In this document: piece by piece, positions 1 through 64,000 of the stretch | Position numbering within the stretch: position 1 is the stretch's first letter | How the letters are laid out: every line of letters begins with the position of its first letter | Assembly (NCBI GenBank): GCA_019636335.1 | Contig: JAHBXR010000013.1 | Location: 62,001-126,000, forward strand | Direction of reading: 5' to 3' | Source of the DNA: Pirellulales bacterium | Lineage (GTDB): Bacteria > Planctomycetota > Planctomycetia > Pirellulales > JAEUIK01 | Length of the DNA stretch: 64,000 bases | Program-made: the position numbers and the translations under genes | The notes under the pieces: generated by a model | Database searches by the model: none | What the model saw: the letters and a program-made list of their open reading frames with translations, nothing else | What the model was told of the DNA's origin: nothing

Positions 1-1143
1 CCAGCCGGGAGACGATTCGTAGATCGGCACGACGCGGCGCAGGTCGTCGACCTGGCTGGGAAAGTTCGTCACACGGCGACCCTCGATCTCATAAGCCGTG
101 CAGATCTTGATCTCTTCGAGCTCGCTGAGGACGTCGAGCAACATGACCGAGAGGACATCGACGCCGCTCAGCCGGGCCGTGTAACGCACCGCCACGGCAT
201 CGAACCAACCGCAGCGGCGCGGCCGCCGCGTCACGGTGCCGTATTCGTTGCCGCGATCGCGAATGTGCTGGCCGATCTCGTTGTCCTGCTCGGTGGGAAA
301 GGGCCCCCCCCCGACGCGCGTCGAGTAGGCCTTGATCACGCCGATGATCTTCTGCATATAACGGCCCGGTATGCCCGAGCCGCTGGCGATGCCGACGCCC
401 GAGCTGTTGCTGCTCGTGACGTAGGGGAACGTGCCGTGATCGACGTCGAGCAGGGCGCCTTGGGCGCCTTCGAAGAGGACACGCTTGCCCGACTCGACCG
501 CGTCGAGCAGGTAAGCCGTGGTGTCGGCGACGAAGGGTTTTAATTGTTCGGCGAAGTTTGAATACTCCTTGTACACGCGGGCGGCGTCGAAGCGTTCGTA
601 GTCGCGCCCCGCGGCCAGCGTATCGAGCGCGGCGGTCTTTTCCCTGGCGATGCGCTCGACCTGTTCCTTGAAATTCGCGCGATAGAGATCGCCGATGCGG
701 ATGGCGTGCGAACGGCCAACCTTGTCGCGATAGCAAGGGCCGATGCCGCGCAAGGTGGTGCCGATCGCCTCGCCGTCCGACGTGCCCTTGTCGACGAGCC
801 GGTCCTCTTCGACGTGCCAGGGGAAGATCACGTGCGCGCGGTCGCTGAGCATGAGGTTCTGCCCCACCTCGACGTCGCGGCCGCGGAGCGTGTCGATCTC
901 GCCCAGGAAGCTGGGGGGATTGATCACCGCGCCACCGGTGACGACGCACTGCACGCCCGGCCGAAGGATGCCGCTGGGGATCAGCGAGAGCTTGTAGGTC
1001 TGACCGTCGGTGACGACGGTGTGTCCGGCGTTCGCCCCCCCCTGGTAGCGAACGACGATCTCATGGTGCTCGGTCAGCAGGTCGACGATCTTGCCCTTGG
1101 CCTCGTCACCCCATTGCAGACCGATAACGCACGTCCCAGGCAC
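1..1143 (-). CDS. purA: Adenylosuccinate synthetase, 3' end outside the window
   Basis: PurA joins IMP and aspartate using GTP to give adenylosuccinate, the first committed step from IMP to AMP, in the cytoplasm. The frame is open from a GTG at 1143 to the left edge and gives 381 residues of an enzyme usually about 430 long, so only the C-terminal tail is missing. The family signature GLQWGDEAKGK sits at residues 8-18, followed by conserved blocks such as VVRYQGGANAGHTV and the later FEGAQGALLDVDHGTFPYVT. An AAAGG Shine-Dalgarno lies 7 nt upstream of the GTG, which decides the start. It is transcribed leftwards, downstream of the permease gene and separated from it by 289 bp that hold several hairpins. 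Identification is certain; only the 3' end is unseen. Confidence 0.96.
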   Translation of the reverse strand, partial: MPGTCVIGLQWGDEAKGKIVDLLTEHHEIVVRYQGGANAGHTVVTDGQTYKLSLIPSGILRPGVQCVVTGGAVINPPSFLGEIDTLRGRDVEVGQNLMLSDRAHVIFPWHVEEDRLVDKGTSDGEAIGTTLRGIGPCYRDKVGRSHAIRIGDLYRANFKEQVERIAREKTAALDTLAAGRDYERFDAARVYKEYSNFAEQLKPFVADTTAYLLDAVESGKRVLFEGAQGALLDVDHGTFPYVTSSNSSGVGIASGSGIPGRYMQKIIGVIKAYSTRVGGGPFPTEQDNEIGQHIRDRGNEYGTVTRRPRRCGWFDAVAVRYTARLSGVDVLSVMLLDVLSELEEIKICTAYEIEGRRVTNFPSQVDDLRRVVPIYESSPGW

Positions 1144-1432
1144 GGCGGGACCTTTCGACGAAAGGAGTAAAGCGAGCAGACACAGCGGCGCCTGCGGTGC
1201 AACCGGCCAGCGTCTTGCGATGCCAACACGACCGCGGAATACCGGCCCGGGCCCACGCCCGAAACCCACCCAGCAGGCAGGTTGGCCAGCGACCAAACGT
1301 CTCAATCTAAGACACCCGCGGAACGCGGGTCAAGGGGCAGGTTGGTGAATGTGTCCCGATCAACGACATGCATGTCGGTTAGCACACGACAATCAGTGTG
1401 CTTGTCGCGATGTCGAATCGACGAGCCGGACG
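1144..1432. promoter_or_regulatory. Intergenic region with three hairpins (permease terminator / purA upstream)
   Basis: No gene is seen here. Three short inverted repeats lie in tandem: ACCCGCG/CGCGGGT around GAA at 1314-1330, a perfect 14-bp palindrome CGACATGCATGTCG at 1364-1377, and AGCACAC/GTGTGCT with an 8-nt loop at 1381-1402. They lie just after the permease stop codon on the minus strand and about 170-260 bp upstream of purA. The simplest reading is transcription termination of the permease; the 14-bp palindrome could equally be an operator. No T-tract follows any of the stems. Confidence 0.4.
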
Positions 1433-3571
1433 CTACCCCACCTTGATCGGCAGCACGACCACCGGCAGGCCGGCATATTGCAAGCGCCGTTCGATGGCCA
1501 TGGGCAGTTGGTTGTGCAGGATGCGATTCAGCCAGGTGTCGCGGCCGAAGATGAGGTGCCCGGCAAAGAATGTGCTATGGGGATACTGCTTCGCCGTTTC
1601 GACGCACAGCTCTTCGAGGCAGCGCACCGGATCGGTGCCGATCGTCATGTACGACGTGGCGGGCAGCCCCGCGCGGCGCGCGTACGCGACATACTTCGAC
1701 AAGGATGCCGCCGTATGGGCACGCAGTCCTTCGAACGACTCCTCGCCTTTGAACACGCCACTATCGACGACTCCCACCGAGAGAAAGACGACGTTGTCGA
1801 AGTAACCCGGCAGGAACCGCAAGGCCTTGCGCAAGATCTGCACGCCGAGTCCACCGTACGAGCTGACGGCGATCACGGCGGTACGCTTGCTGGGATCGAT
1901 CGGCGCGAGCGTGCCACCGCTGGGCGTTTCGAGGTCCTGCGCCTGTTGGTCGAGCTTTGCCAGCTCCGCTTGCACGGCGACATAGTGACGCCGAATAAAG
2001 AAACAGACGACGATGCACAAGGCCGTCACGGCCAGCGTGTGCCAGCCGCCGGCAGTGAATTTCGACACGATCGTGACGGCGAGCACGGAGACGCACAGCG
2101 CGGCGCCCAAGCCGAACAGCGCGAGCCTTTTCCGCCACAGCGGGTTCCCCTTGCGGCGCTCGCCGTTCCACAGGCGGCACATCGAGATCATCGACAGCGA
2201 GAAGGTGATGAACACGTTGATCGAGTACATCACGACGAGCAGGGCGACCGAACCTTCGCTGAAGAGCAGCAGCCCCAGGGCCGCGAAGCCCATCAGCAGG
2301 ATACCGTAGTGTGCGGTCAACCGCTCGGAGAGGCTCGCAAAGCGGTTGGGAACCCAATAGTCCTGTGCCATGTAGGCGAGCACGCGCGGACCGTCGACGA
2401 ACCCCGCCTGGGCCGCCACGATCAGCAACGCCCCCTCGGCCAGCAGCGTCAGCCCGATAAACGCCGAGCCGATCCAACTGCCCCCCAGGCCCACCTCGCC
2501 GACTAGCGCCCGGGCCAGGGCGTGGTTGAACGTTTCGTGCCCCACCGGTTTCACCGCGAGCAGCATGTAGCCGAGCAGCAACCCACCCGCGACGATCGAT
2601 AGCGAGAGGGCCATGTAGAGCAGGGTGCGCTGCGCGGTTTTGACGCGCGGCTCGCGCAGCACGGGCATGGTGTTCGAGACGGCCTCGATGCCCGTGTAGG
2701 TGCCGGCGCCCAACGAATAGGCGTGCAGCAAGAGCAAGCAGACGCCCAACAGTCCGAGCTGCGGATCGCGCACGCTGTTGGTCAGGCCCGTCGAGACCTC
2801 GTGGGCGACGGCGCCGATCTCGGGCAGGCCGATCGTCAACGTGCCACCGACCAAAAGCGCGTGCGTGACGAGAAACAGCAGAAAGATCGGCAGGACGGCT
2901 ATCACCGACTCTTTCAGCCCGCGCAGATTGAGCACGATCAGCAGCACGACGGCCGCCAACTCGGCGGGCAATTTCCAGTGCAGGACTTCGGCACCGAACA
3001 TGCCGCCGATGGCGTCGCCGGCCGCGGCGACCGAAACGGTGATCGTCAGCACGTAGTCGACCAGCAGTGCCGAGCCCGAGACGACCCCCCAGCGCGGACC
3101 GAGCAGCTTCGACGCGACGATGTACCCACCGCCGCCATGCGGAAAGTGCTCGACCAGGCGCGCGTAGCAGAGCGAGATCAGGCCCACGGTGCCGATCGTC
3201 ATCAGCGCGAGAAAGGGGGCCAGCTCGTGATGTCCGGCCAGGGTTTCGAATGCGGCGGGCGGACCATAGCACGACGAGGAGAGCAGGTCGGAGCCGACGG
3301 CGACCCAGGCAAAGAAGGCGATCAACGACAACCGCTTGAAGATGGTGCGATCGTTCAGGTCGACCGGTTTGCCGACGAGCAACTCTTTCACGCGATCGGC
3401 GTAGTCGGGCGCCGCGACCTCACAGCCGAGGTTTCGCGACTCCGCGCCCGCTGCCGAACTCTCTTGCGCGGCGTTCGCGGCGGCTGCTTGCTGCTCGTGG
3501 AATTCTTCCCGCGGATTCAACAGGGCGTTCCCTATTTGAATTTCGTTCCCGTCGTGCCAGTCGAACCGCAT
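1433..3571 (-). CDS. APC-superfamily amino acid permease with large C-terminal cytoplasmic domain
   Basis: This is a predicted inner-membrane transporter of the amino acid/polyamine/organocation (APC) superfamily, 712 residues from the ATG at 3571. About twelve hydrophobic segments run from residue ~83 (LIAFFAWVAVGSDLLSSSCY) to ~540, including the APC-type first helix. A soluble C-terminal part of roughly 170 residues (KRTAVIAVSSYGGLGVQI onward) looks like a regulatory alpha/beta domain. A longer frame opens at 3745, but its first 58 residues look non-coding. The substrate cannot be read from sequence. The gene stands alone, divergent from the FKBP gene, with 282 bp of shared upstream DNA in which no strong promoter was recognised. 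Confidence 0.88.
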   Translation of the reverse strand: MRFDWHDGNEIQIGNALLNPREEFHEQQAAAANAAQESSAAGAESRNLGCEVAAPDYADRVKELLVGKPVDLNDRTIFKRLSLIAFFAWVAVGSDLLSSSCYGPPAAFETLAGHHELAPFLALMTIGTVGLISLCYARLVEHFPHGGGGYIVASKLLGPRWGVVSGSALLVDYVLTITVSVAAAGDAIGGMFGAEVLHWKLPAELAAVVLLIVLNLRGLKESVIAVLPIFLLFLVTHALLVGGTLTIGLPEIGAVAHEVSTGLTNSVRDPQLGLLGVCLLLLHAYSLGAGTYTGIEAVSNTMPVLREPRVKTAQRTLLYMALSLSIVAGGLLLGYMLLAVKPVGHETFNHALARALVGEVGLGGSWIGSAFIGLTLLAEGALLIVAAQAGFVDGPRVLAYMAQDYWVPNRFASLSERLTAHYGILLMGFAALGLLLFSEGSVALLVVMYSINVFITFSLSMISMCRLWNGERRKGNPLWRKRLALFGLGAALCVSVLAVTIVSKFTAGGWHTLAVTALCIVVCFFIRRHYVAVQAELAKLDQQAQDLETPSGGTLAPIDPSKRTAVIAVSSYGGLGVQILRKALRFLPGYFDNVVFLSVGVVDSGVFKGEESFEGLRAHTAASLSKYVAYARRAGLPATSYMTIGTDPVRCLEELCVETAKQYPHSTFFAGHLIFGRDTWLNRILHNQLPMAIERRLQYAGLPVVVLPIKVG

Positions 3572-3853
3572 GAATGTACCCCCGGCCGAGTCCGCGCCCA
3601 GCGTAGGCCCCGACGAGGGGGAAACGCCCGGCAAATGTAGCACGCCCCCTGGTGTCATCGACCGGGTCAGAATTACGGTCTCGTAGCGGCGTAACTGGCC
3701 GGTAGAAGGCAAGTTGGGAAATGGCCATTCCGGCATGCCGGTCATCTGAACTAGCCAACCCGGCAGGTCGCCCCGTATGCTTAGCTACTTCCGGTTGGGC
3801 CAGAGTGGCCACGGCCGGGGCCTTCAAGATTCGAACCAGACCAGGAAATCGCC

Positions 3854-4321
3854 ATGAACGTTGATTCGCACCGCACGATGCTACGCACCGTTACGCTCTC
3901 GCTGGCCGCGTTTTTCGTCGTCGCCATGACGGCGGTGGCCGTGGCAGAAGTAAAGCCGGGCCCCGTCGACAAGGATGCCCCCAAGGAATTTTCCGAGACG
4001 AAGAGTGGCTTGAAGTACCGCGTATTGCGCAAGTCGGAGGGAGCCAAGCCCAAGGCGACCGATTCAGTGACGGTGCATTACAAGGGCTGGCTCGACAATG
4101 GCAAGGAGTTCGACAGCTCGTACGCGCGCGGCGAAGAGATCTCGTTTCCGTTGAACATGGTCATTCCTGGCTGGACCGAAGGGCTGCAACTCGTCGGCGA
4201 AGGGGGCATGATCGAATTGGAAATCCCCTCCGAGCTGGGTTATGGTAGGCGGGGCGCCGGCAACGCGATTCCACCCAACGCCACGCTCCACTTCCTCGTC
4301 GAGCTGAAAAAGATCGACTGA
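3854..4321 (+). CDS. Secreted FKBP-type peptidyl-prolyl cis-trans isomerase
   Basis: FKBP-type isomerases catalyse cis-trans isomerisation of prolyl bonds and assist protein folding. The 155-residue product starts with a signal peptide (hydrophobic stretch at residues 13-29, likely cleavage after AVAVA), placing it in the periplasm. The FKBP domain fills residues ~50-155, with the family landmarks SVTVHYKGWLDNGKEFDSS, GWTEGLQLVGEGG and IPPNATLHFLVEL. The chain is a single-domain, short FKBP with no trigger-factor or dimerisation arm. It is the first gene of a plus-strand run, separated from the symporter by 106 bp carrying a heptamer repeat. Confidence 0.93.
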   Translation: MNVDSHRTMLRTVTLSLAAFFVVAMTAVAVAEVKPGPVDKDAPKEFSETKSGLKYRVLRKSEGAKPKATDSVTVHYKGWLDNGKEFDSSYARGEEISFPLNMVIPGWTEGLQLVGEGGMIELEIPSELGYGRRGAGNAIPPNATLHFLVELKKID

Positions 4322-4328
4322 TGAGAGT

Positions 4329-4415
4329 AGTGGTCAGGGGACAGTGGTCGGCAAAGGGTGATTGACGGTGTTGCCATGAATCACGCTGGCCCCTGATCAC
4401 TGACCCCTGACCCCT
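4329..4415. repeat. Heptamer-type repeat locus (copy 1)
   Basis: The intergenic gap between the FKBP and symporter genes holds AGTGGTCAGGGG near 4329 and, about 50 bp later, CACTGACCCCTGACCCC ending at 4413. The two halves are built from the 7-nt unit TGACCMC on opposite strands and could pair into a hairpin. The same unit recurs at four other intergenic sites in this window. Confidence 0.7.
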
Positions 4416-4427
4416 AGCAACTCACTA

Positions 4428-6098
4428 ATGCTGCTTGCTGTCGAAAATCACCTGGGCACGTTCGACTATGTGGTCGTCGTGTTCTACTTCCTGGCAATGC
4501 TCGGCATCGGGCTGTACTTTTCCGGCGAGCAGAACTCGCAGGAAGAGTATTTCGTCGGCAGCCGCAGCCTGCCGGCGTTTGCCATCGGGTTGTCGATCGT
4601 CTCGACGTTGCTGTCGACGATCACTTACCTTGCCGCCCCGGGGGACATGATCCAGCACGGGCTGGCCTTTGCCACGCAGTTTCTCGCACTGCCTTTCTGG
4701 CTGGCCATCGTGCTCGGAATCTGGATCCCCTTTTTCATGCGCTATCAGTTGACCAGCGTCTACCAGTACCTGGAGTTGCGATTCAGCTACTCATTGCGTG
4801 TGCTGGGGGCGGGGCTCTTCCTGCTGATGCGCTTCGGCTGGGTGGGGATGATCGTCTACACCGCCTCGCGCGCCGTGGCACGCATGACGAGCGATGTGCC
4901 CGAGCGCGTGCAGTACCTGACCGGCTGGGAGATGAGCGAGCACGGGTGGCTGATCTGCCTCATGCTGTCGATGGGTATCGTCACGACGGCGTATACCTTT
5001 CTCGGCGGGATTCGCGCCGTGGTCTGGACCGACGTGACGCAGTTTCTCGTCATGTTCGGCGGAGCCTTGGCGGCGATCGGCTACGTCTGGTTGACGACGG
5101 GCAGCGGCCCCGGCGCCTGGTGGCAACAGGCACAGCAAATGAACCGGGCGGCGCCGGTCTGGTTCAGCACCGACTGGACCCTCGACCGCACCGTGTTTCT
5201 CGTCTGCTTGAACACGTTCTTCTGGCGCATCTGCACCCACTGCGGCGACCAGGTGGCGACACAACGCTACTTTGCCACCAGCGGCGTGCGCGACGCCCTG
5301 CGCAGCAACGTCATCGGCGCCGTGGGCGATTTTTTCATGATGCTCGTGCTGGGCATGGTCGGCCTGGCGCTGTTGGGCTTCTTCTCGCCCGAGATCAATC
5401 CCGAGATCGCCCGCGGCGAAGGCCCTTTCGGCGGGCAGTTCGATCCGAACAATCCCGACGACGCGACGCAGGCCTTTCCGGCGTTCATCGTGTCGTACCT
5501 GCCCAGCGGGATCGGCGGGCTCATCATGGCGGCCCTCTTCGCCGCGGCCATGTCGAGCATCTCGTCCGGACTGAATTCGATTTCGGCCGTGGTGACGGTC
5601 GACTTCTATCGTCCCTGGAAGGCGGGCCCGCCGAATCAAACCGTCGAGCTCCTGGTGGGGCGTTTGACGACGATCGGCGCCGGCTTGTTCATGACGGTGG
5701 TGGCGTTTCTCGTGGCCACGGTGATCGCGGCCGATCCGCAAAATCAGAACATCATCGATCTCTCGGTGAAGGTCTTCAATTTGTTCCTCGGGCCGATGGC
5801 GTCGCTCTTCATCGTGGGCATCTTCGTCCCCCGGGCCAGTGGCACCGCGGCGGCGCTGGCGACGCTCCTGGGAATCGTCGTGGCCCTGGCGATCTGCTTC
5901 TGGAACGACCTGGCGCGCGCCTGGCCCGACGTCTTGAGCATTGGCGGCCCCAGCATGCTGCTCGTCGTGCCGATCACGACGACGGCGACCGTGCTCGTGG
6001 CCTGCCTGCTTTCCTGGGTGATGCCCGTCAAGGACCCACGACGAATTCAAGGGCATACGTGGTGGACGAGGAATGAACTCGAGCCATGGAGCGACTGA
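4428..6098 (+). CDS. Sodium:solute symporter (SSS family)
   Basis: This 556-residue inner-membrane protein has about 13-14 transmembrane segments, starting with residues 14-32 (YVVVVFYFLAMLGIGLYF). It belongs to the sodium:solute symporter family, judged from the N-terminal GEQNSQEEYFVGSR motif and the GLIMAALFAAAMSSISSGLNS segment around residue 370, which carries the conserved small/serine-rich Na+ site helix. Family members import sugars, sialic acid, amino acids or inositol with Na+. The next gene, 162 bp downstream, is a secreted sialidase-like protein, which suggests but does not prove a carbohydrate substrate. The ATG at 4428 follows a weak ribosome binding region. Confidence 0.9.
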   Translation: MLLAVENHLGTFDYVVVVFYFLAMLGIGLYFSGEQNSQEEYFVGSRSLPAFAIGLSIVSTLLSTITYLAAPGDMIQHGLAFATQFLALPFWLAIVLGIWIPFFMRYQLTSVYQYLELRFSYSLRVLGAGLFLLMRFGWVGMIVYTASRAVARMTSDVPERVQYLTGWEMSEHGWLICLMLSMGIVTTAYTFLGGIRAVVWTDVTQFLVMFGGALAAIGYVWLTTGSGPGAWWQQAQQMNRAAPVWFSTDWTLDRTVFLVCLNTFFWRICTHCGDQVATQRYFATSGVRDALRSNVIGAVGDFFMMLVLGMVGLALLGFFSPEINPEIARGEGPFGGQFDPNNPDDATQAFPAFIVSYLPSGIGGLIMAALFAAAMSSISSGLNSISAVVTVDFYRPWKAGPPNQTVELLVGRLTTIGAGLFMTVVAFLVATVIAADPQNQNIIDLSVKVFNLFLGPMASLFIVGIFVPRASGTAAALATLLGIVVALAICFWNDLARAWPDVLSIGGPSMLLVVPITTTATVLVACLLSWVMPVKDPRRIQGHTWWTRNELEPWSD

Positions 6099-6260
6099 CC
6101 GCGGGTGGCACCGATCATTTTGCGGAGCAAACAGACCACGATATTCGACACCAAGTCGCAAAAATGCTCGGTGTCGCGCAGCGATCCGAGGACCGCGACC
6201 GACTGCGAGACAACGAACTGGCGAACTTCTCGCTCCATCTCATCACATGGAGAGACAACC

Positions 6261-7280
6261 ATGAATCGATGCCCCTGCAACCGATACTCACCTGTCTTCA
6301 TGGGCGGCCTGTTCCTCATGGCCTTGATGCCATCCCTGGGCCTTGCCGATCGTCCGTCCGAGGCGGTTTCCGTCGACGTGAAGAAGATCTGGGACCAGGG
6401 GGCGCACAACGCCTTCACCGATCTCGTGCGGCACCAGGATCGTTGGTATTGCGTCTTTCGCGAGGGACAAGCTCACGTCTCCCCCGACGGCGCGGTCCGC
6501 GTGCTCGTGTCGAGCGACGGCGCGGACTGGGAAAGTGCGGCCCTGTTGGGCTCGCCCCGCGGCGACGTCCGCGATCCGAAGATTGTCGTCACGCCCAAGG
6601 GTCAATTAATGGTGGTGGCCGCCATCGCCATTCCTGACGGCGACCAGAAGATCCATCAATCGGTGGTGGCCTTCTCCGACGATGGCCGGACGTGGAGCGA
6701 CTGGCACGACGTCGGCGATGAAAATTTCTGGCTGTGGCGCGTCATCTGGCATGGCGACACGGCGTATGGAATCGGCTACCAGACACGCCCCGAGAAATCG
6801 ACGCGCCTCTATCGCAGTGCCGACGGCAAGCAGTTCGACACCTTGGTCGAGACCCTCTTCGGCGAAGGCTACCCGAACGAGACGGGCATCGTCGTCGGGC
6901 CCGACGAAACGATGCACTGCCTGATGCGCCGCGACGGCGAGAAGTCGAGCGGCCAGCTCGGCACGTCGAAGCCCCCCTATACCGAATGGACCTGGCGCGA
7001 CACCGGCACGCGCATCGGTGGACCGCAGTTGCTGCGCCTGCCCGACGGTCGACTGGTCGCGGCGGTACGGCTCTACGACGGTGGCGCGCGGACTTCGCTC
7101 TGCTGGGTCGATCCAGCAAACGCCAAAATCACCGAGTTCCAGGTGCTCCCCTCGGGCGGCGACACAAGCTACCCGGGCCTCGTCTTCCACGACGGCAAGC
7201 TGTGGGTCAGCTACTACGCCTCGCACGAGGGAAAGACGAACATCTACCTGGCCAAGGTCGTGCTGCCTGCGGCGAAGTAG
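6261..7280 (+). CDS. Secreted sialidase/BNR-repeat-like protein
   Basis: The product is 339 residues with a signal peptide (hydrophobic residues 12-29) and a six-bladed propeller of the exo-alpha-sialidase superfamily. Asp-box-like motifs SSDGADWES, SDDGRTWSDW and RSADGKQFD recur at regular spacing, and an early VRHQDRWYCVFREG block supplies an arginine typical of the fold. A longer frame opens at 6105, but the ATG at 6261 is preceded by GGAGAG and begins the signal peptide, so it is preferred. The order symporter then sialidase-like protein suggests release and uptake of a glycan component. Whether it truly cleaves sialic acid is open; many planctomycete members have no tested substrate. Confidence 0.82.
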   Translation: MNRCPCNRYSPVFMGGLFLMALMPSLGLADRPSEAVSVDVKKIWDQGAHNAFTDLVRHQDRWYCVFREGQAHVSPDGAVRVLVSSDGADWESAALLGSPRGDVRDPKIVVTPKGQLMVVAAIAIPDGDQKIHQSVVAFSDDGRTWSDWHDVGDENFWLWRVIWHGDTAYGIGYQTRPEKSTRLYRSADGKQFDTLVETLFGEGYPNETGIVVGPDETMHCLMRRDGEKSSGQLGTSKPPYTEWTWRDTGTRIGGPQLLRLPDGRLVAAVRLYDGGARTSLCWVDPANAKITEFQVLPSGGDTSYPGLVFHDGKLWVSYYASHEGKTNIYLAKVVLPAAK

Positions 7281-7293
7281 ATCGTCGCGCATC

Positions 7294-8463
7294 TCATGGA
7301 TCCTCGGCCATGGCCAGCCGCTCCGCGATCGGCGGATGGCTATGAAACAAAAACACCTCGATCGGGTCGGGGCAGGGGTCTGATTTGTTCATCCGCGCCA
7401 GCCGCCGGAAAGCCGACGTGTACGCCGCGCGGTTGCCGGTGCGCGTCAGGGCGTAGCGATCGCACTGCCGCTCGAAGCGCCGGCTGACGATGTTGTGCAG
7501 CGGGCCGACCACCAGGCTGAACACGCCCAGCGAGAGCATCAACAAAGGCAACGTGTAGACCGGCAGCGTGGCGTAGTCGATGGCGTGCCCTTCGACGCGC
7601 TCGACCCAGGCGCGCAGGGCGAAATCGCACAGCCAGAAGCCGGCCACGCTAGAGAGCGCGCCGCTCACGATCAGCTTGCGAATGTGCGCGAAGACGTGGT
7701 GACCGATCTCGTGGGCAAAGATCACCTCGATCTCATCGGGCGTGAAGCCTTCGAGGAGCGTGTCCCCCATGATGACCCGGCGCGTGCGTCCCAGGCCCGC
7801 AAGCATCGCATTGGCTCCGCTCGTCTCGCTGCTCATGTCGAAGCGATAGACCCCTTCGATCGACAGGCCGGTCCCCTCGGCCAGCCGGTCCATGCGCGAG
7901 GTGAGCTCCGGATGGTCGATCCGCTCGATCTTGTAGAACAGCGGCATGATCAGCACCGGAGCAAGCTGCCCCACGACGACGCTGACCAGGAAGAACGCGC
8001 CGGTCGCCACGAGCCACCACCAGGCGCCGGTGAGCCAGATCACCCAGAACAAACCGGTAAACAGCACCCCGCCGAAGACCATGGCCAGCACGAAGCTCTT
8101 CGCATGCTTCCACCACCACGCGCGCAACGTCTGGTTGCTCTGACCGAAACGGTGCTCGACGACATAGCCCGAGTAGTACGACAACGGCAGCGAGAGACAC
8201 TCGTGCAGCAGAATGACGATGACGTAAAGCATGCCCAGCCGCACGGTGGCCGAGGAGATGCTTTCGGCCAGCCAGCGATCCACCGGCACGGCGAGCAGAA
8301 ACGTCGCCACACTGAGATAGGCCAGATCGAGTGCCTTGTCCAGCAGCGATAAGTTGCGGTGGATGCGGCCGTAGCGTTTGGCCTCGGCCAGTTCCGCGGG
8401 GGTCATCTCATCGGCCGAGACGCGCGTCTCGCCCGGTTCGGAATCTGCGGAAGTCGCATTCAT
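7294..8463 (-). CDS. M48 family zinc metalloprotease, membrane-bound
   Basis: This is a 389-residue integral membrane protease of the M48 (Ste24/HtpX-like) family. The zinc motif HEIGHH is at residues 251-256, and a downstream FERQCDRYA block supplies the third ligand in the ExxxD pattern. Hydrophobic segments near residues 45-60, 75-95, 123-145, 150-175, 265-285 and 295-320 match the Ste24 layout, in which the membrane helices enclose the active site. Its start overlaps the methyltransferase stop as ATGA (8460-8463), so the two are translationally coupled. The likely role is membrane protein quality control or processing; the substrate is unknown. Confidence 0.9.
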   Translation of the reverse strand: MNATSADSEPGETRVSADEMTPAELAEAKRYGRIHRNLSLLDKALDLAYLSVATFLLAVPVDRWLAESISSATVRLGMLYVIVILLHECLSLPLSYYSGYVVEHRFGQSNQTLRAWWWKHAKSFVLAMVFGGVLFTGLFWVIWLTGAWWWLVATGAFFLVSVVVGQLAPVLIMPLFYKIERIDHPELTSRMDRLAEGTGLSIEGVYRFDMSSETSGANAMLAGLGRTRRVIMGDTLLEGFTPDEIEVIFAHEIGHHVFAHIRKLIVSGALSSVAGFWLCDFALRAWVERVEGHAIDYATLPVYTLPLLMLSLGVFSLVVGPLHNIVSRRFERQCDRYALTRTGNRAAYTSAFRRLARMNKSDPCPDPIEVFLFHSHPPIAERLAMAEDP

Positions 8464-9122
8464 ATTTTATGGGCCGAGAGGGTCCAGTGGCGATCGCTCG
8501 TCGCGGCGACCGTACGGGGATCGATGCCGACGGCGGCGGCCATCCCTCTCGCTTCATCGAGCGAAAGGGCCGCCGCCAGCGAATCGGCGAACAATTGACG
8601 TTGATGTTCGTTGGCCTCGCCGGCGTAGACCTCGACCAGGTGTTCGAGCGTGTCGCGATCGGGCGGTCGCAACAGGTCGCGCACGAAGATCAAGCCGCCA
8701 GGCCGCACCACGCGGACCATCTCGGCCAACACGCCCCGCGGCTCGGGAATGTGATGCACGATGCTGTTCGAGATCACGGCCGAAAACTCCGCGTCCGCGA
8801 ACGGGAGCCCCTTGGCGTCGACGAGTTGCAGGCGAATGCGTTCGGCTAGACCCTCGATCGCGATGTTCGCCTGCCCCAGGTCGAGCATGCTGGGCGCGAG
8901 ATCGATCGCCACGATGCGCGCCACCGGATCGCGATGGCAGATCTCGATCGGAATCCGCGCCGTGCCAGTGCCAACATCGAGCACATAGCTCGTGTCGGGA
9001 TGGGCCGAAAGAAAATCATCGGCGAACACGTGGTTCACCGTGGCGTGGTCCATCGAGTCATAGTCGAGCGCGTCTTGCGCGGAATCCATGACTTCGGGTT
9101 CGAGGACTCGCTCTAGCATCAT
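8460..9122 (-). CDS. Class I SAM-dependent methyltransferase
   Basis: The protein is 220 residues and has the Rossmann-like SAM-binding fold. Motif I is YVLDVGTGTARI near residues 46-57, an acidic residue after the second strand (IVAIDLAP) would bind ribose, and the SNSIVHHIPEP loop is typical of ubiquinone/menaquinone-type small-molecule methyltransferases (Methyltransf_11 class). The substrate cannot be deduced. It sits 13 bp after the DUF6786-like gene and overlaps the protease start by 4 bp, forming a three-gene minus-strand operon. Confidence 0.85.
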   Translation of the reverse strand: MMLERVLEPEVMDSAQDALDYDSMDHATVNHVFADDFLSAHPDTSYVLDVGTGTARIPIEICHRDPVARIVAIDLAPSMLDLGQANIAIEGLAERIRLQLVDAKGLPFADAEFSAVISNSIVHHIPEPRGVLAEMVRVVRPGGLIFVRDLLRPPDRDTLEHLVEVYAGEANEHQRQLFADSLAAALSLDEARGMAAAVGIDPRTVAATSDRHWTLSAHKI

Positions 9123-9135
9123 CGAGGGTTGGTGC

Positions 9136-10416
9136 TCACGGCTGCGCGAAGGCGGCCCGGACGTCCGAAAGCTTCACCCCCAACGTCGCCTCGGCGAGCG
9201 CGGCCAGGGTCTCGGCGTCGGCCCGCACGTGGTACGTCTCGTGGACGTGTCGCAGCGACTCGCCGGTGGCCAGCGGCCGCGTGGGACTGAGGGTTTCGAG
9301 CTCGTAGAACCCGCCGAGCCCCTTCGCGCCGGGCTCGGCCGGACCGTCATTGTAGCTGTTGACGGCGTCTCCCCGGAAAGGCTCTTTTTGCGGCAACTCC
9401 CATAGGTTGTTCACGTACATGGCGCCGGCGGCGTTGTCGGGCAGCGTGTAATGCACCAGCGTCAACACCCCCGAGGCAAAATCGATCGAGCCCAGCACGG
9501 GCTTGGCACGTGATGGCGAGACGCCCAGCTTGCCCCGCTCCTGGCCGTCGCCGTGGAAGAGGATGGCGGTCTCGATCACCTGGAGCCGCTCGGGCGGAAT
9601 CTGACCGAAGTAGTCGGCCGTGACGATCGGGCCCAACTCTGTCTCGTCGCCGGCCACGTAGGGCACGATGATATAGGTCTGCTCCCCCGGCTGGAACATG
9701 CCCAACGACCAGATCGAGACGAGACCCTTCTCGCGGGTCATGTTCTCGCCCCGATTGGTAACGGTATTATCGCTGGCGAAGCCGACCGACTTCACGCCGT
9801 CGCGGCGCAAGATCGAGGCCGCTTCTTCCCCGAACGACTTGGCAAAGGCTTGCGACGACAAGAGCCGCACGTCGCGCGTCACGTCGACAGTAAGCTTGTT
9901 GTTCGAGGCGTTCAGCAGTTCCATGCGCCGCGTCAGACGATAGTAGGGCGTCTGCGCGTCGGAGGCGACCTTGAACGCCCCCTCGTGCATTTGCGGGTTC
10001 GTGCGCCAGTTGGCGAACTCTTGTTTCACGCCTGGCGCAAACCAGAGGGCGAACTGCCCCCCTTCGGGTCCGAGCCAGAAGCGATCTTCGCCGCCGTAGT
10101 TGTTGAAGACGACGCTGGGTTTCCCCTCGGCGATGAACGCGCGGTTGATCCAGCCGAAGCTCGCTCCCGCCATGCCCTCGCAGGTCGAGGTCATGATGCG
10201 TCCCTGATATTCGGGACACACGGCGATCCGCGCTCCGTGGTCATCGGTGAGCTCGAGCACCTGGGTGTGTGCCGCCAGAAAGCGCAGATCCTCTTCGTAG
10301 GTCGGTCCCACCATTGGTTCCTCGCCCAGGATGCTCGACGGCGCGACGAGCAGAAGGATCGCCAGCAATGTCCAGCCGCGGAACTTGCCCACGTTGCACG
10401 AACCGACCCTTCTCAT
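9136..10416 (-). CDS. Secreted DUF6786-like protein
   Basis: The product is 426 residues beginning with a signal peptide (LLAILLLVAPSSILG). The remainder looks like a beta-sandwich carbohydrate-type fold with blocks such as GRIMTSTCEGMAGASFGWIN and NNYGGEDRFWLGPEGGQF; this pattern matches what I recall as DUF6786, common in Planctomycetota and Bacteroidota and probably glycan-binding or -active. A longer frame opens at 10524, but the ATG at 10416 follows a good GAGGTGAG ribosome site. It heads the operon with the methyltransferase and M48 protease. The exact function is unknown. Confidence 0.75.
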   Translation of the reverse strand: MRRVGSCNVGKFRGWTLLAILLLVAPSSILGEEPMVGPTYEEDLRFLAAHTQVLELTDDHGARIAVCPEYQGRIMTSTCEGMAGASFGWINRAFIAEGKPSVVFNNYGGEDRFWLGPEGGQFALWFAPGVKQEFANWRTNPQMHEGAFKVASDAQTPYYRLTRRMELLNASNNKLTVDVTRDVRLLSSQAFAKSFGEEAASILRRDGVKSVGFASDNTVTNRGENMTREKGLVSIWSLGMFQPGEQTYIIVPYVAGDETELGPIVTADYFGQIPPERLQVIETAILFHGDGQERGKLGVSPSRAKPVLGSIDFASGVLTLVHYTLPDNAAGAMYVNNLWELPQKEPFRGDAVNSYNDGPAEPGAKGLGGFYELETLSPTRPLATGESLRHVHETYHVRADAETLAALAEATLGVKLSDVRAAFAQP

Positions 10417-10545
10417 GCTGCTCACCTCGCGCGTGCGTTCGAGAGAAAGGACCTCCGCGGCGCAGCGCTCGAGGCCCAGAACGCCCGCATCGTAGCGGCG
10501 CGGGGAGGGGTTCTCAAGTCTCACCCGATGAGTGGCGAGCGCCCC

Positions 10546-11724
10546 CTATTCGACCGCTTCGAGCGACTCGTCCGACGCCTCTTCGGCCGGTTCGTCTTCT
10601 TCGAGACCGTCGAAGAATTTGACGTCGAAACGCTCGGGGAAAAAGCGGCGGTTGAAATCATCGGGGTCGAGCGGATCGAACGATCCGTCGGGCCGAATGA
10701 GACCGCCACGTTGATTCGTGCTGAAGGTGAGCCCGGTCGTCGCGGGAACCTCGTGCCTGGCCGGCGCCTTGTTCCGCGCGGCGGTTGGCTTCGACGAATT
10801 GCCCGACTTCCCCTGCGAGGCGTCTCCCGCGGACGGGGCGAATTGCAGCAACGCGGAATTAGCGTTTGGTCGCGGCGCCCTGGCCGTCTGCGGCTCGTTG
10901 CCGGCCACCAGACGCACCCAAGCGACCAGGTCCTTGTACCCGGCACTGCTCGGGTCCCCCAGGATGATCGCATGCGCGGAATCGCCCAATCCGGTCGGCT
11001 GCGTCAGCAGCGGGCTGGCTTCGGGGTGCTGGCGATCGACCTGGGCCAGCGCGTGCCCCAGGTTCCGTAGCGTCAGACGCCGGCTGGGTGCGTTCGACAC
11101 ACTCGAACGGTGCAGGGCAAAATCGTTCGTACGCTGCGCTCCGTGGCAGGCCGCCGTCGCACATTGATTCAACAGCAGCGGTTGAATCGTGTTCGTAAAC
11201 ATCGACGCGGCACGGGGCGGAAGCTTGCGCACCATCTGGTCGAGCTCCTCGAACGACGGCTCCGACGAGGCCGCGGGCGCCGCCGCGGACGACCTGGCCG
11301 TTTGATCGCGCAACAGCATGCGCCGTTCGAGCGCCGCGAGGCGCGGGTCGGCCGGCCACTGCCCCTTGGCTTCGGCGATCTCGCGCGCGGCAGGGGCGTA
11401 GAGCTCGTACTTCAGACACCATTCGATGAACTTGATGCGCTCGTCGACGAGTGACCATTGGATCGACTCGCGACGGCGCCGATAGGCTTCTCCCAGATCC
11501 TGACAGCGGAAGGCCACGTCGGCCGCCCGGATGCTGATCTCGCCGGTGGGCAACGTGAGGTAGTAATTGTCGCCCGCCTGGGTGATCTCTCCTTCGAGCA
11601 CCTGGCCACCGCGCAAGACGAGCACGCCGCTTTGCGGACGCGCCAGCTCGGCCAGGTCGTCGGCTTCGGCAGTCAGCGTCGACGACAAGGCCAGCAACAA
11701 GATGGAAAGATAGGCTCGCAACAT
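10546..11724 (-). CDS. Secreted planctomycete protein with CX4CH cytochrome-like motif
   Basis: This 392-residue protein starts with a signal peptide (residues 1-20). Residues ~35-65 form a short beta-rich module (VLRGGQVLEGEITQAGDNYY) like those seen at the start of other planctomycete secreted proteins. The middle is charged and probably helical. Near residue 190 the segment LLLNQCATAACHG has the spacing CX4CH and resembles the haem-binding start of a c-type cytochrome domain, with TQPTGLGDSAHA and HPEASPLLTQP downstream in the same style. The C-terminus is acidic and low-complexity. Whether haem is really attached at a CX4CH site is uncertain. It lies 129 bp upstream of the DUF6786-like gene on the same strand. 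Confidence 0.72.
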   Translation of the reverse strand: MLRAYLSILLLALSSTLTAEADDLAELARPQSGVLVLRGGQVLEGEITQAGDNYYLTLPTGEISIRAADVAFRCQDLGEAYRRRRESIQWSLVDERIKFIEWCLKYELYAPAAREIAEAKGQWPADPRLAALERRMLLRDQTARSSAAAPAASSEPSFEELDQMVRKLPPRAASMFTNTIQPLLLNQCATAACHGAQRTNDFALHRSSVSNAPSRRLTLRNLGHALAQVDRQHPEASPLLTQPTGLGDSAHAIILGDPSSAGYKDLVAWVRLVAGNEPQTARAPRPNANSALLQFAPSAGDASQGKSGNSSKPTAARNKAPARHEVPATTGLTFSTNQRGGLIRPDGSFDPLDPDDFNRRFFPERFDVKFFDGLEEDEPAEEASDESLEAVE

Positions 11725-11894
11725 GGCGGCGGGAGGGTAGGAAAAGCGGTCGCGGCGGTCAAGGTCGGCCGAAGCTGCGCGGGGCTCGCTCGTTCACATG
11801 CCAACTCTCCGTTTTGCCCCCCTTGGCAGGTCCGGCTATCTTGAATCGAACCGGGCAGCGGCCCGGGAGTGAACCAGCGGAAAAGGAGCCGCGT

Positions 11895-12203
11895 ATGAGC
11901 AACACCATGACTCGTGCCGAAGCGGTATCCACCGAGAGCCCCTGGGCCACCTTGCTGGGTCAGATGATCGTGCTCGACCTGCACAGCCCCTACGTCTACC
12001 TAGGACGGCTCGAAGAGGTCGTGCCGGGCTTTCTGGTACTGGCCGAGGCCGACGCGCACGACCTGCGCGACACGGCCACCACGCGCGACCGGTACATCCG
12101 CGAACGGTGCGAGCTGGGGGTGAACGCCAACCGTCGCCGGGTCTGGGTGCGATTGGACGAAGTCGTGGGAATATCACGGCTCGACGACGTCGTGACCGAC
12201 TAG
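11895..12203 (+). CDS. Small beta-rich conserved protein, possibly Sm-like
   Basis: The protein is 102 residues, starting at the ATG at 11895 behind a strong AAAGGAG. The pattern [22 protein letters not shown] followed by [14 protein letters not shown] alternates short beta strands around a glycine, as in Sm/LSm-like or other small barrel folds. A basic stretch [20 protein letters not shown] follows and fits a final strand. No catalytic motif is visible and I do not recognise a named family. It leads a plus-strand run with acylphosphatase and the ABC-2 permease. The coding call is firm; the fold is inference. Confidence 0.68.
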
Positions 12204-12319
12204 ACACAAGGCGCTCGCCTGGCGCGATTGGCCGGCTCGGCCGGTGGTCAACCCAGCCATCCCGCGCTTATACTGGAAACCACGCCGCGGGTCGTCCGTA
12301 CAGAGAAGGAAGCGTGCTT

Positions 12320-12604
12320 GTGTCATCGGCCGAATCCGAACGCCGCGAGGTGTTCTACAGCGGTCGCGTGCAAGGGGTTGGCTTTCGCTACACGACGCGC
12401 CGCATCGCCGCCGATTATGCCGTGACCGGCCACGTGCGCAACCTGCCCGACGGGCGCGTTGAGCTCGTGGTCGAAGGGGCATCGGGAGAACTCGATCGTT
12501 TTCTGGCGGCGCTGGCCGCGGAGATGTCGGCGTATATCTCGGGCGCCGAATCGCGCACGAGTGCGCCCCGCGGAACGTACGACGGCTTCGATATTCGCTT
12601 GTGA
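12320..12604 (+). CDS. acyP: Acylphosphatase
   Basis: Acylphosphatase hydrolyses carboxyl-phosphate bonds in small acyl phosphates in the cytoplasm. The 94-residue chain matches the family size and carries the signature [19 protein letters not shown], with the arginine of GVGFR that binds phosphate, followed by [17 protein letters not shown] with the catalytic asparagine. Two in-frame GTG codons compete for the start: 12314 lies only 3 nt after AGAAGGA, while 12320 gives a 9-nt spacing and is preferred. The stop is 25 bp before the ABC-2 permease start, so the two are probably co-transcribed. Confidence 0.92.
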
Positions 12605-12629
12605 ACCGATAACAGAGGACAGACAGCCC

Positions 12630-13571
12630 GTGCTCGCCCCACCGGTCTTGATTGGCGTTTCGTCGGTTTGGTTGACTCCGATCTGGCTGGTCGGCGTGGG
12701 CGCCGCGATTTGCGGCGCCGCGCTCTTCGCGTTCTACATGCTGCTCAAGCTGACCGCGCCGCGCCTGGCGGCCATTGCGCTCACCACCTCGAAAGAGGCC
12801 ATCGCGCAGCCGCTGTTCTGGGTGCTGATCTTCGTGGGCATCGCGGCGCTGCTGGCCTTTCCCTTCGTGCCCTACAACACCTTTGGCGAAGACGTCAAAG
12901 TGGTGAAAGACTCGGGTCTGACGTTGATCATGGTCCTGGCGATCGTCTTGGCGCTCTGGACCGCCAGCATCTCGATCGCCGACGAAATCGAAGGCCGCAC
13001 CGCGCTGACGCTGTTGTCGAAGCCGGTGAGACGTTGGCAGTTCATCGTGGGCAAGTTCCTGGGCATTCTGGGCCCGGTGGCCATCATGTTCATCGTGCTG
13101 GGGACGTTGTTCCTGACGTCGGTCTCGTACAAGGTGGTCTACGACGCCCGCGAGGGAGCGCTCCCCGAGCCCACGACCTGGCAGTGCCGGGCCGAAATGT
13201 TGCAAATTGTGCCGGGATTGGTGCTCGGCTTCCTCGAGGTGGTCGTGCTGACCTCGATCAGCGTGGCCATTTCGACCCGCCTGCCGATGCTGGCCAATCT
13301 GTTGATCTGCTCGTCGATTTACGTGCTGGGGCACCTGGTCCCCATGCTCGTGAACTCGTCCGTGGGGCAGTTTCCCCTGGTGCAGTTCATGGGCTACTTC
13401 ATCGCCACGATTCTGCCCGTCCTCGATCACTTCAATGTCCAGGCGGCAGTGGCTACCGGTGCGCAGGTTCCCTGGAGCTACCTGGCGTGGACACTGCTTT
13501 ACACCGTGCTCTACAGCACGGTGGCCCTGTTCGTCGCCCTGATCATGTTCGACGATCGCGATCTGGCCTGA
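12630..13571 (+). CDS. ABC-2 type transporter permease subunit
   Basis: The 313-residue inner-membrane protein has about six hydrophobic segments. After the first pair it carries the ABC-2 signature region ISIADEIEGRTALTLLSKPV (roughly residues 120-140), where ABC-2 permeases contact their ATPase. It starts at GTG 12630, 10 nt behind AGAGGA; a frame extending further upstream overlaps the acylphosphatase and is not used. No intact ABC ATPase gene lies beside it; the next gene is a transporter-like protein with a degenerate ATPase domain. The substrate is unknown. Confidence 0.85.
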   Translation: MLAPPVLIGVSSVWLTPIWLVGVGAAICGAALFAFYMLLKLTAPRLAAIALTTSKEAIAQPLFWVLIFVGIAALLAFPFVPYNTFGEDVKVVKDSGLTLIMVLAIVLALWTASISIADEIEGRTALTLLSKPVRRWQFIVGKFLGILGPVAIMFIVLGTLFLTSVSYKVVYDAREGALPEPTTWQCRAEMLQIVPGLVLGFLEVVVLTSISVAISTRLPMLANLLICSSIYVLGHLVPMLVNSSVGQFPLVQFMGYFIATILPVLDHFNVQAAVATGAQVPWSYLAWTLLYTVLYSTVALFVALIMFDDRDLA

Positions 13572-13729
13572 TCGACTGGCGTTCTGCCACGCGGCAAAGA
13601 ATACTGGAGTCAGCGCCCGTGCCGGTGGGCATCCCCCCTGCGGCCGCCCCCGTCGAATCCGGGACCTGTTGCTCTCGAATGCCATTCCGTGACCCAAGGG
13701 CGCAGTGATCGCGCCGCAAGAGGGGCCCG

Positions 13730-15673
13730 ATGTCGTTGGCCGCGTTTCATCGAGCGAGACGATCCTCGCCTGCCGTGCGCGGCCCCTCGCTCTTGACCGG
13801 GGCGCTCAGCATCGCTTCGTCGCTCTTCCTGGTGGCCCTGTTGCTGGTCATGGGGCTGGCCGCCGAGTTGCTCGTGACGCGCGGCGATCTCGTCGTCGCG
13901 GAGAGCGATCGCGCTTCGGTCGAGGAACTGGCGGGCCCCCCGACCGCGCAGTTCGATGGGGAACTGCGTTACGAGAACCGGGGCCTGTTGCCCGTCGTGT
14001 GGCGACTGCATGGCACGCCGCGCGGCGCCGTCGTGCGTTCGGCGTACGCCAGCCTGCCGGCACTGCAAGCAAACCATTCGGCGTTGTTCGCCCTGGCCTT
14101 GATGGGCCTGGCGATCGCGGCCATCCGGAGCCTGACGCAGTATCTGCGCGAATTGGCCGTCGAGCATGCCGCGCAGAGCGTCGTTACCGAGCTGCGCCGC
14201 GCCATTTATCGGCAAGCCCTGCAGCTCGAGTCGATTGCCACGCCGCGCAGCCGTGTGTCCGACGCCGTGGAACTGTTCGGACCGGTGGCCGAAACCGTCC
14301 GCCGCGGATTGGTCGCATGGTGGCGCGCCTTGCCGGGGGCCGTCGTGTCGATCGTGTTGCTCTTGGCGCTGGCCCTCTACATGGAACCGTGGGCGACGTT
14401 GGCCGCGCTCCTCGTCGGCGGATTGTGGTGGCTCGCCTTTCGCGGAATGAGGCAGCGCATGCGCCATCGCGAGCGGCTCATGGTAGACCGCGCGGAGCAG
14501 AACATGGCCGTGCTGGCCGATAATCTCCGGCAGGTGCGCATGGCGCGCGGACTGATGCTCGACGCCCTACCCGGCGAAACCTTCGACAAACTATTGGACC
14601 GGTATCGAGCTGCCGCCACGGACCGCGATAACACGACGGCGGGCATCGAACCACTGGGACAACTCGTGATGGCAGCCATCGCCGCGCTGATGCTGTTCCT
14701 CAGCGGTATCAATCTGCTGCGCGAACCGCCCCGCGTCTCGGTCGCCGAGTTGACCATCTTGTTTACTGCCATCCTGGCCCTCTATCCTCGGGCGCGGCAG
14801 TTGATCGATTTGCGCCGCCAGCTCGAACCGGTCGACGAGGCCGCTCGCGAGATCCTGGCCTATCTCGACCGAGAACCGGGACTGGGGCAAGTCGTCGGCG
14901 CGAAGCAAGTCGCGCGTTGGAAAGATTCTATCGCCCTCGAACGAGTTTGCTTCTGCGCTCCAGACGGAGTAAAGATCCTCGACGACGTCACGCTAAAGAT
15001 CCCTGCGGGCGGACGCGTGGCCATCGTTTCGTCCGACCGCCGCGTGCCCCTGGCGATTGCGGGCCTGCTGGCGCGGCTCGACGAGCCCACGTCGGGCCGA
15101 GTCCTCTTCGATGGGCAGGATATTCGCGCAGGCACGCTCGAATCCGTGCGGGGGCAAGTGGCCCATGTCCTGCAACAGCGACTCCTCTTCAACGCCAGTG
15201 TGGCCGAGAACGTCTGCTGCGAGACGAACGGACGCGTCGATACCGCGCGCGTGAATCAGGCAGCCAAGCTGGCCCGGGCGTACGACTTCGTGCAACGGTT
15301 GCCGCACGGTTTCGACACCGTCGTCGGCGAGCACGGCACCCGGCTCGAAGCCAGCGAGGTGCTGCGGATCGGCCTGGCCCGGGCCTTGCTGCGCAACCCG
15401 AGTCTGCTCGTGCTCGAGGAGCCCGAGGGGGCGATCGATGAACAAGGGGGCGCCGAGTTCGATGCGGCGCTCGAACGCATCGCCCGGCAGACGACGCTGG
15501 TGCTACTGCCAACGCGACTCTCGACGCTCCGTTCGGTCGACTGCGTCTACTTGTTGCACGCAGGCAAGCTCAAAGCTCAAGGAAAGCACGCCGAGCTCTT
15601 ACAGAGCTCCGAGCTTTACCGGCACCTGCAATACCTGCGATTCAACGAGTTCCGCGGGCAGGTCGGAAGCTGA
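13730..15673 (+). CDS. ABC exporter-like protein with degenerate nucleotide-binding domain
   Basis: The 647-residue protein has the layout of a half-size ABC exporter: a membrane domain (hydrophobic segments between residues ~22 and 335) then an ATPase-fold domain (~395-640). The ATPase fold is recognisable, yet nearly every catalytic motif is altered. The Walker A region at 430-441 reads VAIVSSDRRVPL with no GK[ST]; the signature LSGGQ is replaced by LEASE (539-543); Walker B reads LLVLEEP (E563 where Asp is expected); the H-loop AHRLST is PTRLST (T595). The Q-loop glutamine is kept (VLQQ). Start ATG 13730 follows GAGGGG. A pseudo-ATPase transporter, receptor or scaffold is likely; because the frame is fully open, recent decay is unlikely. 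Confidence 0.82.
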   Translation: MSLAAFHRARRSSPAVRGPSLLTGALSIASSLFLVALLLVMGLAAELLVTRGDLVVAESDRASVEELAGPPTAQFDGELRYENRGLLPVVWRLHGTPRGAVVRSAYASLPALQANHSALFALALMGLAIAAIRSLTQYLRELAVEHAAQSVVTELRRAIYRQALQLESIATPRSRVSDAVELFGPVAETVRRGLVAWWRALPGAVVSIVLLLALALYMEPWATLAALLVGGLWWLAFRGMRQRMRHRERLMVDRAEQNMAVLADNLRQVRMARGLMLDALPGETFDKLLDRYRAAATDRDNTTAGIEPLGQLVMAAIAALMLFLSGINLLREPPRVSVAELTILFTAILALYPRARQLIDLRRQLEPVDEAAREILAYLDREPGLGQVVGAKQVARWKDSIALERVCFCAPDGVKILDDVTLKIPAGGRVAIVSSDRRVPLAIAGLLARLDEPTSGRVLFDGQDIRAGTLESVRGQVAHVLQQRLLFNASVAENVCCETNGRVDTARVNQAAKLARAYDFVQRLPHGFDTVVGEHGTRLEASEVLRIGLARALLRNPSLLVLEEPEGAIDEQGGAEFDAALERIARQTTLVLLPTRLSTLRSVDCVYLLHAGKLKAQGKHAELLQSSELYRHLQYLRFNEFRGQVGS

Positions 15674-15786
15674 CTTTATTCTACCGGTTACGCCAGATGG
15701 CGGCTGGGTGGCACTCTACGCCGTTAACCCTTGGTGTTGTGGTCAAGAGGTGGTGCTGCCCGCTGAGTAAACCAGCGACGGGTGCC

Positions 15787-16896
15787 TTAGCCCGCTTTGC
15801 GTTCCACCGGCGCGTGTTGCGGCGAGAGGTGCCAGTGGGGACCGCGCATCGTGTTCGGCAGGGCGAATTTGCCGACGCGACCAGACGACGTGCCGTCCCA
15901 GGTGTGCGCGTCGATCGAGGCGAGAATCTGATCCGCCACCGAGAGGGCCTCGCGTGCCTGGCGACCATCGACGCGCGGCGCGCGGCCGGCGCGGATCGAG
16001 GACACGAAATCGACCTGCTCGGCCGTAATCTGATCGCAGGCCTCGACCGTGGGATGCTCGACGGCGAGCCACTCTTCGAACAGGTGTTCTTTCAGGTGCG
16101 CGATCTGCTCCGGCGTGAGCTCCTCGACGCGCACCTCGCGGCGCATGAGGGCGTCGCTCGGACGCACGACCGTGGTCTGGCGAGCGCCAAAATCAAGCGA
16201 GGTAAAGCCGCCGGTCGACCAGACATGCATCGTGCGAACGGCCGAATAACTGGCCCGCGAGGCGCCCAGCGTGGCGACGCAGCCGTTTTCGAACTCGAGC
16301 CTGGCATGGGCCACGTCTTCGTGCGTGCCGAAGACCGAGATGCCCAACGCATCGACACGCCGTACCGGCGAGCGCACCAACGACAGCACGAGATCGAGAT
16401 CGTGAATCATCAGGTCGTGGACGACGCCGATATCGGTCGAGCGGAACGAGAAGACCCCCGCGCGGCAGCATTCGATGTATTTCGGATCGCGGACGTGGGG
16501 CAGGGCCGCGGTCAGCGCCGGGTTGAAGCGTTCGACGTGACCTACTTGCAGCACGCGTCCGCAGCGCTCGGCCAGGGCCACCATCTCGTCGGCTTCGACG
16601 AGGCTCGATGCCAGGGGTTTCTCGACCAGCAGGTGGATGCCCGCCGCGAGCAGATCGCAAGCCACGGCGTGGTGAAAACGCGTGGGGGCCGCCACCACGG
16701 CCGCATCGACGCGGCCGAGCAGTTCGCGATGATGCGCGAACGAGGCCACGCCATGCTCGGCGGCCAGGGCCTCGCGGGCCGGTTGCACCGGATCGGCAAT
16801 GCCCACCAATTCCACGCCGTCCAGCCCTTTGGCAATCCGGGCGTGGACGCGTCCGAGATGCCCCGCTCCGACGACTGCCAGGCGAAGTGGTGTCAC
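15787..16896 (-). CDS. Gfo/Idh/MocA family NAD(P)-dependent oxidoreductase, lpxA-linked
   Basis: The product is 369 residues with an N-terminal Rossmann domain (LAVVGAGHLGRVHARI, residues ~6-21), the family motif LLVEKPLAS and a C-terminal Gfo/Idh domain with the substrate-side VVHDLMIHDLDLVLSL block. The start is GTG 16896, overlapping the lpxA stop as GTGA, so translation is coupled to lpxA. That linkage suggests a UDP-sugar substrate: in Acidithiobacillus and Leptospira a homologous oxidoreductase, GnnA, sits next to lpxA and oxidises UDP-GlcNAc at C3 for a 3-amino lipid A. The partner aminotransferase GnnB is not next to it here, so the assignment is only suggestive. Confidence 0.85.
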   Translation of the reverse strand: MTPLRLAVVGAGHLGRVHARIAKGLDGVELVGIADPVQPAREALAAEHGVASFAHHRELLGRVDAAVVAAPTRFHHAVACDLLAAGIHLLVEKPLASSLVEADEMVALAERCGRVLQVGHVERFNPALTAALPHVRDPKYIECCRAGVFSFRSTDIGVVHDLMIHDLDLVLSLVRSPVRRVDALGISVFGTHEDVAHARLEFENGCVATLGASRASYSAVRTMHVWSTGGFTSLDFGARQTTVVRPSDALMRREVRVEELTPEQIAHLKEHLFEEWLAVEHPTVEACDQITAEQVDFVSSIRAGRAPRVDGRQAREALSVADQILASIDAHTWDGTSSGRVGKFALPNTMRGPHWHLSPQHAPVERKAG

Positions 16897-17699
16897 GCGG
16901 CCCTCCGGCGTTCGCGGGCGCGCCCGTGCTTGCCTTCCTGCTGGTGTTGAATAAACGCCAGCAGTTGGTTCACGTGTTGCCCGAGCTGTTCGTTGGTGCG
17001 CAAAATTTCGCGGGCATGATCGAGGCCGACCTTGGCGCGATAAATCAAGCGATGCGACTCGGCGATGCACTCGATTTCATGGGCCGAGAAGTTGTTCCGT
17101 TTGAGCGCCACCACGTTGATGCAGCGCGGCCGGGCAGGATGGCCTTCGACGAGCATGAACGGCGGCACGTCGTGCAGCACGCGGGCCAGACCGCTCACGA
17201 AGGCGTAGCTGCCGATCGTGGCGAAGTGGTGGACGCCGACGCCCCCCGAGAGGGACGCGTGGTCGTGTACGTGAACGTGCCCCCCCAGCAGCGTGCCATT
17301 GGCGATCACGATGTGATTGCCCAAGCGGCAGTCGTGCGCCACGTGGGAGCAGGCCATCAGGTAATTGTGATCGCCGATCGTCGTGACACCGTCTTCCTTC
17401 TCGGTGGCGCGATTGATCGTCACCCCCTCGCGGATCACATTATGATCGCCGATGACGACGCGCGTGTCGGACCCGCCATAGCTGAGGTCCTGCGGTTCGC
17501 CCCCGATGACGACACCGGGATAGAGATGGTTGTGCGCGCCGATCGAGACGTGCCCCATCACGGTCACGTTGTTCTCGAGACGGGTCCCGCGGCCAATGCG
17601 GGCGTACGGGCTGATCACGCAGAAGGGGCCGATCTCGACATCGTCGTCGATTTCGGCACGTCGGTCGACCGACGCGGTGTCCGCGACGTAGGTGGCCAT
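16893..17699 (-). CDS. lpxA: Acyl-ACP--UDP-N-acetylglucosamine O-acyltransferase
   Basis: LpxA adds a 3-hydroxyacyl chain from ACP to UDP-GlcNAc (or its 3-amino analogue), the first step of lipid A synthesis. The 268-residue protein is a left-handed parallel beta-helix of hexapeptide repeats (for example VEIGPFCVISPYARIGRG). The catalytic histidine lies in MACSHVAHDC (H122), and the C-terminal helical domain contains NFSAHEIECI. Start ATG 17699 follows GGAGTG; a longer upstream start adds five residues with no support. It lies 179 bp after lpxC on the same strand and overlaps the oxidoreductase. It shows that the organism makes a lipid A-type outer membrane. Confidence 0.95.
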   Translation of the reverse strand: MATYVADTASVDRRAEIDDDVEIGPFCVISPYARIGRGTRLENNVTVMGHVSIGAHNHLYPGVVIGGEPQDLSYGGSDTRVVIGDHNVIREGVTINRATEKEDGVTTIGDHNYLMACSHVAHDCRLGNHIVIANGTLLGGHVHVHDHASLSGGVGVHHFATIGSYAFVSGLARVLHDVPPFMLVEGHPARPRCINVVALKRNNFSAHEIECIAESHRLIYRAKVGLDHAREILRTNEQLGQHVNQLLAFIQHQQEGKHGRARERRRAA

Positions 17700-17878
17700 G
17701 CGAAGGCACTCCACGGCAGCGGCGGCACGCGACCCGAGATTCCATTCTCGAGGCGTCCTCGCCGTAGGTCACTTTGTTTTGAGACGTGTGTGTGGCACTG
17801 CCGGCTTGTCTGGCAGTATCGGCTTGGGCGAGCGCCCGGGGCGTTGTTTTCCTACCACCAGGCGCGCGCTGGACAGCG

Positions 17879-18754
17879 TTACGCCGAACGGCGTCGCTCT
17901 CCGTAGATTTCACCTTCTTTGAGCAGGACGCGCACGAGCTCGGCATTCAGCCGGTGCCCGCTACGATGTGCGACGAAGTGGCCGACCAGATCGCAACCGG
18001 CGAGCGAGAGATCGCCCACCAGGTCGAGCGCCTTGTGTCGCACGCATTCATCGCGATAGCGCAACGTGTTGTCGATGGGCCCGTCCTCGTCGAAGACGAG
18101 CAGATCGCGCGTCGTCGCCCGTTGCCCCAGCCCCTGCGATTGCAGCCACTCGGCCTCTTCCTTGAGCATGAACGTGCGGCTCGGAGCCAGCTCGCGGCGG
18201 AAGCAATCGGGCGTGATGTGCAGATTGATCGTCTGACGGCCGATGGCGTTGTCGCGGCCGTAGTCGAGGCGGAACTTGACGGAGAAGCCGCCGTGCGACG
18301 CCGGTTGAGCCTCGACCCAACTGTTCTCGTCCCCCAGTCGCGTGACTTCGCGGACGACGAGTCGTGTTCGTCGGTGGTCTTGCTCGACAATGCCTGCGGC
18401 ATCGATGGCCTCGACAAACGCCAGGCTCGAGCCATCGCAGCCCGGCATTTCCGCAGCGGTGACGCCGATCTCGCAGTTGTCGACTTGCAGTCCCGCCAGG
18501 GCGGCGAGCACGTGCTCGACCATGTCGACGCCGGCGCCGGCCGCGCGCAAGGACGTGCGACGCGGCACTTCGACACGTTGGTGTACGTGGGCGGCGATCC
18601 GCGGCCTGGCCGGCAGATCGTCGCGCACGAAGACCACGCCCGTGTCGGGCGGGGCCGGGCGGAATTCCACGCGGACATCCGCCCCGGTCCAATAGCCAAA
18701 TCCTTCGACCACCGCCGGCCGAGCCAACGTCGTTTGTCTGCGAAGCAAGTGCAT
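17879..18754 (-). CDS. lpxC: UDP-3-O-acyl-N-acetylglucosamine deacetylase
   Basis: LpxC is the zinc enzyme that removes the acetyl group from UDP-3-O-acyl-GlcNAc and commits the pathway to lipid A. The 291-residue chain is close to the family length. Conserved blocks are visible: DMVEHVLAALAGL with the first zinc histidine, HKALDLVGDL with the second histidine and the aspartate, and GHFVAHRSGHRLN with the general-acid histidine. It is a single-domain LpxC, not fused to FabZ. An in-frame TTG lies one codon upstream, but the ATG at 18754 is chosen. Neighbours skp and lpxA make this an envelope-biogenesis cluster. Confidence 0.95.
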   Translation of the reverse strand: MHLLRRQTTLARPAVVEGFGYWTGADVRVEFRPAPPDTGVVFVRDDLPARPRIAAHVHQRVEVPRRTSLRAAGAGVDMVEHVLAALAGLQVDNCEIGVTAAEMPGCDGSSLAFVEAIDAAGIVEQDHRRTRLVVREVTRLGDENSWVEAQPASHGGFSVKFRLDYGRDNAIGRQTINLHITPDCFRRELAPSRTFMLKEEAEWLQSQGLGQRATTRDLLVFDEDGPIDNTLRYRDECVRHKALDLVGDLSLAGCDLVGHFVAHRSGHRLNAELVRVLLKEGEIYGERRRSA

Positions 18755-18896
18755 CAAGTGCTGCCGAACTCGAGGAACACGGAAGAGACCGCAATGCCGC
18801 CTTGCGCGCCACCCCGATTGGTCGGCGCTCCGCGGAATCGCCCATCAACACCTGGCCAACCGAACGGTCTCGGCCGACCCGACCGGTTCGCGACGA

Positions 18897-19547
18897 CTAA
18901 CGTCGTGGCGGAACGCCCGGAGCACCCGGAACCTGCTGCACCGGTCGAGCGCCCGTCGTCGCGGCCGGCTGTCCCTGGCGACGCTTGATCTGGTCGAGCA
19001 CGATCGGCGTGATGTCGATCGAAGGATTGCTGTAGACGATCGCCTTGTTCAGCTCTTTCAGCACTTCCTGCGGATTGTTCGTGTCGATCTGGTCGCCGTT
19101 GAAACGCAAGACGAGTTGGATCCCGGCACGCTCGGCATACATGCGCGTCTCGTCGGCGATCTCTTGATAGACCGTGTAGTACATCTTCGCCTCGTGCAGC
19201 AGGAAGTCCTTCTTGCTGAGCTGCACCTTCACCTTCAGATCGGCGTCCTGCTTGGTGATGGCCTCTTCGAGTTGCTTGTACTCGGGCGTGCCCGGGTTGT
19301 AGTCGTTCAATCGGTCGACGAGCTTCTTGAGCTCTTCCTGGCGGGCCTTCACGTCGTGCTCGGCCTGTTCGACCTGACCGCGCAACTGCTCGCGACGGGC
19401 CTGGAAACCCGGGTGATTCTCGAAGATGTAGGTCATGTCGATGATGGCCACCGACGGGGGCGCGGGCGCCTGGGCCGCGGCCGAACTGGCAAAACAGGTG
19501 ACGATGCCGGTTGCGAGTGCAACCTGGAAGAAAAGACGATGGTTCAC
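18897..19547 (-). CDS. skp: OmpH/Skp-family periplasmic chaperone
   Basis: The 216-residue protein has a signal peptide ending near SSAAAQ and a long, highly charged helical region (residues ~50-130, rich in E, K and Q) typical of the tentacle-like coiled coils of Skp. The N-terminal SVAIIDMTYIFENHPGFQ matches the start of OmpH proteins (VDMQKVF type). Skp holds unfolded outer-membrane proteins in the periplasm. A longer frame starts at 19592, but the GTG at 19547 has AAGGAG exactly 7 nt upstream and is used. It precedes lpxC by 142 bp. The C-terminal tail of ~25 residues rich in Q, P and R is an unusual extension. Confidence 0.88.
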   Translation of the reverse strand: MNHRLFFQVALATGIVTCFASSAAAQAPAPPSVAIIDMTYIFENHPGFQARREQLRGQVEQAEHDVKARQEELKKLVDRLNDYNPGTPEYKQLEEAITKQDADLKVKVQLSKKDFLLHEAKMYYTVYQEIADETRMYAERAGIQLVLRFNGDQIDTNNPQEVLKELNKAIVYSNPSIDITPIVLDQIKRRQGQPAATTGARPVQQVPGAPGVPPRR

Positions 19548-19787
19548 GAAAGCACTCCTTGCTGTGAGGGCCAAGGCCTGGCGACGGGCCATACGCTGTG
19601 CGGAAGCGTAACGCTATGCCCCTCAATGCATCCATACAGTGGGGGGGAAGTGGTCCAACGCGAGGGCGGCATTGTGCCGAGAAGCGCGAACTGAGTAAAG
19701 GTCAGAAAACAGGCGCTTCGGGAACCTCGGCAAGTGTTGTTAATAACGCGAGTTACGCCCCCTTGATGGCACCTGGCGCCAGCAACG

Positions 19788-20231
19788 CTAAAAACGCGAA
19801 ATGGCACGCTCCATCGTGTCGGGATCGAGCGATTCGCGGAACGCGCAACCCAGGATCAGCGCGCCACTGGTATCGACTTTCGCATGGCGAACCTCGACCA
19901 GCAGCCGGGCACGACGCAACACGTCCCCCGAACTCGGAACGACCAGGTCGACTGCCAAATGATCGTGCCGCGAGAATTCCCCCTCCACGCGCAGCGAGAT
20001 CCCCCACAACGAGATATCGCGGGCCTGGGCCGCCAGGAGCTCGCCAGACAGCACGCCGTCGGGCGTCGCACGCTGGACCGAAATCGCGCGATCGAATGCA
20101 TACCGCTCGCGCAGGCGACGTTCGAAGTCCTCATCGATGTTGCGGCGGCAAAACTCCTCGGCCAGCGCGAGCAGGCGATCGAGCTCCCGATCGCTGATTT
20201 CCAGAGGCATGAGTTCGAGTTGGTCCGACAC
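19788..20231 (-). CDS. PilZ-domain protein, probable c-di-GMP binder
   Basis: The product is 147 residues. Residues ~30-145 resemble a PilZ barrel: an arginine-rich FERRLRERYAFDR stretch precedes the first strand, as the RxxxR c-di-GMP motif does, and DISLWGISLRVEG matches the (D/N)xSxxG motif. The start is GTG 20231, with AAGGAG 6 nt upstream; the longer frame to 20384 has no support. It lies alone between the skp cluster and ilvB on the minus strand. A role in c-di-GMP signalling is inferred from the domain; the target is unknown. Confidence 0.75.
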   Translation of the reverse strand: MSDQLELMPLEISDRELDRLLALAEEFCRRNIDEDFERRLRERYAFDRAISVQRATPDGVLSGELLAAQARDISLWGISLRVEGEFSRHDHLAVDLVVPSSGDVLRRARLLVEVRHAKVDTSGALILGCAFRESLDPDTMERAISRF

Positions 20232-20909
20232 GATCGACTCCTTGCGGCTCGCCTGGACAGAATGGTTTTTCGCGGTGCGGGGCTGAGGAAAACATACCTT
20301 GCGCGGGCGGCCCAACCCAATCTCCGAACCTGCCTCGAAGGGGCGGAATCGACGATGTCGCACCGGCCCCGCTGCCGGTCGCAACGGTTAAGCCGGTGGC
20401 GTTGCCGAGGCGCCGGCCCCACCTCTATCAGGCTGCTGAAAAAGTCAGCAGCCTGATAGGATCGCCTGGATGCGAGGCTGAAAAAGGCCACGACGGACCT
20501 TTTTCAGCCTGCTGGGGCTCGGTATCGCGGGAACGAATGCCGCGGCGCCGTGGCAAACCGCCAAAGACCGCGGGGAAATCGCGAGAACCTTTGCCCCGGC
20601 TCGATTGTCGTCAGGGTCTCGGCTGGAGTGTCTGATTCGCCGGAGAGACGGCGACAGAGGGGGAGCTTCGGACTTTGCCGGCGCGTCGAGTTGGAGGGGG
20701 CTCGGGGGGTGGTTCAGCCGGCTACGAGGCCCAAACGGCGCCGGCCAGTTCGCGGTACAGTTGAATAGATGCTCGCAGGAGCCTACTCTGAAAGGTCACT
20801 TATCGGGGGGATAGGGCCGCACTCGGAGCGTCGGTTGGGGCCGATGCCATGAGCGCCCGGCGAATCCCCCCTCACGATTTAGTCACAGCAAGAGCGGAGC
20901 GAAGTCACG
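20232..20909. other. Long intergenic region upstream of ilvB with two hairpins
   Basis: I see no convincing gene in these 678 bp. The left part holds two long hairpins described separately (20425-20459 and 20475-20510). The right part, 20640-20900, is purine-rich and carries no recognisable promoter or riboswitch; it probably includes the ilvB promoter and leader. Short open frames here look like chance reading. Confidence 0.5.
20425..20510. repeat. Two adjacent long hairpins, possible insertion-element remnant or terminator
   Basis: The first hairpin is perfect over 15 bp: CTATCAGGCTGCTGA at 20425-20439 pairs with TCAGCAGCCTGATAG at 20445-20459 around a 5-nt loop. Fifteen bases later AGGCTGAAAAAGG (20475-20487) pairs with CCTTTTTCAGCCT (20498-20510). 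Both share the core AGGCTG...AAAAAG, so the second looks like a diverged copy of the first. This shape is seen at ends of decayed insertion sequences, but no transposase is nearby. Confidence 0.6.
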
Positions 20910-22679
20910 GTGTCTCAAGCGACGAAGACTGCCAAGCCAACGGATTTGATGAGCGGCGCCGATATCCTCGTACAGTCGTTGGTCAATCACGGCGTCGAGG
21001 TCATCTTCGCCTATCCCGGCGGAGCGAGCATGCCGCTGCATCAGGCGCTGACTCGCTTTTCGGACCGCTTGCGCACCATCCTGCCCCGACACGAGCAAGG
21101 GGGCACCTTTGCCGCGCAGGGCTATGCCCGCAGCACGGGCAAAGTGGGCGTCTGCATGGCCACCAGTGGTCCCGGCGCGACGAATCTCGTCACGGGTCTC
21201 GCCGATGCGAAGATGGACAGCATTCCTATCATCGCCATCACCGGGCAAGTGGGCACGAACGTTATCGGCACGGACGCCTTCCAGGAAACGCCGATCGTCG
21301 AGGTCTGTCGCGGCATCACGAAGCACCACTATCTGGTCACCGACGTGAACGACCTGGCCCGCGTCATGCGCGAGGCGTTCCACGTCGCGACGACCGGCCG
21401 CCCGGGCCCGGTGCTCGTCGATATTCCGAAGAACATCCAGCAGGGCTACGCGGTGCCCGATTTCGACGCGCCGATGAACTTGCCCGGCTATCACATCGAG
21501 CGCCGCCTGGCCCGGCCGGAACAGATCGCACAAGTGGCCGCCGCGATCAAGCTGGCCAAGCGGCCGGTGATTTATGCCGGTGGCGGCGTCATCGCGGGAG
21601 AAGCGAGCGAGGAACTGACCAGGCTCGCCCGCAAGACGGGTATTCCGGTGGCGATGACGCTGATGGGGCTCGGCGGTTTCCCCGGCGAGGATCCCCTTTC
21701 GCTCCACATGCTCGGCATGCACGGCAGCGTCTATGCCAACTACGCGGTCGAAGCCGCCGACTTGCTGCTCGCCTTTGGCGTGCGCTTCGACGATCGCGTG
21801 ACGGGCAAGCTGGCCGAGTTCGCCAAGCGCGCCAAGATCGTCCACATCGACATCGACCCTTCGGAGATCAACAAGAACAAGGCGGCCCATATTCCCATCG
21901 TGGGCGATGTGAAGCACGCCCTGACCGAACTGAACAAGATCGTCGAGGCGCCCGAGGATCTTTCGGCCTGGCACGAGCAAGTCGCCGAGTGGAAACAGTC
22001 CGATCCGCTCACCTGGGACCAGAACTTCAACGGGATTCTGCCGCAACACGCCATCCACGAACTGTGGAAATTGACCAAGGATCTCGATCCCATCGTGGCC
22101 GTGGGGGTGGGGCAGCATCAGATGTGGGCCGCGCAGCACTTCAAGTTCGAGAAGCCGCGCCGCTGGCTTTCGAGTTCCGGCCTGGGCACGATGGGCTTCG
22201 GTCTGCCGGCGGCGATGGGCGTGCAGGCGGCGCATCCCGATCGGCTGGTGATCGACATCGACGGCGACGGCAGCATCCTGATCAACATTCAGGAACTGGC
22301 GGCCTGCTATTGCGAGAAACTGCCCGTCAAGGTGCTGCTGCTCAACAACCAGCACCTAGGCATGGTGGTGCAGTGGGAAGATCGCTTCTTCACCGGCAAC
22401 CGCGCCCATACGTATCTGGGCCCGATCGACAATCCCGAGTGGCGGGGCCAGGGAAATGGCATGGGCCCCCCGACGCGCTACCCCGACTTCGTCACCATGG
22501 CCAAGGGCTTCGGCTGGGGGGCCCGCTACATCAAGGAAAAGGCCGATCTCGTCGATGGCCTGACCGAGATGGTCAAGTCCCCCGGCCCGTTCATCCTCGA
22601 CGTGCAGATCCCTTACCAGGAGCACGTGCTGCCGATGATCCCCTCGGGCATGACGGTGCGCGACCTCATCAAGCAGTAA
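20910..22679 (+). CDS. ilvB: Acetolactate synthase, large (catalytic) subunit
   Basis: This ThDP-dependent enzyme condenses two pyruvates (or pyruvate and 2-oxobutyrate) in branched-chain amino acid synthesis. The 589-residue chain has all three domains: the N-terminal ThDP PYR domain with the catalytic glutamate in [16 protein letters not shown], a central FAD domain, and the C-terminal PP domain with the ThDP/Mg motif [16 protein letters not shown]. The start is GTG 20910 behind a weak GGAG. No ilvN regulatory subunit gene follows: the next feature is a tRNA gene, so the small subunit must be encoded elsewhere or be absent. Confidence 0.93.
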
Positions 22680-22814
22680 GCGCGCGGAAGCCAGCCGACT
22701 GCCGTCGCTAACATGACAACGACCAAACCTGCAGAACTTCGACCGTCGATCGGTTGTCTCCCCTGCAAGGCAGACATATCCGCGCAGACCACGAGACGCT
22801 AGAATGCTCGGGTT

Positions 22815-22888
22815 CGGGGCGTAGCTCAGCCTGGCAGAGCGCCTGCTTTGGGAGCAGGAGGCCGGAGGTTCGAATCCTCTCGCCCCGA
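22815..22888 (+). tRNA. tRNA-Pro (anticodon TGG)
   Basis: A complete cloverleaf can be drawn: acceptor CGGGGCG/CGCCCCG (22815-22821 with 22881-22887), D-stem GCTC/GAGC, anticodon stem CCTGC/GCAGG with loop TTTGGGA and anticodon TGG at 22849-22851, and T-arm GGAGG-TTCGAAT-CCTCT. The discriminator base is A; CCA is not encoded. A TAGAAT -10-like hexamer ends 9 nt before the 5' end, suggesting a very short leader. Confidence 0.95.
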
Positions 22889-22917
22889 CTTTTTGCCGCC
22901 GATGGCGGCAAAAAGTC
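22887..22917. terminator. Perfect hairpin directly after tRNA-Pro
   Basis: A 14-bp perfect inverted repeat, GACTTTTTGCCGCC and GGCGGCAAAAAGTC around GAT, begins on the last pair of the tRNA acceptor stem. It could stop transcription or guide 3' end processing. The U-tract lies inside the stem and not after it, so it is not a textbook intrinsic terminator. Confidence 0.5.
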
Positions 22918-23058
22918 GAGCAGGAGAGCATTTGAACAGGGGAGCAGTGGAGGAGATTGGAGCGTGACTGCGCCACGAAGCGATCTGCTCTCCTGCGGTC
23001 TCCTGATCACCTGTTCTCCTGCTCAATTTCTGGACCCAACCGCGCGAGGGCAGTCGCG

Positions 23059-23259
23059 ATGGTATTCATGTTCGAGAAGCTCGATGTCTATCAGAAGGCG
23101 GTAACCTTCGCCGACGAGATCGCGGCTCTCACGCAAGGCTATCCACGCGGTTATGGTTTCCTAAGGGAATGGGTGCTTTACAAAGCCAGATCGGAAGAAC
23201 TTCTTCTCAGGCACCTTCCTCGTGCGAGCCACGCCCGAGCTGCACCGCAACTTGAGTAA
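23059..23259 (+). pseudogene. Truncated four-helix-bundle (23S rRNA intervening-sequence type) protein fragment
   Basis: The first ~35 residues from ATG 23059, with MFEKLDVYQKAVTFADEI and FPRG-like YPRGYGFL, are the typical N-terminal helix of the four-helix-bundle/S23 family. Full members are ~120 residues; here similarity ends abruptly after GYGFL and the frame runs into unrelated sequence in which another gene is read in a different phase. Upstream, 22920-23030, lie CAGGAGA/TCTCCTG-rich inverted repeats. I read this as a remnant, cut by recombination. Confidence 0.65.
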
Positions 23260-23518
23260 TTTGGCCGAGGCCAAACGCAAGAGCCTCAATTCGCTGGTCG
23301 TAGAATGCCTGGAGTTGGCCGCTCAGAAAAGTCCGCGACCTCGATCCGCGAAGCGCAAGAACGTAGTACCTGACACGGCTCGACGCCAGCACAACAATGC
23401 GGTGAAATCTTTGATTACGACACTGCAAGAGCGTGCTGAAATCGATGGTACTCGAATTTTGTCTCAGCTTGTAGGAATGCTCGATGCTGCTCATCGAAAC
23501 GGAACTCCGCCCGAGTAG
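23222..23518 (+). CDS. HicB/ribbon-helix-helix-like protein, N-terminally truncated
   Basis: The frame gives 98 residues from GTG 23222. Reading a few codons further upstream in this frame gives GTFLVRATPELHRNLSN, then KRKSLNSLVVECLELA, the pattern of the C-terminal ribbon-helix-helix half of HicB-type antitoxins (VRxPPELHRxL...SLNxLV). The N-terminal HicB half is missing: a stop codon lies upstream and the four-helix fragment occupies the DNA. The remaining ~60 residues are basic and unassigned. It overlaps the SET-domain gene by 35 bp. No HicA toxin is present. It may be a broken antitoxin or a short DNA-binding protein coupled to the next gene. Confidence 0.55.
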   Translation: MRATPELHRNLSNLAEAKRKSLNSLVVECLELAAQKSPRPRSAKRKNVVPDTARRQHNNAVKSLITTLQERAEIDGTRILSQLVGMLDAAHRNGTPPE

Positions 23519-23876
23519 CATTCATGGCATCGGATTGTTCGCGATTGCTCCGGTGGCTGTCGGGCAAGTTGTGTGGCGATTTACCGAGGGGTTTGATTTG
23601 GACCTCGATCCCCGCGCGCTCGACCGACTGGGGCCGCGCGAGCGCGCGCGGTTGCTGCACTACGGCTACATCGACCACGTGCTCAATCGATATATCTTGT
23701 GTTGCGATGATGCGCGATTCATCAATCACAGCCCATCCCCCAACATTGCCTCGGATCGATCTGGAGATCCGCGCGGCGTCGACGTCGCCGTCCGTGAGAT
23801 TCTTCCAAGCGACGAGATCACCATTGACTATGAGTCATTGGAGACCTTCGAGCCGGATCGTGTCCCCCTGGCTTGA
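23484..23876 (+). CDS. SET-domain protein (putative protein-lysine methyltransferase)
   Basis: The product is 130 residues, a compact SET domain. The N-terminal SSIHGIGLFAIAPVAVG matches the SAM-binding GxG entry, ARFINHSPSPN matches the RFxNHSxxPN pseudoknot motif, and SDEITIDYESLE matches the final (E)ELxxDY element with the catalytic tyrosine. SET enzymes transfer methyl groups to lysine side chains; bacterial targets are mostly unknown. The ATG at 23484 has AGGA upstream. Its start lies inside the HicB-like gene, so the two are probably translated together. A cysteine pair CC precedes the RF motif. Confidence 0.8.
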   Translation: MLLIETELRPSSIHGIGLFAIAPVAVGQVVWRFTEGFDLDLDPRALDRLGPRERARLLHYGYIDHVLNRYILCCDDARFINHSPSPNIASDRSGDPRGVDVAVREILPSDEITIDYESLETFEPDRVPLA

Positions 23877-23976
23877 AATACAAGGATTGTGCGCCACCTC
23901 ACGTAGATGGGAATGCAACGGAGCTACATCTCCATCAACAATAAACTCCGCGCCGCCGCGCGAGCCTCTGCCCGTC

Positions 23977-24966
23977 TCACCCAGCCCGGCTATGAGCCTC
24001 GGGTTCCTGCCCGACCAGATAGTCTCTCAGCCGTTCGAACTCGTCGTGGTTCTTGAAGTGGATCACGATCTTCCCCCGGCCGGCGCTCGTCTGTCGCACG
24101 TCGACCTTGCTCCCTAGCGCCGCGCGGAATTCCTGCTCGAGCGCCGCGATCTGGCCGCTCTTTGTCCGCTTGGGCGACTTTCCACGTGGCGGGGTGCCTT
24201 CGGCGCCGATCACGCCGACAAACTGCGGTCGGTCGTCGTAATGGATCGTCTCCTGCACCAGGTTCTCGGTCGCCCGCACGCTCAGCCCCTCCTCGCGGAT
24301 CCGCTGCATGAACTCGATCTGCGTCCGCTCGTCTCCCAACGGCAGCAGCGCCCGCGCGTGCCCCTGGGTGATCTGCCCCGAGCGTAACGCCCCCTGCACG
24401 TCGCGCGGCAGCTCGAGCAGGCGGATCAGGTTGGCGATCGTCGAGCGGTCGATCTTCAGCCGGCCCGCCAGTTCCTCCTGCGTCACGCCATACTGCTCGA
24501 GATACTGCTGGAACGAGGCCGCCTTTTCCAGCGGGTTGAGATCCTTCCGTTGCAAGTTCTCGACGATGGCCAACTCGGCCATCTCCCGATCGTCCGCCTC
24601 GCGCACCCGGGCAGGCACCTCGGTCCAGCCGGCGCGAATGGCCGCCTTCAAACGGCGCTCTCCCGCGATGAGCTGGTAGCGCCCTCCCACCTGGCGGACC
24701 AGGATCGGCTGGAGCATGCCGTGCTCGCGGATGCTGTCGGCCAGCGCGGACAACTCCCCTTCGTCGAACTCGGCCCGCGGCTGGTACGGGTTGCTGTCGA
24801 CCTCGTAGACCGACAGCTCGACGAGCTGCTCGCCCGTCGGTTGTTCGACCTCGGCGATGCGGGGCACGTGCATGTGGGGGCCCCCCGAGTGGCCGGGGGC
24901 GGGTCCGTCGGCAGAGACGCTAAGTAGCGATTCCAACCCACGTCCTAGTCGTTTTTCACGAGTCAC
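23977..24966 (-). CDS. parB: Chromosome partitioning protein ParB
   Basis: ParB is the CTP-dependent clamp that loads at parS and marks the origin region for segregation. The 329-residue protein begins TREKRLGRGLESLL and has the ParB/Srx domain with the GERRLKAAIRAGW (GERRxRA) CTP-binding motif and ENLQRKDLNPLEKA, then the helix-turn-helix VTQEELAGRLKIDRSTIANLIRLL and a C-terminal dimerisation domain. Start GTG 24966 follows GGAGGTG and overlaps the parA stop by 11 bp; a longer frame to 25026 lies within parA and is not used. Basic linker sequence PKRTKSGQ precedes the C-terminal domain. Confidence 0.95.
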   Translation of the reverse strand: MTREKRLGRGLESLLSVSADGPAPGHSGGPHMHVPRIAEVEQPTGEQLVELSVYEVDSNPYQPRAEFDEGELSALADSIREHGMLQPILVRQVGGRYQLIAGERRLKAAIRAGWTEVPARVREADDREMAELAIVENLQRKDLNPLEKAASFQQYLEQYGVTQEELAGRLKIDRSTIANLIRLLELPRDVQGALRSGQITQGHARALLPLGDERTQIEFMQRIREEGLSVRATENLVQETIHYDDRPQFVGVIGAEGTPPRGKSPKRTKSGQIAALEQEFRAALGSKVDVRQTSAGRGKIVIHFKNHDEFERLRDYLVGQEPEAHSRAG

Positions 24967-25705
24967 GATCGAGCACCTCCATGCAAAGTTCGACATACGC
25001 CCGGGCACCCCGGGCACGTGGGGCATAATCCAGCACCGAGCGTCCGTGGCTGGGAGCTTCGCTCACCGCCACGTCGCGCGGGATGACGGTCTGAAAAACA
25101 ATCTCGCCGAAGAAGTCACGCACCTCGGCGTCGACTTCGGCGGTCAGCTCGAGCGTGGGGTCATGCATGGTGAGCACGATACCGCCAAACCGCAGACGAT
25201 TCGGATGCTGCTGCATCACCGTGCGGATCACCTCGATCATCTGCGTCAGCCCTTCCATCGCGTAGTACTCGCACTGGATGGGCATCAACACTTCGGTCGA
25301 GGCGGCAAGCGCGGTTTGAGTCAGATCCCCCAAAGACGGGGGGCAGTCGATCAGGACGAAGTCGTACGCCGACATGCCGCTGTCGAGATGCTGGCGCAAG
25401 GTGACAGCATGCGGGGCGCCGTCGGCGGCCAGGGCTTCCACGTCGCGAAATGTCCGGCAGCCGGGCAACAGCTCGAGCCCCGGCGTCCCCGTCTCGACGA
25501 GGGCCTCGCGCAGCGGAGCGCGGCTTACCAGCGGATGACTGTCCGCCGGCCGGGCGCCCAGGCCGCTCGTGGCATTGCACTGCGGGTCGAGATCGATGAG
25601 CAGCGTGCGCGCGCCAGACTTGGCCAGGCCGACGGCCAGGTTCAGGGCAGTCGTCGTTTTACCGACGCCTCCCTTCTGATTGGCAACGCACAGAATGCGA
25701 CTCAA
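24956..25705 (-). CDS. parA: Chromosome partitioning ATPase ParA (Soj)
   Basis: ParA binds DNA non-specifically in its ATP state and moves ParB-parS complexes. The 249-residue chain has the deviant Walker A NQKGGVGKTTTALNLA (residues ~9-24), Walker A' IDLDPQCNATSG and Walker B FVLIDCPPSLG. The start is a TTG at 25705, supported by AGGAG 9 nt upstream; no ATG or GTG fits. The size is that of chromosomal Soj-type ParA without the N-terminal HTH of plasmid P1-type proteins. The frame overlaps parB by 11 bp. Upstream is a 250-bp region with a heptamer array and parS sites. Confidence 0.95.
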   Translation of the reverse strand: MSRILCVANQKGGVGKTTTALNLAVGLAKSGARTLLIDLDPQCNATSGLGARPADSHPLVSRAPLREALVETGTPGLELLPGCRTFRDVEALAADGAPHAVTLRQHLDSGMSAYDFVLIDCPPSLGDLTQTALAASTEVLMPIQCEYYAMEGLTQMIEVIRTVMQQHPNRLRFGGIVLTMHDPTLELTAEVDAEVRDFFGEIVFQTVIPRDVAVSEAPSHGRSVLDYAPRARGARAYVELCMEVLDRDS

Positions 25706-25724
25706 CGCGATGGCTCCTAAGGAG

Positions 25725-25835
25725 AGTGGTCAGGGGGCAGTGGCTAGTGGTCAGTTTGAAGTAACGCCCCCTGACCCCTGACCCCTGACCACTGACCACT
25801 GACCACTGACCACTGACCACTGACCACTGACCACT
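25725..25835. repeat. Heptamer repeat array upstream of parA (copy 2)
   Basis: From about 25770 to 25832 nine 7-nt units run head to tail, three of type CCTGACC then six of type ACTGACC. The opposite-strand version, AGTGGTCAGGGGGCAGTGG and AGTGGTCAG, lies at 25725-25754, so the array can fold back on itself. It sits between parA and the parS sites. Confidence 0.85.
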
Positions 25836-25894
25836 CCAACGCGGCGAGGATTGTAACCGGGCGCGTTTCGTGCCGTGAATGCCAATCAGTAGGC

Positions 25895-25910
25895 CATTTC
25901 ACGTGCAACG
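25895..25910. other. Degenerate parS-like site
   Basis: CATTTCACGTGCAACG keeps the TTTCACGTG core but breaks the palindrome. It is 58 bp from the first good parS site and may be a weak ParB site or a decayed one. Confidence 0.5.
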
Positions 25911-25967
25911 GGCCGGGCAGCACCGATTCGCTAGAGTGCGAGATCGCCAAGGTCGCACGATTGAGAA

Positions 25968-25983
25968 TGTTTCACGTGAAACG
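25968..25983. other. parS centromere-like site 1
   Basis: TGTTTCACGTGAAACG matches the bacterial consensus TGTTTCACGTGAAACA at 15 of 16 positions and contains the perfect 14-bp palindrome. It lies about 260 bp upstream of parA, where ParB is expected to load. Confidence 0.92.
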
Positions 25984-26018
25984 CGAAGACTGGGCAAACA
26001 GGAGAATTCACTTAAGCC

Positions 26019-26034
26019 CGTTTCACGTGAAACT
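26019..26034. other. parS centromere-like site 2
   Basis: CGTTTCACGTGAAACT has the same perfect GTTTCACGTGAAAC palindrome, 51 bp from site 1 (about five helical turns), so the two sites face the same side of the DNA. Confidence 0.92.
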
Positions 26035-26090
26035 CATCCGCGATACGGAATGACACCGTACGCTGCTCACGACCTCTTGTCGCTGCGCGA

Positions 26091-26194
26091 CACTGACGAA
26101 TTTCCGACTCCAGGTTGGCGAAGTCGTTGGCCAACTCCGGAAAATCGTCAGTGCCACCCGGCCGAGAAGCAACGGCACAGGCCGGCGGCCTGTG
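26091..26194. repeat. Hairpin pair between parS sites and the DUF1015 gene
   Basis: CACTGACGAATTTCCG (26091-26106) pairs at 15 of 16 positions with CGGAAAATCGTCAGTG (26138-26153), and the 19-nt palindrome at 26176-26194 has arms CACAGGCCG/CGGCCTGTG. They lie downstream of the DUF1015 gene on its strand, so termination is one reading; a role in partition-complex DNA is another. Confidence 0.5.
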
Positions 26195-26256
26195 TCACTT
26201 TTCATCCGCTCTTTGCGTCTCTGCGACTTTGCGTTGAACTCTTCTTTCGCGAGGCT

Positions 26257-27564
26257 TCAATCCAACGGGTTGAAGACCAGCCCGCTGAGGAGCTTCGGAT
26301 AGAAGTAGGTGCTTTTGGCCGGCATGCGTTCCTGGTGTTCGCTCACGGCGCGGATGTGCTCGAGCGTGGCGGGCATAATCAGGGCCGCCAGCGGGAACTC
26401 GTCGGAATCGAGCCCCTCGACCACCTCTTCCACAAGATGGACGTAGCGCGGCTTCGGCAGCTCTTTTGCGTCGAGCAGGTTCTCGATCACCAGCCGGTGG
26501 AGCAGCGCCACGCCCAGATCGCACCACTCGGGGCTGTGTTCCTGGGCCAGGTCCGCCATGCGACGCTGCCCCTCGTCGGTGACGCGGGCAATCGTCCAGC
26601 GTTCGTCCTGCCGCGTAAAGAAGCCGATCGTCCCCTGGGCGCCTTCGTTCTCGATCTCGTTCCAGACCGTGTCGGCCAGATCGGCCCCTTCGCCCACGAG
26701 GCGGGTTGTGAAACAGTCCCCCAACGTCTTCACCAACGCGGCCGAGTCCAGCTCGGGAAGGCCGCGGAACAGCCGGTGCGTCGGCAACACGAGCATGCCG
26801 GGATCGCTCATGCCGATGCAGGTCATCAGCACGAAGTTGGCCGCATGGTCCGAGGGGAGCGAGCCGCCAGCCTCTGCGGCGCGCTCGTCGCGGTAGTTGC
26901 AGGCGGTCTCGTAGCGGTGGTGACCATCGGCGATGAAGGTGGGCTTGGGCCCCAGCACCTTGTTGACCGCCGTGATGACCGCGGGATCGGTGACCGGCCA
27001 CAGGCGGTGGATCACACCCAGGTGATCGGTCGCCACGAGCGGAGTCTTGCCCGCTGTCGCCCGCTCGAGAAGCTCCTGCGCCTCGTTCTCGGGATCGGGG
27101 AACAGGCCGAAGACCGGGCTCAGGTTCGCGCGGCAGGCACGCGTGAGCAGTAGCCGATCTTGCTTTGGGCCCGACATCGTCTCTTCGTGCGGGAAGATCT
27201 TCCCCTCGCCAAAGCGCTCGAGCCGCACGCGGGCGATGAAGCCGCGGCGGTTGTGCGTCTCCCCCTTGTAGGTGAACTCCTGATGGTAGACGTAGATGGC
27301 CGGATCGGGTTCGGTGAAGAGCACCCCTTCGGACTGCCAGTTCTTGAAGAAGCGGCCGGCACGCGTGTAGCGGTTCGACTTCTCGTCGTCGCCAGGCTCC
27401 TCGCGATTCAACTCGAGGCGAATCACGTTCGCCGGGTGTTTGTCGTAGAGCTGGTCCTGGAACTCCGCGTCGATGACGTCGTAGGGGGGCGCCACCACGT
27501 CTGCCAGAGAACCGACGTGACCCAGGTCGTAGCGAATGCCGCGGAAGGCTTGAATATCAGGCAT
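26257..27564 (-). CDS. DUF1015 family protein
   Basis: The protein is 435 residues and follows the DUF1015 pattern throughout: FRGIRYDLGHVGSLADVVAPPYDVI near the N-terminus, FPHEETMSGPKQDRLLLTRACRANLSP in the middle, FIADGHHRYETACNYRDE further on, and a C-terminal TYFYPKLLSGLVFNPLD. The conserved DGHHRY block suggests an active or metal site, but I know of no confirmed reaction. The ATG at 27564 begins the conserved region; a longer frame to 27672 is unlike the family. It is the only gene between the parABS region and ahcY, probably with its own promoter in 27565-27836. Confidence 0.88.
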   Translation of the reverse strand: MPDIQAFRGIRYDLGHVGSLADVVAPPYDVIDAEFQDQLYDKHPANVIRLELNREEPGDDEKSNRYTRAGRFFKNWQSEGVLFTEPDPAIYVYHQEFTYKGETHNRRGFIARVRLERFGEGKIFPHEETMSGPKQDRLLLTRACRANLSPVFGLFPDPENEAQELLERATAGKTPLVATDHLGVIHRLWPVTDPAVITAVNKVLGPKPTFIADGHHRYETACNYRDERAAEAGGSLPSDHAANFVLMTCIGMSDPGMLVLPTHRLFRGLPELDSAALVKTLGDCFTTRLVGEGADLADTVWNEIENEGAQGTIGFFTRQDERWTIARVTDEGQRRMADLAQEHSPEWCDLGVALLHRLVIENLLDAKELPKPRYVHLVEEVVEGLDSDEFPLAALIMPATLEHIRAVSEHQERMPAKSTYFYPKLLSGLVFNPLD

Positions 27565-27683
27565 GAATGCTCGCGTGCGAGAGAGTGAACGCACGATCAG
27601 TGCGCGACTGGAATTGGCGGATCGGAGACCCGCCGGAATCAGAAGGACCGCCCGCTCCTGGCGGCTGGCCACCCTACCAACGA

Positions 27684-27717
27684 AACAGGGCTCCGGGTTT
27701 TATCCCGGAGCCCTGTT
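27684..27717 (-). terminator. Strong hairpin downstream of ahcY
   Basis: AACAGGGCTCCGGG pairs perfectly with CCCGGAGCCCTGTT (14 bp) around TTTTAT. It lies ~120 bp past the ahcY stop on the minus strand. Only a weak T-rich tail follows (TTCGTTGG), so factor-assisted termination is possible. Confidence 0.55.
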
Positions 27718-27737
27718 GGTTTGTCAAACCCCCGCCT

Positions 27738-27819
27738 TTGTAGGTCAGGTACGCCGTACCTGACAGCGTTCGATGTCGCCACTCGATCGATGGTCAGGTA
27801 CGGCGTACCTGACCTACAA
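27738..27819. repeat. Nested palindromic repeat element, copy A (intact)
   Basis: Two 27-bp arms (27738-27764 and 27793-27819) are perfect reverse complements, separated by a 28-bp spacer that starts AGCGTTCGATGTCGCC. Each arm is itself palindromic, GTCAGGTAC-GCC-GTACCTGAC, so the element can form one long or two short hairpins. It lies 17 bp after the ahcY stop. Copy B at 43295 shares the spacer almost exactly. Confidence 0.9.
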
Positions 27820-27836
27820 GAGTAGGAGGACCACAC

Positions 27837-29150
27837 TTAGTAGCGATAATACTCGGGCTTGTAGGGGCCTTCGACCGGTACGCCGAGGTAGTCGGCCTGC
27901 TCCTTCGAGAGCTTGGACAGCTTCACGCCCAGCTTGTCGAGGTGGAGCCGCGCGACCTCTTCGTCGAGCTTCTTGGGCAACACGTGGACGCCCAGCGGGT
28001 ACTTTTCATTTTCGCCCCACAGCGCCAACTGGGCCAGTACCTGGTTGGTGAACGAGGTCGACATGACGAACGAGGGGTGCCCCGTGGCACAGCCGAGATT
28101 CACCAGGCGGCCTTCGGCCAGGATCAGGATCGAGCGCCCGTCGGCGAACGTGTAGCGGTCGACCTGCGGCTTGATCTCCACCTTCTTCACGTTCTTCTGC
28201 GAGTTGAGCCAGGCCATGTCGATCTCGATATCGAAGTGGCCGATGTTGCAGACGATCGCGTCATTGGGCATCACCTGCATGTGCTTGCCGGTGATGATGT
28301 CGCGATTGCCCGTGGTCGTGACGAAGATATTGCCACGCGGGGCGGCGTCTTCCATCGTCGTGACCTCGAAGCCTTCCATGGCCGCCTGCAGGGCGTTGAT
28401 CGGGTCGATCTCGGTGACGATCACCCGGGCGCCGAGCGAACGCATCGAGTGGGCACAGCCCTTGCCGACGTCGCCGTAGCCGGCGATGACGACCACCTTG
28501 CCGGCGACCATCACATCGGTGGCCCGCTTGATGCCGTCGGCCAGCGACTCGCGGCAGCCGTAGAGATTGTCGAACTTGCTCTTCGTGACCGAATCGTTGA
28601 CGTTGATACAAGGAACGCGGAGCTCGCCCGCGGCATGCATCTGGTAAAGGCGATGGACCCCGGTGGTGGTCTCTTCCGAAATGCCACGGATGCCGGTCAA
28701 CAGCTCGGGATACTTGTTGTGGACCATGGCGGTCAGGTCGCCGCCGTCGTCGAGGATCATGTTCAGCGGCTGGCCATCGGGGAAGAACAGCGTCTGCTCG
28801 ATGCACCAATCGAACTCTTCGTTCGTCATTCCCTTCCAGGCATAGACCGGCACGCCCGCCTGGGCGATGGCGGCGGCGGCGTGGTCCTGCGTCGAGAAGA
28901 TGTTGCAACTGCTCCAGGTGACCTGGGCGCCGAGCTCGACGAGGGTCTCGATCAACACGGCGGTCTGGATCGTCATGTGGAGGCAGCCGGCGATGCGGGC
29001 CCCCTTGAGCGGCTTCTGCTGGCCGTACTTCTGGCGGAGGGCCATCAGGCCGGGCATCTCGTTCTCGGCCAGCAGGATCTCCTTGCGACCCCATTCGGCC
29101 AACGACAGATCAGCAACCTTGTACGGCAGCCGTGTTTCAACCTGAGCCAC
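27837..29150 (-). CDS. ahcY: Adenosylhomocysteinase
   Basis: SAH hydrolase splits S-adenosylhomocysteine into adenosine and homocysteine, relieving product inhibition of methyltransferases. The 437-residue chain carries NAD-binding [22 protein letters not shown], substrate-binding blocks such as [21 protein letters not shown] and [16 protein letters not shown], and the family C-terminus ending KPEYYRY with the conserved tyrosines. Start GTG 29150 is chosen for the AAGGAG 7 nt upstream; the frame to 29183 is not needed. It is monocistronic, with a structured leader upstream and a palindromic repeat just after its stop. Confidence 0.97.
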
Positions 29151-29159
29151 GCGCAAACT

Positions 29160-29250
29160 CCTTCGCAGAAGACCGTTGAACACCCCTATCCAGAGGGGTT
29201 AGCCACACGTCGGCCTGGTGAAAGACAAGCCGACCCGAAATTTTTTTCCC
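29160..29250 (-). promoter_or_regulatory. Structured leader of ahcY
   Basis: On the minus strand, ahead of ahcY, GTCGGC/GCCGAC can pair across 14 nt, followed by a second stem ACCCCT/AGGGGT around CTGGAT. An upstream run of seven A residues adds flexibility. The GAGGAGCGCUGC core of the SAH riboswitch is absent, so any regulation would be by another mechanism. Confidence 0.35.
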
Positions 29251-29310
29251 ATCGTTTCACGCCGGGTCATGATAGGCGAGAGCCCGCGCCAGAGGCAAGC
29301 CGGTTGAAGC

Positions 29311-29333
29311 AGTGGTCAGTGGTCAGGGGTCAG
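29311..29333. repeat. Heptamer repeat (copy 3)
   Basis: AGTGGTCAGTGGTCAGGGG and a further TCAG give three tandem 7-nt units on this strand, between trpF and ahcY. Confidence 0.7.
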
Positions 29334-29371
29334 AGAGGGGGGATTCGCGATTTGCTTGGAAACTCGACTTG

Positions 29372-30046
29372 CTAGACCAGGTCGTCGTCGAGTCGCCGAT
29401 AGGCTCCCTTCGCCCGCTCGACGAAGGCGCGGACGCGGAGGGGATCCTTGTGTCCCGGCTCGCGCTCGACGCCGCTGGCCGTGTCGACGGCGGCGGGATG
29501 CACGGTGTCGATCGCCTCGGCGACGTTGTCAGGCGTAAGGCCGCCGGCCAGTACGATCGCACGCTCGGCGAGCATCGCCCCCAGATCGGCCACGGCGTTC
29601 CAATCGGCCGTCGCGCCCGTGCCGCCAAATTGCCCCACCTGGTGCGAGTCGATCAGCACCAGCCGGGGCGAACAGTCGAGCTCCTGGCACTCGGCCAGGT
29701 AGGTGTGGATGTGATCGGGGCCTTCTTCCCCCAGCCGGAAGGCACGCACGACGGGCAATCGCGTGAGGGCAGCCAGAAACTCGGGGGGCTCGTCGCCATG
29801 CAACTGGATGGCATCGAGCGTCACGCGGTCGCAGATCGACTCGATCTCGTCCAGCGTCGCGTTGACGAAGACCCCCACACGCAACACCCCGTCGGGCATC
29901 GAGTCGGCGATCTCGGCGGCCCGCTCGGGGGTAACCGATCGTGGACTGGGGGAGTAGAAGTTCAGCCCAATGGCGTCTGCTCCCGCCTCCGCGGCGAGAC
30001 GTCCATCGTCCGTGTTGGTCACGCCACAGATCTTGATGCGAAACAC
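29372..30046 (-). CDS. trpF: Phosphoribosylanthranilate isomerase
   Basis: TrpF carries out the Amadori rearrangement of phosphoribosylanthranilate, the third step of tryptophan synthesis. The 224-residue single-domain TIM barrel begins FRIKICGVTN with the catalytic cysteine, has AIGLNFYSPSPRSV and LDAIQLHGDEPPEF, the catalytic aspartate in LVLIDSH, and the phosphate-binding VLAGGLTPDNVAEAI and AVDTASGVE loops. Start GTG 30046 follows GGGAG. It is not linked to other trp genes here. Confidence 0.95.
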   Translation of the reverse strand: MFRIKICGVTNTDDGRLAAEAGADAIGLNFYSPSPRSVTPERAAEIADSMPDGVLRVGVFVNATLDEIESICDRVTLDAIQLHGDEPPEFLAALTRLPVVRAFRLGEEGPDHIHTYLAECQELDCSPRLVLIDSHQVGQFGGTGATADWNAVADLGAMLAERAIVLAGGLTPDNVAEAIDTVHPAAVDTASGVEREPGHKDPLRVRAFVERAKGAYRRLDDDLV

Positions 30047-30266
30047 GCGCGAGCTCCCGCGGAAGGTCGAGGTCGAACAGGGCGAATCGAGGCCGAGTGA
30101 TTATAGGCGCGACGCGCGCGGGGGGTGACTGGTCCGCGCCAAGTTGGCACAAGTTTTCTCTTGGCAATGCCGATGAGGACGTTGCGGCATCCCGCGCCCG
30201 GGACGGTACTGCGCGCCTGTGCGCGCTTGCTGTTCCATCATCCTCCACCTGGCCTTGCGCTGACTT

Positions 30267-31997
30267 ATGGCGGTCCCGAACTCCCCAGCCCCGGCCGCGC
30301 ATGCGTCGATCACACGACGCCGCGTGCGAAATACGGTGCGGCTGTTCGTGGTCGTGGCCCTGGCTGTCTTTCTGATAACCGCCGCGTTGCTTTCGCGCAG
30401 CACGGTGCGTTACACGGCCAACGTGCCGGTCGATCTGGGTCCGGTGCTGCGTGCGGCCGCGGGCGAAGCCCCCAGTAATCGCCAGGCCGCGAGCTGGACT
30501 TCGCTCGGCAAATTGGTGGCCCCCGGCGGCATGCTGGCCGACGCCATCAGCCAGAGCGGGTTCGATGCCGAACTGCAGCTCGACGAGAGTTCGAGCTGGA
30601 TCGCCGCACGCGACTCGCAGGGACGCGCGATCGAATCGCGCGGCCACTTGAAGATTGTCGCCGTGCGTTCGGCGGCCGATCGGTTGACGATCTCCTGCAC
30701 GAACGAATCGCGCGACGACGCCGCGGCGCAGGCGCGACTTGCCGCCGAGTTGATCGCCGATCGATTCGTGCAGCTCGAGTCACAGTCGGTGGCCAAGGTC
30801 TACGAGAACACGCGACACCAGGCGGCCGCGGCACGCGAGAAGTTCGAGGCGGCCGACGCGAAGCTCGATGAATTGCTCGCGAATCATTTCCAGAAGATGC
30901 AGGTTGAACTGAAGAAGTCGCCGGCACAGGTGTCCCCCGAGAACTCGGCCGACGCGTTGACGCAGGACGAAGAACTCGTGGGGGATCCCACCGTGGGGGC
31001 GGCCGGCGTTCCGGCCGGCATGTCCGTAGCGCAGCTCGAAAAGCGACTGGCCCAGCTCGAAACACAGCGCGCGGCATTGTTGGAAAAACTGACGCCGTTG
31101 CACCCGATCGTCCGCGCCGCCGACGATGAGATCTCGACCGTCAAAGAGCAACTTGCCCGGCTGCGCGGTGGCGCGTCGAGCGAGCCGCAAGTAGCGAAGG
31201 ATGCGGAGAAACCGGCGGAGCCCACGGCCGAGAATCCCGAGGTACCGAGCCCCGGCAGCGTCGCCGATTTCGGCGGCAAGCTTTTGCCCCCCTGGATGCA
31301 GGTCGGGCCGGGAACGCCGCAAGAATCGGTGCCACCTCCCGCGGCTCCCCCTTCGACCGTCGAGGCCCCCATCGTGGCGCCGGAAGAGCAGCCGCAGGTG
31401 ACATTCGATCGCTCGACGGCCGAGGAACTGGAGACCGCCGTGCAGGTGGATACCGGCGCCCTCGACAAGGCGCGGGCCTACCTGGCCGAGACCGACCACG
31501 AGTATCAACAGACGAAAGAAGCGCGGAGCGCTGCCCAAGATGAGCTTGCCCGCCAGTCGAATCTCGAACGAAAGGACTGGCTGCGTCTGGAACGATTGGA
31601 AGAAGCACGCCCCATGTTGGGCGCCGTGACGATCGAGACGGCGGCCCCTCCCCAGATGCGCCGCTCGATCCTCGTGGCGGCGACGCTGGGCGCGTTGGTG
31701 TTGGGCATCGTAGCCGCCTGGGGGGGCGCGGTCGCCTCGGCCAGCTTCGGTTCGATTGCTGAAGTCGAAGACCTGCTCGGCGTGCCGGTGGTGGGGGTCA
31801 TCGAAACGCTCAATCCCACGGGCAGCCACCAGCGCACGAAGCGGATTCGTACCTGGACCGGGCGATTGGGCATCGCCTGCGAAATGCTGCTCGTGGCGGC
31901 CATCGTCTGGCTGGCCTATCACCTGGCGAGCGAGCCCGGTTTTCTGGAACGCTTGCTCCACGACCCCTTCGAAACCCTGATCGATACGATCTGGTAA
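30267..31997 (+). CDS. Wzz/GNVR-like polysaccharide chain-length or co-polymerase protein
   Basis: The 576-residue protein has the two-TM hairpin plan of polysaccharide co-polymerases: TM1 at residues ~24-43, a long periplasmic part with coiled-coil segments (~175-300 and ~400-450), and TM2 near 464-490. A second C-terminal hydrophobic segment near 534-553 is extra. A proline/alanine-rich linker (~305-375) interrupts the coiled coil. After TM2 the sequence SIAEVEDLLGVPVVGVIE is typical of the join to a BY-kinase, but no kinase domain follows; a separate CpsD-like gene lies downstream. It opens an exopolysaccharide-type cluster. Confidence 0.75.
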   Translation: MAVPNSPAPAAHASITRRRVRNTVRLFVVVALAVFLITAALLSRSTVRYTANVPVDLGPVLRAAAGEAPSNRQAASWTSLGKLVAPGGMLADAISQSGFDAELQLDESSSWIAARDSQGRAIESRGHLKIVAVRSAADRLTISCTNESRDDAAAQARLAAELIADRFVQLESQSVAKVYENTRHQAAAAREKFEAADAKLDELLANHFQKMQVELKKSPAQVSPENSADALTQDEELVGDPTVGAAGVPAGMSVAQLEKRLAQLETQRAALLEKLTPLHPIVRAADDEISTVKEQLARLRGGASSEPQVAKDAEKPAEPTAENPEVPSPGSVADFGGKLLPPWMQVGPGTPQESVPPPAAPPSTVEAPIVAPEEQPQVTFDRSTAEELETAVQVDTGALDKARAYLAETDHEYQQTKEARSAAQDELARQSNLERKDWLRLERLEEARPMLGAVTIETAAPPQMRRSILVAATLGALVLGIVAAWGGAVASASFGSIAEVEDLLGVPVVGVIETLNPTGSHQRTKRIRTWTGRLGIACEMLLVAAIVWLAYHLASEPGFLERLLHDPFETLIDTIW

Positions 31998-32015
31998 GCG
32001 AAGCTCGCCCGGCTG

Positions 32016-32125
32016 CTAGCGATCTGTCAAAGCCTAATGTTCGGGTTCCCAAGTTCCACGCGCTCGCGATGCGAGGGCCAATTTGGCCAGGACAACCCGA
32101 ACTTTTGGCTCTGACAAGGCACTAG
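32016..32125. mobile_element. MITE-like element, copy 1 (110 bp)
   Basis: The ends CTAGCGATCTGTCAAAGCC (32016-) and GGCTCTGACAAGGCACTAG (-32125) are imperfect inverted repeats extending over 32 bp, about 25 of 32 matching, with the inner part ATGTTCGGGTT / AACCCGAACTT. No coding capacity. The same ends bound the element at 52888. It sits 18 bp after the Wzz-like stop codon. Confidence 0.75.
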
Positions 32126-32327
32126 AGGGGACTAGCCTGTCGCAATTCCAGGTTGGAGCCGGCGCGGTGGCTGTGCCGAAGTCTAGAGATAGGCTCGCGC
32201 TGCGCCCGGAAGGCGTCTGCCGAGCCGCCGCGCTACGGCTGCCCAAGGTGACGGGACCGCTGCCGGTCCGGTTACCTGCTTCCGTTTACTACCCTCCGCC
32301 ATGATGGCGCGAATCGGGATAGGTCTG

Positions 32328-33863
32328 ATGTTCGAGAAGTTCTTTCAACTGACGCGACGACCGTTTGCGGCAGCGCCCGAGCCGGAGTTCTATTTTCCCG
32401 CGGCGGCGATCGAGGAAGCGCGGCATACGCTTGCCCGCTCGATCGAACGGGCGGAAGGAACGGGGCTGCTGATCGGTTCGACGGGGACCGGCAAGTCGCT
32501 TCTTTGCCGGTCGCTTGCCGAGCAATTTCGCGGGCAGCTTGAAGTAGCGCTGCTCGCCGGGGCACAACTGGCCACCCGGCGCGCGTTGTTGCAGGCGGTG
32601 CTTTTCGAGTTGAGCCTGCCCTACCGCGGCATGGACGAAGGAGAATTGCGTCTGCAGTTGATCGACCATCTGACGCGCCGCAACGAGAGCACGCCGGGTC
32701 TGCTGCTGATCGTCGACGAGGCGCAAACCCTGCCGCAGCGGCTGCTCGAGGAATTGCGGCTGATTACCAACATCGTGCGTCAGGGGGAATTGCGCGTACG
32801 GTTGGTGGTGGCTGGCGGCCCGGCCTTGGAAGAGCGCTTCGCGACGCCGCAGCTCGAGAGCTTCAGTCAGCGCATCGCGGCCCGCTGCTACTTGCGCCCC
32901 TTCGTGCATGCCGAGACGCTGGGTTACGTCGCGCACCAGATCGAACGGAGCGGCGGAGATAGTGCCCGCATCTTCGAACCGGACGCCTTGGACGCGATCC
33001 ATCGGGCCACCGATGGCATTCCGCGGCTGGTAAATCAGCTTTGCGATCACGCGCTCGTGCTGGCGTACACGGCCGGGGTGAAGAAACTCGACGCGAAGGG
33101 GATCGAAGAGGCCTGGGCCGACTTGCAGCAGTTGCCCTTGCCGTGGCGCGAAATGGCCGCCGCCTCGCAGGAGAGCGCCACGCGCGAGGCAGCCGACGTG
33201 ATCGAGTTCGGCGGTCTCGAAGACGACTTCGAGTTCGAGCCGGCCCATGCGGACGGGGCCACGATTCACGCGCCGACGGGCGATTACGCGGAAACGGTCG
33301 CCCATCTCGAGCAGCTCGAGACCCACGTCGACGCGATGGCCGACGAGTTCCGTCCGGTGGGATCGATTCGTCCGGAGGTCGAATTCGTGCTGCCCGAGTT
33401 GATCCGCTCGCAGGACCAGGCGTTCGACGAAGAGGAAGTGATCCTCGACCGCTACGCCGAGTTGGACGCCACCAGTTGGGCCGGGCTGCCACAGGTCTCG
33501 AGCCGCGAAGGGCGCGAGTTGAGCCGCCTGCTCGAACGTTATGCACGCAGGACGGAGATGCCTCTGCGACAGGAACCTCGACGAGCGAAAAAAACGGCCT
33601 CGCGACCGCCGGCGGACGCGGTCGAACCGCCGGCCCGTCATCTGGGGAGCGTCGCCGAGGCCCCGCTTGCCGAGCCGGCAAAGGCGCGGGTCATCGCGTT
33701 GCCCCCCCAGGAGCCCGCCGTGCATGCCACGCCGGCCGAGGAGGCCGACCTGATCGTCGTCGAGGAGGACGCCGCGGCGGAAGAGGTGGCGATCTCGCGT
33801 CCCATCGCGCCCGTCCGGCGCCAGGAGTTCCGCCAGTTGTTTGCTCGACTGCGACGCGGCTAG
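32328..33863 (+). CDS. ExeA/PEP-CTERM-locus type AAA ATPase
   Basis: The 511-residue protein starts MFEKFFQLTRRPFAAAPEPE, the usual opening of ExeA/GspA-like ATPases. Walker A GSTGTGKS is at residues 50-57, Walker B LLLIVDEAQ near 126-133, and the GIPRLVNQLCDHALVLAY block closes the AAA module at ~240. The remaining ~250 residues are acidic and low-complexity, unlike the short family tail. In exosortase (PEP-CTERM) exopolysaccharide loci an ATPase of this type lies with Wzz and CpsD genes, as here. The ATG at 32328 is preferred over 32301 because it starts the family N-terminus. Confidence 0.85.
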   Translation: MFEKFFQLTRRPFAAAPEPEFYFPAAAIEEARHTLARSIERAEGTGLLIGSTGTGKSLLCRSLAEQFRGQLEVALLAGAQLATRRALLQAVLFELSLPYRGMDEGELRLQLIDHLTRRNESTPGLLLIVDEAQTLPQRLLEELRLITNIVRQGELRVRLVVAGGPALEERFATPQLESFSQRIAARCYLRPFVHAETLGYVAHQIERSGGDSARIFEPDALDAIHRATDGIPRLVNQLCDHALVLAYTAGVKKLDAKGIEEAWADLQQLPLPWREMAAASQESATREAADVIEFGGLEDDFEFEPAHADGATIHAPTGDYAETVAHLEQLETHVDAMADEFRPVGSIRPEVEFVLPELIRSQDQAFDEEEVILDRYAELDATSWAGLPQVSSREGRELSRLLERYARRTEMPLRQEPRRAKKTASRPPADAVEPPARHLGSVAEAPLAEPAKARVIALPPQEPAVHATPAEEADLIVVEEDAAAEEVAISRPIAPVRRQEFRQLFARLRRG

Positions 33864-33903
33864 TCCGCGCGCACAGGCCCGATCCCCAGCAGAGATCTCG
33901 CTG

Positions 33904-34845
33904 ATGAGCCGGATTCTCGATGCGTTGAAGCAGGTCGAAGCCAAGGGGGGCGATACGCCCACGGATGCCGCACGCCCCGTGCCCAGTGCGCCGACTGCTC
34001 AGCCGCCCGACGCGACCGCGGCCCGCCTCGAAGCGACGGCCGACCAGATCGCCTCGGCCCTGGCCGCCGCGCACGCCGGCGAAGGACTACCGACAGGTGG
34101 CGCCGCACACCCCACTGCAACGCCTTCCACGCCGAACACTCCGATGGCGCCGACACCGACGCCCGTGTTCTCTGGGCGGCGATATTCCGACCGCATGGCC
34201 GGCGGAGACTGGCTGGCCGACATCGCCGGGAGCGACTTGCGCCCCGGCAGCCGCCTGGGGAGCCAATATCGGCGGCTGCGCGACCGCATCCTTTCGCAAT
34301 TGCCTCGCGGCGGCGCCGCGGCGCTGCTGTTTGCCTCGGCCGATCGGCAGTCGGGCACCACGACCACGGCCATCCACCTGGCGGCCGTGCTGGCGGAAGT
34401 GACGGCGGGCGATGTGCTGGTTGTCGACGCGGATGGTCGCGATGGCGATCTCGCGCAGCGCCTCAACATCGATGCGGCGCATGGCCTGGCCGATGTGTTG
34501 GCCGGTCGCGTGGGCTGGCAAGAGGCGGTGGTGCGAATTCCGCCGGGCTGTGTGCAGGTGCTGGCGTCGTGTGCGAAACGCGTGCCCGCCGCGGCGGAGT
34601 TGCCCTCGCGATTGAGTGCCTTCCTGGGCGAAGTGAAACGCCGCTACCGCGCGGTGATCGTCGACGGGGGCATGGCGTCGTCGGCCGAGGCCACCCACTG
34701 GCCGGGCGTGTGCGACGGGGTCTACCTCTGCGTCGAGTTCGAAGAAACCAGCACCAAATCGGCGGCCGAGGCGGTCAGCCTGCTGCGCCGCGCGGGGGGG
34801 CGAGTCCTGGGCTGTGTGGCCACCCGGGCCACGCCGACGCACTAA
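33904..34845 (+). CDS. CpsD/BY-kinase-like protein with altered P-loop
   Basis: The 313-residue protein begins MSRILDALKQVEAK as PEP-CTERM-locus tyrosine autokinases do. The nucleotide fold is recognisable from ALLFASADRQSGTTTTAIHLA, VLVVDADGRDGDLAQRLN and AVIVDGG. The P-loop, normally PGEGKSTTA, reads RQSGTTTTA (residues 148-156), with Thr152 in place of the lysine that holds ATP phosphates. The C-terminus has no tyrosine cluster. It is therefore likely a non-kinase regulator of the Wzz-like protein. It starts 40 bp after the ATPase gene on the same strand. Confidence 0.78.
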   Translation: MSRILDALKQVEAKGGDTPTDAARPVPSAPTAQPPDATAARLEATADQIASALAAAHAGEGLPTGGAAHPTATPSTPNTPMAPTPTPVFSGRRYSDRMAGGDWLADIAGSDLRPGSRLGSQYRRLRDRILSQLPRGGAAALLFASADRQSGTTTTAIHLAAVLAEVTAGDVLVVDADGRDGDLAQRLNIDAAHGLADVLAGRVGWQEAVVRIPPGCVQVLASCAKRVPAAAELPSRLSAFLGEVKRRYRAVIVDGGMASSAEATHWPGVCDGVYLCVEFEETSTKSAAEAVSLLRRAGGRVLGCVATRATPTH

Positions 34846-35004
34846 ACTCGGTGGCCAAAGGCCCTTCCGAACATCGCCGGGCCGACCGCCGGCACCCCAG
34901 GAAATCCGCGTGTTCGATTCTGGAATCGGACCCTATACTTCATCGAGCGGCCCGCTGAGACCGCTTTTTTCCGTAGGGTGCGAACTCGAGAGGCGATCAT
35001 CGCA

Positions 35005-35958
35005 ATGCGTACAGTACTGGTCACCGGCGGCGCTGGGTTTATCGGTTCGCACCTGGCCGAGGCGCTCGTCGAGCGTGGCGACGAGGTCCGCATTCTCGAC
35101 GATTTCAGCACCGGCAAGCTCGAGCATCTCGACGCCATCAAGGAGGACGTCGAGCTGATCGAGGGGAGCATCACCGATGCGTCGGTCGTGGCCCAGGCGG
35201 TTTGCGGCGTGGATTGCGTCTTCCACCAGGCGGCACTCGCCTCGGTGCCGCTGAGCGTCGAGCGGCCGCTGGATACGCACGCGGCCTGTGCCACTGGCAC
35301 GCTGAACGTGCTGCATGCCGCCCAACGAGCGGGGGTGCGTCGCGTAGTGTATGCCGCCTCGAGCAGTGCCTACGGCGACATCGATACCGGCCGGCCCGAC
35401 AAGAACGAGCAAGACCAGGTTTCTCCCTGTTCGCCCTATGGCGCGGCGAAGCTGGCGGGAGAGGCCTACTGCCTGGCGTTTGCGGCCTCGTACCAGATCG
35501 AGACGGTCGCCCTGCGTTACTTCAATGTCTTCGGACCGCGCCAGGGGGCCGACAGCCCCTATTCGGCCGTGATCCCGCTCTTCAGCACAGCGCTGCTCCA
35601 GGGACGCCGGCCCACGATTCACGGCGATGGCACGCAATCGCGCGACTTCACCTACGTGAAGAACGTCGTGCAGGGAAACTTGCTCGCGGCCGACGCCCCC
35701 GGTGTTTCGGGACGCGTGATCAATGTGGCGATGGGATCCAGCACGAACCTGCTCGATCTGCTCGCGCAATTGCAAGAACTGCTCGGCACGCAGATCGAAC
35801 CGAACTTCGCGCCGCGCCGCGCGGGAGACGTGCAAGAAAGCCGCGCCGACATTACGCTCGCACGGAAGCTGCTCAAGTACGAACCGCAGGTCTCGTTCGC
35901 CGAGGGACTGAAGCGCTCGATCGAGTTCTATCGCAGCGAAGCGGTCGGGGCCGTGTAG
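35005..35958 (+). CDS. NAD-dependent nucleotide-sugar epimerase/dehydratase
   Basis: The 317-residue short-chain dehydrogenase of the extended class has VLVTGGAGFIGSHLAEALV at residues 4-22 and catalytic YGAAK with the serine of AASSSAYGD, and it ends in a substrate domain with RDFTYVKNVVQGNLLA. It is close to UDP-glucose/UDP-glucuronate/UDP-GlcNAc 4-epimerases of exopolysaccharide loci; the exact sugar cannot be told. It lies 159 bp after the CpsD-like gene and is the last gene of the cluster. A decayed palindromic repeat overlaps its 3' end. Confidence 0.88.
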   Translation: MRTVLVTGGAGFIGSHLAEALVERGDEVRILDDFSTGKLEHLDAIKEDVELIEGSITDASVVAQAVCGVDCVFHQAALASVPLSVERPLDTHAACATGTLNVLHAAQRAGVRRVVYAASSSAYGDIDTGRPDKNEQDQVSPCSPYGAAKLAGEAYCLAFAASYQIETVALRYFNVFGPRQGADSPYSAVIPLFSTALLQGRRPTIHGDGTQSRDFTYVKNVVQGNLLAADAPGVSGRVINVAMGSSTNLLDLLAQLQELLGTQIEPNFAPRRAGDVQESRADITLARKLLKYEPQVSFAEGLKRSIEFYRSEAVGAV

Positions 35959-36032
35959 GCCGGATACTCGGCAACGGACCGTGCTTCGACGCGGCGAATC
36001 GATCGATCGTCAGGTATGTGGTATCGGACCTG
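35957..36032. repeat. Nested palindromic repeat element, copy E (decayed)
   Basis: The stretch after the epimerase stop follows the layout of the intact element, GTAGG arm, ~28-bp spacer containing TTCGA and GATCGATC, then GTCAGGTA, but with many substitutions. It lies between two convergent genes. Confidence 0.55.
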
Positions 36033-36034
36033 CT

Positions 36035-36565
36035 TCAGTCGTATTTCAACAGGCTGAAGACATCGTATTTGGCGATGCGTTGGCGGCCTGCGAGGCCATC
36101 GAGCTCGATCACGAAGGCGCAGCCGGCGACGTTCGCGCCTGCCTTCTCGACGAGTCGGCAGCAGGCGTCGATCGTGCCCCCCGTGGCAAGCAGATCGTCG
36201 ACGAGCAACACGTTCTGGCCGGACGTGACACCATCTTGGTGAATCTCGAGCGTGTCGGTGCCGTACTCGAGCTCGTAGTGGAAGGCATGAGTCTGGAAGG
36301 GGAGCTTGCCGGGCTTGCGCACGGGGACGAAGCCGACGCCCAGCTCGAGTGCCAGCGGCGCGGCGAAGATGAAGCCGCGGGCCTCGGCGGCCGAGACGGC
36401 GTCGATCTTGCGATCGGCGTAATGTTCGGCCAGTCGCGCGATCGTCTCGCGAAAGGCGCTGGGCGAGGCGAGCAGCGGGGTGATGTCGCGAAAGAGAATG
36501 CCCGGCTTGGGGAAGTCGGGAATGCTGCGAACGAACCGCTTGAGATCGATGGCCGTGCTCGGCAT
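36035..36565 (-). CDS. apt: Adenine phosphoribosyltransferase
   Basis: Apt salvages adenine with PRPP to AMP. The 176-residue chain matches the family length and starts [20 protein letters not shown], with FRDITPLL, the [11 protein letters not shown] flap and the PRPP-binding [13 protein letters not shown]. Start ATG 36565 follows GGAGG; a longer frame to 36724 overlaps the upstream hydrolase gene. It lies 37 bp after the nitrilase-family gene, so the three-gene minus run is probably an operon. Confidence 0.96.
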
Positions 36566-36602
36566 GCAAGAACCCTCCGTGCGTCCTTGAAGTGGTGGTG
36601 CG

Positions 36603-37508
36603 TCAGTAACAGGTGTGGTCGGTGCTGCGGGGATCATCGATCGTGGCGCCGCTGTGCAGGCAGCCTGCGATGGCGCGGTCGCGCCAGGGGCGCGCGGCAT
36701 CCCAGATCTCGGGGGAGGGAGCAACGTCGCTCACCAGCACCGCGGGTTCGTGCGGGACGAGACGCCCCGTGACGAGCCCATCGGGGCGGACGAAGAAGCT
36801 GGGCCAGAGCGAGTACCGCGTCGAGCTGTTCGAGGCGCTCATCCACATGTAGTTGGTCGCCGCATGGCACATCATGGTGGCGGGCACCACGTCGCGCCAC
36901 AGGTTGCGTCGCTCGAAGGTCTCGCGATCGCGCCGCGCGTTGTGAAACGACTGAAACAAGACTTCCACGCCCTGGCGTTTCAGATCGCGATACAACTCGG
37001 GAAAGCGGTAATCGTAGCAAATCAACGTCGAACAGAGGAACCCGTCCACCTCGAACACGACGGCGCGGTCGCCGGGCGTGTAGTGTGCCAGATCGCGCGA
37101 GTAGGGCTCCTGCTCCGGTTCTCCCTGCTGCGGAGCGGTGCCGGTGCAAAAACGTTTGTCGTAGCGATCGACGATGCGTCCCTCGTCCGAGATGACATAG
37201 ACCGAGTTGTGGGGCCGGTTCCCCGCGCTCAGGCGATGGGTCGAGCCGAGCAGCACCCAGATGCGATGCCGACCGGCGGCCTCGCAGATGGCGTGGGTAG
37301 CGTCGTGCAAGGCCTGCCAGTCGAGCTGCGCGAGGTCGTCGAACTCGGAGCTGACGTAGCCGGAAAGGGCCGTCTCGCAGAAGTGGACGACGCGCGCGCC
37401 GCGCGCCGCCGCCTCGGCGATTTGCGCCAGAATGAACCGCCGGTTGTGCTCGATCTCCGCCTCGACCGAGAACTGGCAGGTGGCCACACGGAGACGCGGC
37501 TGTTTCAT
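36603..37508 (-). CDS. Carbon-nitrogen hydrolase (nitrilase superfamily)
   Basis: The 301-residue alpha-beta-beta-alpha enzyme has the full catalytic set: Glu45 in FCETALSGY, Lys118 in RYDKRF and Cys164 in [12 protein letters not shown]. These enzymes hydrolyse C-N bonds of amides, carbamoyl compounds or nitriles in the cytoplasm; the substrate is not evident. The start overlaps the stop of the upstream DUF6807 gene (ATGA at 37505-37508), so the pair is coupled. Confidence 0.92.
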
Positions 37509-38782
37509 AGCACCTTCACGGTCGGCGGTTCGACAAAATCAGCAGACAGGGCGGCCACCTGCTCGGGCGTCATTTCGCCACGCTGCAGCCAGACGCGATA
37601 GCGCACCACGAGCGGATGTTCTTCCGTGACGTCGTATTCGAAGTAAGAGCCGAAACGGCCGTAGTCGCGCTCGCTGAAGCGGGCCTCTTTCGGATTCGTC
37701 GGCTGGTCGAGGATGCAGGCCGTGTAGCGCTCGTCTCCCAGCACGAACGACAGGGCATTCCAGGGCAGATTCACGTGGTCGCGCTGGTCGGGCCAGTTGC
37801 GCGTCTCGCCCGGCTTTCCCTGGCCATCGGGACGGACGTAGTAGGTCTGGCTCTTGGTCGTCTCGGCCACCTCGTTGTCGGCGCGAAAGTGAAAGCCGGC
37901 GTGCTGCGGATCGCCATCGAGCTTGACGGGCCCGAGCACCGGTGCGAGGCGCGACGTGAAATCGATCAACGTGCCACCGGGGACGGCATAGGCGGTCAGC
38001 TCGCGCTGCTCGCGGGCGAAGACCTCCCCCCGCTCACCGTGCCAGTCGATCTTCAGATCGTGGCGGCCGAGCACGGGGCCCGTGGCCGCTTGTTCGACGC
38101 CCTCGTGCGATTGATGGGCGTCTCCCTTGGCGTGCCACACGTCGGCGTGCTTGCCATCGCCGTAGGTGACCTTGTTGAAACCGTAGAACAGTCCGCGATG
38201 GTGCGTGTACAGCCCGCCCGGTCCCTTGGTGACAATGCGCGATCCGTCGGCCGGATCGAACACGTGGTGAAAGATCTTGTAGGTCTGCTCACGCGTTTGG
38301 GGGGACGAATTGTCGAGCGGCCGATACATGTAGCGCAGGACGGGGCGAGTTCCGAGTTGTAGCTCATTCGATTCGCTCGGCCGGTCGTGCCAGGCGAACT
38401 GCGCGGCCTGCTTCGTTGCCGCGTCGTTCTCAGGGGAGATCGTGGCGCTAAAGGTTGCCGTCTTGCCCTGGGCCAACTCGGGCAGCACGAACCACAGCTC
38501 GCGCAGCACTTGGCCCTCCTGGACCTCGGGCCCGCTGTCGGCGCGGATCGGGCTCGGCTCGACTAACTGTCCCGGTAGCGTCTTGCCGTCCGGACCGGTG
38601 ACCGTGACCGACAGCTTGTTCACGTCGGCCAGGTCGAGCGGGAGGACCACCGGCACGCGAATCGGCACGTGGTGGCGAGCGTGCGAACCGGCCTCGACCG
38701 TGAAGGAGATTTTCGTATCGGCGGCGCTCGCACAAGGGAAGGTGAGCAACACGCAGGCAGTGAACAGAATCGCTCGACTCAT
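37505..38782 (-). CDS. Secreted DUF6807 (PmoA-like) protein
   Basis: The 425-residue protein has a signal peptide (residues 1-20) and follows the DUF6807/PmoA-family pattern: YMYRPLDNSSPQTREQTYK, then KGPGGLYTHHRGLFYGFNKV, AGFHFRADNEVA and the C-terminal FEYDVTEEHPLVVRYRVWL. The family is common in planctomycetes and probably acts on or binds a glycan; no reaction is established. It starts the three-gene run with the C-N hydrolase and apt. Confidence 0.82.
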   Translation of the reverse strand: MSRAILFTACVLLTFPCASAADTKISFTVEAGSHARHHVPIRVPVVLPLDLADVNKLSVTVTGPDGKTLPGQLVEPSPIRADSGPEVQEGQVLRELWFVLPELAQGKTATFSATISPENDAATKQAAQFAWHDRPSESNELQLGTRPVLRYMYRPLDNSSPQTREQTYKIFHHVFDPADGSRIVTKGPGGLYTHHRGLFYGFNKVTYGDGKHADVWHAKGDAHQSHEGVEQAATGPVLGRHDLKIDWHGERGEVFAREQRELTAYAVPGGTLIDFTSRLAPVLGPVKLDGDPQHAGFHFRADNEVAETTKSQTYYVRPDGQGKPGETRNWPDQRDHVNLPWNALSFVLGDERYTACILDQPTNPKEARFSERDYGRFGSYFEYDVTEEHPLVVRYRVWLQRGEMTPEQVAALSADFVEPPTVKVL

Positions 38783-39191
38783 GGAATAACGGGCTCCGCA
38801 CGGAACGTGACATCATCATGGCGCTGCGACACGATCATATCGCATCGCATGCCATCGTCAGCATAACTGCTCGCGCGCACGCTCTCAACGCAGGAGGTGA
38901 TTCTAAAGCGCCGTCGGTTGAATTGAGGGGGGAGCGCGCTCGCGACGCGCGACCTTCACGTTGTTCGAAAGTCGCTGTGTGGCTGAACTTCGTTGAAACG
39001 CGCGGGGCACCCGCTACAATCGCCAGCGTTTAAGTCAGGCCTGCGCAGCCGCTGAATCCAGAAGTGTACCCGCGGGGTACCCACATTACTGCCGAGCAAA
39101 TTCTGCTCGGCGCATCGCGAGGGGTTCGCTGGCCGCGCGAGAATCGACAGGCACCCAATGTACCAGGCACCTCTGGGAGGGTCGTATTCGT
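38783..39191. other. 409-bp divergent intergenic region
   Basis: This holds promoters for the DUF6807 gene (left) and the molybdenum-hydroxylase operon (right). No gene was found. Two inverted repeats stand close to the operon: GTACCC-GCG-GGGTAC at 39067-39081 and GCCGAGCA/TGCTCGGC at 39092-39112, the latter an 8-bp perfect hairpin with a 5-nt loop. A strong ribosome-like CAGGAGGTGATT near 38889 is followed by a stop and no ORF. Confidence 0.45.
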
Positions 39192-39809
39192 ATGACGGAT
39201 CAACATAAACACCAGCGACCGCCGTCGGGCTTTAATCGGCGCGCGTTCTTGAAAGGCTCGGGGGCGGCGGCCACGGCGTTGGCCGGCGGGACCGGTCTCG
39301 TGCAAGCCGAAGAGGCCACGACGAAGATCGTCGGCCCGGACCTCAAGCCGATCACGCTCAACGTGAATGGCAAGGATCACAAGGTCCAGGCCGAGCCGCG
39401 GACGACCCTGCTCGAGGTCTTGCGCCTGCAATTGGATCTGACCGGCGCGAAACCGGTCTGCACGCACGGCTCCTCCGGCGCGAGCACGGTGTGGGTCGAA
39501 GGCAAACCGGTCGAGGCCGCCACGACGCTGGCGCTCGACTGCGTGGGCAAGAAGATCCGCACCGTCGAAAGTCTCGGCGGCGACAAGATCGATCCGGTGC
39601 CGACCGCTTTCGTCCACCACGATGCCATGCAGTGCGGCTTCTGCACGCCGGGCTTCGTCGTCGCGGTGCGAGCCTTCCTCGACAAGAACCCCCAGGCGAG
39701 CGAAGCGGAGATTCGCGCGGGGCTCAACGGCAATCTCTGCCGCTGCGGCACCTATGCCAACGTGATCCAAGCCGCGCTCGAAGTGGTGCAAGGAGGAAAG
39801 AATGGCTAA
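39192..39809 (+). CDS. Molybdenum hydroxylase small ([2Fe-2S]) subunit with Tat signal
   Basis: The 205-residue protein has a twin-arginine signal (NRRAFLKGSGAAATALAGG, residues ~15-33), then the ferredoxin-like domain and the helical second-cluster domain of xanthine-dehydrogenase-family small subunits. The second cluster is intact: C148, C151, C183 and C185. The first cluster is not: the usual CxxxxCGxC is CTHGSSGAS, keeping C90 and the distal C117 but with Ser95 and Ser98 where cysteines are expected. The signal implies export of the assembled complex. The stop overlaps the next gene by 8 bp. Confidence 0.88.
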   Translation: MTDQHKHQRPPSGFNRRAFLKGSGAAATALAGGTGLVQAEEATTKIVGPDLKPITLNVNGKDHKVQAEPRTTLLEVLRLQLDLTGAKPVCTHGSSGASTVWVEGKPVEAATTLALDCVGKKIRTVESLGGDKIDPVPTAFVHHDAMQCGFCTPGFVVAVRAFLDKNPQASEAEIRAGLNGNLCRCGTYANVIQAALEVVQGGKNG

Positions 39810-42006
39810 AGAATATAACTGGCCGAAGTTTGGCACGGCCGCACTCCTCGGCACCGATCAGGACCGCATCGACGGCATCCCCAAGGCCACGGGCACGGCC
39901 AAGTATTCGTACGACATCAACTACCCGAACATGCTCATCGCCCGCGTGCTCGGTTCTCCGCACGCGCACTGCAAGCTCACCGCGATCGACCTGAGCGCGG
40001 CGAAGCAGGTGCCGGGGGTGGTGAGCGTCGTGGCGATGAAAGAGCCGGGCAACGAGATCCGCTGGCAGGGGGATTTGATCGCCTGCGTCGCCGCGGAATC
40101 CGAAGGCGCCTGTGCCGAAGGGCTGGCCGCGATTCAAGCGCAGTACGAGATGCTGGACGTCTTCGTGATGGACGATCAGCTCGAGGCCGCCGAGGCCGCT
40201 AAACGAACGAGCAAAGGGGGAGACAATACTCAGCTCGAAAACGAAGCGGGCGAGGACGAGGACGAAGACGAATTCGCCGAGAAGGAGCTGCAGCGCCTCT
40301 TCGACGAATCGGCCGCGGTGGTCGAGGGCTACTACGGCATCGACGCCATTACGCACATGTGCCTCGAACCGCACGGCTCGACCTGCAAGTGGGACGACAA
40401 GAAGCTCACGGCGAACCTGTCGACGCAGAACGTCTCGGGCACGGCCGGTCAGTTCGCCAGCCCGCTCGGCATTACGGCCGGCGACGTGACGGTTCACTGC
40501 GACTTCATCGGCGGTGGTTTCGGCAGCAAGTTCGCCGCCGATCCCTGGGGCGTGCTGTGCGCACAACTCGCGAAGGACACCGGACGTCCGGTCCGGTTGA
40601 TGCTCGATCGCGATATCGAGTTGAAGACCGCCGGTGCTCGCCCCTCGGCCTTCATGAAGGTGAGAGCGGGGGCGGACAAGAATGGCGTGGTCAAGGTGTG
40701 GGACTCGCACCACTGGGGCACCGGCGGCCCCGCCGGCGGCGCGGTCAGCCAAGGGGTGATTCCCTACGTCTTCGATCCGCCGAATCGTCGCCGCAAGGCG
40801 ACCAACATCAGCACGAACACCGGCCCGAGCCGCGCCTGGCGTGCGCCGAATCACCCGCAGGCCTGCGCCATTTCGCAGACGGTCTACGATGATATCGCGG
40901 CCAAGCTGGGGCTCGACAGCTACGACGTGTTCCTGGCGAATCTGCCCAGCGTCTCGAACGGCAAGGCCGAGGTCTACGCCGATCAGATGAAGGTGGCCGC
41001 CAAGTTGATGGACTGGAAGGCCAAGTGGCATCCCCACGGCAAGGGCCAGGCCGACGGCGACGTCGTGACCGGCCTGGGGATGGGCATTCACACCTGGGGT
41101 GGAGGTGGCCATCCGTCGAACTGCCTCATCAAAATCCACCCCGACGGCGGCGTCGAAACCTCGCTCGGCAGCCAGGACCTGGGGACCGGTACCCGCACCG
41201 CGATCGGCATGGTCGTGGCCGAAACGTTCGGCCTGCCCCTCTCGGCGGTGAAGGTGAACATCGGCAGCTCGGCCTATCCGGCCAGTGGTCCCTCGGGGGG
41301 GAGCACCACGATCGGCGGCGTCTCGGAGTCGAATCGCCGCGGCGCACAGGACGCTCTCCGCACGCTGAACGAGTTGGTAGGCAAGAAGCTGGGCGTCGAG
41401 CCGAATACGCTCATTGCCAGCGGTGGTCGCATCTTCGTCGAAGGGAACCCCGACAAGGGGCTCTCTTGGAAAGAGGCGTGCAGCCTGCTCGGCATGCAGC
41501 CGCTCGAGCAGAAGGGAAGCTTCGTGCCGGGGGGCGCGTCCCCCCTGTCGAGCAGCGGCGTGGCCGGCGTGCAGATGGCCGAAGTGGCCGTCGATCGCGC
41601 CACGGGCGTCGTGCGGATGAAAAAATTCGTCGCCGTGCAGGACATGGGTCTGATCGTCAATCGCCAGACGGCCGCCAGTCAGATTTACGGCGCGGCCATC
41701 ATGGGTATCGCGTTCGCCCTTTACGAGCAACGCATCATGGATCCGCAGTCGGGATCGTTCCTGAACGCCGAGCTGACGGATTACAAGCTGCCGCGGCTGG
41801 GCGACATCGGCGAGATCGTCGTCGAGATGTACGAGCCCGAGAGCGAGTACAACCGCGGCGTGATCGGGCTGGGTGAACCGCCGGTCATCGCGCCGGGGGC
41901 CGCGATTTCGAACGCGGTGGCCAATGCCCTGGGGATCCGCGTGCCGGTGCTCCCCCTGACGCCCGAGCGAGTCTTGAACGCGATCGAGAAAGGAAGGAAC
42001 GCCTGA
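39802..42006 (+). CDS. Molybdenum hydroxylase large (molybdopterin-binding) subunit
   Basis: The 734-residue protein is the Mo-cofactor subunit of the xanthine dehydrogenase / aldehyde oxidase family. It starts GTDQDRIDGIPKATGTAKY, has IGGGFGSKFAADP and GGGHPSNCLIKIHPDGGVE, and ends with the catalytic glutamate of GLGEPPVIAPGAA (E692). An acidic insert (EDEDEDEFAEKE) sits near residue 155, in a surface loop. The chain has no signal peptide and would leave the cell with the Tat-tagged small subunit. The substrate is not evident. The stop overlaps the next ATG by one base. Confidence 0.9.
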   Translation: MAKEYNWPKFGTAALLGTDQDRIDGIPKATGTAKYSYDINYPNMLIARVLGSPHAHCKLTAIDLSAAKQVPGVVSVVAMKEPGNEIRWQGDLIACVAAESEGACAEGLAAIQAQYEMLDVFVMDDQLEAAEAAKRTSKGGDNTQLENEAGEDEDEDEFAEKELQRLFDESAAVVEGYYGIDAITHMCLEPHGSTCKWDDKKLTANLSTQNVSGTAGQFASPLGITAGDVTVHCDFIGGGFGSKFAADPWGVLCAQLAKDTGRPVRLMLDRDIELKTAGARPSAFMKVRAGADKNGVVKVWDSHHWGTGGPAGGAVSQGVIPYVFDPPNRRRKATNISTNTGPSRAWRAPNHPQACAISQTVYDDIAAKLGLDSYDVFLANLPSVSNGKAEVYADQMKVAAKLMDWKAKWHPHGKGQADGDVVTGLGMGIHTWGGGGHPSNCLIKIHPDGGVETSLGSQDLGTGTRTAIGMVVAETFGLPLSAVKVNIGSSAYPASGPSGGSTTIGGVSESNRRGAQDALRTLNELVGKKLGVEPNTLIASGGRIFVEGNPDKGLSWKEACSLLGMQPLEQKGSFVPGGASPLSSSGVAGVQMAEVAVDRATGVVRMKKFVAVQDMGLIVNRQTAASQIYGAAIMGIAFALYEQRIMDPQSGSFLNAELTDYKLPRLGDIGEIVVEMYEPESEYNRGVIGLGEPPVIAPGAAISNAVANALGIRVPVLPLTPERVLNAIEKGRNA

Positions 42007-42995
42007 TGAAAGCCTTCGAATATGCGGCGCCGCGCGAAGAACACGAGGTGGTGGGCCTTCTCTCGGCCGAGTGGGGGCACACCGAGATTCTCGCCGGCGG
42101 AACGGACCTGGTCGGACTGATGCAAAAGATGATCGTCACGCCCGAGCGCGTGGTGAACATCAAGGAAGTGGCGTCGATGCGGGGCTTGGAGGCCGATTCG
42201 CTCGGCGTGACGATCGGGGCGCTTGCGAACCTCGACGACCTGCTGGCCAGCCCCGAGCTCGACGACTACATGGCCGTCAAACAGGCCATTTCCGGCATGA
42301 ACAGCATGCAGCTTCAGGCGCAGGCCACGCTGGGTGGAGAACTGTGTACGCGACCGCGCTGCTGGTATTTCCGCAACGGGCATGGCCTGCTGGCCGAGCG
42401 TGGCCGCTTGATCGAGCAGGGGGACCATCGGCACCACGCCATCTTCGGCAATGCCGGTCCGGCCAAGTTCGTCTCGGCGTCGCGGATCGCGCCGGCGCTC
42501 ATCGCGCTCGATGCTCGTCTGCGGATTATCGGCCCGGGACACGAGGACGAAACGCTGCTGCCGCTCGAGTTCTTCTACCGCACGCCGCGCGGCGAGCACG
42601 AGCGCGAGCACACGCTGGCCCCCAACCAGTTGATTACCCACATTCTGCTCCCCCCGGCCGATGGCGTGTCGAGCGCCACGTACGAGGTGCGTCAGAGCGT
42701 GGGCCCCGAGACGCCTTATGCCTCGGCGGCGGCTGCCTTGTGGATCGAAGGGGGAGTGGTGCGCGACGCACGCCTCGTGCTGGGCCAGGTTGCTCCCACA
42801 CCGTGGGTGGCGACCGAAGCCGCACGCTCGCTCGTGGGGCAGATCGTGGGACGGGAAACGGCTCGCTGGGCCGCCGACGTGGCCGTCCAAGCGGCGACGC
42901 CCCTGCCGGGCAATCGCCACAAGGTTCAGATGGCGCGTGCCTCGGTCGAACGAGCGATTCTGCTTGCCGCCGGGCTCCCCATCGGGGGTTTCTAA
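42006..42995 (+). CDS. Molybdenum hydroxylase FAD-binding subunit
   Basis: The 329-residue protein is a CoxM-type FAD subunit. ILAGGTDLVGLMQ near residue 29 is the first FAD loop; TLGGELCTRPRCWYFRNG near 108 replaces the usual second loop, and a C-terminal CO-dehydrogenase-flavoprotein domain follows. The CxxxxC pair in that loop is unusual. It has no signal peptide. The gene overlaps the large subunit by 1 bp (TGATG), so the operon is tightly coupled. Confidence 0.88.
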   Translation: MKAFEYAAPREEHEVVGLLSAEWGHTEILAGGTDLVGLMQKMIVTPERVVNIKEVASMRGLEADSLGVTIGALANLDDLLASPELDDYMAVKQAISGMNSMQLQAQATLGGELCTRPRCWYFRNGHGLLAERGRLIEQGDHRHHAIFGNAGPAKFVSASRIAPALIALDARLRIIGPGHEDETLLPLEFFYRTPRGEHEREHTLAPNQLITHILLPPADGVSSATYEVRQSVGPETPYASAAAALWIEGGVVRDARLVLGQVAPTPWVATEAARSLVGQIVGRETARWAADVAVQAATPLPGNRHKVQMARASVERAILLAAGLPIGGF

Positions 42996-43068
42996 TGGAA
43001 GTGAATTCACTCCCATCGGCGTGCCAGAATCAAATGATGTCAAGCTGCCTTCGAGCGGAGGTTTTTTA

Positions 43069-43287
43069 ATGTCAGACAACCCGTTAGAGATCGTGGGGCA
43101 GGGAGCTTGCGCGAACCTGCTCTCGAAGGGCATGTACGTGTCCGGCATGATCGACCCGAGCGAGGTCGACAAGAGCGACGGCTACTGCTGGTGCAACCAG
43201 ACACAAAACATGTACGGTCCCGACGATCAGTACGTCGACCGCACGGCATGCACGGCCGGACGACAGTGTTACGTGGCAAGGGTCTGA
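43069..43287 (+). CDS. Small Cys-rich protein
   Basis: The 72-residue product starts at ATG 43069 behind a strong GGAGG. It has five cysteines (C14, C40, C42, C61, C67) with YCWCNQTQ and ACTAGRQC spacing that could bind metal or form disulfides. No signal peptide. It is 73 bp downstream of the FAD subunit and on the same strand, so it may be the last gene of the molybdenum-hydroxylase operon. I do not recognise the family. Confidence 0.65.
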   Translation: MSDNPLEIVGQGACANLLSKGMYVSGMIDPSEVDKSDGYCWCNQTQNMYGPDDQYVDRTACTAGRQCYVARV

Positions 43288-43294
43288 GTGCGCT

Positions 43295-43372
43295 GTAGGT
43301 CAGATACGCCGTACCTGACAGCGTTCGATGTCGCCACTCGATCGATTGTCAGGTACGGCATACCTGACTTAC
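43295..43372. repeat. Nested palindromic repeat element, copy B
   Basis: Left arm 43295-43319 and right arm 43348-43372 are near-perfect reverse complements, with a spacer at 43320-43347 identical to copy A in 27 of 28 bases. It fills the gap between the convergent small Cys-rich gene and sigma factor gene. Confidence 0.9.
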
Positions 43373-43378
43373 GCGCGC

Positions 43379-44317
43379 TCAGTCGAGATTTACCGACTCG
43401 AGCACGTCCTCGCGCTGGGCCAGCAACTGCGAGGCATCGAAGCCGCGCGGCGCGGGAATGCCCTTGTGCGGGATCATCGGCAGCGTTCCTTCGAGCGTCT
43501 GCGAGAGCTTGCTGAGGGCTTCGGTCTCGATCTGCCGCACGCGTTCGCGGGTCAGGCCGAGCGTCTCGCCGATCTCCTTGAGCGTGTGGGGCTCGAAGTC
43601 TTCCAGGCCGAAACGCATCCGCAGGACGGTCGCCTCGCGGGGGTCCATCGTCTCGAGCAGACGCTGGACCTGCGCCATCGAGTCGTTATCGACCAACTCG
43701 TCCTCGGGATTCTTGAGGTGCTCGTCCATGACCATCTCGCCCAGCGACCAGCCCGCTTCCGACTGATCGGTCTGCGGGGTCGAGTTGTAGATGCGGATGG
43801 CCTTCTTAATGATGGGGAGCTTCTTGCGCGGCAGCCCCAGCACGCGGGCCACCTCCTCGGGCGTGGGGCTGCGGCCCAGCTCCTCGGTCAACCGCGCGCT
43901 CGCGCGACGCCACTTCGACAGCAGCTCGACCATGTAGGCCGGAATGCGGATCGTCTTGGCCGTGTTGATCAACGCACGCTTGATCGACTGCTTGATCCAG
44001 TAGCTGGCATAGGTGCTGAAGCGCGTGCCCATCGCCGGGTCAAAGCCTTCGACCGCTCGGAGCAGGCCCAGGTTGCCCTCTTCGATCAGGTCTTGCAGGC
44101 TGAGACCCTTGCCCGTGTAGCCGCGAGCAATGTTCACGACGAGCCGCAGGTTCGCCCGGACCATGCGATCGCGCGCCTGCGTGTCTCCCTGGCCGATGGC
44201 GATCGCCAGTTCTTGCTCATCGGCGGCAGTCAGCAGGGCGGTCTCGTTGATCTCGCGCAGGTACGTCTCGAGCGGAGACTGTACGGCGGCGGTAGCAGTA
44301 CGGCGGGGCTTTTTCAT
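43379..44317 (-). CDS. RNA polymerase sigma factor, RpoD/SigA-like (group 2)
   Basis: The 312-residue protein has region 1.2 (SPLETYLREINETALLTAADEQ), region 2 with the -10 binding FSTYASYWIKQSIKRAL, region 3, and region 4 with the TLKEIGETLGLTRERVRQIE helix-turn-helix. It lacks the acidic region 1.1 of primary sigma factors, which fits an alternative group-2 sigma. The ATG at 44317 begins the basic MKKPRRTATA; the longer frame to 44527 crosses the terminator and is rejected. It lies downstream of rpsA on the same strand. Confidence 0.92.
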   Translation of the reverse strand: MKKPRRTATAAVQSPLETYLREINETALLTAADEQELAIAIGQGDTQARDRMVRANLRLVVNIARGYTGKGLSLQDLIEEGNLGLLRAVEGFDPAMGTRFSTYASYWIKQSIKRALINTAKTIRIPAYMVELLSKWRRASARLTEELGRSPTPEEVARVLGLPRKKLPIIKKAIRIYNSTPQTDQSEAGWSLGEMVMDEHLKNPEDELVDNDSMAQVQRLLETMDPREATVLRMRFGLEDFEPHTLKEIGETLGLTRERVRQIETEALSKLSQTLEGTLPMIPHKGIPAPRGFDASQLLAQREDVLESVNLD

Positions 44318-44447
44318 CGGGCTCGTCGGGGGCACAACAGGTGGGCGTGATGGACACACCCAACATCGTCGGCGGCGACGAGTTTTCTGCACAGTTCCGG
44401 CGAGTTGACACCGTGGGGCGAATCTACGCGAGGTACGGGCGATGCCG

Positions 44448-44485
44448 AAAAAAACGGCCCCGCCGGTCGCAACCGGCGGGGCCGT
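44448..44485 (-). terminator. Intrinsic terminator of rpsA
   Basis: ACGGCCCCGCCGGT pairs perfectly with ACCGGCGGGGCCGT (14 bp, loop CGCA). On the minus strand it is followed by six T residues, a classical Rho-independent terminator, 56 bp after the rpsA stop. Confidence 0.93.
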
Positions 44486-44540
44486 GAATAATCGTTCGAA
44501 TCGCGCCCGCGGGCGCGGTCCTACCAATCGTACCAGCGCC

Positions 44541-46349
<1,809 letters not shown>

Positions 46350-46510
46350 GTGTCCGACGAACGATGACCGCAGGAGGCCGTTCCGGGGGGAGCGGCGGGA
46401 TGGGCCGGGCTCGTGCCGCGACCACGCTACAGACACCGCCAGTTAAGAAGTTCCCGTCGCCCGATCCGGCCTCTCATCGAGAGACTCCTCAGAACAGCGA
46501 TGAACCCTGG

Positions 46511-46539
46511 AATATAGCAACCTGCTGCGCCGTCTACAA
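46511..46539 (-). promoter_or_regulatory. Sigma-70-type promoter of rpsA
   Basis: On the minus strand TTGTAG (46534-46539) and TATATT (46511-46516) are 17 bp apart. Both hexamers are close to consensus and lie about 160 bp upstream of the rpsA start. A short CTCTC/GAGAG hairpin at 46471-46483 lies in the leader. Confidence 0.7.
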
Positions 46540-46574
46540 TTGCAGCGGGTTTGGCGAATTTCGCGGTTCGCCTG

Positions 46575-46600
46575 CCCCCTAACCACTGACCCCTGACCCC
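46575..46600. repeat. Heptamer repeat (copy 4)
   Basis: CCACTGACCCCTGACCCC contains two full units plus a partial, in the rpsA-glmS divergent region. Confidence 0.7.
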
Positions 46601-46800
46601 GCTTGAACGGCGTAAGCTACTCTAGGCTAGGGAGATTCCACGGCGTTTGCTACTATCCGCACCCCGTTTGGCGGGCGGGCTGTGCGGCCCACGCCGAGAT
46701 TGGGCTTCGCGTCGCCGGGCAAGGCGTGGAATCCTATCGGAGCGCGGCGGCCGAATTCTCCGGATCCATCCACGAGCGGCCCTGCGGGAGATACACGCCC

Positions 46801-48675
46801 ATGTGCGGAATCGTTGGCTATATCGGACCTCGTGAGGCGGCGGAGTTTCTCGTCGCAGGGCTGCGCCGCCTCGAATATCGCGGCTACGACAGCGCCGGCA
46901 TCGCCACCATGACTGCCGACGGGGCGCTCCACGTCGTGAAGCAAGCCGGACGCATCGAGGGGCTCGCCTCCCTCGTCGCCGAAGAGACCACGCCCGGTCA
47001 GATCGGCATCGGTCATACGCGCTGGGCCACGCACGGCCCCGCAAACGACGTCAACGCCCACCCGCACCTGGGGGGCGCGGCGGGGGTCGTCGCCATCTGC
47101 CACAACGGCGTCATCGAGAACTACGCCGCCATCAAGCAACGTCTCGAACGGGCCGGCTGCGTCTTCCAGTCGGCCACCGACAGCGAAGTCATCGCCCACC
47201 TGATCGCTCAAGCGCTCGAGCAGACGCAGGCCGAAACCGACTCCCAGTCGCGCGATCCCCACGCGCCGCTGGTCGCGGCCGTCGAGGCGGCCCTCGCGCA
47301 ACTGCACGGCACCTACGGACTGGCGATTCTTTTCCGTGACCATCCCGACGTGATCATCGCGGCCCGGCTGGGCAGCCCCCTCGTCGTCGGCGTCGGCCCC
47401 GGCGCCCACATGATCGCCAGCGATGCCTCGCCGCTGGTCGGCTTTGCCGACAAGATCGTCTACCTGGCCGATCATCAACTGGCGGTGATTACCGCGAGCT
47501 CCCTTACCGTCTCGCATCGCGATCACGGCCAGGTCGAGCCGCGGCTGCACGTATTGGATCTCGACCCGACCGACGTCGAGCTCGGCGCCTTCCCGCACTA
47601 CATGCTCAAGGAGATCTTCGAGCAGCCCGAGACCGTGCGTAACACGATGCGGGGCCGTCTTTCGTCCGATCAGGCGACGGCGGTCTTCGGCGGGTTGAAT
47701 CTCACGCCGGCGCAGTTGCGCAACGTGGACCGCATCGTGCTCACCGGTTGCGGCACGAGCTGGCATGCCGGCCTGGTGGGCGAGTACCTGATCGAAGAGT
47801 TCGCCCGCATTCCGGTCGAGGTCGAATACGGCAGCGAGCTGCGCTACCGCAACCCTCCGCTGGACAAGAACACGCTCCTCTTCGCCATCACGCAAAGTGG
47901 CGAAACGGCCGATACGCTGGCCGCGCTGCGCGAGGTGAAGCGCAAAGGCCACCCGACGCTGGCCATCTGCAACGTCGTGGGCAGCACGATTGCCCAAGAG
48001 GCCGACGGCGGCGTCTACTTGCACGCCGGCCCGGAGATTGGCGTCGCCTCGACCAAGGCCTTCACGTCGCAGTGTGTCGCCCTGGCGATGCTGGCCCTCT
48101 ACTTCGGCCGCCTGCGTCACCTGAGCTATGGCGCGGGACGCAAGATCATCGACCGTCTCGAGGAACTGCCCGACCGCATCCAGCAGGCGCTCGAGACGAA
48201 CGACGCGGTGCGCGACATCGCCGCCAAGTACCACCACGCGTCGAACTTCTTGTACCTGGGCCGGCAGTACAACTTCCCGGCGGCGCTCGAGGGAGCGCTC
48301 AAGCTGAAGGAAATCAGCTACATCCACGCCGAGGGTTATCCCGCCGCCGAGATGAAGCACGGCCCCATCGCGCTGGTCGACGAAAACACCCCCAGCGTGT
48401 TCCTCATTCCGCACGGGCTGGTCTACGACAAGGTGATGTCGAACCTGGAAGAGATCAAAGCCCGTGGCGGCCCGATCATCGCCATCGTCAGCGAAGGGGA
48501 CCGCCGCGTCGCGCAACTGGCGGACGAGGTGATTCATGTCCCCCCGGTCGAAGATTTCCTGCAGCCGATCATTACCTCGATCCCGCTGCAGTTGCTCGCC
48601 TATCACATTGCGGTACTGCGCGGCTGCGACGTCGACAAGCCACGCAATCTGGCCAAGAGCGTGACGGTCGAGTAG
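46801..48675 (+). CDS. glmS: Glutamine--fructose-6-phosphate aminotransferase (isomerizing)
   Basis: GlmS makes glucosamine-6-phosphate from fructose-6-phosphate and glutamine, feeding UDP-GlcNAc for lipid A and cell wall. The 624-residue protein starts MCGIVGYIGPREA, with Cys2 as the glutaminase nucleophile, and has two SIS domains (LTGCGTSWHAGLVGEYLIE near residue 317 and LGRQYNFPAALEGALKLKE near 488), ending KSVTVE. A frame from 46603 extends upstream but the conserved protein starts at 46801. No glmS ribozyme core was recognised in the leader. Confidence 0.97.
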   Translation: MCGIVGYIGPREAAEFLVAGLRRLEYRGYDSAGIATMTADGALHVVKQAGRIEGLASLVAEETTPGQIGIGHTRWATHGPANDVNAHPHLGGAAGVVAICHNGVIENYAAIKQRLERAGCVFQSATDSEVIAHLIAQALEQTQAETDSQSRDPHAPLVAAVEAALAQLHGTYGLAILFRDHPDVIIAARLGSPLVVGVGPGAHMIASDASPLVGFADKIVYLADHQLAVITASSLTVSHRDHGQVEPRLHVLDLDPTDVELGAFPHYMLKEIFEQPETVRNTMRGRLSSDQATAVFGGLNLTPAQLRNVDRIVLTGCGTSWHAGLVGEYLIEEFARIPVEVEYGSELRYRNPPLDKNTLLFAITQSGETADTLAALREVKRKGHPTLAICNVVGSTIAQEADGGVYLHAGPEIGVASTKAFTSQCVALAMLALYFGRLRHLSYGAGRKIIDRLEELPDRIQQALETNDAVRDIAAKYHHASNFLYLGRQYNFPAALEGALKLKEISYIHAEGYPAAEMKHGPIALVDENTPSVFLIPHGLVYDKVMSNLEEIKARGGPIIAIVSEGDRRVAQLADEVIHVPPVEDFLQPIITSIPLQLLAYHIAVLRGCDVDKPRNLAKSVTVE

Positions 48676-48702
48676 ACAGGTACACCGTACCTGACAGCGT
48701 TC
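48675..48702. repeat. Nested palindromic repeat element, copy D (half)
   Basis: Directly at the glmS stop codon, GACAGGTACACCGTACCTGAC followed by AGCGTTCG matches the right half of one arm plus the start of the conserved spacer. The other arm is missing. It lies between convergent genes. Confidence 0.65.
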
Positions 48703-48708
48703 GCCGCC

Positions 48709-49365
48709 TCAGCGCGTCACGATCAGGATCAGCACGGGCACGATCACCAGCAACGCCACGAGCATGGCGAGGATGAACAAGCGATTCTGCTTGCTGGCGA
48801 CAGAGCTCTTGCCCAGGGCGGCCCGGGTCGCGGGAGTGACCGTCAACTCGCGTTCGTGAAACGACTCGGGAAAGACGGCCGCGGGAGCTTCCGCCCGCGC
48901 GGCGGTGCGGCCGTCGAACACCGTTTCGGCCCGCTGCCACTCGCTCCACCCTTCGCGCCAGACGTATGCCTCGGCAGGCACGCGTTCTTCGACCAACCAT
49001 TGGCGCATCAAGGGTCCATCGGCCGGGCCGAACTGCTCACCGGTCGGAAGCTTCATGTGCCACTCGGCCCCTGGCGCCTCGGCGATGGCGGCGGGCAGAT
49101 CCAGCGAAACGCCGAGCAGTTGTTCGACATCCAGGGCGGCCAGCGCCGCCGACGAGCCGTGCTTCGCCGGAGGGCGATGTCGCGTTCCTCTCGAAGGACG
49201 CGGCGTGCTAGTGGCCACCGTGCGTGCTTCCGGCGGCAGCTCGGGCAGACGTTCGCCAGGAATATCGAAACGCGCCCCGCAATGCGGACAAATGCCGCGT
49301 CGCCCCGCCAGGAACGATTTCAAATGGAGCTTGTGACCATTCGGGCAGTTGAGGCGAATGCCCAT
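48709..49365 (-). CDS. Zinc-ribbon / GYF_2-domain membrane protein
   Basis: The 218-residue protein has an N-terminal zinc ribbon (LNCPNGHKLHLKSFLAGRRGICPHCG), a proline/arginine-rich linker, a GYF_2-type (DUF4339) domain WHMKLPTGEQFGPADGPLMRQW near residue 100, and a C-terminal TM segment (ILAMLVALLVIVPVLILIV). Such proteins are membrane-tethered adaptors in planctomycetes; function is unknown. The ATG at 49365 (MGIRLNC) follows GGGAAG. Confidence 0.75.
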   Translation of the reverse strand: MGIRLNCPNGHKLHLKSFLAGRRGICPHCGARFDIPGERLPELPPEARTVATSTPRPSRGTRHRPPAKHGSSAALAALDVEQLLGVSLDLPAAIAEAPGAEWHMKLPTGEQFGPADGPLMRQWLVEERVPAEAYVWREGWSEWQRAETVFDGRTAARAEAPAAVFPESFHERELTVTPATRAALGKSSVASKQNRLFILAMLVALLVIVPVLILIVTR

Positions 49366-49666
49366 GCGTCTTCCCTGCCGGTTCGGGCACGGCAAGCAGT
49401 GGCGGAAGTGTCTGAGGGGGAGTCGTTCCGGAAAACTCCACCAAGTCGAACCGCACGAACGCGGTCGATTATACGAAGTCGTGCCGGTCGCAAAAGCTTT
49501 TCTGCCGCAGCGCGCGGTGGACGCGGCGGTTTCCTACTGGGAGCATCGCCTGGGCTTCGAGCGCGCTGGACCCTCTTTCGCGGCCCCGGTAGAATGAGCC
49601 GTACGTCAAACTCCGGTCCATGCTGGACCGTTCCGCCAATAATTGTTCGAGAGAGGGAGAAGCACG

Positions 49667-50353
49667 ATGGTCCGCGTTGCCGCCCTGTGTCTCTGCGTGC
49701 TCGCCATGTTTGCCGTCCTCGTATCGCCGGCGCCGGCCGTCGAATTGTCGGGCCTGTCGGGCGACTACCTGGAAACCCGCACCTGCGACATCTACACGGG
49801 CCCCTGCTTTGCCAATGCCCAGGTCGGTCTGACCGGTGAAGACGCGATCATGGCCTGGAGCGTCGACCGCGGCGAAATCGCCGGCATCGATCTGGCCGGT
49901 CTCAAGGTGGTCGCCGTGGTTCATGCGGCCGATACGCTGGGCTTCGGCGGCGGACTCGAGATTCGCCCCGACCCGATTCGCTCGGTGATTCTCGTCGATA
50001 GCCAGGCCTCGTCCGAGCAGCGCGAAGCACTGGTCGACTTTGTAAAGACCCAGGCCGGCCGCGTGCTGGGCGAGGTGGTTCGCATCGAGTCGGTCGACAT
50101 CGCCATGACCGCCGATCACAACGAGATGGTGGGTACCTTGCAGGCGGGCAAGCTCGCCGAGCTGACCACGCGCAAGATGGGACAGGGAGACTGCGTCTGC
50201 ACGAACGAGACGGTCTTCTACCCGCCCCTCGCCGACGTGCAGAACTTCGAGCCCGCCTACACCGTGAGTGGTGGCTTTGCCGGCCGTGGCCTGGGGACCA
50301 AGTGGACCAACCCGCGGACTCGCAGCTCGTTTCTGGCCACGTTCGGCTACTAG
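49667..50353 (+). CDS. Secreted DUF1326-domain protein
   Basis: The 228-residue product has a signal peptide (residues 1-29) and the DUF1326 pattern: LSGDYLETRTCDIYTGPCFANAQV followed by AIMAWSVDRGEIAGIDLAGLKV. Two more cysteine pairs (GDCVCTNE) are present. DUF1326 proteins are predicted to be secreted, with unknown role. ATG 49667 follows GAGGGAGA. Confidence 0.82.
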   Translation: MVRVAALCLCVLAMFAVLVSPAPAVELSGLSGDYLETRTCDIYTGPCFANAQVGLTGEDAIMAWSVDRGEIAGIDLAGLKVVAVVHAADTLGFGGGLEIRPDPIRSVILVDSQASSEQREALVDFVKTQAGRVLGEVVRIESVDIAMTADHNEMVGTLQAGKLAELTTRKMGQGDCVCTNETVFYPPLADVQNFEPAYTVSGGFAGRGLGTKWTNPRTRSSFLATFGY

Positions 50354-50780
50354 CGGAAACGATTGACCCTAAAAACGGGCTTCCCTTGCGCTGGGTTTTG
50401 CGAGCCGCCCGACAGGGCGATCGACGGCCGGCGCCCTTTTGCCACCCGCCGCGCCTGGGGCGTATACTGGCATGGGACTTTGGCGGTCCGCCCCCGTGGA
50501 ACGGCCGCGTCGACTGGGCCGAAATCGCCCGGCGCAAGCGACGTTCGCACTTCGTGGCTCGCCGCCGGCTGCCGCGCTGAGCCCGCCGATTCCCACCCGA
50601 TTTCGCAACCCTGACCACGACGGGTCGGGTAGTCCCTGCCAGCGACGGCGTACGATCGCCGACGCGCGGTACGACGCCGCCGACCCCCGAACCCGAACAT
50701 CCCGCGCGCTCGCCCCGTGCCTGACGAGCGCCGCAACTTTCGCGTCGTGCGACGCCCAGCGAACCGAGAGGACTCACCCG
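50354..50780. other. 427-bp intergenic region
   Basis: Nothing recognisable was found beyond GC-rich sequence; a frame that runs through it into the next gene (from 50439) does not look coding. It likely carries the promoter of the following secreted protein. Confidence 0.4.
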
Positions 50781-51458
50781 ATGCCAGCGCTCTGCCGACT
50801 TTGTCTCTTGCCCCTCTTGTTGCTTGCGATGGCGGATGCCGCCCGCGCCGTCGACTACAAAGTGGCGTCGCTCGACGAACCGGCTCCGGAGGAATTCAGC
50901 GCCGCGATTCGCGACGGGCTGAACCCGGCCGGGCTGCGTGTCTCGCGCGGTTCGAACAAGTTCTGCGATATCTGGCTCGCCAAGGAGTGGAACGCCAAGG
51001 CCGACTTCACGCCCAGCCTGTCGATGCTCTATCCCTTTAGCGTGGGCGAGTTCATCGGCGTGATTCGCTATCACAAGAAGGGGGGCGACTTCCGCGATCA
51101 GGAAGTTCCGGCCGGCCTCTATACATTGCGTTTCGCGCTGCAGCCCGAGGATGGCAATCACGTGGGGACGTCCGAAACGCGCGATTTCATGCTGCTGTTG
51201 CCCGTGGCCGATGACACCGACCCCGCCACGATGGCCGAGGACGTGCTGTGGACCACCAGCGCCGCGTCGGTAGGCACGTCGCACCCGGCCATGCTGAGCC
51301 TGATCAATGCCGGCAATGTCGAAGGAGAATTGCCCGGCCTGCATCATAATGAAGAGGCCGATCGCTGGAGCCTGCGCTTTGCCGGGCAGGCGAAGCGGGG
51401 AGACGCGGTCGAACCGCTCGTCGTCCAAATGATCGTCGTCGGTCACGCAAGCGAATGA
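50781..51458 (+). CDS. Secreted protein of unknown function
   Basis: The 225-residue product starts behind GAGAGGACT at ATG 50781 and has a signal peptide (LCLLPLLLLAMADAARA). The mature part is beta-rich (SKFCDIWLAKEWNAK..., VPAGLYTLRFALQPEDGNH) and resembles DUF2911-like planctomycete secreted proteins, but I cannot name the family. The isolated palindromic repeat C follows 20 bp after its stop. Confidence 0.7.
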   Translation: MPALCRLCLLPLLLLAMADAARAVDYKVASLDEPAPEEFSAAIRDGLNPAGLRVSRGSNKFCDIWLAKEWNAKADFTPSLSMLYPFSVGEFIGVIRYHKKGGDFRDQEVPAGLYTLRFALQPEDGNHVGTSETRDFMLLLPVADDTDPATMAEDVLWTTSAASVGTSHPAMLSLINAGNVEGELPGLHHNEEADRWSLRFAGQAKRGDAVEPLVVQMIVVGHASE

Positions 51459-51478
51459 ACAGGGCACAAGGCGCTGGA

Positions 51479-51502
51479 TAGGTCAGGTACGGCGTACCTG
51501 AC
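51479..51502. repeat. Nested palindromic repeat element, copy C (single arm)
   Basis: One palindromic arm, GTCAGGTAC-GGC-GTACCTGAC, follows the stop codon of the secreted protein by 20 bp; spacer and second arm are absent. Confidence 0.75.
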
Positions 51503-51577
51503 AAGGATCGCCGTGCCGACTCGGCCCATGAAAAGCGGCGCAGGGGGTCTGCCTGTGCCGGGGTTAATCATCGACTC

Positions 51578-52108
51578 ATGAAGCGCGTGGTCGTGCTAGC
51601 AACGCTCTGTTTAGGCCTCGTGGCGGCCCCGTGGGCTACCGCGAGCCTGCTGGCGGACGATGCGCCTTCTGCTTCCGACACCGAGCCGAGCGCGAAGTTC
51701 AAGACCGTCACGCTCCGCGGCCAGATCGTGTGGCTGGCCGAGGCGCTCGAGCGTCGCTTCGGCATCGCCACCGATGAAGACGCCGCGCATGCGGCCGTCG
51801 CGCTCGAGACGACCGACGGCGAGCTAGTGCCTTTGGCCAAGGATGTGCGTGGCCGGGGCTTTCATCTCGATCCGCGCCTGCGCGGTCTCGACCTGGAACT
51901 GCTCGTGCGCCGCTACGACGGTTCGCCCGTCGTGCAGGTGATTCGCGTCTACACGCGGAGGCCCGACGGGCGATACGAACTCGATTACTGGTGCGACATC
52001 TGCTCGATCCCCATGTACGAGCTCAAGCCGTGCGAATGCTGTCAGGGGGAATCACGACTGCGCGAGCGCAAGGTCGATGCCGCCGGCAACGTGTTGGATG
52101 GCGAATAA
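51578..52108 (+). CDS. Secreted protein with C-terminal cysteine cluster
   Basis: The 176-residue protein has a signal peptide (residues 1-25). The middle (KTVTLRGQIVWLAEALERRFGIATDED) suggests a compact mixed fold. Near the C-terminus CDICSIPMYELKPCECCQG has five cysteines in a short span and could bind a metal. The family is not recognised. Coding is supported by a start close to the promoter region and an even codon bias. Confidence 0.65.
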   Translation: MKRVVVLATLCLGLVAAPWATASLLADDAPSASDTEPSAKFKTVTLRGQIVWLAEALERRFGIATDEDAAHAAVALETTDGELVPLAKDVRGRGFHLDPRLRGLDLELLVRRYDGSPVVQVIRVYTRRPDGRYELDYWCDICSIPMYELKPCECCQGESRLRERKVDAAGNVLDGE

Positions 52109-52309
52109 GCGCTCCATACGGCGCGGGTCGTGCGGTCCGTGGCGGTTGTGCGGAGATTCTCGCTGCAATTGCTTGTCCGGCCGGCTGGATCAAGCTATAT
52201 CTGCCTGTAGTCTCGTCGGCGACAAGGCTCGGAAGTCTTGTCGCGCCGTTCTGTCGCAGTCGCTCGTCGACGTCTCGCGCTGCTTCGCCTCGCACAGGAA
52301 AACGTTGGT

Positions 52310-52891
52310 ATGCGCCACGATGATCGTGAAGGTCCCATCGAGATTGCGCTCGTCGGCGACCTGACCGACAACGAAGGGGATCTCACCGACAAGTTGCTCG
52401 ACGTGCCGCTGGGGGGCGAATGCACGCTCTACTTCGACTCGCCCGGTGGCAGCCCTTACTGCGCCATCTCGCTGATGTCGCTGATTCGGCTGCGCGGCCT
52501 GCGCGCGACGGGCATCGTCACGGGCGAATGCTCGTCGGCCGCCCTGTGGCCCTTTGCCGCCTGCGTGCGACGCGTCGTCACCCCCTATAGCGTGCTGCTC
52601 TTCCACCCCATGAAGTGGCAGAGCGAAGAGCACGTGGGGCTGGCCGAGGCCGCCGAATGGGCACGCCACTTCGGCAATCTCGAAACCGACATGGACCGCC
52701 TGCTGGCCGTGTTGTTCGGCATCTCGTACGACGAAGTGAGTCGCTGGATCAGTCCGGGCCGCTACGTCAGCGGTCGCGAGCTGGCCGAGGCCGGCCTGGC
52801 CGAAATGATCGAGCTCGAGAACCTGGCTTCCTTCGGCCAGAACGGGCTCTACGGCCGCAAGCGAGAAAAAGCCAAGCCGCGCTCGGTCTAG
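52310..52891 (+). CDS. ClpP-like serine protease homologue without triad Asp
   Basis: The 193-residue protein follows the ClpP fold: [20 protein letters not shown] near the N-terminus, [15 protein letters not shown] with Ser76 as the nucleophile counterpart, LLFHPMKW with His99, and the EAGLAEMIE end. The aspartate position, 74 residues after the serine as in ClpP, is Gly150 (SPGRYVSG for ERDRFLS). The ATG at 52310 follows AGGA. It is not next to clpX. Activity is doubtful or uses another acid. A MITE-like element begins at its stop codon. Confidence 0.75.
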
Positions 52892-53085
52892 TGCTCCTTG
52901 TCAAAGCCAGAAGTTCGGGAACCTACAACCTAACCCGAAGCGTGAGCGAGGGAACTCCTGCAAAGAACGTCGAGCAAAGTGCTTCCTCGCTGACGCTTCG
53001 GGTTATGATGCCGCGAAAATCGCAACTTCCAAACGGACGCTTCGCGCTTGTGATATAGGTTGCCGAACTTCTGACTTTGACAAAC
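52888..53085. mobile_element. MITE-like element, copy 2 (about 198 bp)
   Basis: Outer ends TTGTCAAAGCCAGAAGTTCG (52898-) and CGAACTTCTGACTTTGACAA (-53083) are inverted repeats with one mismatch over 21 bp and match copy 1 at 32016. A second, inner inverted repeat TAACCCGAAGCG...GCGAGGGA (52931-52953) pairs with 52983-53005. The element starts on the TAG stop of the ClpP-like gene. No coding capacity. Confidence 0.78.
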
Positions 53086-53102
53086 CTCCAGCCGTTAGGC
53101 CG

Positions 53103-53282
53103 ATGAGCAACTCCGGTCGCACGAACGCTCGTCGTCTCGACGTCTTCGGCGATAGCATGCTGGGCAAGCTCCCCGCCTCGAGCCGCAAACGTCGCAAACG
53201 GCAGGCGAGCAAACGCCGTCGGGCTCGGCTCCGGAGCGAGGGCCTGCACGAGTCGGAAAGCCCGCCTGCCGCCGCCGATTGA
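53103..53282 (+). CDS. Possible small basic protein
   Basis: An open frame of 59 residues has an arginine/lysine-rich core (SSRKRRKRQASKRRRARLR). It starts 18 bp after the MITE with no clear Shine-Dalgarno, so translation is uncertain. If real, it could bind nucleic acid. Family unknown. Confidence 0.35.
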   Translation: MSNSGRTNARRLDVFGDSMLGKLPASSRKRRKRQASKRRRARLRSEGLHESESPPAAAD

Positions 53283-53320
53283 TCTTCCCGCCCCCTGCGG
53301 TGCTGCGATAGCATCCCCGC

Positions 53321-54625
53321 ATGAAGTCGAGCTGGATGCTTCTCGCTTTGCTGGTTGCCGCGTTCGTGGCCTCGGGCTGTGGGCCCAGCCCCGCGCGCGA
53401 GCGCTTGCACACTCCCAAGGAGCCCTTTGCGGAGTTGCCCGGCCTGCGCGCGTCGGAACACCCCGAGTTGCGCCGCGAGCTGGCTCGGTTGTTGGACGAA
53501 CATGCCACGCCTCTACTGGTGCAACGCGCGGCGGTTCCCATGGAACAGAACGCCGCGGCGCCGTTGACGGGGCTCTTCTCGCTCGATGATCTCGACTATC
53601 TCGAGCGACGCTCCGCGGCGATCGCTGCCCTGGGGGGGCTGCCCCTGGCCGGCGAGGCCCTCGAGCAGGGCGCGAGCATGCTGGCCGGGCACGAACATCA
53701 ACTCGACGTCACGCGCCGCGCGCTCGATCGCCCACGCTGCGACCTGGGTATCGATCCGGCGCGTGGCGCCTTGGCCGATCTCTCGTTGGTGCGCACCGCG
53801 CGACTCGCCGCGCGGTGGGAGGCCTTCGCCGCGTCGCGCGCGCTGGCCAAACGCGATCTCTCCGGGGCGATCGAATCGCTCGTGCGCAGCCTGCGCTGGG
53901 CCGAGCATCTCGCGCACGAGCGGCACGTCGTGTCGCGCATCGAGGGCGCCTACGCTCGCATCGAAGCCCTGTCGATCGTGGCCCATCTGGTCGAACAGCC
54001 CGGCGTCACTCAGGACGATCAGGCCTATCTGGCCCATTTGATTGCTTATCAACTCGACCGCTGGCCGGCCGATGCCGAGGCCTGGATCGGCGACCGCGCG
54101 CAGGGCATGTACACCTACGAGATGGCGCGGCAACGCAAGATCCTTCGACTGCTGACGCCGGAAGAAATCGCTCAGTTCGAAGCCGAGGGACTCGCCGGCC
54201 GCTTCCGGCGATTCATTCCCAGCGAGCTCGATGCCGACGAGTGGTTCTACCTGGCGGCGATGCGCCGCTTGATCGAGGCCTGCCGCCGGCCCTATTTCGA
54301 GCGCGACGAGGCCTTCGCCACGTTGCACGCCGAGCTCGCCGACCTGGAAGCGCAAGAGCGCTACCCGCTGATCGCCGCTCGGCTACTACTGGCCGACGTC
54401 GAACACGCGCAACGCGTGCAAGCCGAAGATCGCGCGACCTGCGAGGCTTACTGCATTGCTCTCTCGCTGGCCGCGGGGCACGCGCGCCCCCCCTATGCCA
54501 CGAACCCGCTCACCGGCACGGCGTACGAAGTGACCGATGAGGTGAGCCGCGTTTCAGTGCGACCCGTGGGAGGAGTCTCGCCGGGGTCGAAGACGGCCAT
54601 CGTGCCGCGCGCCACGTTACGCTAG
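53321..54625 (+). CDS. Lipoprotein of unknown function
   Basis: The 434-residue protein has a lipoprotein signal: hydrophobic residues 6-17 followed by the lipobox VASGC, giving Cys20. The mature part is long and helical with no recognised motif, apart from a CEAYC pair near residue 370. It is predicted to be lipid-anchored at a membrane. Its stop is 5 bp from the stop of a convergent gene. Confidence 0.7.
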   Translation: MKSSWMLLALLVAAFVASGCGPSPARERLHTPKEPFAELPGLRASEHPELRRELARLLDEHATPLLVQRAAVPMEQNAAAPLTGLFSLDDLDYLERRSAAIAALGGLPLAGEALEQGASMLAGHEHQLDVTRRALDRPRCDLGIDPARGALADLSLVRTARLAARWEAFAASRALAKRDLSGAIESLVRSLRWAEHLAHERHVVSRIEGAYARIEALSIVAHLVEQPGVTQDDQAYLAHLIAYQLDRWPADAEAWIGDRAQGMYTYEMARQRKILRLLTPEEIAQFEAEGLAGRFRRFIPSELDADEWFYLAAMRRLIEACRRPYFERDEAFATLHAELADLEAQERYPLIAARLLLADVEHAQRVQAEDRATCEAYCIALSLAAGHARPPYATNPLTGTAYEVTDEVSRVSVRPVGGVSPGSKTAIVPRATLR

Positions 54626-54630
54626 CGCGC

Positions 54631-55638
54631 CTAGCTGCGGAAATCGCCGTGACACTGATCGCAGCTCTTGGTGGCGGCTGCCGCGGCCTCCTGTGCTCCG
54701 GCGAAATCGTTGGCCCGCGTCGCCTCGGTCAGTCGCGACAAGGCGGCCTCCAATTGGCGAGCGTATTCCTGGTACGTCTCGTCGTCGCCGTACTCGTACT
54801 CGTGCGACTGAATAATGCGACCGAGCGCCGTCAGCAATTCTGCCTCGTGCAGAAGCTCTGGCGCGTGCCGCTCGAAATCCTGTTGCGAACCGGTCCAGGG
54901 GACGAGCCGATCGCGCTGGCCGGTTTCGAGACGCGTCATGATCGGTCGGCGGTCGGCGATCGTGGCCCAATCCTCGCGCGGCTTGCCTTCTCCGGCGATC
55001 CCCGTGCCGCCGCGCACGAGATCTTGCAGCTCGGTGCTGCGCACCCGGGCCTCCTGAAAGGTGGTGTCGGATCCGGCCTTCGAGTTCCTGCCTGCCCGGG
55101 CCATCGAGTCGCGCATCGAGGGGGCGACCTCTTTCCAGCGCACGTCGGTGTCGTACTCGGCGATGATGCCGAACAGCGCTGCTAGCACGGTGAACTGCAC
55201 GCGGGCATCCTGATAGCCCCCCGACTTGAACTTGCCGGCCGTCTGCGTCAACTCGCCGAGTGTCTGCGAGATCGCTTTGACCTCGTCCTCGATCGTCTCG
55301 GGCGAGATCACCTTCGACCATTGCTCGGCCTGTGTCGCGGTCGCCGCCGGCGACGGACTCGGCGGGGAGTTCGCAACCTTGGGAGGCGACGGAGTCGGCA
55401 TCGCCCCCGCGAGCGGAAGCGAGGGAGCTGTGCCAGGCCCCAATTCCTTGCTTGCGTCGGGAAAAAAGACGTCGCGGACGCTAGCATCCCACCGGGGTGG
55501 CGGCGCCGTGAAGTGGGCCCGCGGACGGTGGCGCCGGCGGGCCAAAGGCGCCTGCGCAGCGGCCAGCTCGACCAGCGTATGGACCGCCAGGCCCAGGCAA
55601 CCCAAGACAACGATCGTGGCGAGAAAAGGTCGCGGCAT
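54631..55638 (-). CDS. Secreted/anchored CXXCH cytochrome-like protein
   Basis: The 335-residue protein has an N-terminal hydrophobic anchor (ATIVVLGCLGLAVHTLVEL) and a proline-rich linker. The C-terminal region is helical and ends TKSCDQCHGDFRS, a canonical CXXCH haem-binding motif right at the C-terminus, as in cytochrome c prime-type domains. The start ATG 55638 is chosen from the anchor; the frame extends to 55692. A second haem site is not seen. Confidence 0.72.
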   Translation of the reverse strand: MPRPFLATIVVLGCLGLAVHTLVELAAAQAPLARRRHRPRAHFTAPPPRWDASVRDVFFPDASKELGPGTAPSLPLAGAMPTPSPPKVANSPPSPSPAATATQAEQWSKVISPETIEDEVKAISQTLGELTQTAGKFKSGGYQDARVQFTVLAALFGIIAEYDTDVRWKEVAPSMRDSMARAGRNSKAGSDTTFQEARVRSTELQDLVRGGTGIAGEGKPREDWATIADRRPIMTRLETGQRDRLVPWTGSQQDFERHAPELLHEAELLTALGRIIQSHEYEYGDDETYQEYARQLEAALSRLTEATRANDFAGAQEAAAAATKSCDQCHGDFRS

Positions 55639-55719
55639 CCCTCGATTATGAGCCCACCTGGCGCTAGCGGCAAGCAAGGTGTCGTGCGCCAACGGGGCGC
55701 CTCACCGTATAATCGAAGC

Positions 55720-56841
55720 ATGCCGCACGACGAACCACGCACGGGCTCACGGCGCGACTTTCTCACCGGAAAGGGGGCCGTCGATGCGCTGGCGGAGCTG
55801 GTCGACCAGGGGCTCGCCGATACTTCACCGGCCAGCGGTTTGCGCGGACGCGCCGCACCGGCCGAGCCTTACGTCATTCGCTACGGCCGGCGCGCGATGG
55901 CCTGCGAGTTCGAAGTGGTCGTGAATGCCGGCGAGCACGAGCAGGCCACGACCGCCGCGCTGGTGGCGCTCGACCTGGTCGATCAACTGGAAGCACAACT
56001 GACCGTCTATCGCGATACGAGCGAGATCTCGCGCCTCAATCGCGAGGCCGCGCTGGGGTGGATGGCCGTCGAGCCGCGGCTGTTTCGATTGCTGCAGCAG
56101 GCCGCGCGGTTGCACGAGGAGACTGCCGGCGCCTACGACATCACCTCCGGACCCCTTTCCAAGGTTTGGGGCTTCTATCGTCGCGAAGGGGCCATTCCTA
56201 CCGACGAGGCGCTCGCCCAAGCGAGGGAATCGGTCGGCATGCGGCACGTCGAGTTCGATGAAGCGCAGCGAACGCTCCGCTTTACCAGGGCCGGAGTCGA
56301 GTTGAACCTGGGAAGCATCGGCAAAGGCTACGCGCTCGATCGCGCGGCGGCCAGCATGTTTGCCGCTGGGGTGGACCATTTTCTCTGGCACGGGGGTCAG
56401 AGCAGCGTCCTGGCGCGCGGCACGCACGCGGCGCAACCCGTCGACCGGCCCGGCTGGATCGTCGGCCTGCTCGATCCCTTGCATCCCGCGCGGCGCATCG
56501 CTGAAATCGTGCTCCACGATCGAGCGATAGGCACCTCAGGGGCCGGCAGCCAGTTCTTTCGCCACGGGGGGAAACGTTACGGCCACATCCTCGATCCGCG
56601 CACCGGCTGGCCCGCCGAGGGAGTTCTGTCGGCGACCGCCGTGGCCCCGACAGCCGCCGAGGCCGATTCGCTCGCCACGGCCTTCTACGTCATGGGGGTC
56701 GAGGCCACGCGGGCCTATTGCGAATCCCGGCCGCAGATTGGGGCGGTACTCACCTACCAGCCATCGCCGGGGGCCCCGCTGGCATGCGAATCCATCAACC
56801 TGCGCGACGAAGAATTCCGGCGCCTGGACGAAATTGTCTAA
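55720..56841 (+). CDS. apbE: FAD:protein FMN transferase
   Basis: ApbE moves FMN from FAD onto a threonine or serine of target flavoproteins in the periplasm. The 373-residue chain has a twin-arginine-like start (GSRRDFLTGKG), the central ELNLGSIGKGYALDRAAA, and the Mg-binding YGHILDPRTGWPA and TAEADSLATAF. No flavinylated redox target such as NqrC/RnfG is next to it. It starts at ATG 55720. Confidence 0.9.
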   Translation: MPHDEPRTGSRRDFLTGKGAVDALAELVDQGLADTSPASGLRGRAAPAEPYVIRYGRRAMACEFEVVVNAGEHEQATTAALVALDLVDQLEAQLTVYRDTSEISRLNREAALGWMAVEPRLFRLLQQAARLHEETAGAYDITSGPLSKVWGFYRREGAIPTDEALAQARESVGMRHVEFDEAQRTLRFTRAGVELNLGSIGKGYALDRAAASMFAAGVDHFLWHGGQSSVLARGTHAAQPVDRPGWIVGLLDPLHPARRIAEIVLHDRAIGTSGAGSQFFRHGGKRYGHILDPRTGWPAEGVLSATAVAPTAAEADSLATAFYVMGVEATRAYCESRPQIGAVLTYQPSPGAPLACESINLRDEEFRRLDEIV

Positions 56842-57265
56842 GGTGGGCTAATCGATCCCCCTACGTCCGCCGGCCGTAGTAAACCGGACGAGGGTGAACC
56901 GATTCCCATCTTCCCTGTTGTGCGACCGCAGTCGCAGTTGTCCAGTTGGGGAAGAATAGGTAAGTTTTCAGGTTGTTCGGACTAGAGGAAGCAGGCAAGT
57001 AGTGGGGAGCCCTGCGGTTGCACCGACCGCTGCCGGCAGCCTGGGTCATGGTGACCGCGCCTGGCCGGTCGGAGACGTCCTTGCCTCGGGTCCCGCCCAT
57101 TACCCCGCCAAGTCGTTGGTGTTCCGCATATTCCGACTCTAACAGGCAAGGTTCGGCCCACGACCGCCTAAGTTCCGACAGCCTTAAACCGCGGGCGGGG
57201 TTAGAATTGATCTGGTGTCCGTTCCAGGGCGCATCCTTCCGCCGCTCGCACCGTCATCTCCCCTG
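56842..57265. other. 424-bp intergenic region
   Basis: No gene, tRNA or repeat family member was found. It probably holds the DedA promoter and the ApbE terminator, but no strong hairpin with a T-run was recognised. Confidence 0.45.
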
Positions 57266-57985
57266 ATGTTCGATTACCTCTTCGGCAACATTTCCTACTT
57301 CGGCATTGTGGCGGTCCTGCTGCTGAGCGGGATAGGCCTGCCCGTGCCCGAAGAACTGCCCGTCGTCATCGCCGGCGCCGCGAGCGCCTATGGCCAATTG
57401 AATCCTTGGCTGGCCTTTCTTGCCTGCCTGGTGGGGGCCTTGGCCGGCGATTGCCTGCTGTACGCCATCGGCTACCACTTTGGTCACAGCGCGCTCAAAG
57501 ACCATCGCTTCTTCACACGGTTTCTCCGACCCGAGCGCGAAGCACGCGTCGAGCAGATGATTTTGCAGCACGGCCTCAAGGTGCTGATCCTGGCGCGTTT
57601 CATGGTCGGCATCCGCTCGGCCGCCTTTCTCGCCGCGGGCATTCTGCGCTTGCCGTTTCGCCGCTTCATCGTGGTCGATGCCATCTGCGCGACCATCGTC
57701 ATCGGGATCTTCTTTAGCCTCAGCTTCCACTTCGCCCCGCGCATTCACGAGTTGCTCACCTGGATCCGTGGCTTCGGCCTTGGCTTTACGGGCCTCGTCT
57801 TGCTGGTGGTGGCGATCGTCGGTTACGTCTACTACCGTCGTCGGAAGAACCGCATCGCCCGGGTACTCGAACGCCGTGTCAGCCGGAACCTGGCCCGTAG
57901 CGGCGCGAACGGCCTGGTAACGCCAGACGGCGCCAAGAACGAGGCCCCCGCCGATACGCTCGACGACGAAAAGTCGGTCGCCTGA
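57266..57985 (+). CDS. DedA/SNARE-associated family membrane protein
   Basis: The 239-residue protein has the DedA plan: PVPEELPVVIAGAASAYG near residue 28, then a re-entrant region, the ARFMVGIRSAAFLAAGILRLPFRRF block (containing the conserved R-x3-G/R motif) and a last TM helix (FGLGFTGLVLLVVAIVGYVYY). The C-terminus is a charged tail of ~35 residues. DedA proteins act in lipid-carrier (undecaprenyl phosphate) or phospholipid flipping. The start is ATG 57266; a GTG at 57215 would add 17 residues. Confidence 0.87.
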   Translation: MFDYLFGNISYFGIVAVLLLSGIGLPVPEELPVVIAGAASAYGQLNPWLAFLACLVGALAGDCLLYAIGYHFGHSALKDHRFFTRFLRPEREARVEQMILQHGLKVLILARFMVGIRSAAFLAAGILRLPFRRFIVVDAICATIVIGIFFSLSFHFAPRIHELLTWIRGFGLGFTGLVLLVVAIVGYVYYRRRKNRIARVLERRVSRNLARSGANGLVTPDGAKNEAPADTLDDEKSVA

Positions 57986-58167
57986 ACCGACGGGACGCTC
58001 GAGCCGGGGGAACTTCGGCGATCCGATTCGCCGCCAGCGGGGTTAGCAACTTAGGGACGTGCGGACGTGCGAGCCGGACGATTTTTGTTCGCCGCGGTGG
58101 GAGCCGCTTGGTAAATTAAAACTGGCCACTAAGCTGCCTCCAGCTCAGAACTTGGAAGAGGAGTAGC

Positions 58168-60201
58168 ATGCCCGAGCTTGCGCCCCCATCGACCCAGGCA
58201 GCCTCTGCGCCCACGGTGCAGCCGGCGGCGGTCGAAGATCTGCGCGCAGCCGGCGGCCGCTTCTCCGGGCTGCTCTCGCAACTCACGACCCTTTCGGCGA
58301 ATCGCACGTTGCTTTGGGCCGTGCTCATCAGCCTGGGACTCCATTTCGTGCTGCTGGCGGCCTTCGGCCAGATCGAGTTCGCGGCCATTCCCACGGTCGT
58401 CCTGCGCGAGATCGAGGCCCTCGTCGATCAGCCCGAGCGATTTGAGCCGCTCGACAACTTTCCCGAACAACTCGAGATCGCCACCCCCAGCGAGATGATT
58501 AGCGAATCGGTTTTCGCCTCGGTCGGGGGCGCGTCGAGCAGCGCCATGCCCAGCTCAGTCGGGGGAGGCGGAGGTGGCGGCAGCTTCAGCAGCTCGATCG
58601 TCGGCCCCCAGATTGCGCTCTCGAGCGCCCTGCCCACCACCGGCTCGGGCGGACCTTCGCTCGAGATCATGGCCCCCGAGCAGATCCGCGGCATCGAGCT
58701 CGACAAGGTGCTCGTCAGCCACGGCACCGTCGGCGGAGAAGTCGCGTCCGTCGAAGGGGCCGTCGATCGCCTCACGCGCGAGATCGCGCTGAATCTCGAA
58801 CAGAGCAACGTGCTCGTCATCTGGCTGATGGATGCCTCGATCAGTCTCGTCGACGAGCGCGAGGCGGTCGCCGACCGCTTGAAGCGCGTCTATCGCGAAA
58901 TCGACGAGCTGGGTTCTCTCTCCGCGGGCGCGCTGTTGAGCACCGTCGCCTCGTTCGGCCAGAACTCGGCCACGCTCGTGCCACCCACGGGCGATGGCGA
59001 CAAGATCGTCGACGCGATCCGTTCGGTGCCGATCGATGACTCGGGGCAAGAGAACGTCTTCTCGGCCGTCATCGCGTCGGTCGATCAGTACAAGGCCCTC
59101 CGCTCGCGTGAAAAACGCAAGCTGATGGTCGTCATCTGGACCGACGAGTCGGGGGACGACATGGCCCGGCTCGAAGAGGCGATCAATATCTGCCAGCGGC
59201 TGACGGTACCGGTCTTTGCCGTCGGTCCCTCGGCCATGTTCGGCCGCGAGGTCGGCACGCAGGAATACCGCGATCCCGAGGATGGCCAGGTCTATCAGCT
59301 ACCGGTCGACCGCGGTCCCGACACGGCCCGGCCCGAGCTGTTGAAATTGCCCTACTGGTTCAATGGTCCGCAGCACGACAACCTGCGGGCCGGCGTGGGC
59401 CCCTACGCCCTGACGCGCCTCGCCACGGAAACCGGCGGCGCCTACTTCATCAGCGAAAGCAAGGCGGACGGTTCCCGCTTCCGACTGGCCGATCTGCGCC
59501 GCTATATGCCGGCCTACACCTCGGCCAACGAGTACACCAAAGGGGTCAAGCAGAGCAAAGTTCGCCAGGCGGTCCTCTCGGCGGTCGACATCACCCATCA
59601 GCGAGATCTGAAGGGAACGCCCACTCTGTCGTTTGCCCCCACGGGCGACAACTTTCAGCAGCAGCTTCGCGAAGCGCAAGAATCGGTCGCCTACGACCTG
59701 TTGACGATCGAACGGGCGCTCGCCCCCTTTGGCAACAAGGGGATGGAGCAGGAGTATTCGCAAGAGGTCTCTCCCCGCTGGCAGGCCTGGTACGACCTGA
59801 CGCTGGGCCGCCTGCTGGCGATGCAGGTTCGTTGCCACGAATTCAACTGGGCCTGCGCCGTCATGAAGGGAAAAGGCTCCGACTTCGTCGATCAGAAGTC
59901 GAATCGCTGGGAGTTCGTCCCCGACGAGAAGATCAACTTCGGCAGTGTCTCGGAGCGCGCCGCCGCCGAGGCCACGCGTCTGCTCAAGCGTGCGGTGGAA
60001 AACAACCCCGGCACCCCCTGGGCTTTATTGGCCCAGCGCGAGTTGGAAAAACCGTTCGGCTTCCGCGTGGAAGAGGGCTACGTGCCACCTCCCCCCGCAA
60101 TGAATACGCCCAACGCGAACAATCCACCCCCGCCGGGCATCCGCGTCGAGCAGCCCCGCATGATCCCGCGCAAGACGGCCGACCAGTTGCCCAAGCTCTA
60201 A
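58168..60201 (+). CDS. VWA-domain protein with N-terminal membrane anchor
   Basis: The 677-residue protein has one TM helix (residues ~48-67), a glycine/serine-rich linker (GGGGGGGSFSSS near 131) and a VWA domain whose metal-ion site is intact: D222-A-S-I-S with the DESGDD loop later. The C-terminal ~150 residues are proline-rich and end in a basic tail. VWA proteins usually mediate protein-protein contacts. ATG 58168 follows GAGGAG. The next gene is a separate propeller protein on the same strand. Confidence 0.8.
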   Translation: MPELAPPSTQAASAPTVQPAAVEDLRAAGGRFSGLLSQLTTLSANRTLLWAVLISLGLHFVLLAAFGQIEFAAIPTVVLREIEALVDQPERFEPLDNFPEQLEIATPSEMISESVFASVGGASSSAMPSSVGGGGGGGSFSSSIVGPQIALSSALPTTGSGGPSLEIMAPEQIRGIELDKVLVSHGTVGGEVASVEGAVDRLTREIALNLEQSNVLVIWLMDASISLVDEREAVADRLKRVYREIDELGSLSAGALLSTVASFGQNSATLVPPTGDGDKIVDAIRSVPIDDSGQENVFSAVIASVDQYKALRSREKRKLMVVIWTDESGDDMARLEEAINICQRLTVPVFAVGPSAMFGREVGTQEYRDPEDGQVYQLPVDRGPDTARPELLKLPYWFNGPQHDNLRAGVGPYALTRLATETGGAYFISESKADGSRFRLADLRRYMPAYTSANEYTKGVKQSKVRQAVLSAVDITHQRDLKGTPTLSFAPTGDNFQQQLREAQESVAYDLLTIERALAPFGNKGMEQEYSQEVSPRWQAWYDLTLGRLLAMQVRCHEFNWACAVMKGKGSDFVDQKSNRWEFVPDEKINFGSVSERAAAEATRLLKRAVENNPGTPWALLAQRELEKPFGFRVEEGYVPPPPAMNTPNANNPPPPGIRVEQPRMIPRKTADQLPKL

Positions 60202-60346
60202 ACGGCCGGGCAGCGCCATCCACCACACGGTCATTTTCCCGGGCCCCACTCGTCGATTAGAATCGCGGTGTCGCCACCTGGCGGGGTCGTGATCCATCGT
60301 GAGATCCCCCCTGCTCCTGCCGCGTACCGCATTGCGAGATTCCCCC

Positions 60347-61618
60347 ATGAAGGCCCGTCTCGTTCGCTTGTTTCTACTCGCGTTGTTGCTGGTCTTGCTC
60401 CACACCGAGCACGCTTCGGCCGACCATTGGCCCCAAATGCGCGGACCGCACGGCACCTGCGCGACCGAGGCACACGACCTGCCCGTCGAATTCGGCAAGG
60501 AGAAGAACCTGCTATGGCGAGTCGAGATGCCCGGCCATAGTGCGGCCACGCCAGCCGTCTGGGGCGATTACATCTTCACCGTCACGCCCGAGGGAGAAGA
60601 GGTCTATCTTGTGGCCCTCGATCTGGCGGGGCAGGAACGCTGGCGGCGCAAGGTCGGCACCGGCAACCGCAAGCTCGGCTTCAATGGCAAGAACAACTTT
60701 GCCACTCCCAGCCCCGCCACCGACGGCGAGCACGTCTGGCTTCTCGTGGGGACGGGCGAACTGCACTGCTTCGACATGGACGGCGCGCCGGTTTGGAGCG
60801 TCAACCTGAACGACCTCTTCGGCAAGTACGACACGCTCTTCGGCTTCGGCTTCACGCCGCTCTTGTGGCAGGATTCGCTCTTTGTGCCCTACCTGCACCA
60901 GGGCACGTCGCTCGTCGCGGCGCTCGACAAGCGCACCGGCGAGGTGCGGTGGAAGACCGGCCGCACGACCGACGCCAAGGACGAGTCGAAGGACGCCTAT
61001 AGCAGCCCCTGCATCCTCACGTATCCCGATCGGGCCGAAGTGGTCATCTGCGGCGCCGATCTGGCGAATGCCTACGACGCCGCCACGGGCGAGGAGATCT
61101 GGCGCCACGGCGATATCAATCCCACGGACAACAACACGCTGCGGATCGTGGTCTCGCCCGTCACCGATGGCCAGCGCATCTACGTGTCGAGCGCCAAGCG
61201 CGGACCGGTCCACGCGATCAAGCCGGGCGGATCGGGGGATGTCACGGCGACGCACCATCTTTGGACGCGCACGGAAGACACCCCAGACGTGCCCACGCCC
61301 GCCGTGGCCGACGGTTTATTCTACATGCTGCGCGAGAACGGCGTGCTCAGCGTGCTCGATGCCGCCACGGGCGAGCAATGCTACTCCGAGCGTGTGGCCA
61401 GCCGCGCAGGCGCGTTCAGCCCCAGTCCCGTCGTGGCCGACGGCAAAGTCTACCTGGCCAGCGAAGGGGGCATCCTTGCCGTCGTCGCCGCGGGCCGCAC
61501 GTTCGACAAACTCGCCGAAAACGATCTCGGCGAAATGATGATGGCCACGCCGGCGATCGTCGGCGATCGCATCTACGTACGTACGGAAAAGGCGCTCTAC
61601 TGCTTCCAGAAGCAATAG
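60347..61618 (+). CDS. Secreted PQQ-like beta-propeller protein
   Basis: The 423-residue protein has a signal peptide (LVRLFLLALLLVLLHTEHASA) and propeller repeats of the quinoprotein/PQQ-like type: AATPAVWGDYIFTVTPEGEE, YLVALDLAGQERWRRKVG, YDAATGEEIWRHG and the like, each with an A-x-D-x-x-G-x-x-W-style closing. No quinone-binding residue set is evident, so it is probably a binding or scaffold propeller. It is the second gene of a pair with the VWA protein, 145 bp apart. Confidence 0.78.
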   Translation: MKARLVRLFLLALLLVLLHTEHASADHWPQMRGPHGTCATEAHDLPVEFGKEKNLLWRVEMPGHSAATPAVWGDYIFTVTPEGEEVYLVALDLAGQERWRRKVGTGNRKLGFNGKNNFATPSPATDGEHVWLLVGTGELHCFDMDGAPVWSVNLNDLFGKYDTLFGFGFTPLLWQDSLFVPYLHQGTSLVAALDKRTGEVRWKTGRTTDAKDESKDAYSSPCILTYPDRAEVVICGADLANAYDAATGEEIWRHGDINPTDNNTLRIVVSPVTDGQRIYVSSAKRGPVHAIKPGGSGDVTATHHLWTRTEDTPDVPTPAVADGLFYMLRENGVLSVLDAATGEQCYSERVASRAGAFSPSPVVADGKVYLASEGGILAVVAAGRTFDKLAENDLGEMMMATPAIVGDRIYVRTEKALYCFQKQ

Positions 61619-61710
61619 TCCGCTCGTCGCTTCCGATCTTCCGCGCACGAATCGCCTGGCCCACGCATTTCTCTTGCGACGCTTTGCGCCTCTCGCATAA
61701 GATGGGGGGC

Positions 61711-62754
61711 ATGCAGCATCGCTCGAACATTTGCCGGTGCGTGTGGGCAATTCTTGCGGTCGCGGTGTTCCTCTCGAACGCCCCAGAGGCCGCCGCTCAG
61801 AAGCTCTCGATGAACGAGAACCTGAGCAAGCAGCTTGGCCGCGTTCAGCTTCTCGTTGCCGGTGGGCGCATCGTGGCCCAGGCGCCGCAACTCGGCGGCC
61901 GCATCACGTCGAACTCGACGAACGAGGATCGCAGCGAGCGGCTCACGATCGAGTTCACCGGCACGCAGCCTACCTTCGAGTACGAGCTCACCACGGCGAC
62001 CGAGCAGATTCTTGCGCAGGTGCATCAAGGGGAACGCATCACGCTCCGCCGCCTGCCGCGCAGCAATGCCTCGGAGATCGAGCCGATGTCGTTCGTGCAA
62101 GAGATCGGCACGAGTCTCGAGCTGAGGATCGGCGCCGACGGCCAGGAACGGGTCCATCGCTCCACGTCGCTGTGGTACCTGCTGATGGACGAGCCCGACG
62201 CTTGTCGCGAGCATCTGGTGCCGCTGCTCGAGATGCTGCGTCCCGACTGGCGTTTGATGCAGACAGCGCAGGAAATTGAAGAGGGCATGATTCGCGCCGC
62301 GCAGTCGCCGTCACGCACGAATCGCGAGCAATGGAGCCAACTCGTCGCCCAGTTGGGAAGCGACGCCTTCGCCGAGCGTCGCGCCGCCGACCGCTTGTTG
62401 CGTCAAGTCGGGCAGGCGATCATTCCCTACCTCGATAGTCTCGATTCGGGCAGGCTCGATGCCGAGCAGCGCTTTCGCATTCGACGCATCGTGGGGGACC
62501 TGGCCAACGACGAAGCCGAGGATCTGCCCGCCCGCGTCATGCAATCGGCCGCGGCCGATCCTCGCGCCTGGCTGACGTTGCTCGACCGTCCCGACGAATC
62601 GCTGCGGCGTTTGGCGCTCGCTCAGATGCAAGAGTTGCTTGGCGAGCCGCTCGAGTTCGACCCTGCCGGCGAGGTCGCCCAGCGCGACGAACAGATCGCG
62701 CAGCTTCGCACCCGATTCGAACGCCCCTCCCCCTCGGCAGGCCGCGCGCTCTGA
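61711..62754 (+). CDS. Secreted protein of unknown function
   Basis: The 347-residue product has a signal peptide (residues ~8-28, ending EAAAQ). The mature chain is beta-rich early (RVQLLVAGGRIVAQAPQLGG) then strongly helical and charged. No family is recognised. Two in-frame ATGs at 61702 and 61711 are possible starts; the second is chosen. The heptamer repeat copy 5 overlaps its stop codon. Confidence 0.6.
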   Translation: MQHRSNICRCVWAILAVAVFLSNAPEAAAQKLSMNENLSKQLGRVQLLVAGGRIVAQAPQLGGRITSNSTNEDRSERLTIEFTGTQPTFEYELTTATEQILAQVHQGERITLRRLPRSNASEIEPMSFVQEIGTSLELRIGADGQERVHRSTSLWYLLMDEPDACREHLVPLLEMLRPDWRLMQTAQEIEEGMIRAAQSPSRTNREQWSQLVAQLGSDAFAERRAADRLLRQVGQAIIPYLDSLDSGRLDAEQRFRIRRIVGDLANDEAEDLPARVMQSAAADPRAWLTLLDRPDESLRRLALAQMQELLGEPLEFDPAGEVAQRDEQIAQLRTRFERPSPSAGRAL

Positions 62755-62774
62755 CCACTAGCCACTGCCCCCCC
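62751..62774. repeat. Heptamer repeat (copy 5)
   Basis: CTGACCACTAGCCACTGCCCC lies across the stop codon of the preceding gene, a diverged heptamer pair. Confidence 0.5.
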
Positions 62775-62786
62775 GTCGCGCCGCCG

Positions 62787-63473
62787 CTACTCGCGCGGCA
62801 ATTCTTTCAGATAGACGTTCTTGAAATAGAGCGTCGAGCCGTGGCTCTGCAGCTCGATCTGGCCGGTGGGATAGATCGGCTTGTCCCGTTCCCAGTAGTT
62901 TTCCATGGGCACTTCATCGACCACCAACTGGTCGTTGAGCTTCACGGTGACGCGATCTCCCACCATCTTGATGTAGAAGGTGTTCCATTCGCCCACCGGT
63001 CGGTCGGCGACCACGCTCGGCTTCGAGGGATGCTTCTGATTGTTGTACAGACCGCCCGAGCCGACCGGATCGTCCCAGATCTGCACCTGCGGCGAGCCAC
63101 GCAGGTAGATGCCGCTATCACCCTTGGGCTCGATTTTCCAATCGACCCACATTTCGAAGTCGCCGTAATCCTTCGTCGTGCAGAGCGAGTGACCGTGCCC
63201 GTCGAAGACCAGCATGCCGTCCGACACGCTCCAATGGGCCCGCATCTTTTCGTCGGCCCCCTTCTGCAGGTCTTCTAACTGCTCGGGCGTCAGCTTGGCC
63301 CGCTCGACCGGGTCGAGCACTAGCCCCTTCCAGCCCGACAGGTCTTTGCCGTTGAACAAAGCCACGAACCCCTCCGGGGGTGCGTTGTCGGCACGCTGAT
63401 CGTCGGCCAGCGAGGAGCTCGCGGAAAGAATCAGTCCCAGTAACAACGAACTCGCGGCCAGCCGAGCATTCAT
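62787..63473 (-). CDS. Secreted DUF1080 protein (3-keto-disaccharide hydrolase family)
   Basis: The 228-residue protein has a signal peptide (residues 1-23) and the DUF1080 lectin-like fold: FVALFNGKDLSGWKG at the start, then DFEMWVDWKIEPKGDSGIYLRG and EWNTFYIKMVGDRVTVKLND, ending GQIELQSHGSTLYFKNVYLKEL. Some relatives cleave 3-keto-disaccharides, but most planctomycete copies are untested. It is convergent with the preceding gene (32 bp apart). Confidence 0.9.
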   Translation of the reverse strand: MNARLAASSLLLGLILSASSSLADDQRADNAPPEGFVALFNGKDLSGWKGLVLDPVERAKLTPEQLEDLQKGADEKMRAHWSVSDGMLVFDGHGHSLCTTKDYGDFEMWVDWKIEPKGDSGIYLRGSPQVQIWDDPVGSGGLYNNQKHPSKPSVVADRPVGEWNTFYIKMVGDRVTVKLNDQLVVDEVPMENYWERDKPIYPTGQIELQSHGSTLYFKNVYLKELPRE

Positions 63474-63895
63474 GGGGTAATCTCGGGGGAATTGGTGAGG
63501 CAGGAAAAGCAGGGGATAGCGGAGCGTGACAGCGTCGCCGGCGCCGAACAGAAAACGGCCCCGAACGACCGCACGTCATCGTAAACGGCGCAAACAGGCG
63601 AAGCAAGCAAGCGACTATCTCCGGAAGCGATCCCTTCGTCGGGTCGCTTCGGGGGGGAATTCTGCCACTTTTTCCCTGATCGGGTCTCTTCGGCTGTGAA
63701 CTCGGCTTGTGGCGTGGGGGGCGTTTGAGTATCTCTACCCGCCCCTGGAGTGGCCGCCGGCCATTCGGCCAGCCTTTCGCAGGCAGCATCACCCCAGGAC
63801 GCGGCGACCTCGGTCGTTCGCCACCCTTCGACACTCACGTCTTCGCTCGTCGCAGTCACCTGTTGAGTCACCGCAGCCGCACGGAACACGTGTTG
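63474..63895. other. 422-bp intergenic region
   Basis: No convincing gene here. It holds a hairpin around 63621-63651 (GAAGCGA/TCGCTTC). A minus-strand frame of 157 residues spans most of it but has no family pattern or ribosome site and is not called. Confidence 0.4.
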
Positions 63896-64000
63896 ATGGC
63901 CCTCCTCCGTCCAGCAACGCCCTACGGCACCAGAAAACACCATGCCGGCGCCCCTCGTCTGCGCGCGGTGCTCTGGATGATCTGCGGAATCATTCTGGCA
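63896..64000 (+). CDS. Possible membrane protein, cut by the right edge
   Basis: From ATG 63896 a frame stays open to the window end, 35 codons. It has a basic N-terminus (GTRKHHAGAPRLR) followed by a hydrophobic stretch (AVLWMICGIILA) like a first transmembrane helix. Ribosome site weak. Real but partial, or chance; confidence low. Confidence 0.35.
   Translation, partial: MALLRPATPYGTRKHHAGAPRLRAVLWMICGIILA

Follow-up and report, generated by a model that had tools for sequence, protein, structure and literature searches.

An ABC exporter fold stripped of its ATP-site motifs is maintained as a predicted pseudo-ATPase in planctomycetes

Does an ABC exporter gene whose ATPase site has been replaced encode a maintained protein or a gene in decay, and, if it is maintained, what might its product do beside an ABC-2 permease? 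The question is raised by a gene within a window of 64,000 nucleotides, the whole stretch of planctomycete DNA that was analyzed, for which the initial annotation had proposed a stable pseudo-ATPase. The acylphosphatase, ABC-2 permease and pseudo-exporter genes follow each other on the forward strand of the window, and a convergent cluster lies on the opposite strand:

12314–12604 (+): acylphosphatase (Pfam 74 bits, cutoff 22.5), a recurrent neighbor of the permease
12630–13571 (+): NosY-like ABC-2 permease without an ATPase domain, directly upstream of the pseudo-exporter (assigned from Pfam, AlphaFold2 and adjacency)
13730–15673 (+): predicted pseudo-ATPase ABC exporter half-transporter of 647 amino acids, with TMD ~1–390 and NBD ~398–640 (assigned from the open reading frame, Pfam, the AlphaFold2 exporter fold and homologues)
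15787–19592 (−): Gfo/Idh (UDP-GlcNAc 3-dehydrogenase-like), lpxA, lpxC and ompH genes, convergent with the pair and in the same order in many loci of the window's order

The pseudo-exporter frame runs from the ATG at 13730 to the stop at 15673 with no internal stops, and a purine-rich, ribosome-binding-like stretch, AAGAGGGG, lies immediately 5′ of the ATG. In the one chain, Pfam recognized ABC_membrane at 54 bits (cutoff 28) and ABC_tran at 46 bits (cutoff 25); across the family, ABC_tran was detected in 16/16 members and ABC_membrane in 7/16. The top NCBIfam profile was MsbA (TIGR02203 equivalog), with a score of 254.5 bits which falls below the curated cutoff of 602. An AlphaFold2 model derived with 18 sequences (mean pLDDT 79.8, ~90 in the NBD) displayed an exporter fold in which the helix after the former Walker A motif is still present. 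The closest solved structures were the exporters MsbA, P-glycoprotein, TmrA and Atm1 (Foldseek E 6e-29; VIA Z 28–31), whose nearly tied Z values do not single out any of them as the nearest; the top VIA match, TmrA (Z 30.6), was tied with homodimeric exporters. The NBD alone aligned with 2ghi with an rmsd of 2.1 over 245 residues. The assertion that the fold is intact over 647 residues is thus upheld by both the domain matches and the predicted structure.

The elements with which an exporter binds and hydrolyzes ATP, and those that are particular to the family, are located as follows:

15023–15058 (+): former Walker A, residues 432–443, IVSSDRRVPLAI, without GxxGxGK[ST]
15344–15358 (+): former signature motif, residues 539–543, LEASE where LSGGQ is expected
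15416–15424 (+): end of Walker B, where E563 replaces Asp, the catalytic Glu E564 is kept and P565 is family-specific
15512–15532 (+): former H-loop and the motif that follows, where T595 replaces His, with R596, T599, L600 and R601
15617–15646 (+): C-terminal helix motif YRHxxYxxFN, the family hallmark, with R631, H632, Y635 and F638 in 58/58 homologues

These positions were compared between the window protein plus 58 non-redundant homologues and 22 canonical exporters, nearly all of which are planctomycete. In the alignment, SSDRRVPLA occupies the place of GPNGCGK[ST]T in the window protein. The Walker A residues G437, G439 and K440 occur in 0/57, 1/57 and 1/57 family members, respectively, and in 22/22 canonical exporters, the divergent members having been added to a fixed alignment such that single-residue counts at gappy positions may err by one or two sequences. 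Positions 437 and 439 vary greatly across the family (entropy 3.2 and 2.9 bits), no conserved substitute for the Walker A Lys or glycines was found in the family alignment, and the Walker A Thr is replaced by Ala in 52/57 members. Neither a GK[ST] Walker A nor LSGGQ was present in any of the 58 homologues. The Walker B Asp is retained in 1/58 members and the A-loop aromatic residue in 2/57, whereas canonical relatives keep these motifs in 21–22 of 22. The H-loop His is retained in 5/58 family members and the Q-loop Gln in 9/58. The initial annotation had reported the changes in Walker A, the signature, Walker B and the H-loop, each of which is reproduced here; the replacement of the A-loop Tyr by A410 was missing from its list. 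Its description of a fully rewritten site that has lost all catalytic motifs applies to these five positions, but E564, invariant in 58/58 homologues, and the Q-loop residue Q482 of the window copy remain.

What the family conserves instead is the NBD core, the X-loop and a new C-terminal helix. The X-loop, which is a contact from the NBD to the TMDs, is kept immediately before LEASE (T530, G533 and G536, with T530 in 58/58). R596 is invariant (58/58), Pro565 (56/58) is Ala in canonical exporters, and R601, a family-specific Arg (56/58), is Ala in most of them. Within the C-terminal motif, H632 and Y635 are not conserved in canonical exporters and N639 is found in 53/58 members. A DNA pattern for YRHxxYxxFN matched 35 of 296 genomes of the order; the reversed control matched none. 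The pairing of motif loss with the gain of new invariant residues (P565, R601, H632 and Y635) argues for a change of job rather than for decay. As both kinds of half-site that the protein contributes are lost, a homodimer would be devoid of ATP sites, and pairing with a normal half-transporter would not create a consensus one either. Judged by its sequence, the window protein has an ABC-exporter fold and is not an ABC ATPase: the two domains in one chain are accompanied by none of the Walker A motif, Walker B Asp, LSGGQ and H-loop His that compose a functional ATP site.

Selection was assessed in the five closest pairs within genus g146. The dN/dS ratio of the whole pseudo-exporter was 0.047–0.077, with values of 0.036–0.054 for the NBD and 0.048–0.102 for the TMD. 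The NBD of a canonical exporter from the same genomes yielded 0.023–0.105, and the ABC-2 permease 0 to 0.033. Constraint on the dead ATPase domain is therefore similar to that on a working NBD from these genomes. Alignment of homologues and estimation of dN/dS had been suggested with the initial annotation as checks on its proposal of a stable pseudo-ATPase rather than a dying gene; members throughout the class share the motif losses, dN/dS is low, and the proposal stands. The status of a maintained pseudo-ATPase thus is strongly supported at the sequence level.

Approximately 180 relatives of the pseudo-exporter were found, a figure which is the sum over searches rather than an exact census. 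The first 11 orthologues, from a search of 97 relatives, shared ~35–55% identity and were all degenerate. Wider searches located the pseudo-exporter in families f1, f9, f15, f16 and f18 of the window's order, in 116 of 119 good genomes of f21, a second family of the class, and in one genome of f22, with family and class membership taken as assigned in the genome search. When named GTDB genomes were scanned, the pseudo-exporter was encountered only in Planctomycetota (records titled Pirellulaceae, Planctomycetales, Planctomycetia and so on), the remaining four matches being weak or canonical; the label planctomycete for the family rests on these named records. The gene initially appeared from bit scores to be absent from most of f15, a conclusion that was rejected when the 325-bit matches were seen to carry the C-terminal motif and to belong to the degenerate family. 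Bit score alone therefore misleads, and the motif pattern was added for presence calls. A match of 360 bits in G450 was excluded as a canonical exporter. In a tree of 79 sequences, a single branch (SH-aLRT 100) separated the pseudo-exporter family from the canonical exporters, and within the family sequences clustered mainly by taxonomic family. This pattern is explained most simply by a single loss and mostly vertical inheritance thereafter, although the canonical set in the tree was limited and another canonical clade nested inside the family is formally possible. No earlier description of the family was found in the openly licensed PMC literature, which is weak evidence that it is novel.

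The second strand of evidence concerns the permease. Its Pfam match, ABC2_membrane_2, was just below threshold (26.5 bits, cutoff 27.2), and its AlphaFold2 model has the predicted six-TM ABC-2 fold of NosY-like permeases, with NosY entries ranking first (VIA Z 15.8–17.8; the best, Z 17.8, covers 245 residues with an rmsd of 4.0). A conserved loop of the permease reads EIEGRTALTVLSKP. The gene occurs in a short form (~315 amino acids, as in the window) and in long forms with up to ~200 extra residues near the N-terminus, both of which co-occur with the pseudo-exporter (permeases of L031–L040, alignment A1, columns 35–240). Among 66 loci with enough flank, drawn from the two families of the class and from several families within the order, the permease is directly upstream of the pseudo-exporter on the same strand in 58. 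Past the permease stop codon, the next open frame begins after a median of ~40 bp, a value for which some loci entered the count twice. The two genes are apart in eight genomes (G372, G674, G712 and G899–G903), all of which possess the permease elsewhere; adjacency thus is not obligatory. The permease was detected in 356 of 396 genomes of the order, mostly without an adjoining pseudo-exporter, and persists without it in many families. Therefore, the permease does not need the pseudo-exporter, and, since the pseudo-exporter was never seen without the permease, the dependence is one-way.

The ATPase with which the permease NosY works is a separate protein. Unlike the NosFY(D) system, to which it is otherwise related by the alignment with NosY, the planctomycete permease has no common NosF-like ATPase gene beside it: in the loci read, the few ATPase genes near the pair or the lone permease were not common to the loci. 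The designation of the permease as an orphan therefore holds for these loci. In G052, a DrrA/NatA-type ATPase gene with its own ABC-2 permease follows lpxK and is succeeded by a KAS III gene; that downstream permease leaves the ATPase unsupported as the engine of the pseudo-exporter's neighbor. Of the proposed tie between the pseudo-exporter and the upstream permease, the genetic component is substantiated by the adjacency and by the eight unlinked genomes, and physical association, with a role as receptor, gate or scaffold, is what the linkage may reflect.

The surroundings of the pair vary. In most loci of the order, and in some of f21, the gene that immediately precedes the permease encodes an acylphosphatase. 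A small open reading frame upstream of the acylphosphatase gene in the window (11814–12203) has no Pfam match, and its kin (49–60% identity) are beside the permease in L036 and L102. Some f21 genomes have a gene for an HD_4-domain protein after the pseudo-exporter (L168, 8257–8865, −; L174, 11043–11669, +). In a divergent subgroup (L127, L133, L134, L136 and L138; 317–337 bits), the pseudo-exporter does not adjoin the permease and is preceded by other genes, such as one for a DUF1501 protein in L138 and one of the glycosyltransferase/methyltransferase kind in L127. For the Gfo/Idh protein of the window, the match with the UDP-GlcNAc 3-dehydrogenase profile scored under the cutoff. Neighboring lpx genes were observed at six loci with the pair (the window, L033, L034, L037, L112 and L114, the cluster in L037 having been located by tblastn) and at eight loci of the window's order with the permease only. 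In G052, lpxK is directly downstream of the pseudo-exporter (L036, equivalent to L123, 6746–7882, −). In E. coli, lpxK follows msbA. No lpx neighbors were present beside the pair in the f21 loci read, which weakens lpx linkage as the main association and leaves the lipid A link resting on one order. In Planctopirus limnophila, the genes for lipid A are essential (PMC10632474). It is plausible that the pseudo-exporter takes part in envelope lipid traffic or in the control of that traffic, and assignment to outer-membrane or lipid A assembly may be ventured more weakly.

The pseudo-exporter resembles MsbA and other homodimeric type I (type IV) exporters in the TMD-NBD order of a half-transporter, the full-length fold, the Thr and Gly residues of the X-loop and the best profile match. 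It departs from them in its missing ATP-site motifs, in a score far from the MsbA equivalog cutoff, in a long extracytoplasmic stretch after TM1, and in YRHxxYxxFN, P565 and R601. SUR-type regulatory ABC proteins offer a works-like analogy only, in which an ABC fold regulates another membrane protein. SUR binds and hydrolyzes nucleotide, unlike the behavior proposed for the pseudo-exporter.

Other explanations were weighed against a maintained ATP-free partner of the permease. That the gene is decaying, or that the motif changes are a product of chance, sequencing or assembly error, has practically no probability: nothing beyond the losses themselves speaks for it, and the open frame, dN/dS of 0.05–0.08 and identical losses in dozens of independent genomes refute it. 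It is very improbable that the protein still is an ATPase that employs unusual residues. The invariance of E564 and R596 makes a residual chemical role conceivable, but the Walker A Lys and glycines have no conserved replacement and the A-loop aromatic is gone. Somewhat less remote, although still improbable, is a silent half of a heterodimeric exporter that tunes a canonical half encoded elsewhere, as in TM287/288 or TAP. The half-transporter architecture and the top match with TmrA, itself a heterodimer half, fit this scheme, and exporters with degenerate sites provide a parallel for stable, selected loss of catalytic residues (PMC7756269). Nevertheless, the known examples (TM287/288, TmrAB, TAP, MRP1, CFTR and, most extreme, Pdr5) retain one consensus site, with ATP still bound at the degenerate site (PMC7756269), whereas with Walker A, Walker B, the H-loop and the signature lost together neither composite site of a dimer that includes the pseudo-exporter would be consensus. 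Moreover, no canonical half-transporter gene was found in the 64 kb of the window or beside the pair in the loci read.

A stand-alone lipid or LPS sensor is a more serious contender, if on balance an unlikely one. The ATPase-dead MsbA fold would report on an envelope lipid with no physical tie to the permease, and linkage would reflect only a shared pathway or regulation. The MsbA profile match, the lpxA and lpxC neighbors in the order and the lpxK gene downstream in G052, reminiscent of E. coli msbA-lpxK, are in keeping with a sensor. A precedent exists in YejM/PbgA, which is homologous to envelope-modifying enzymes, lacks their metal-binding residues, and is an LPS sensor that controls LpxC (PMC12444477); its fold is unrelated to that of the pseudo-exporter, and the likeness is one of working only. 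However, the near-universal neighbor is the permease and not lpx genes, and the NBD is the most constrained part of the protein, a feature with no evident use in a protein that only senses at the membrane.

The reading that we favor, and consider probable, is a stable pseudo-ATPase with an exporter fold that arose by one ancient loss of ATP use and was kept for an ATP-free role, most likely in envelope biogenesis, where it would partner the permease as a scaffold or receptor. ATP binding and hydrolysis would have been lost once, before the sampled planctomycete families split. The pseudo-exporter would dimerize like MsbA-type exporters, and its NBDs would form a cytoplasmic platform which is fixed or ligand-gated rather than ATP-gated and whose C-terminal YRHxxYxxFN helix may bind a partner. 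For the permease, the protein then would be a receptor, a scaffold or a gate, and the ATPase proper to the permease would work in trans. It is predicted to bind no nucleotide, to contact the permease and to have a lipid ligand. A more specific version is tentative: a class-wide, ATP-independent receptor or gate in which lipid A or another envelope lipid is the ligand of the dimer and the NBD platform switches the NosY-like permease or the lipid A pathway.

If the proposal is true, an exporter fold with both ATP sites dead has become a signaling or gating subunit, and the retention of the full fold across a class would show that it can serve without ATP. The family would provide a natural control with which to distinguish the parts of an exporter that are for ATP from those that are for structure and coupling. 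The finding is also a warning, as annotation pipelines would label such proteins ATP-binding transporters. Finally, the family offers a handle on outer-membrane building in planctomycetes, whose cell envelope has been debated.
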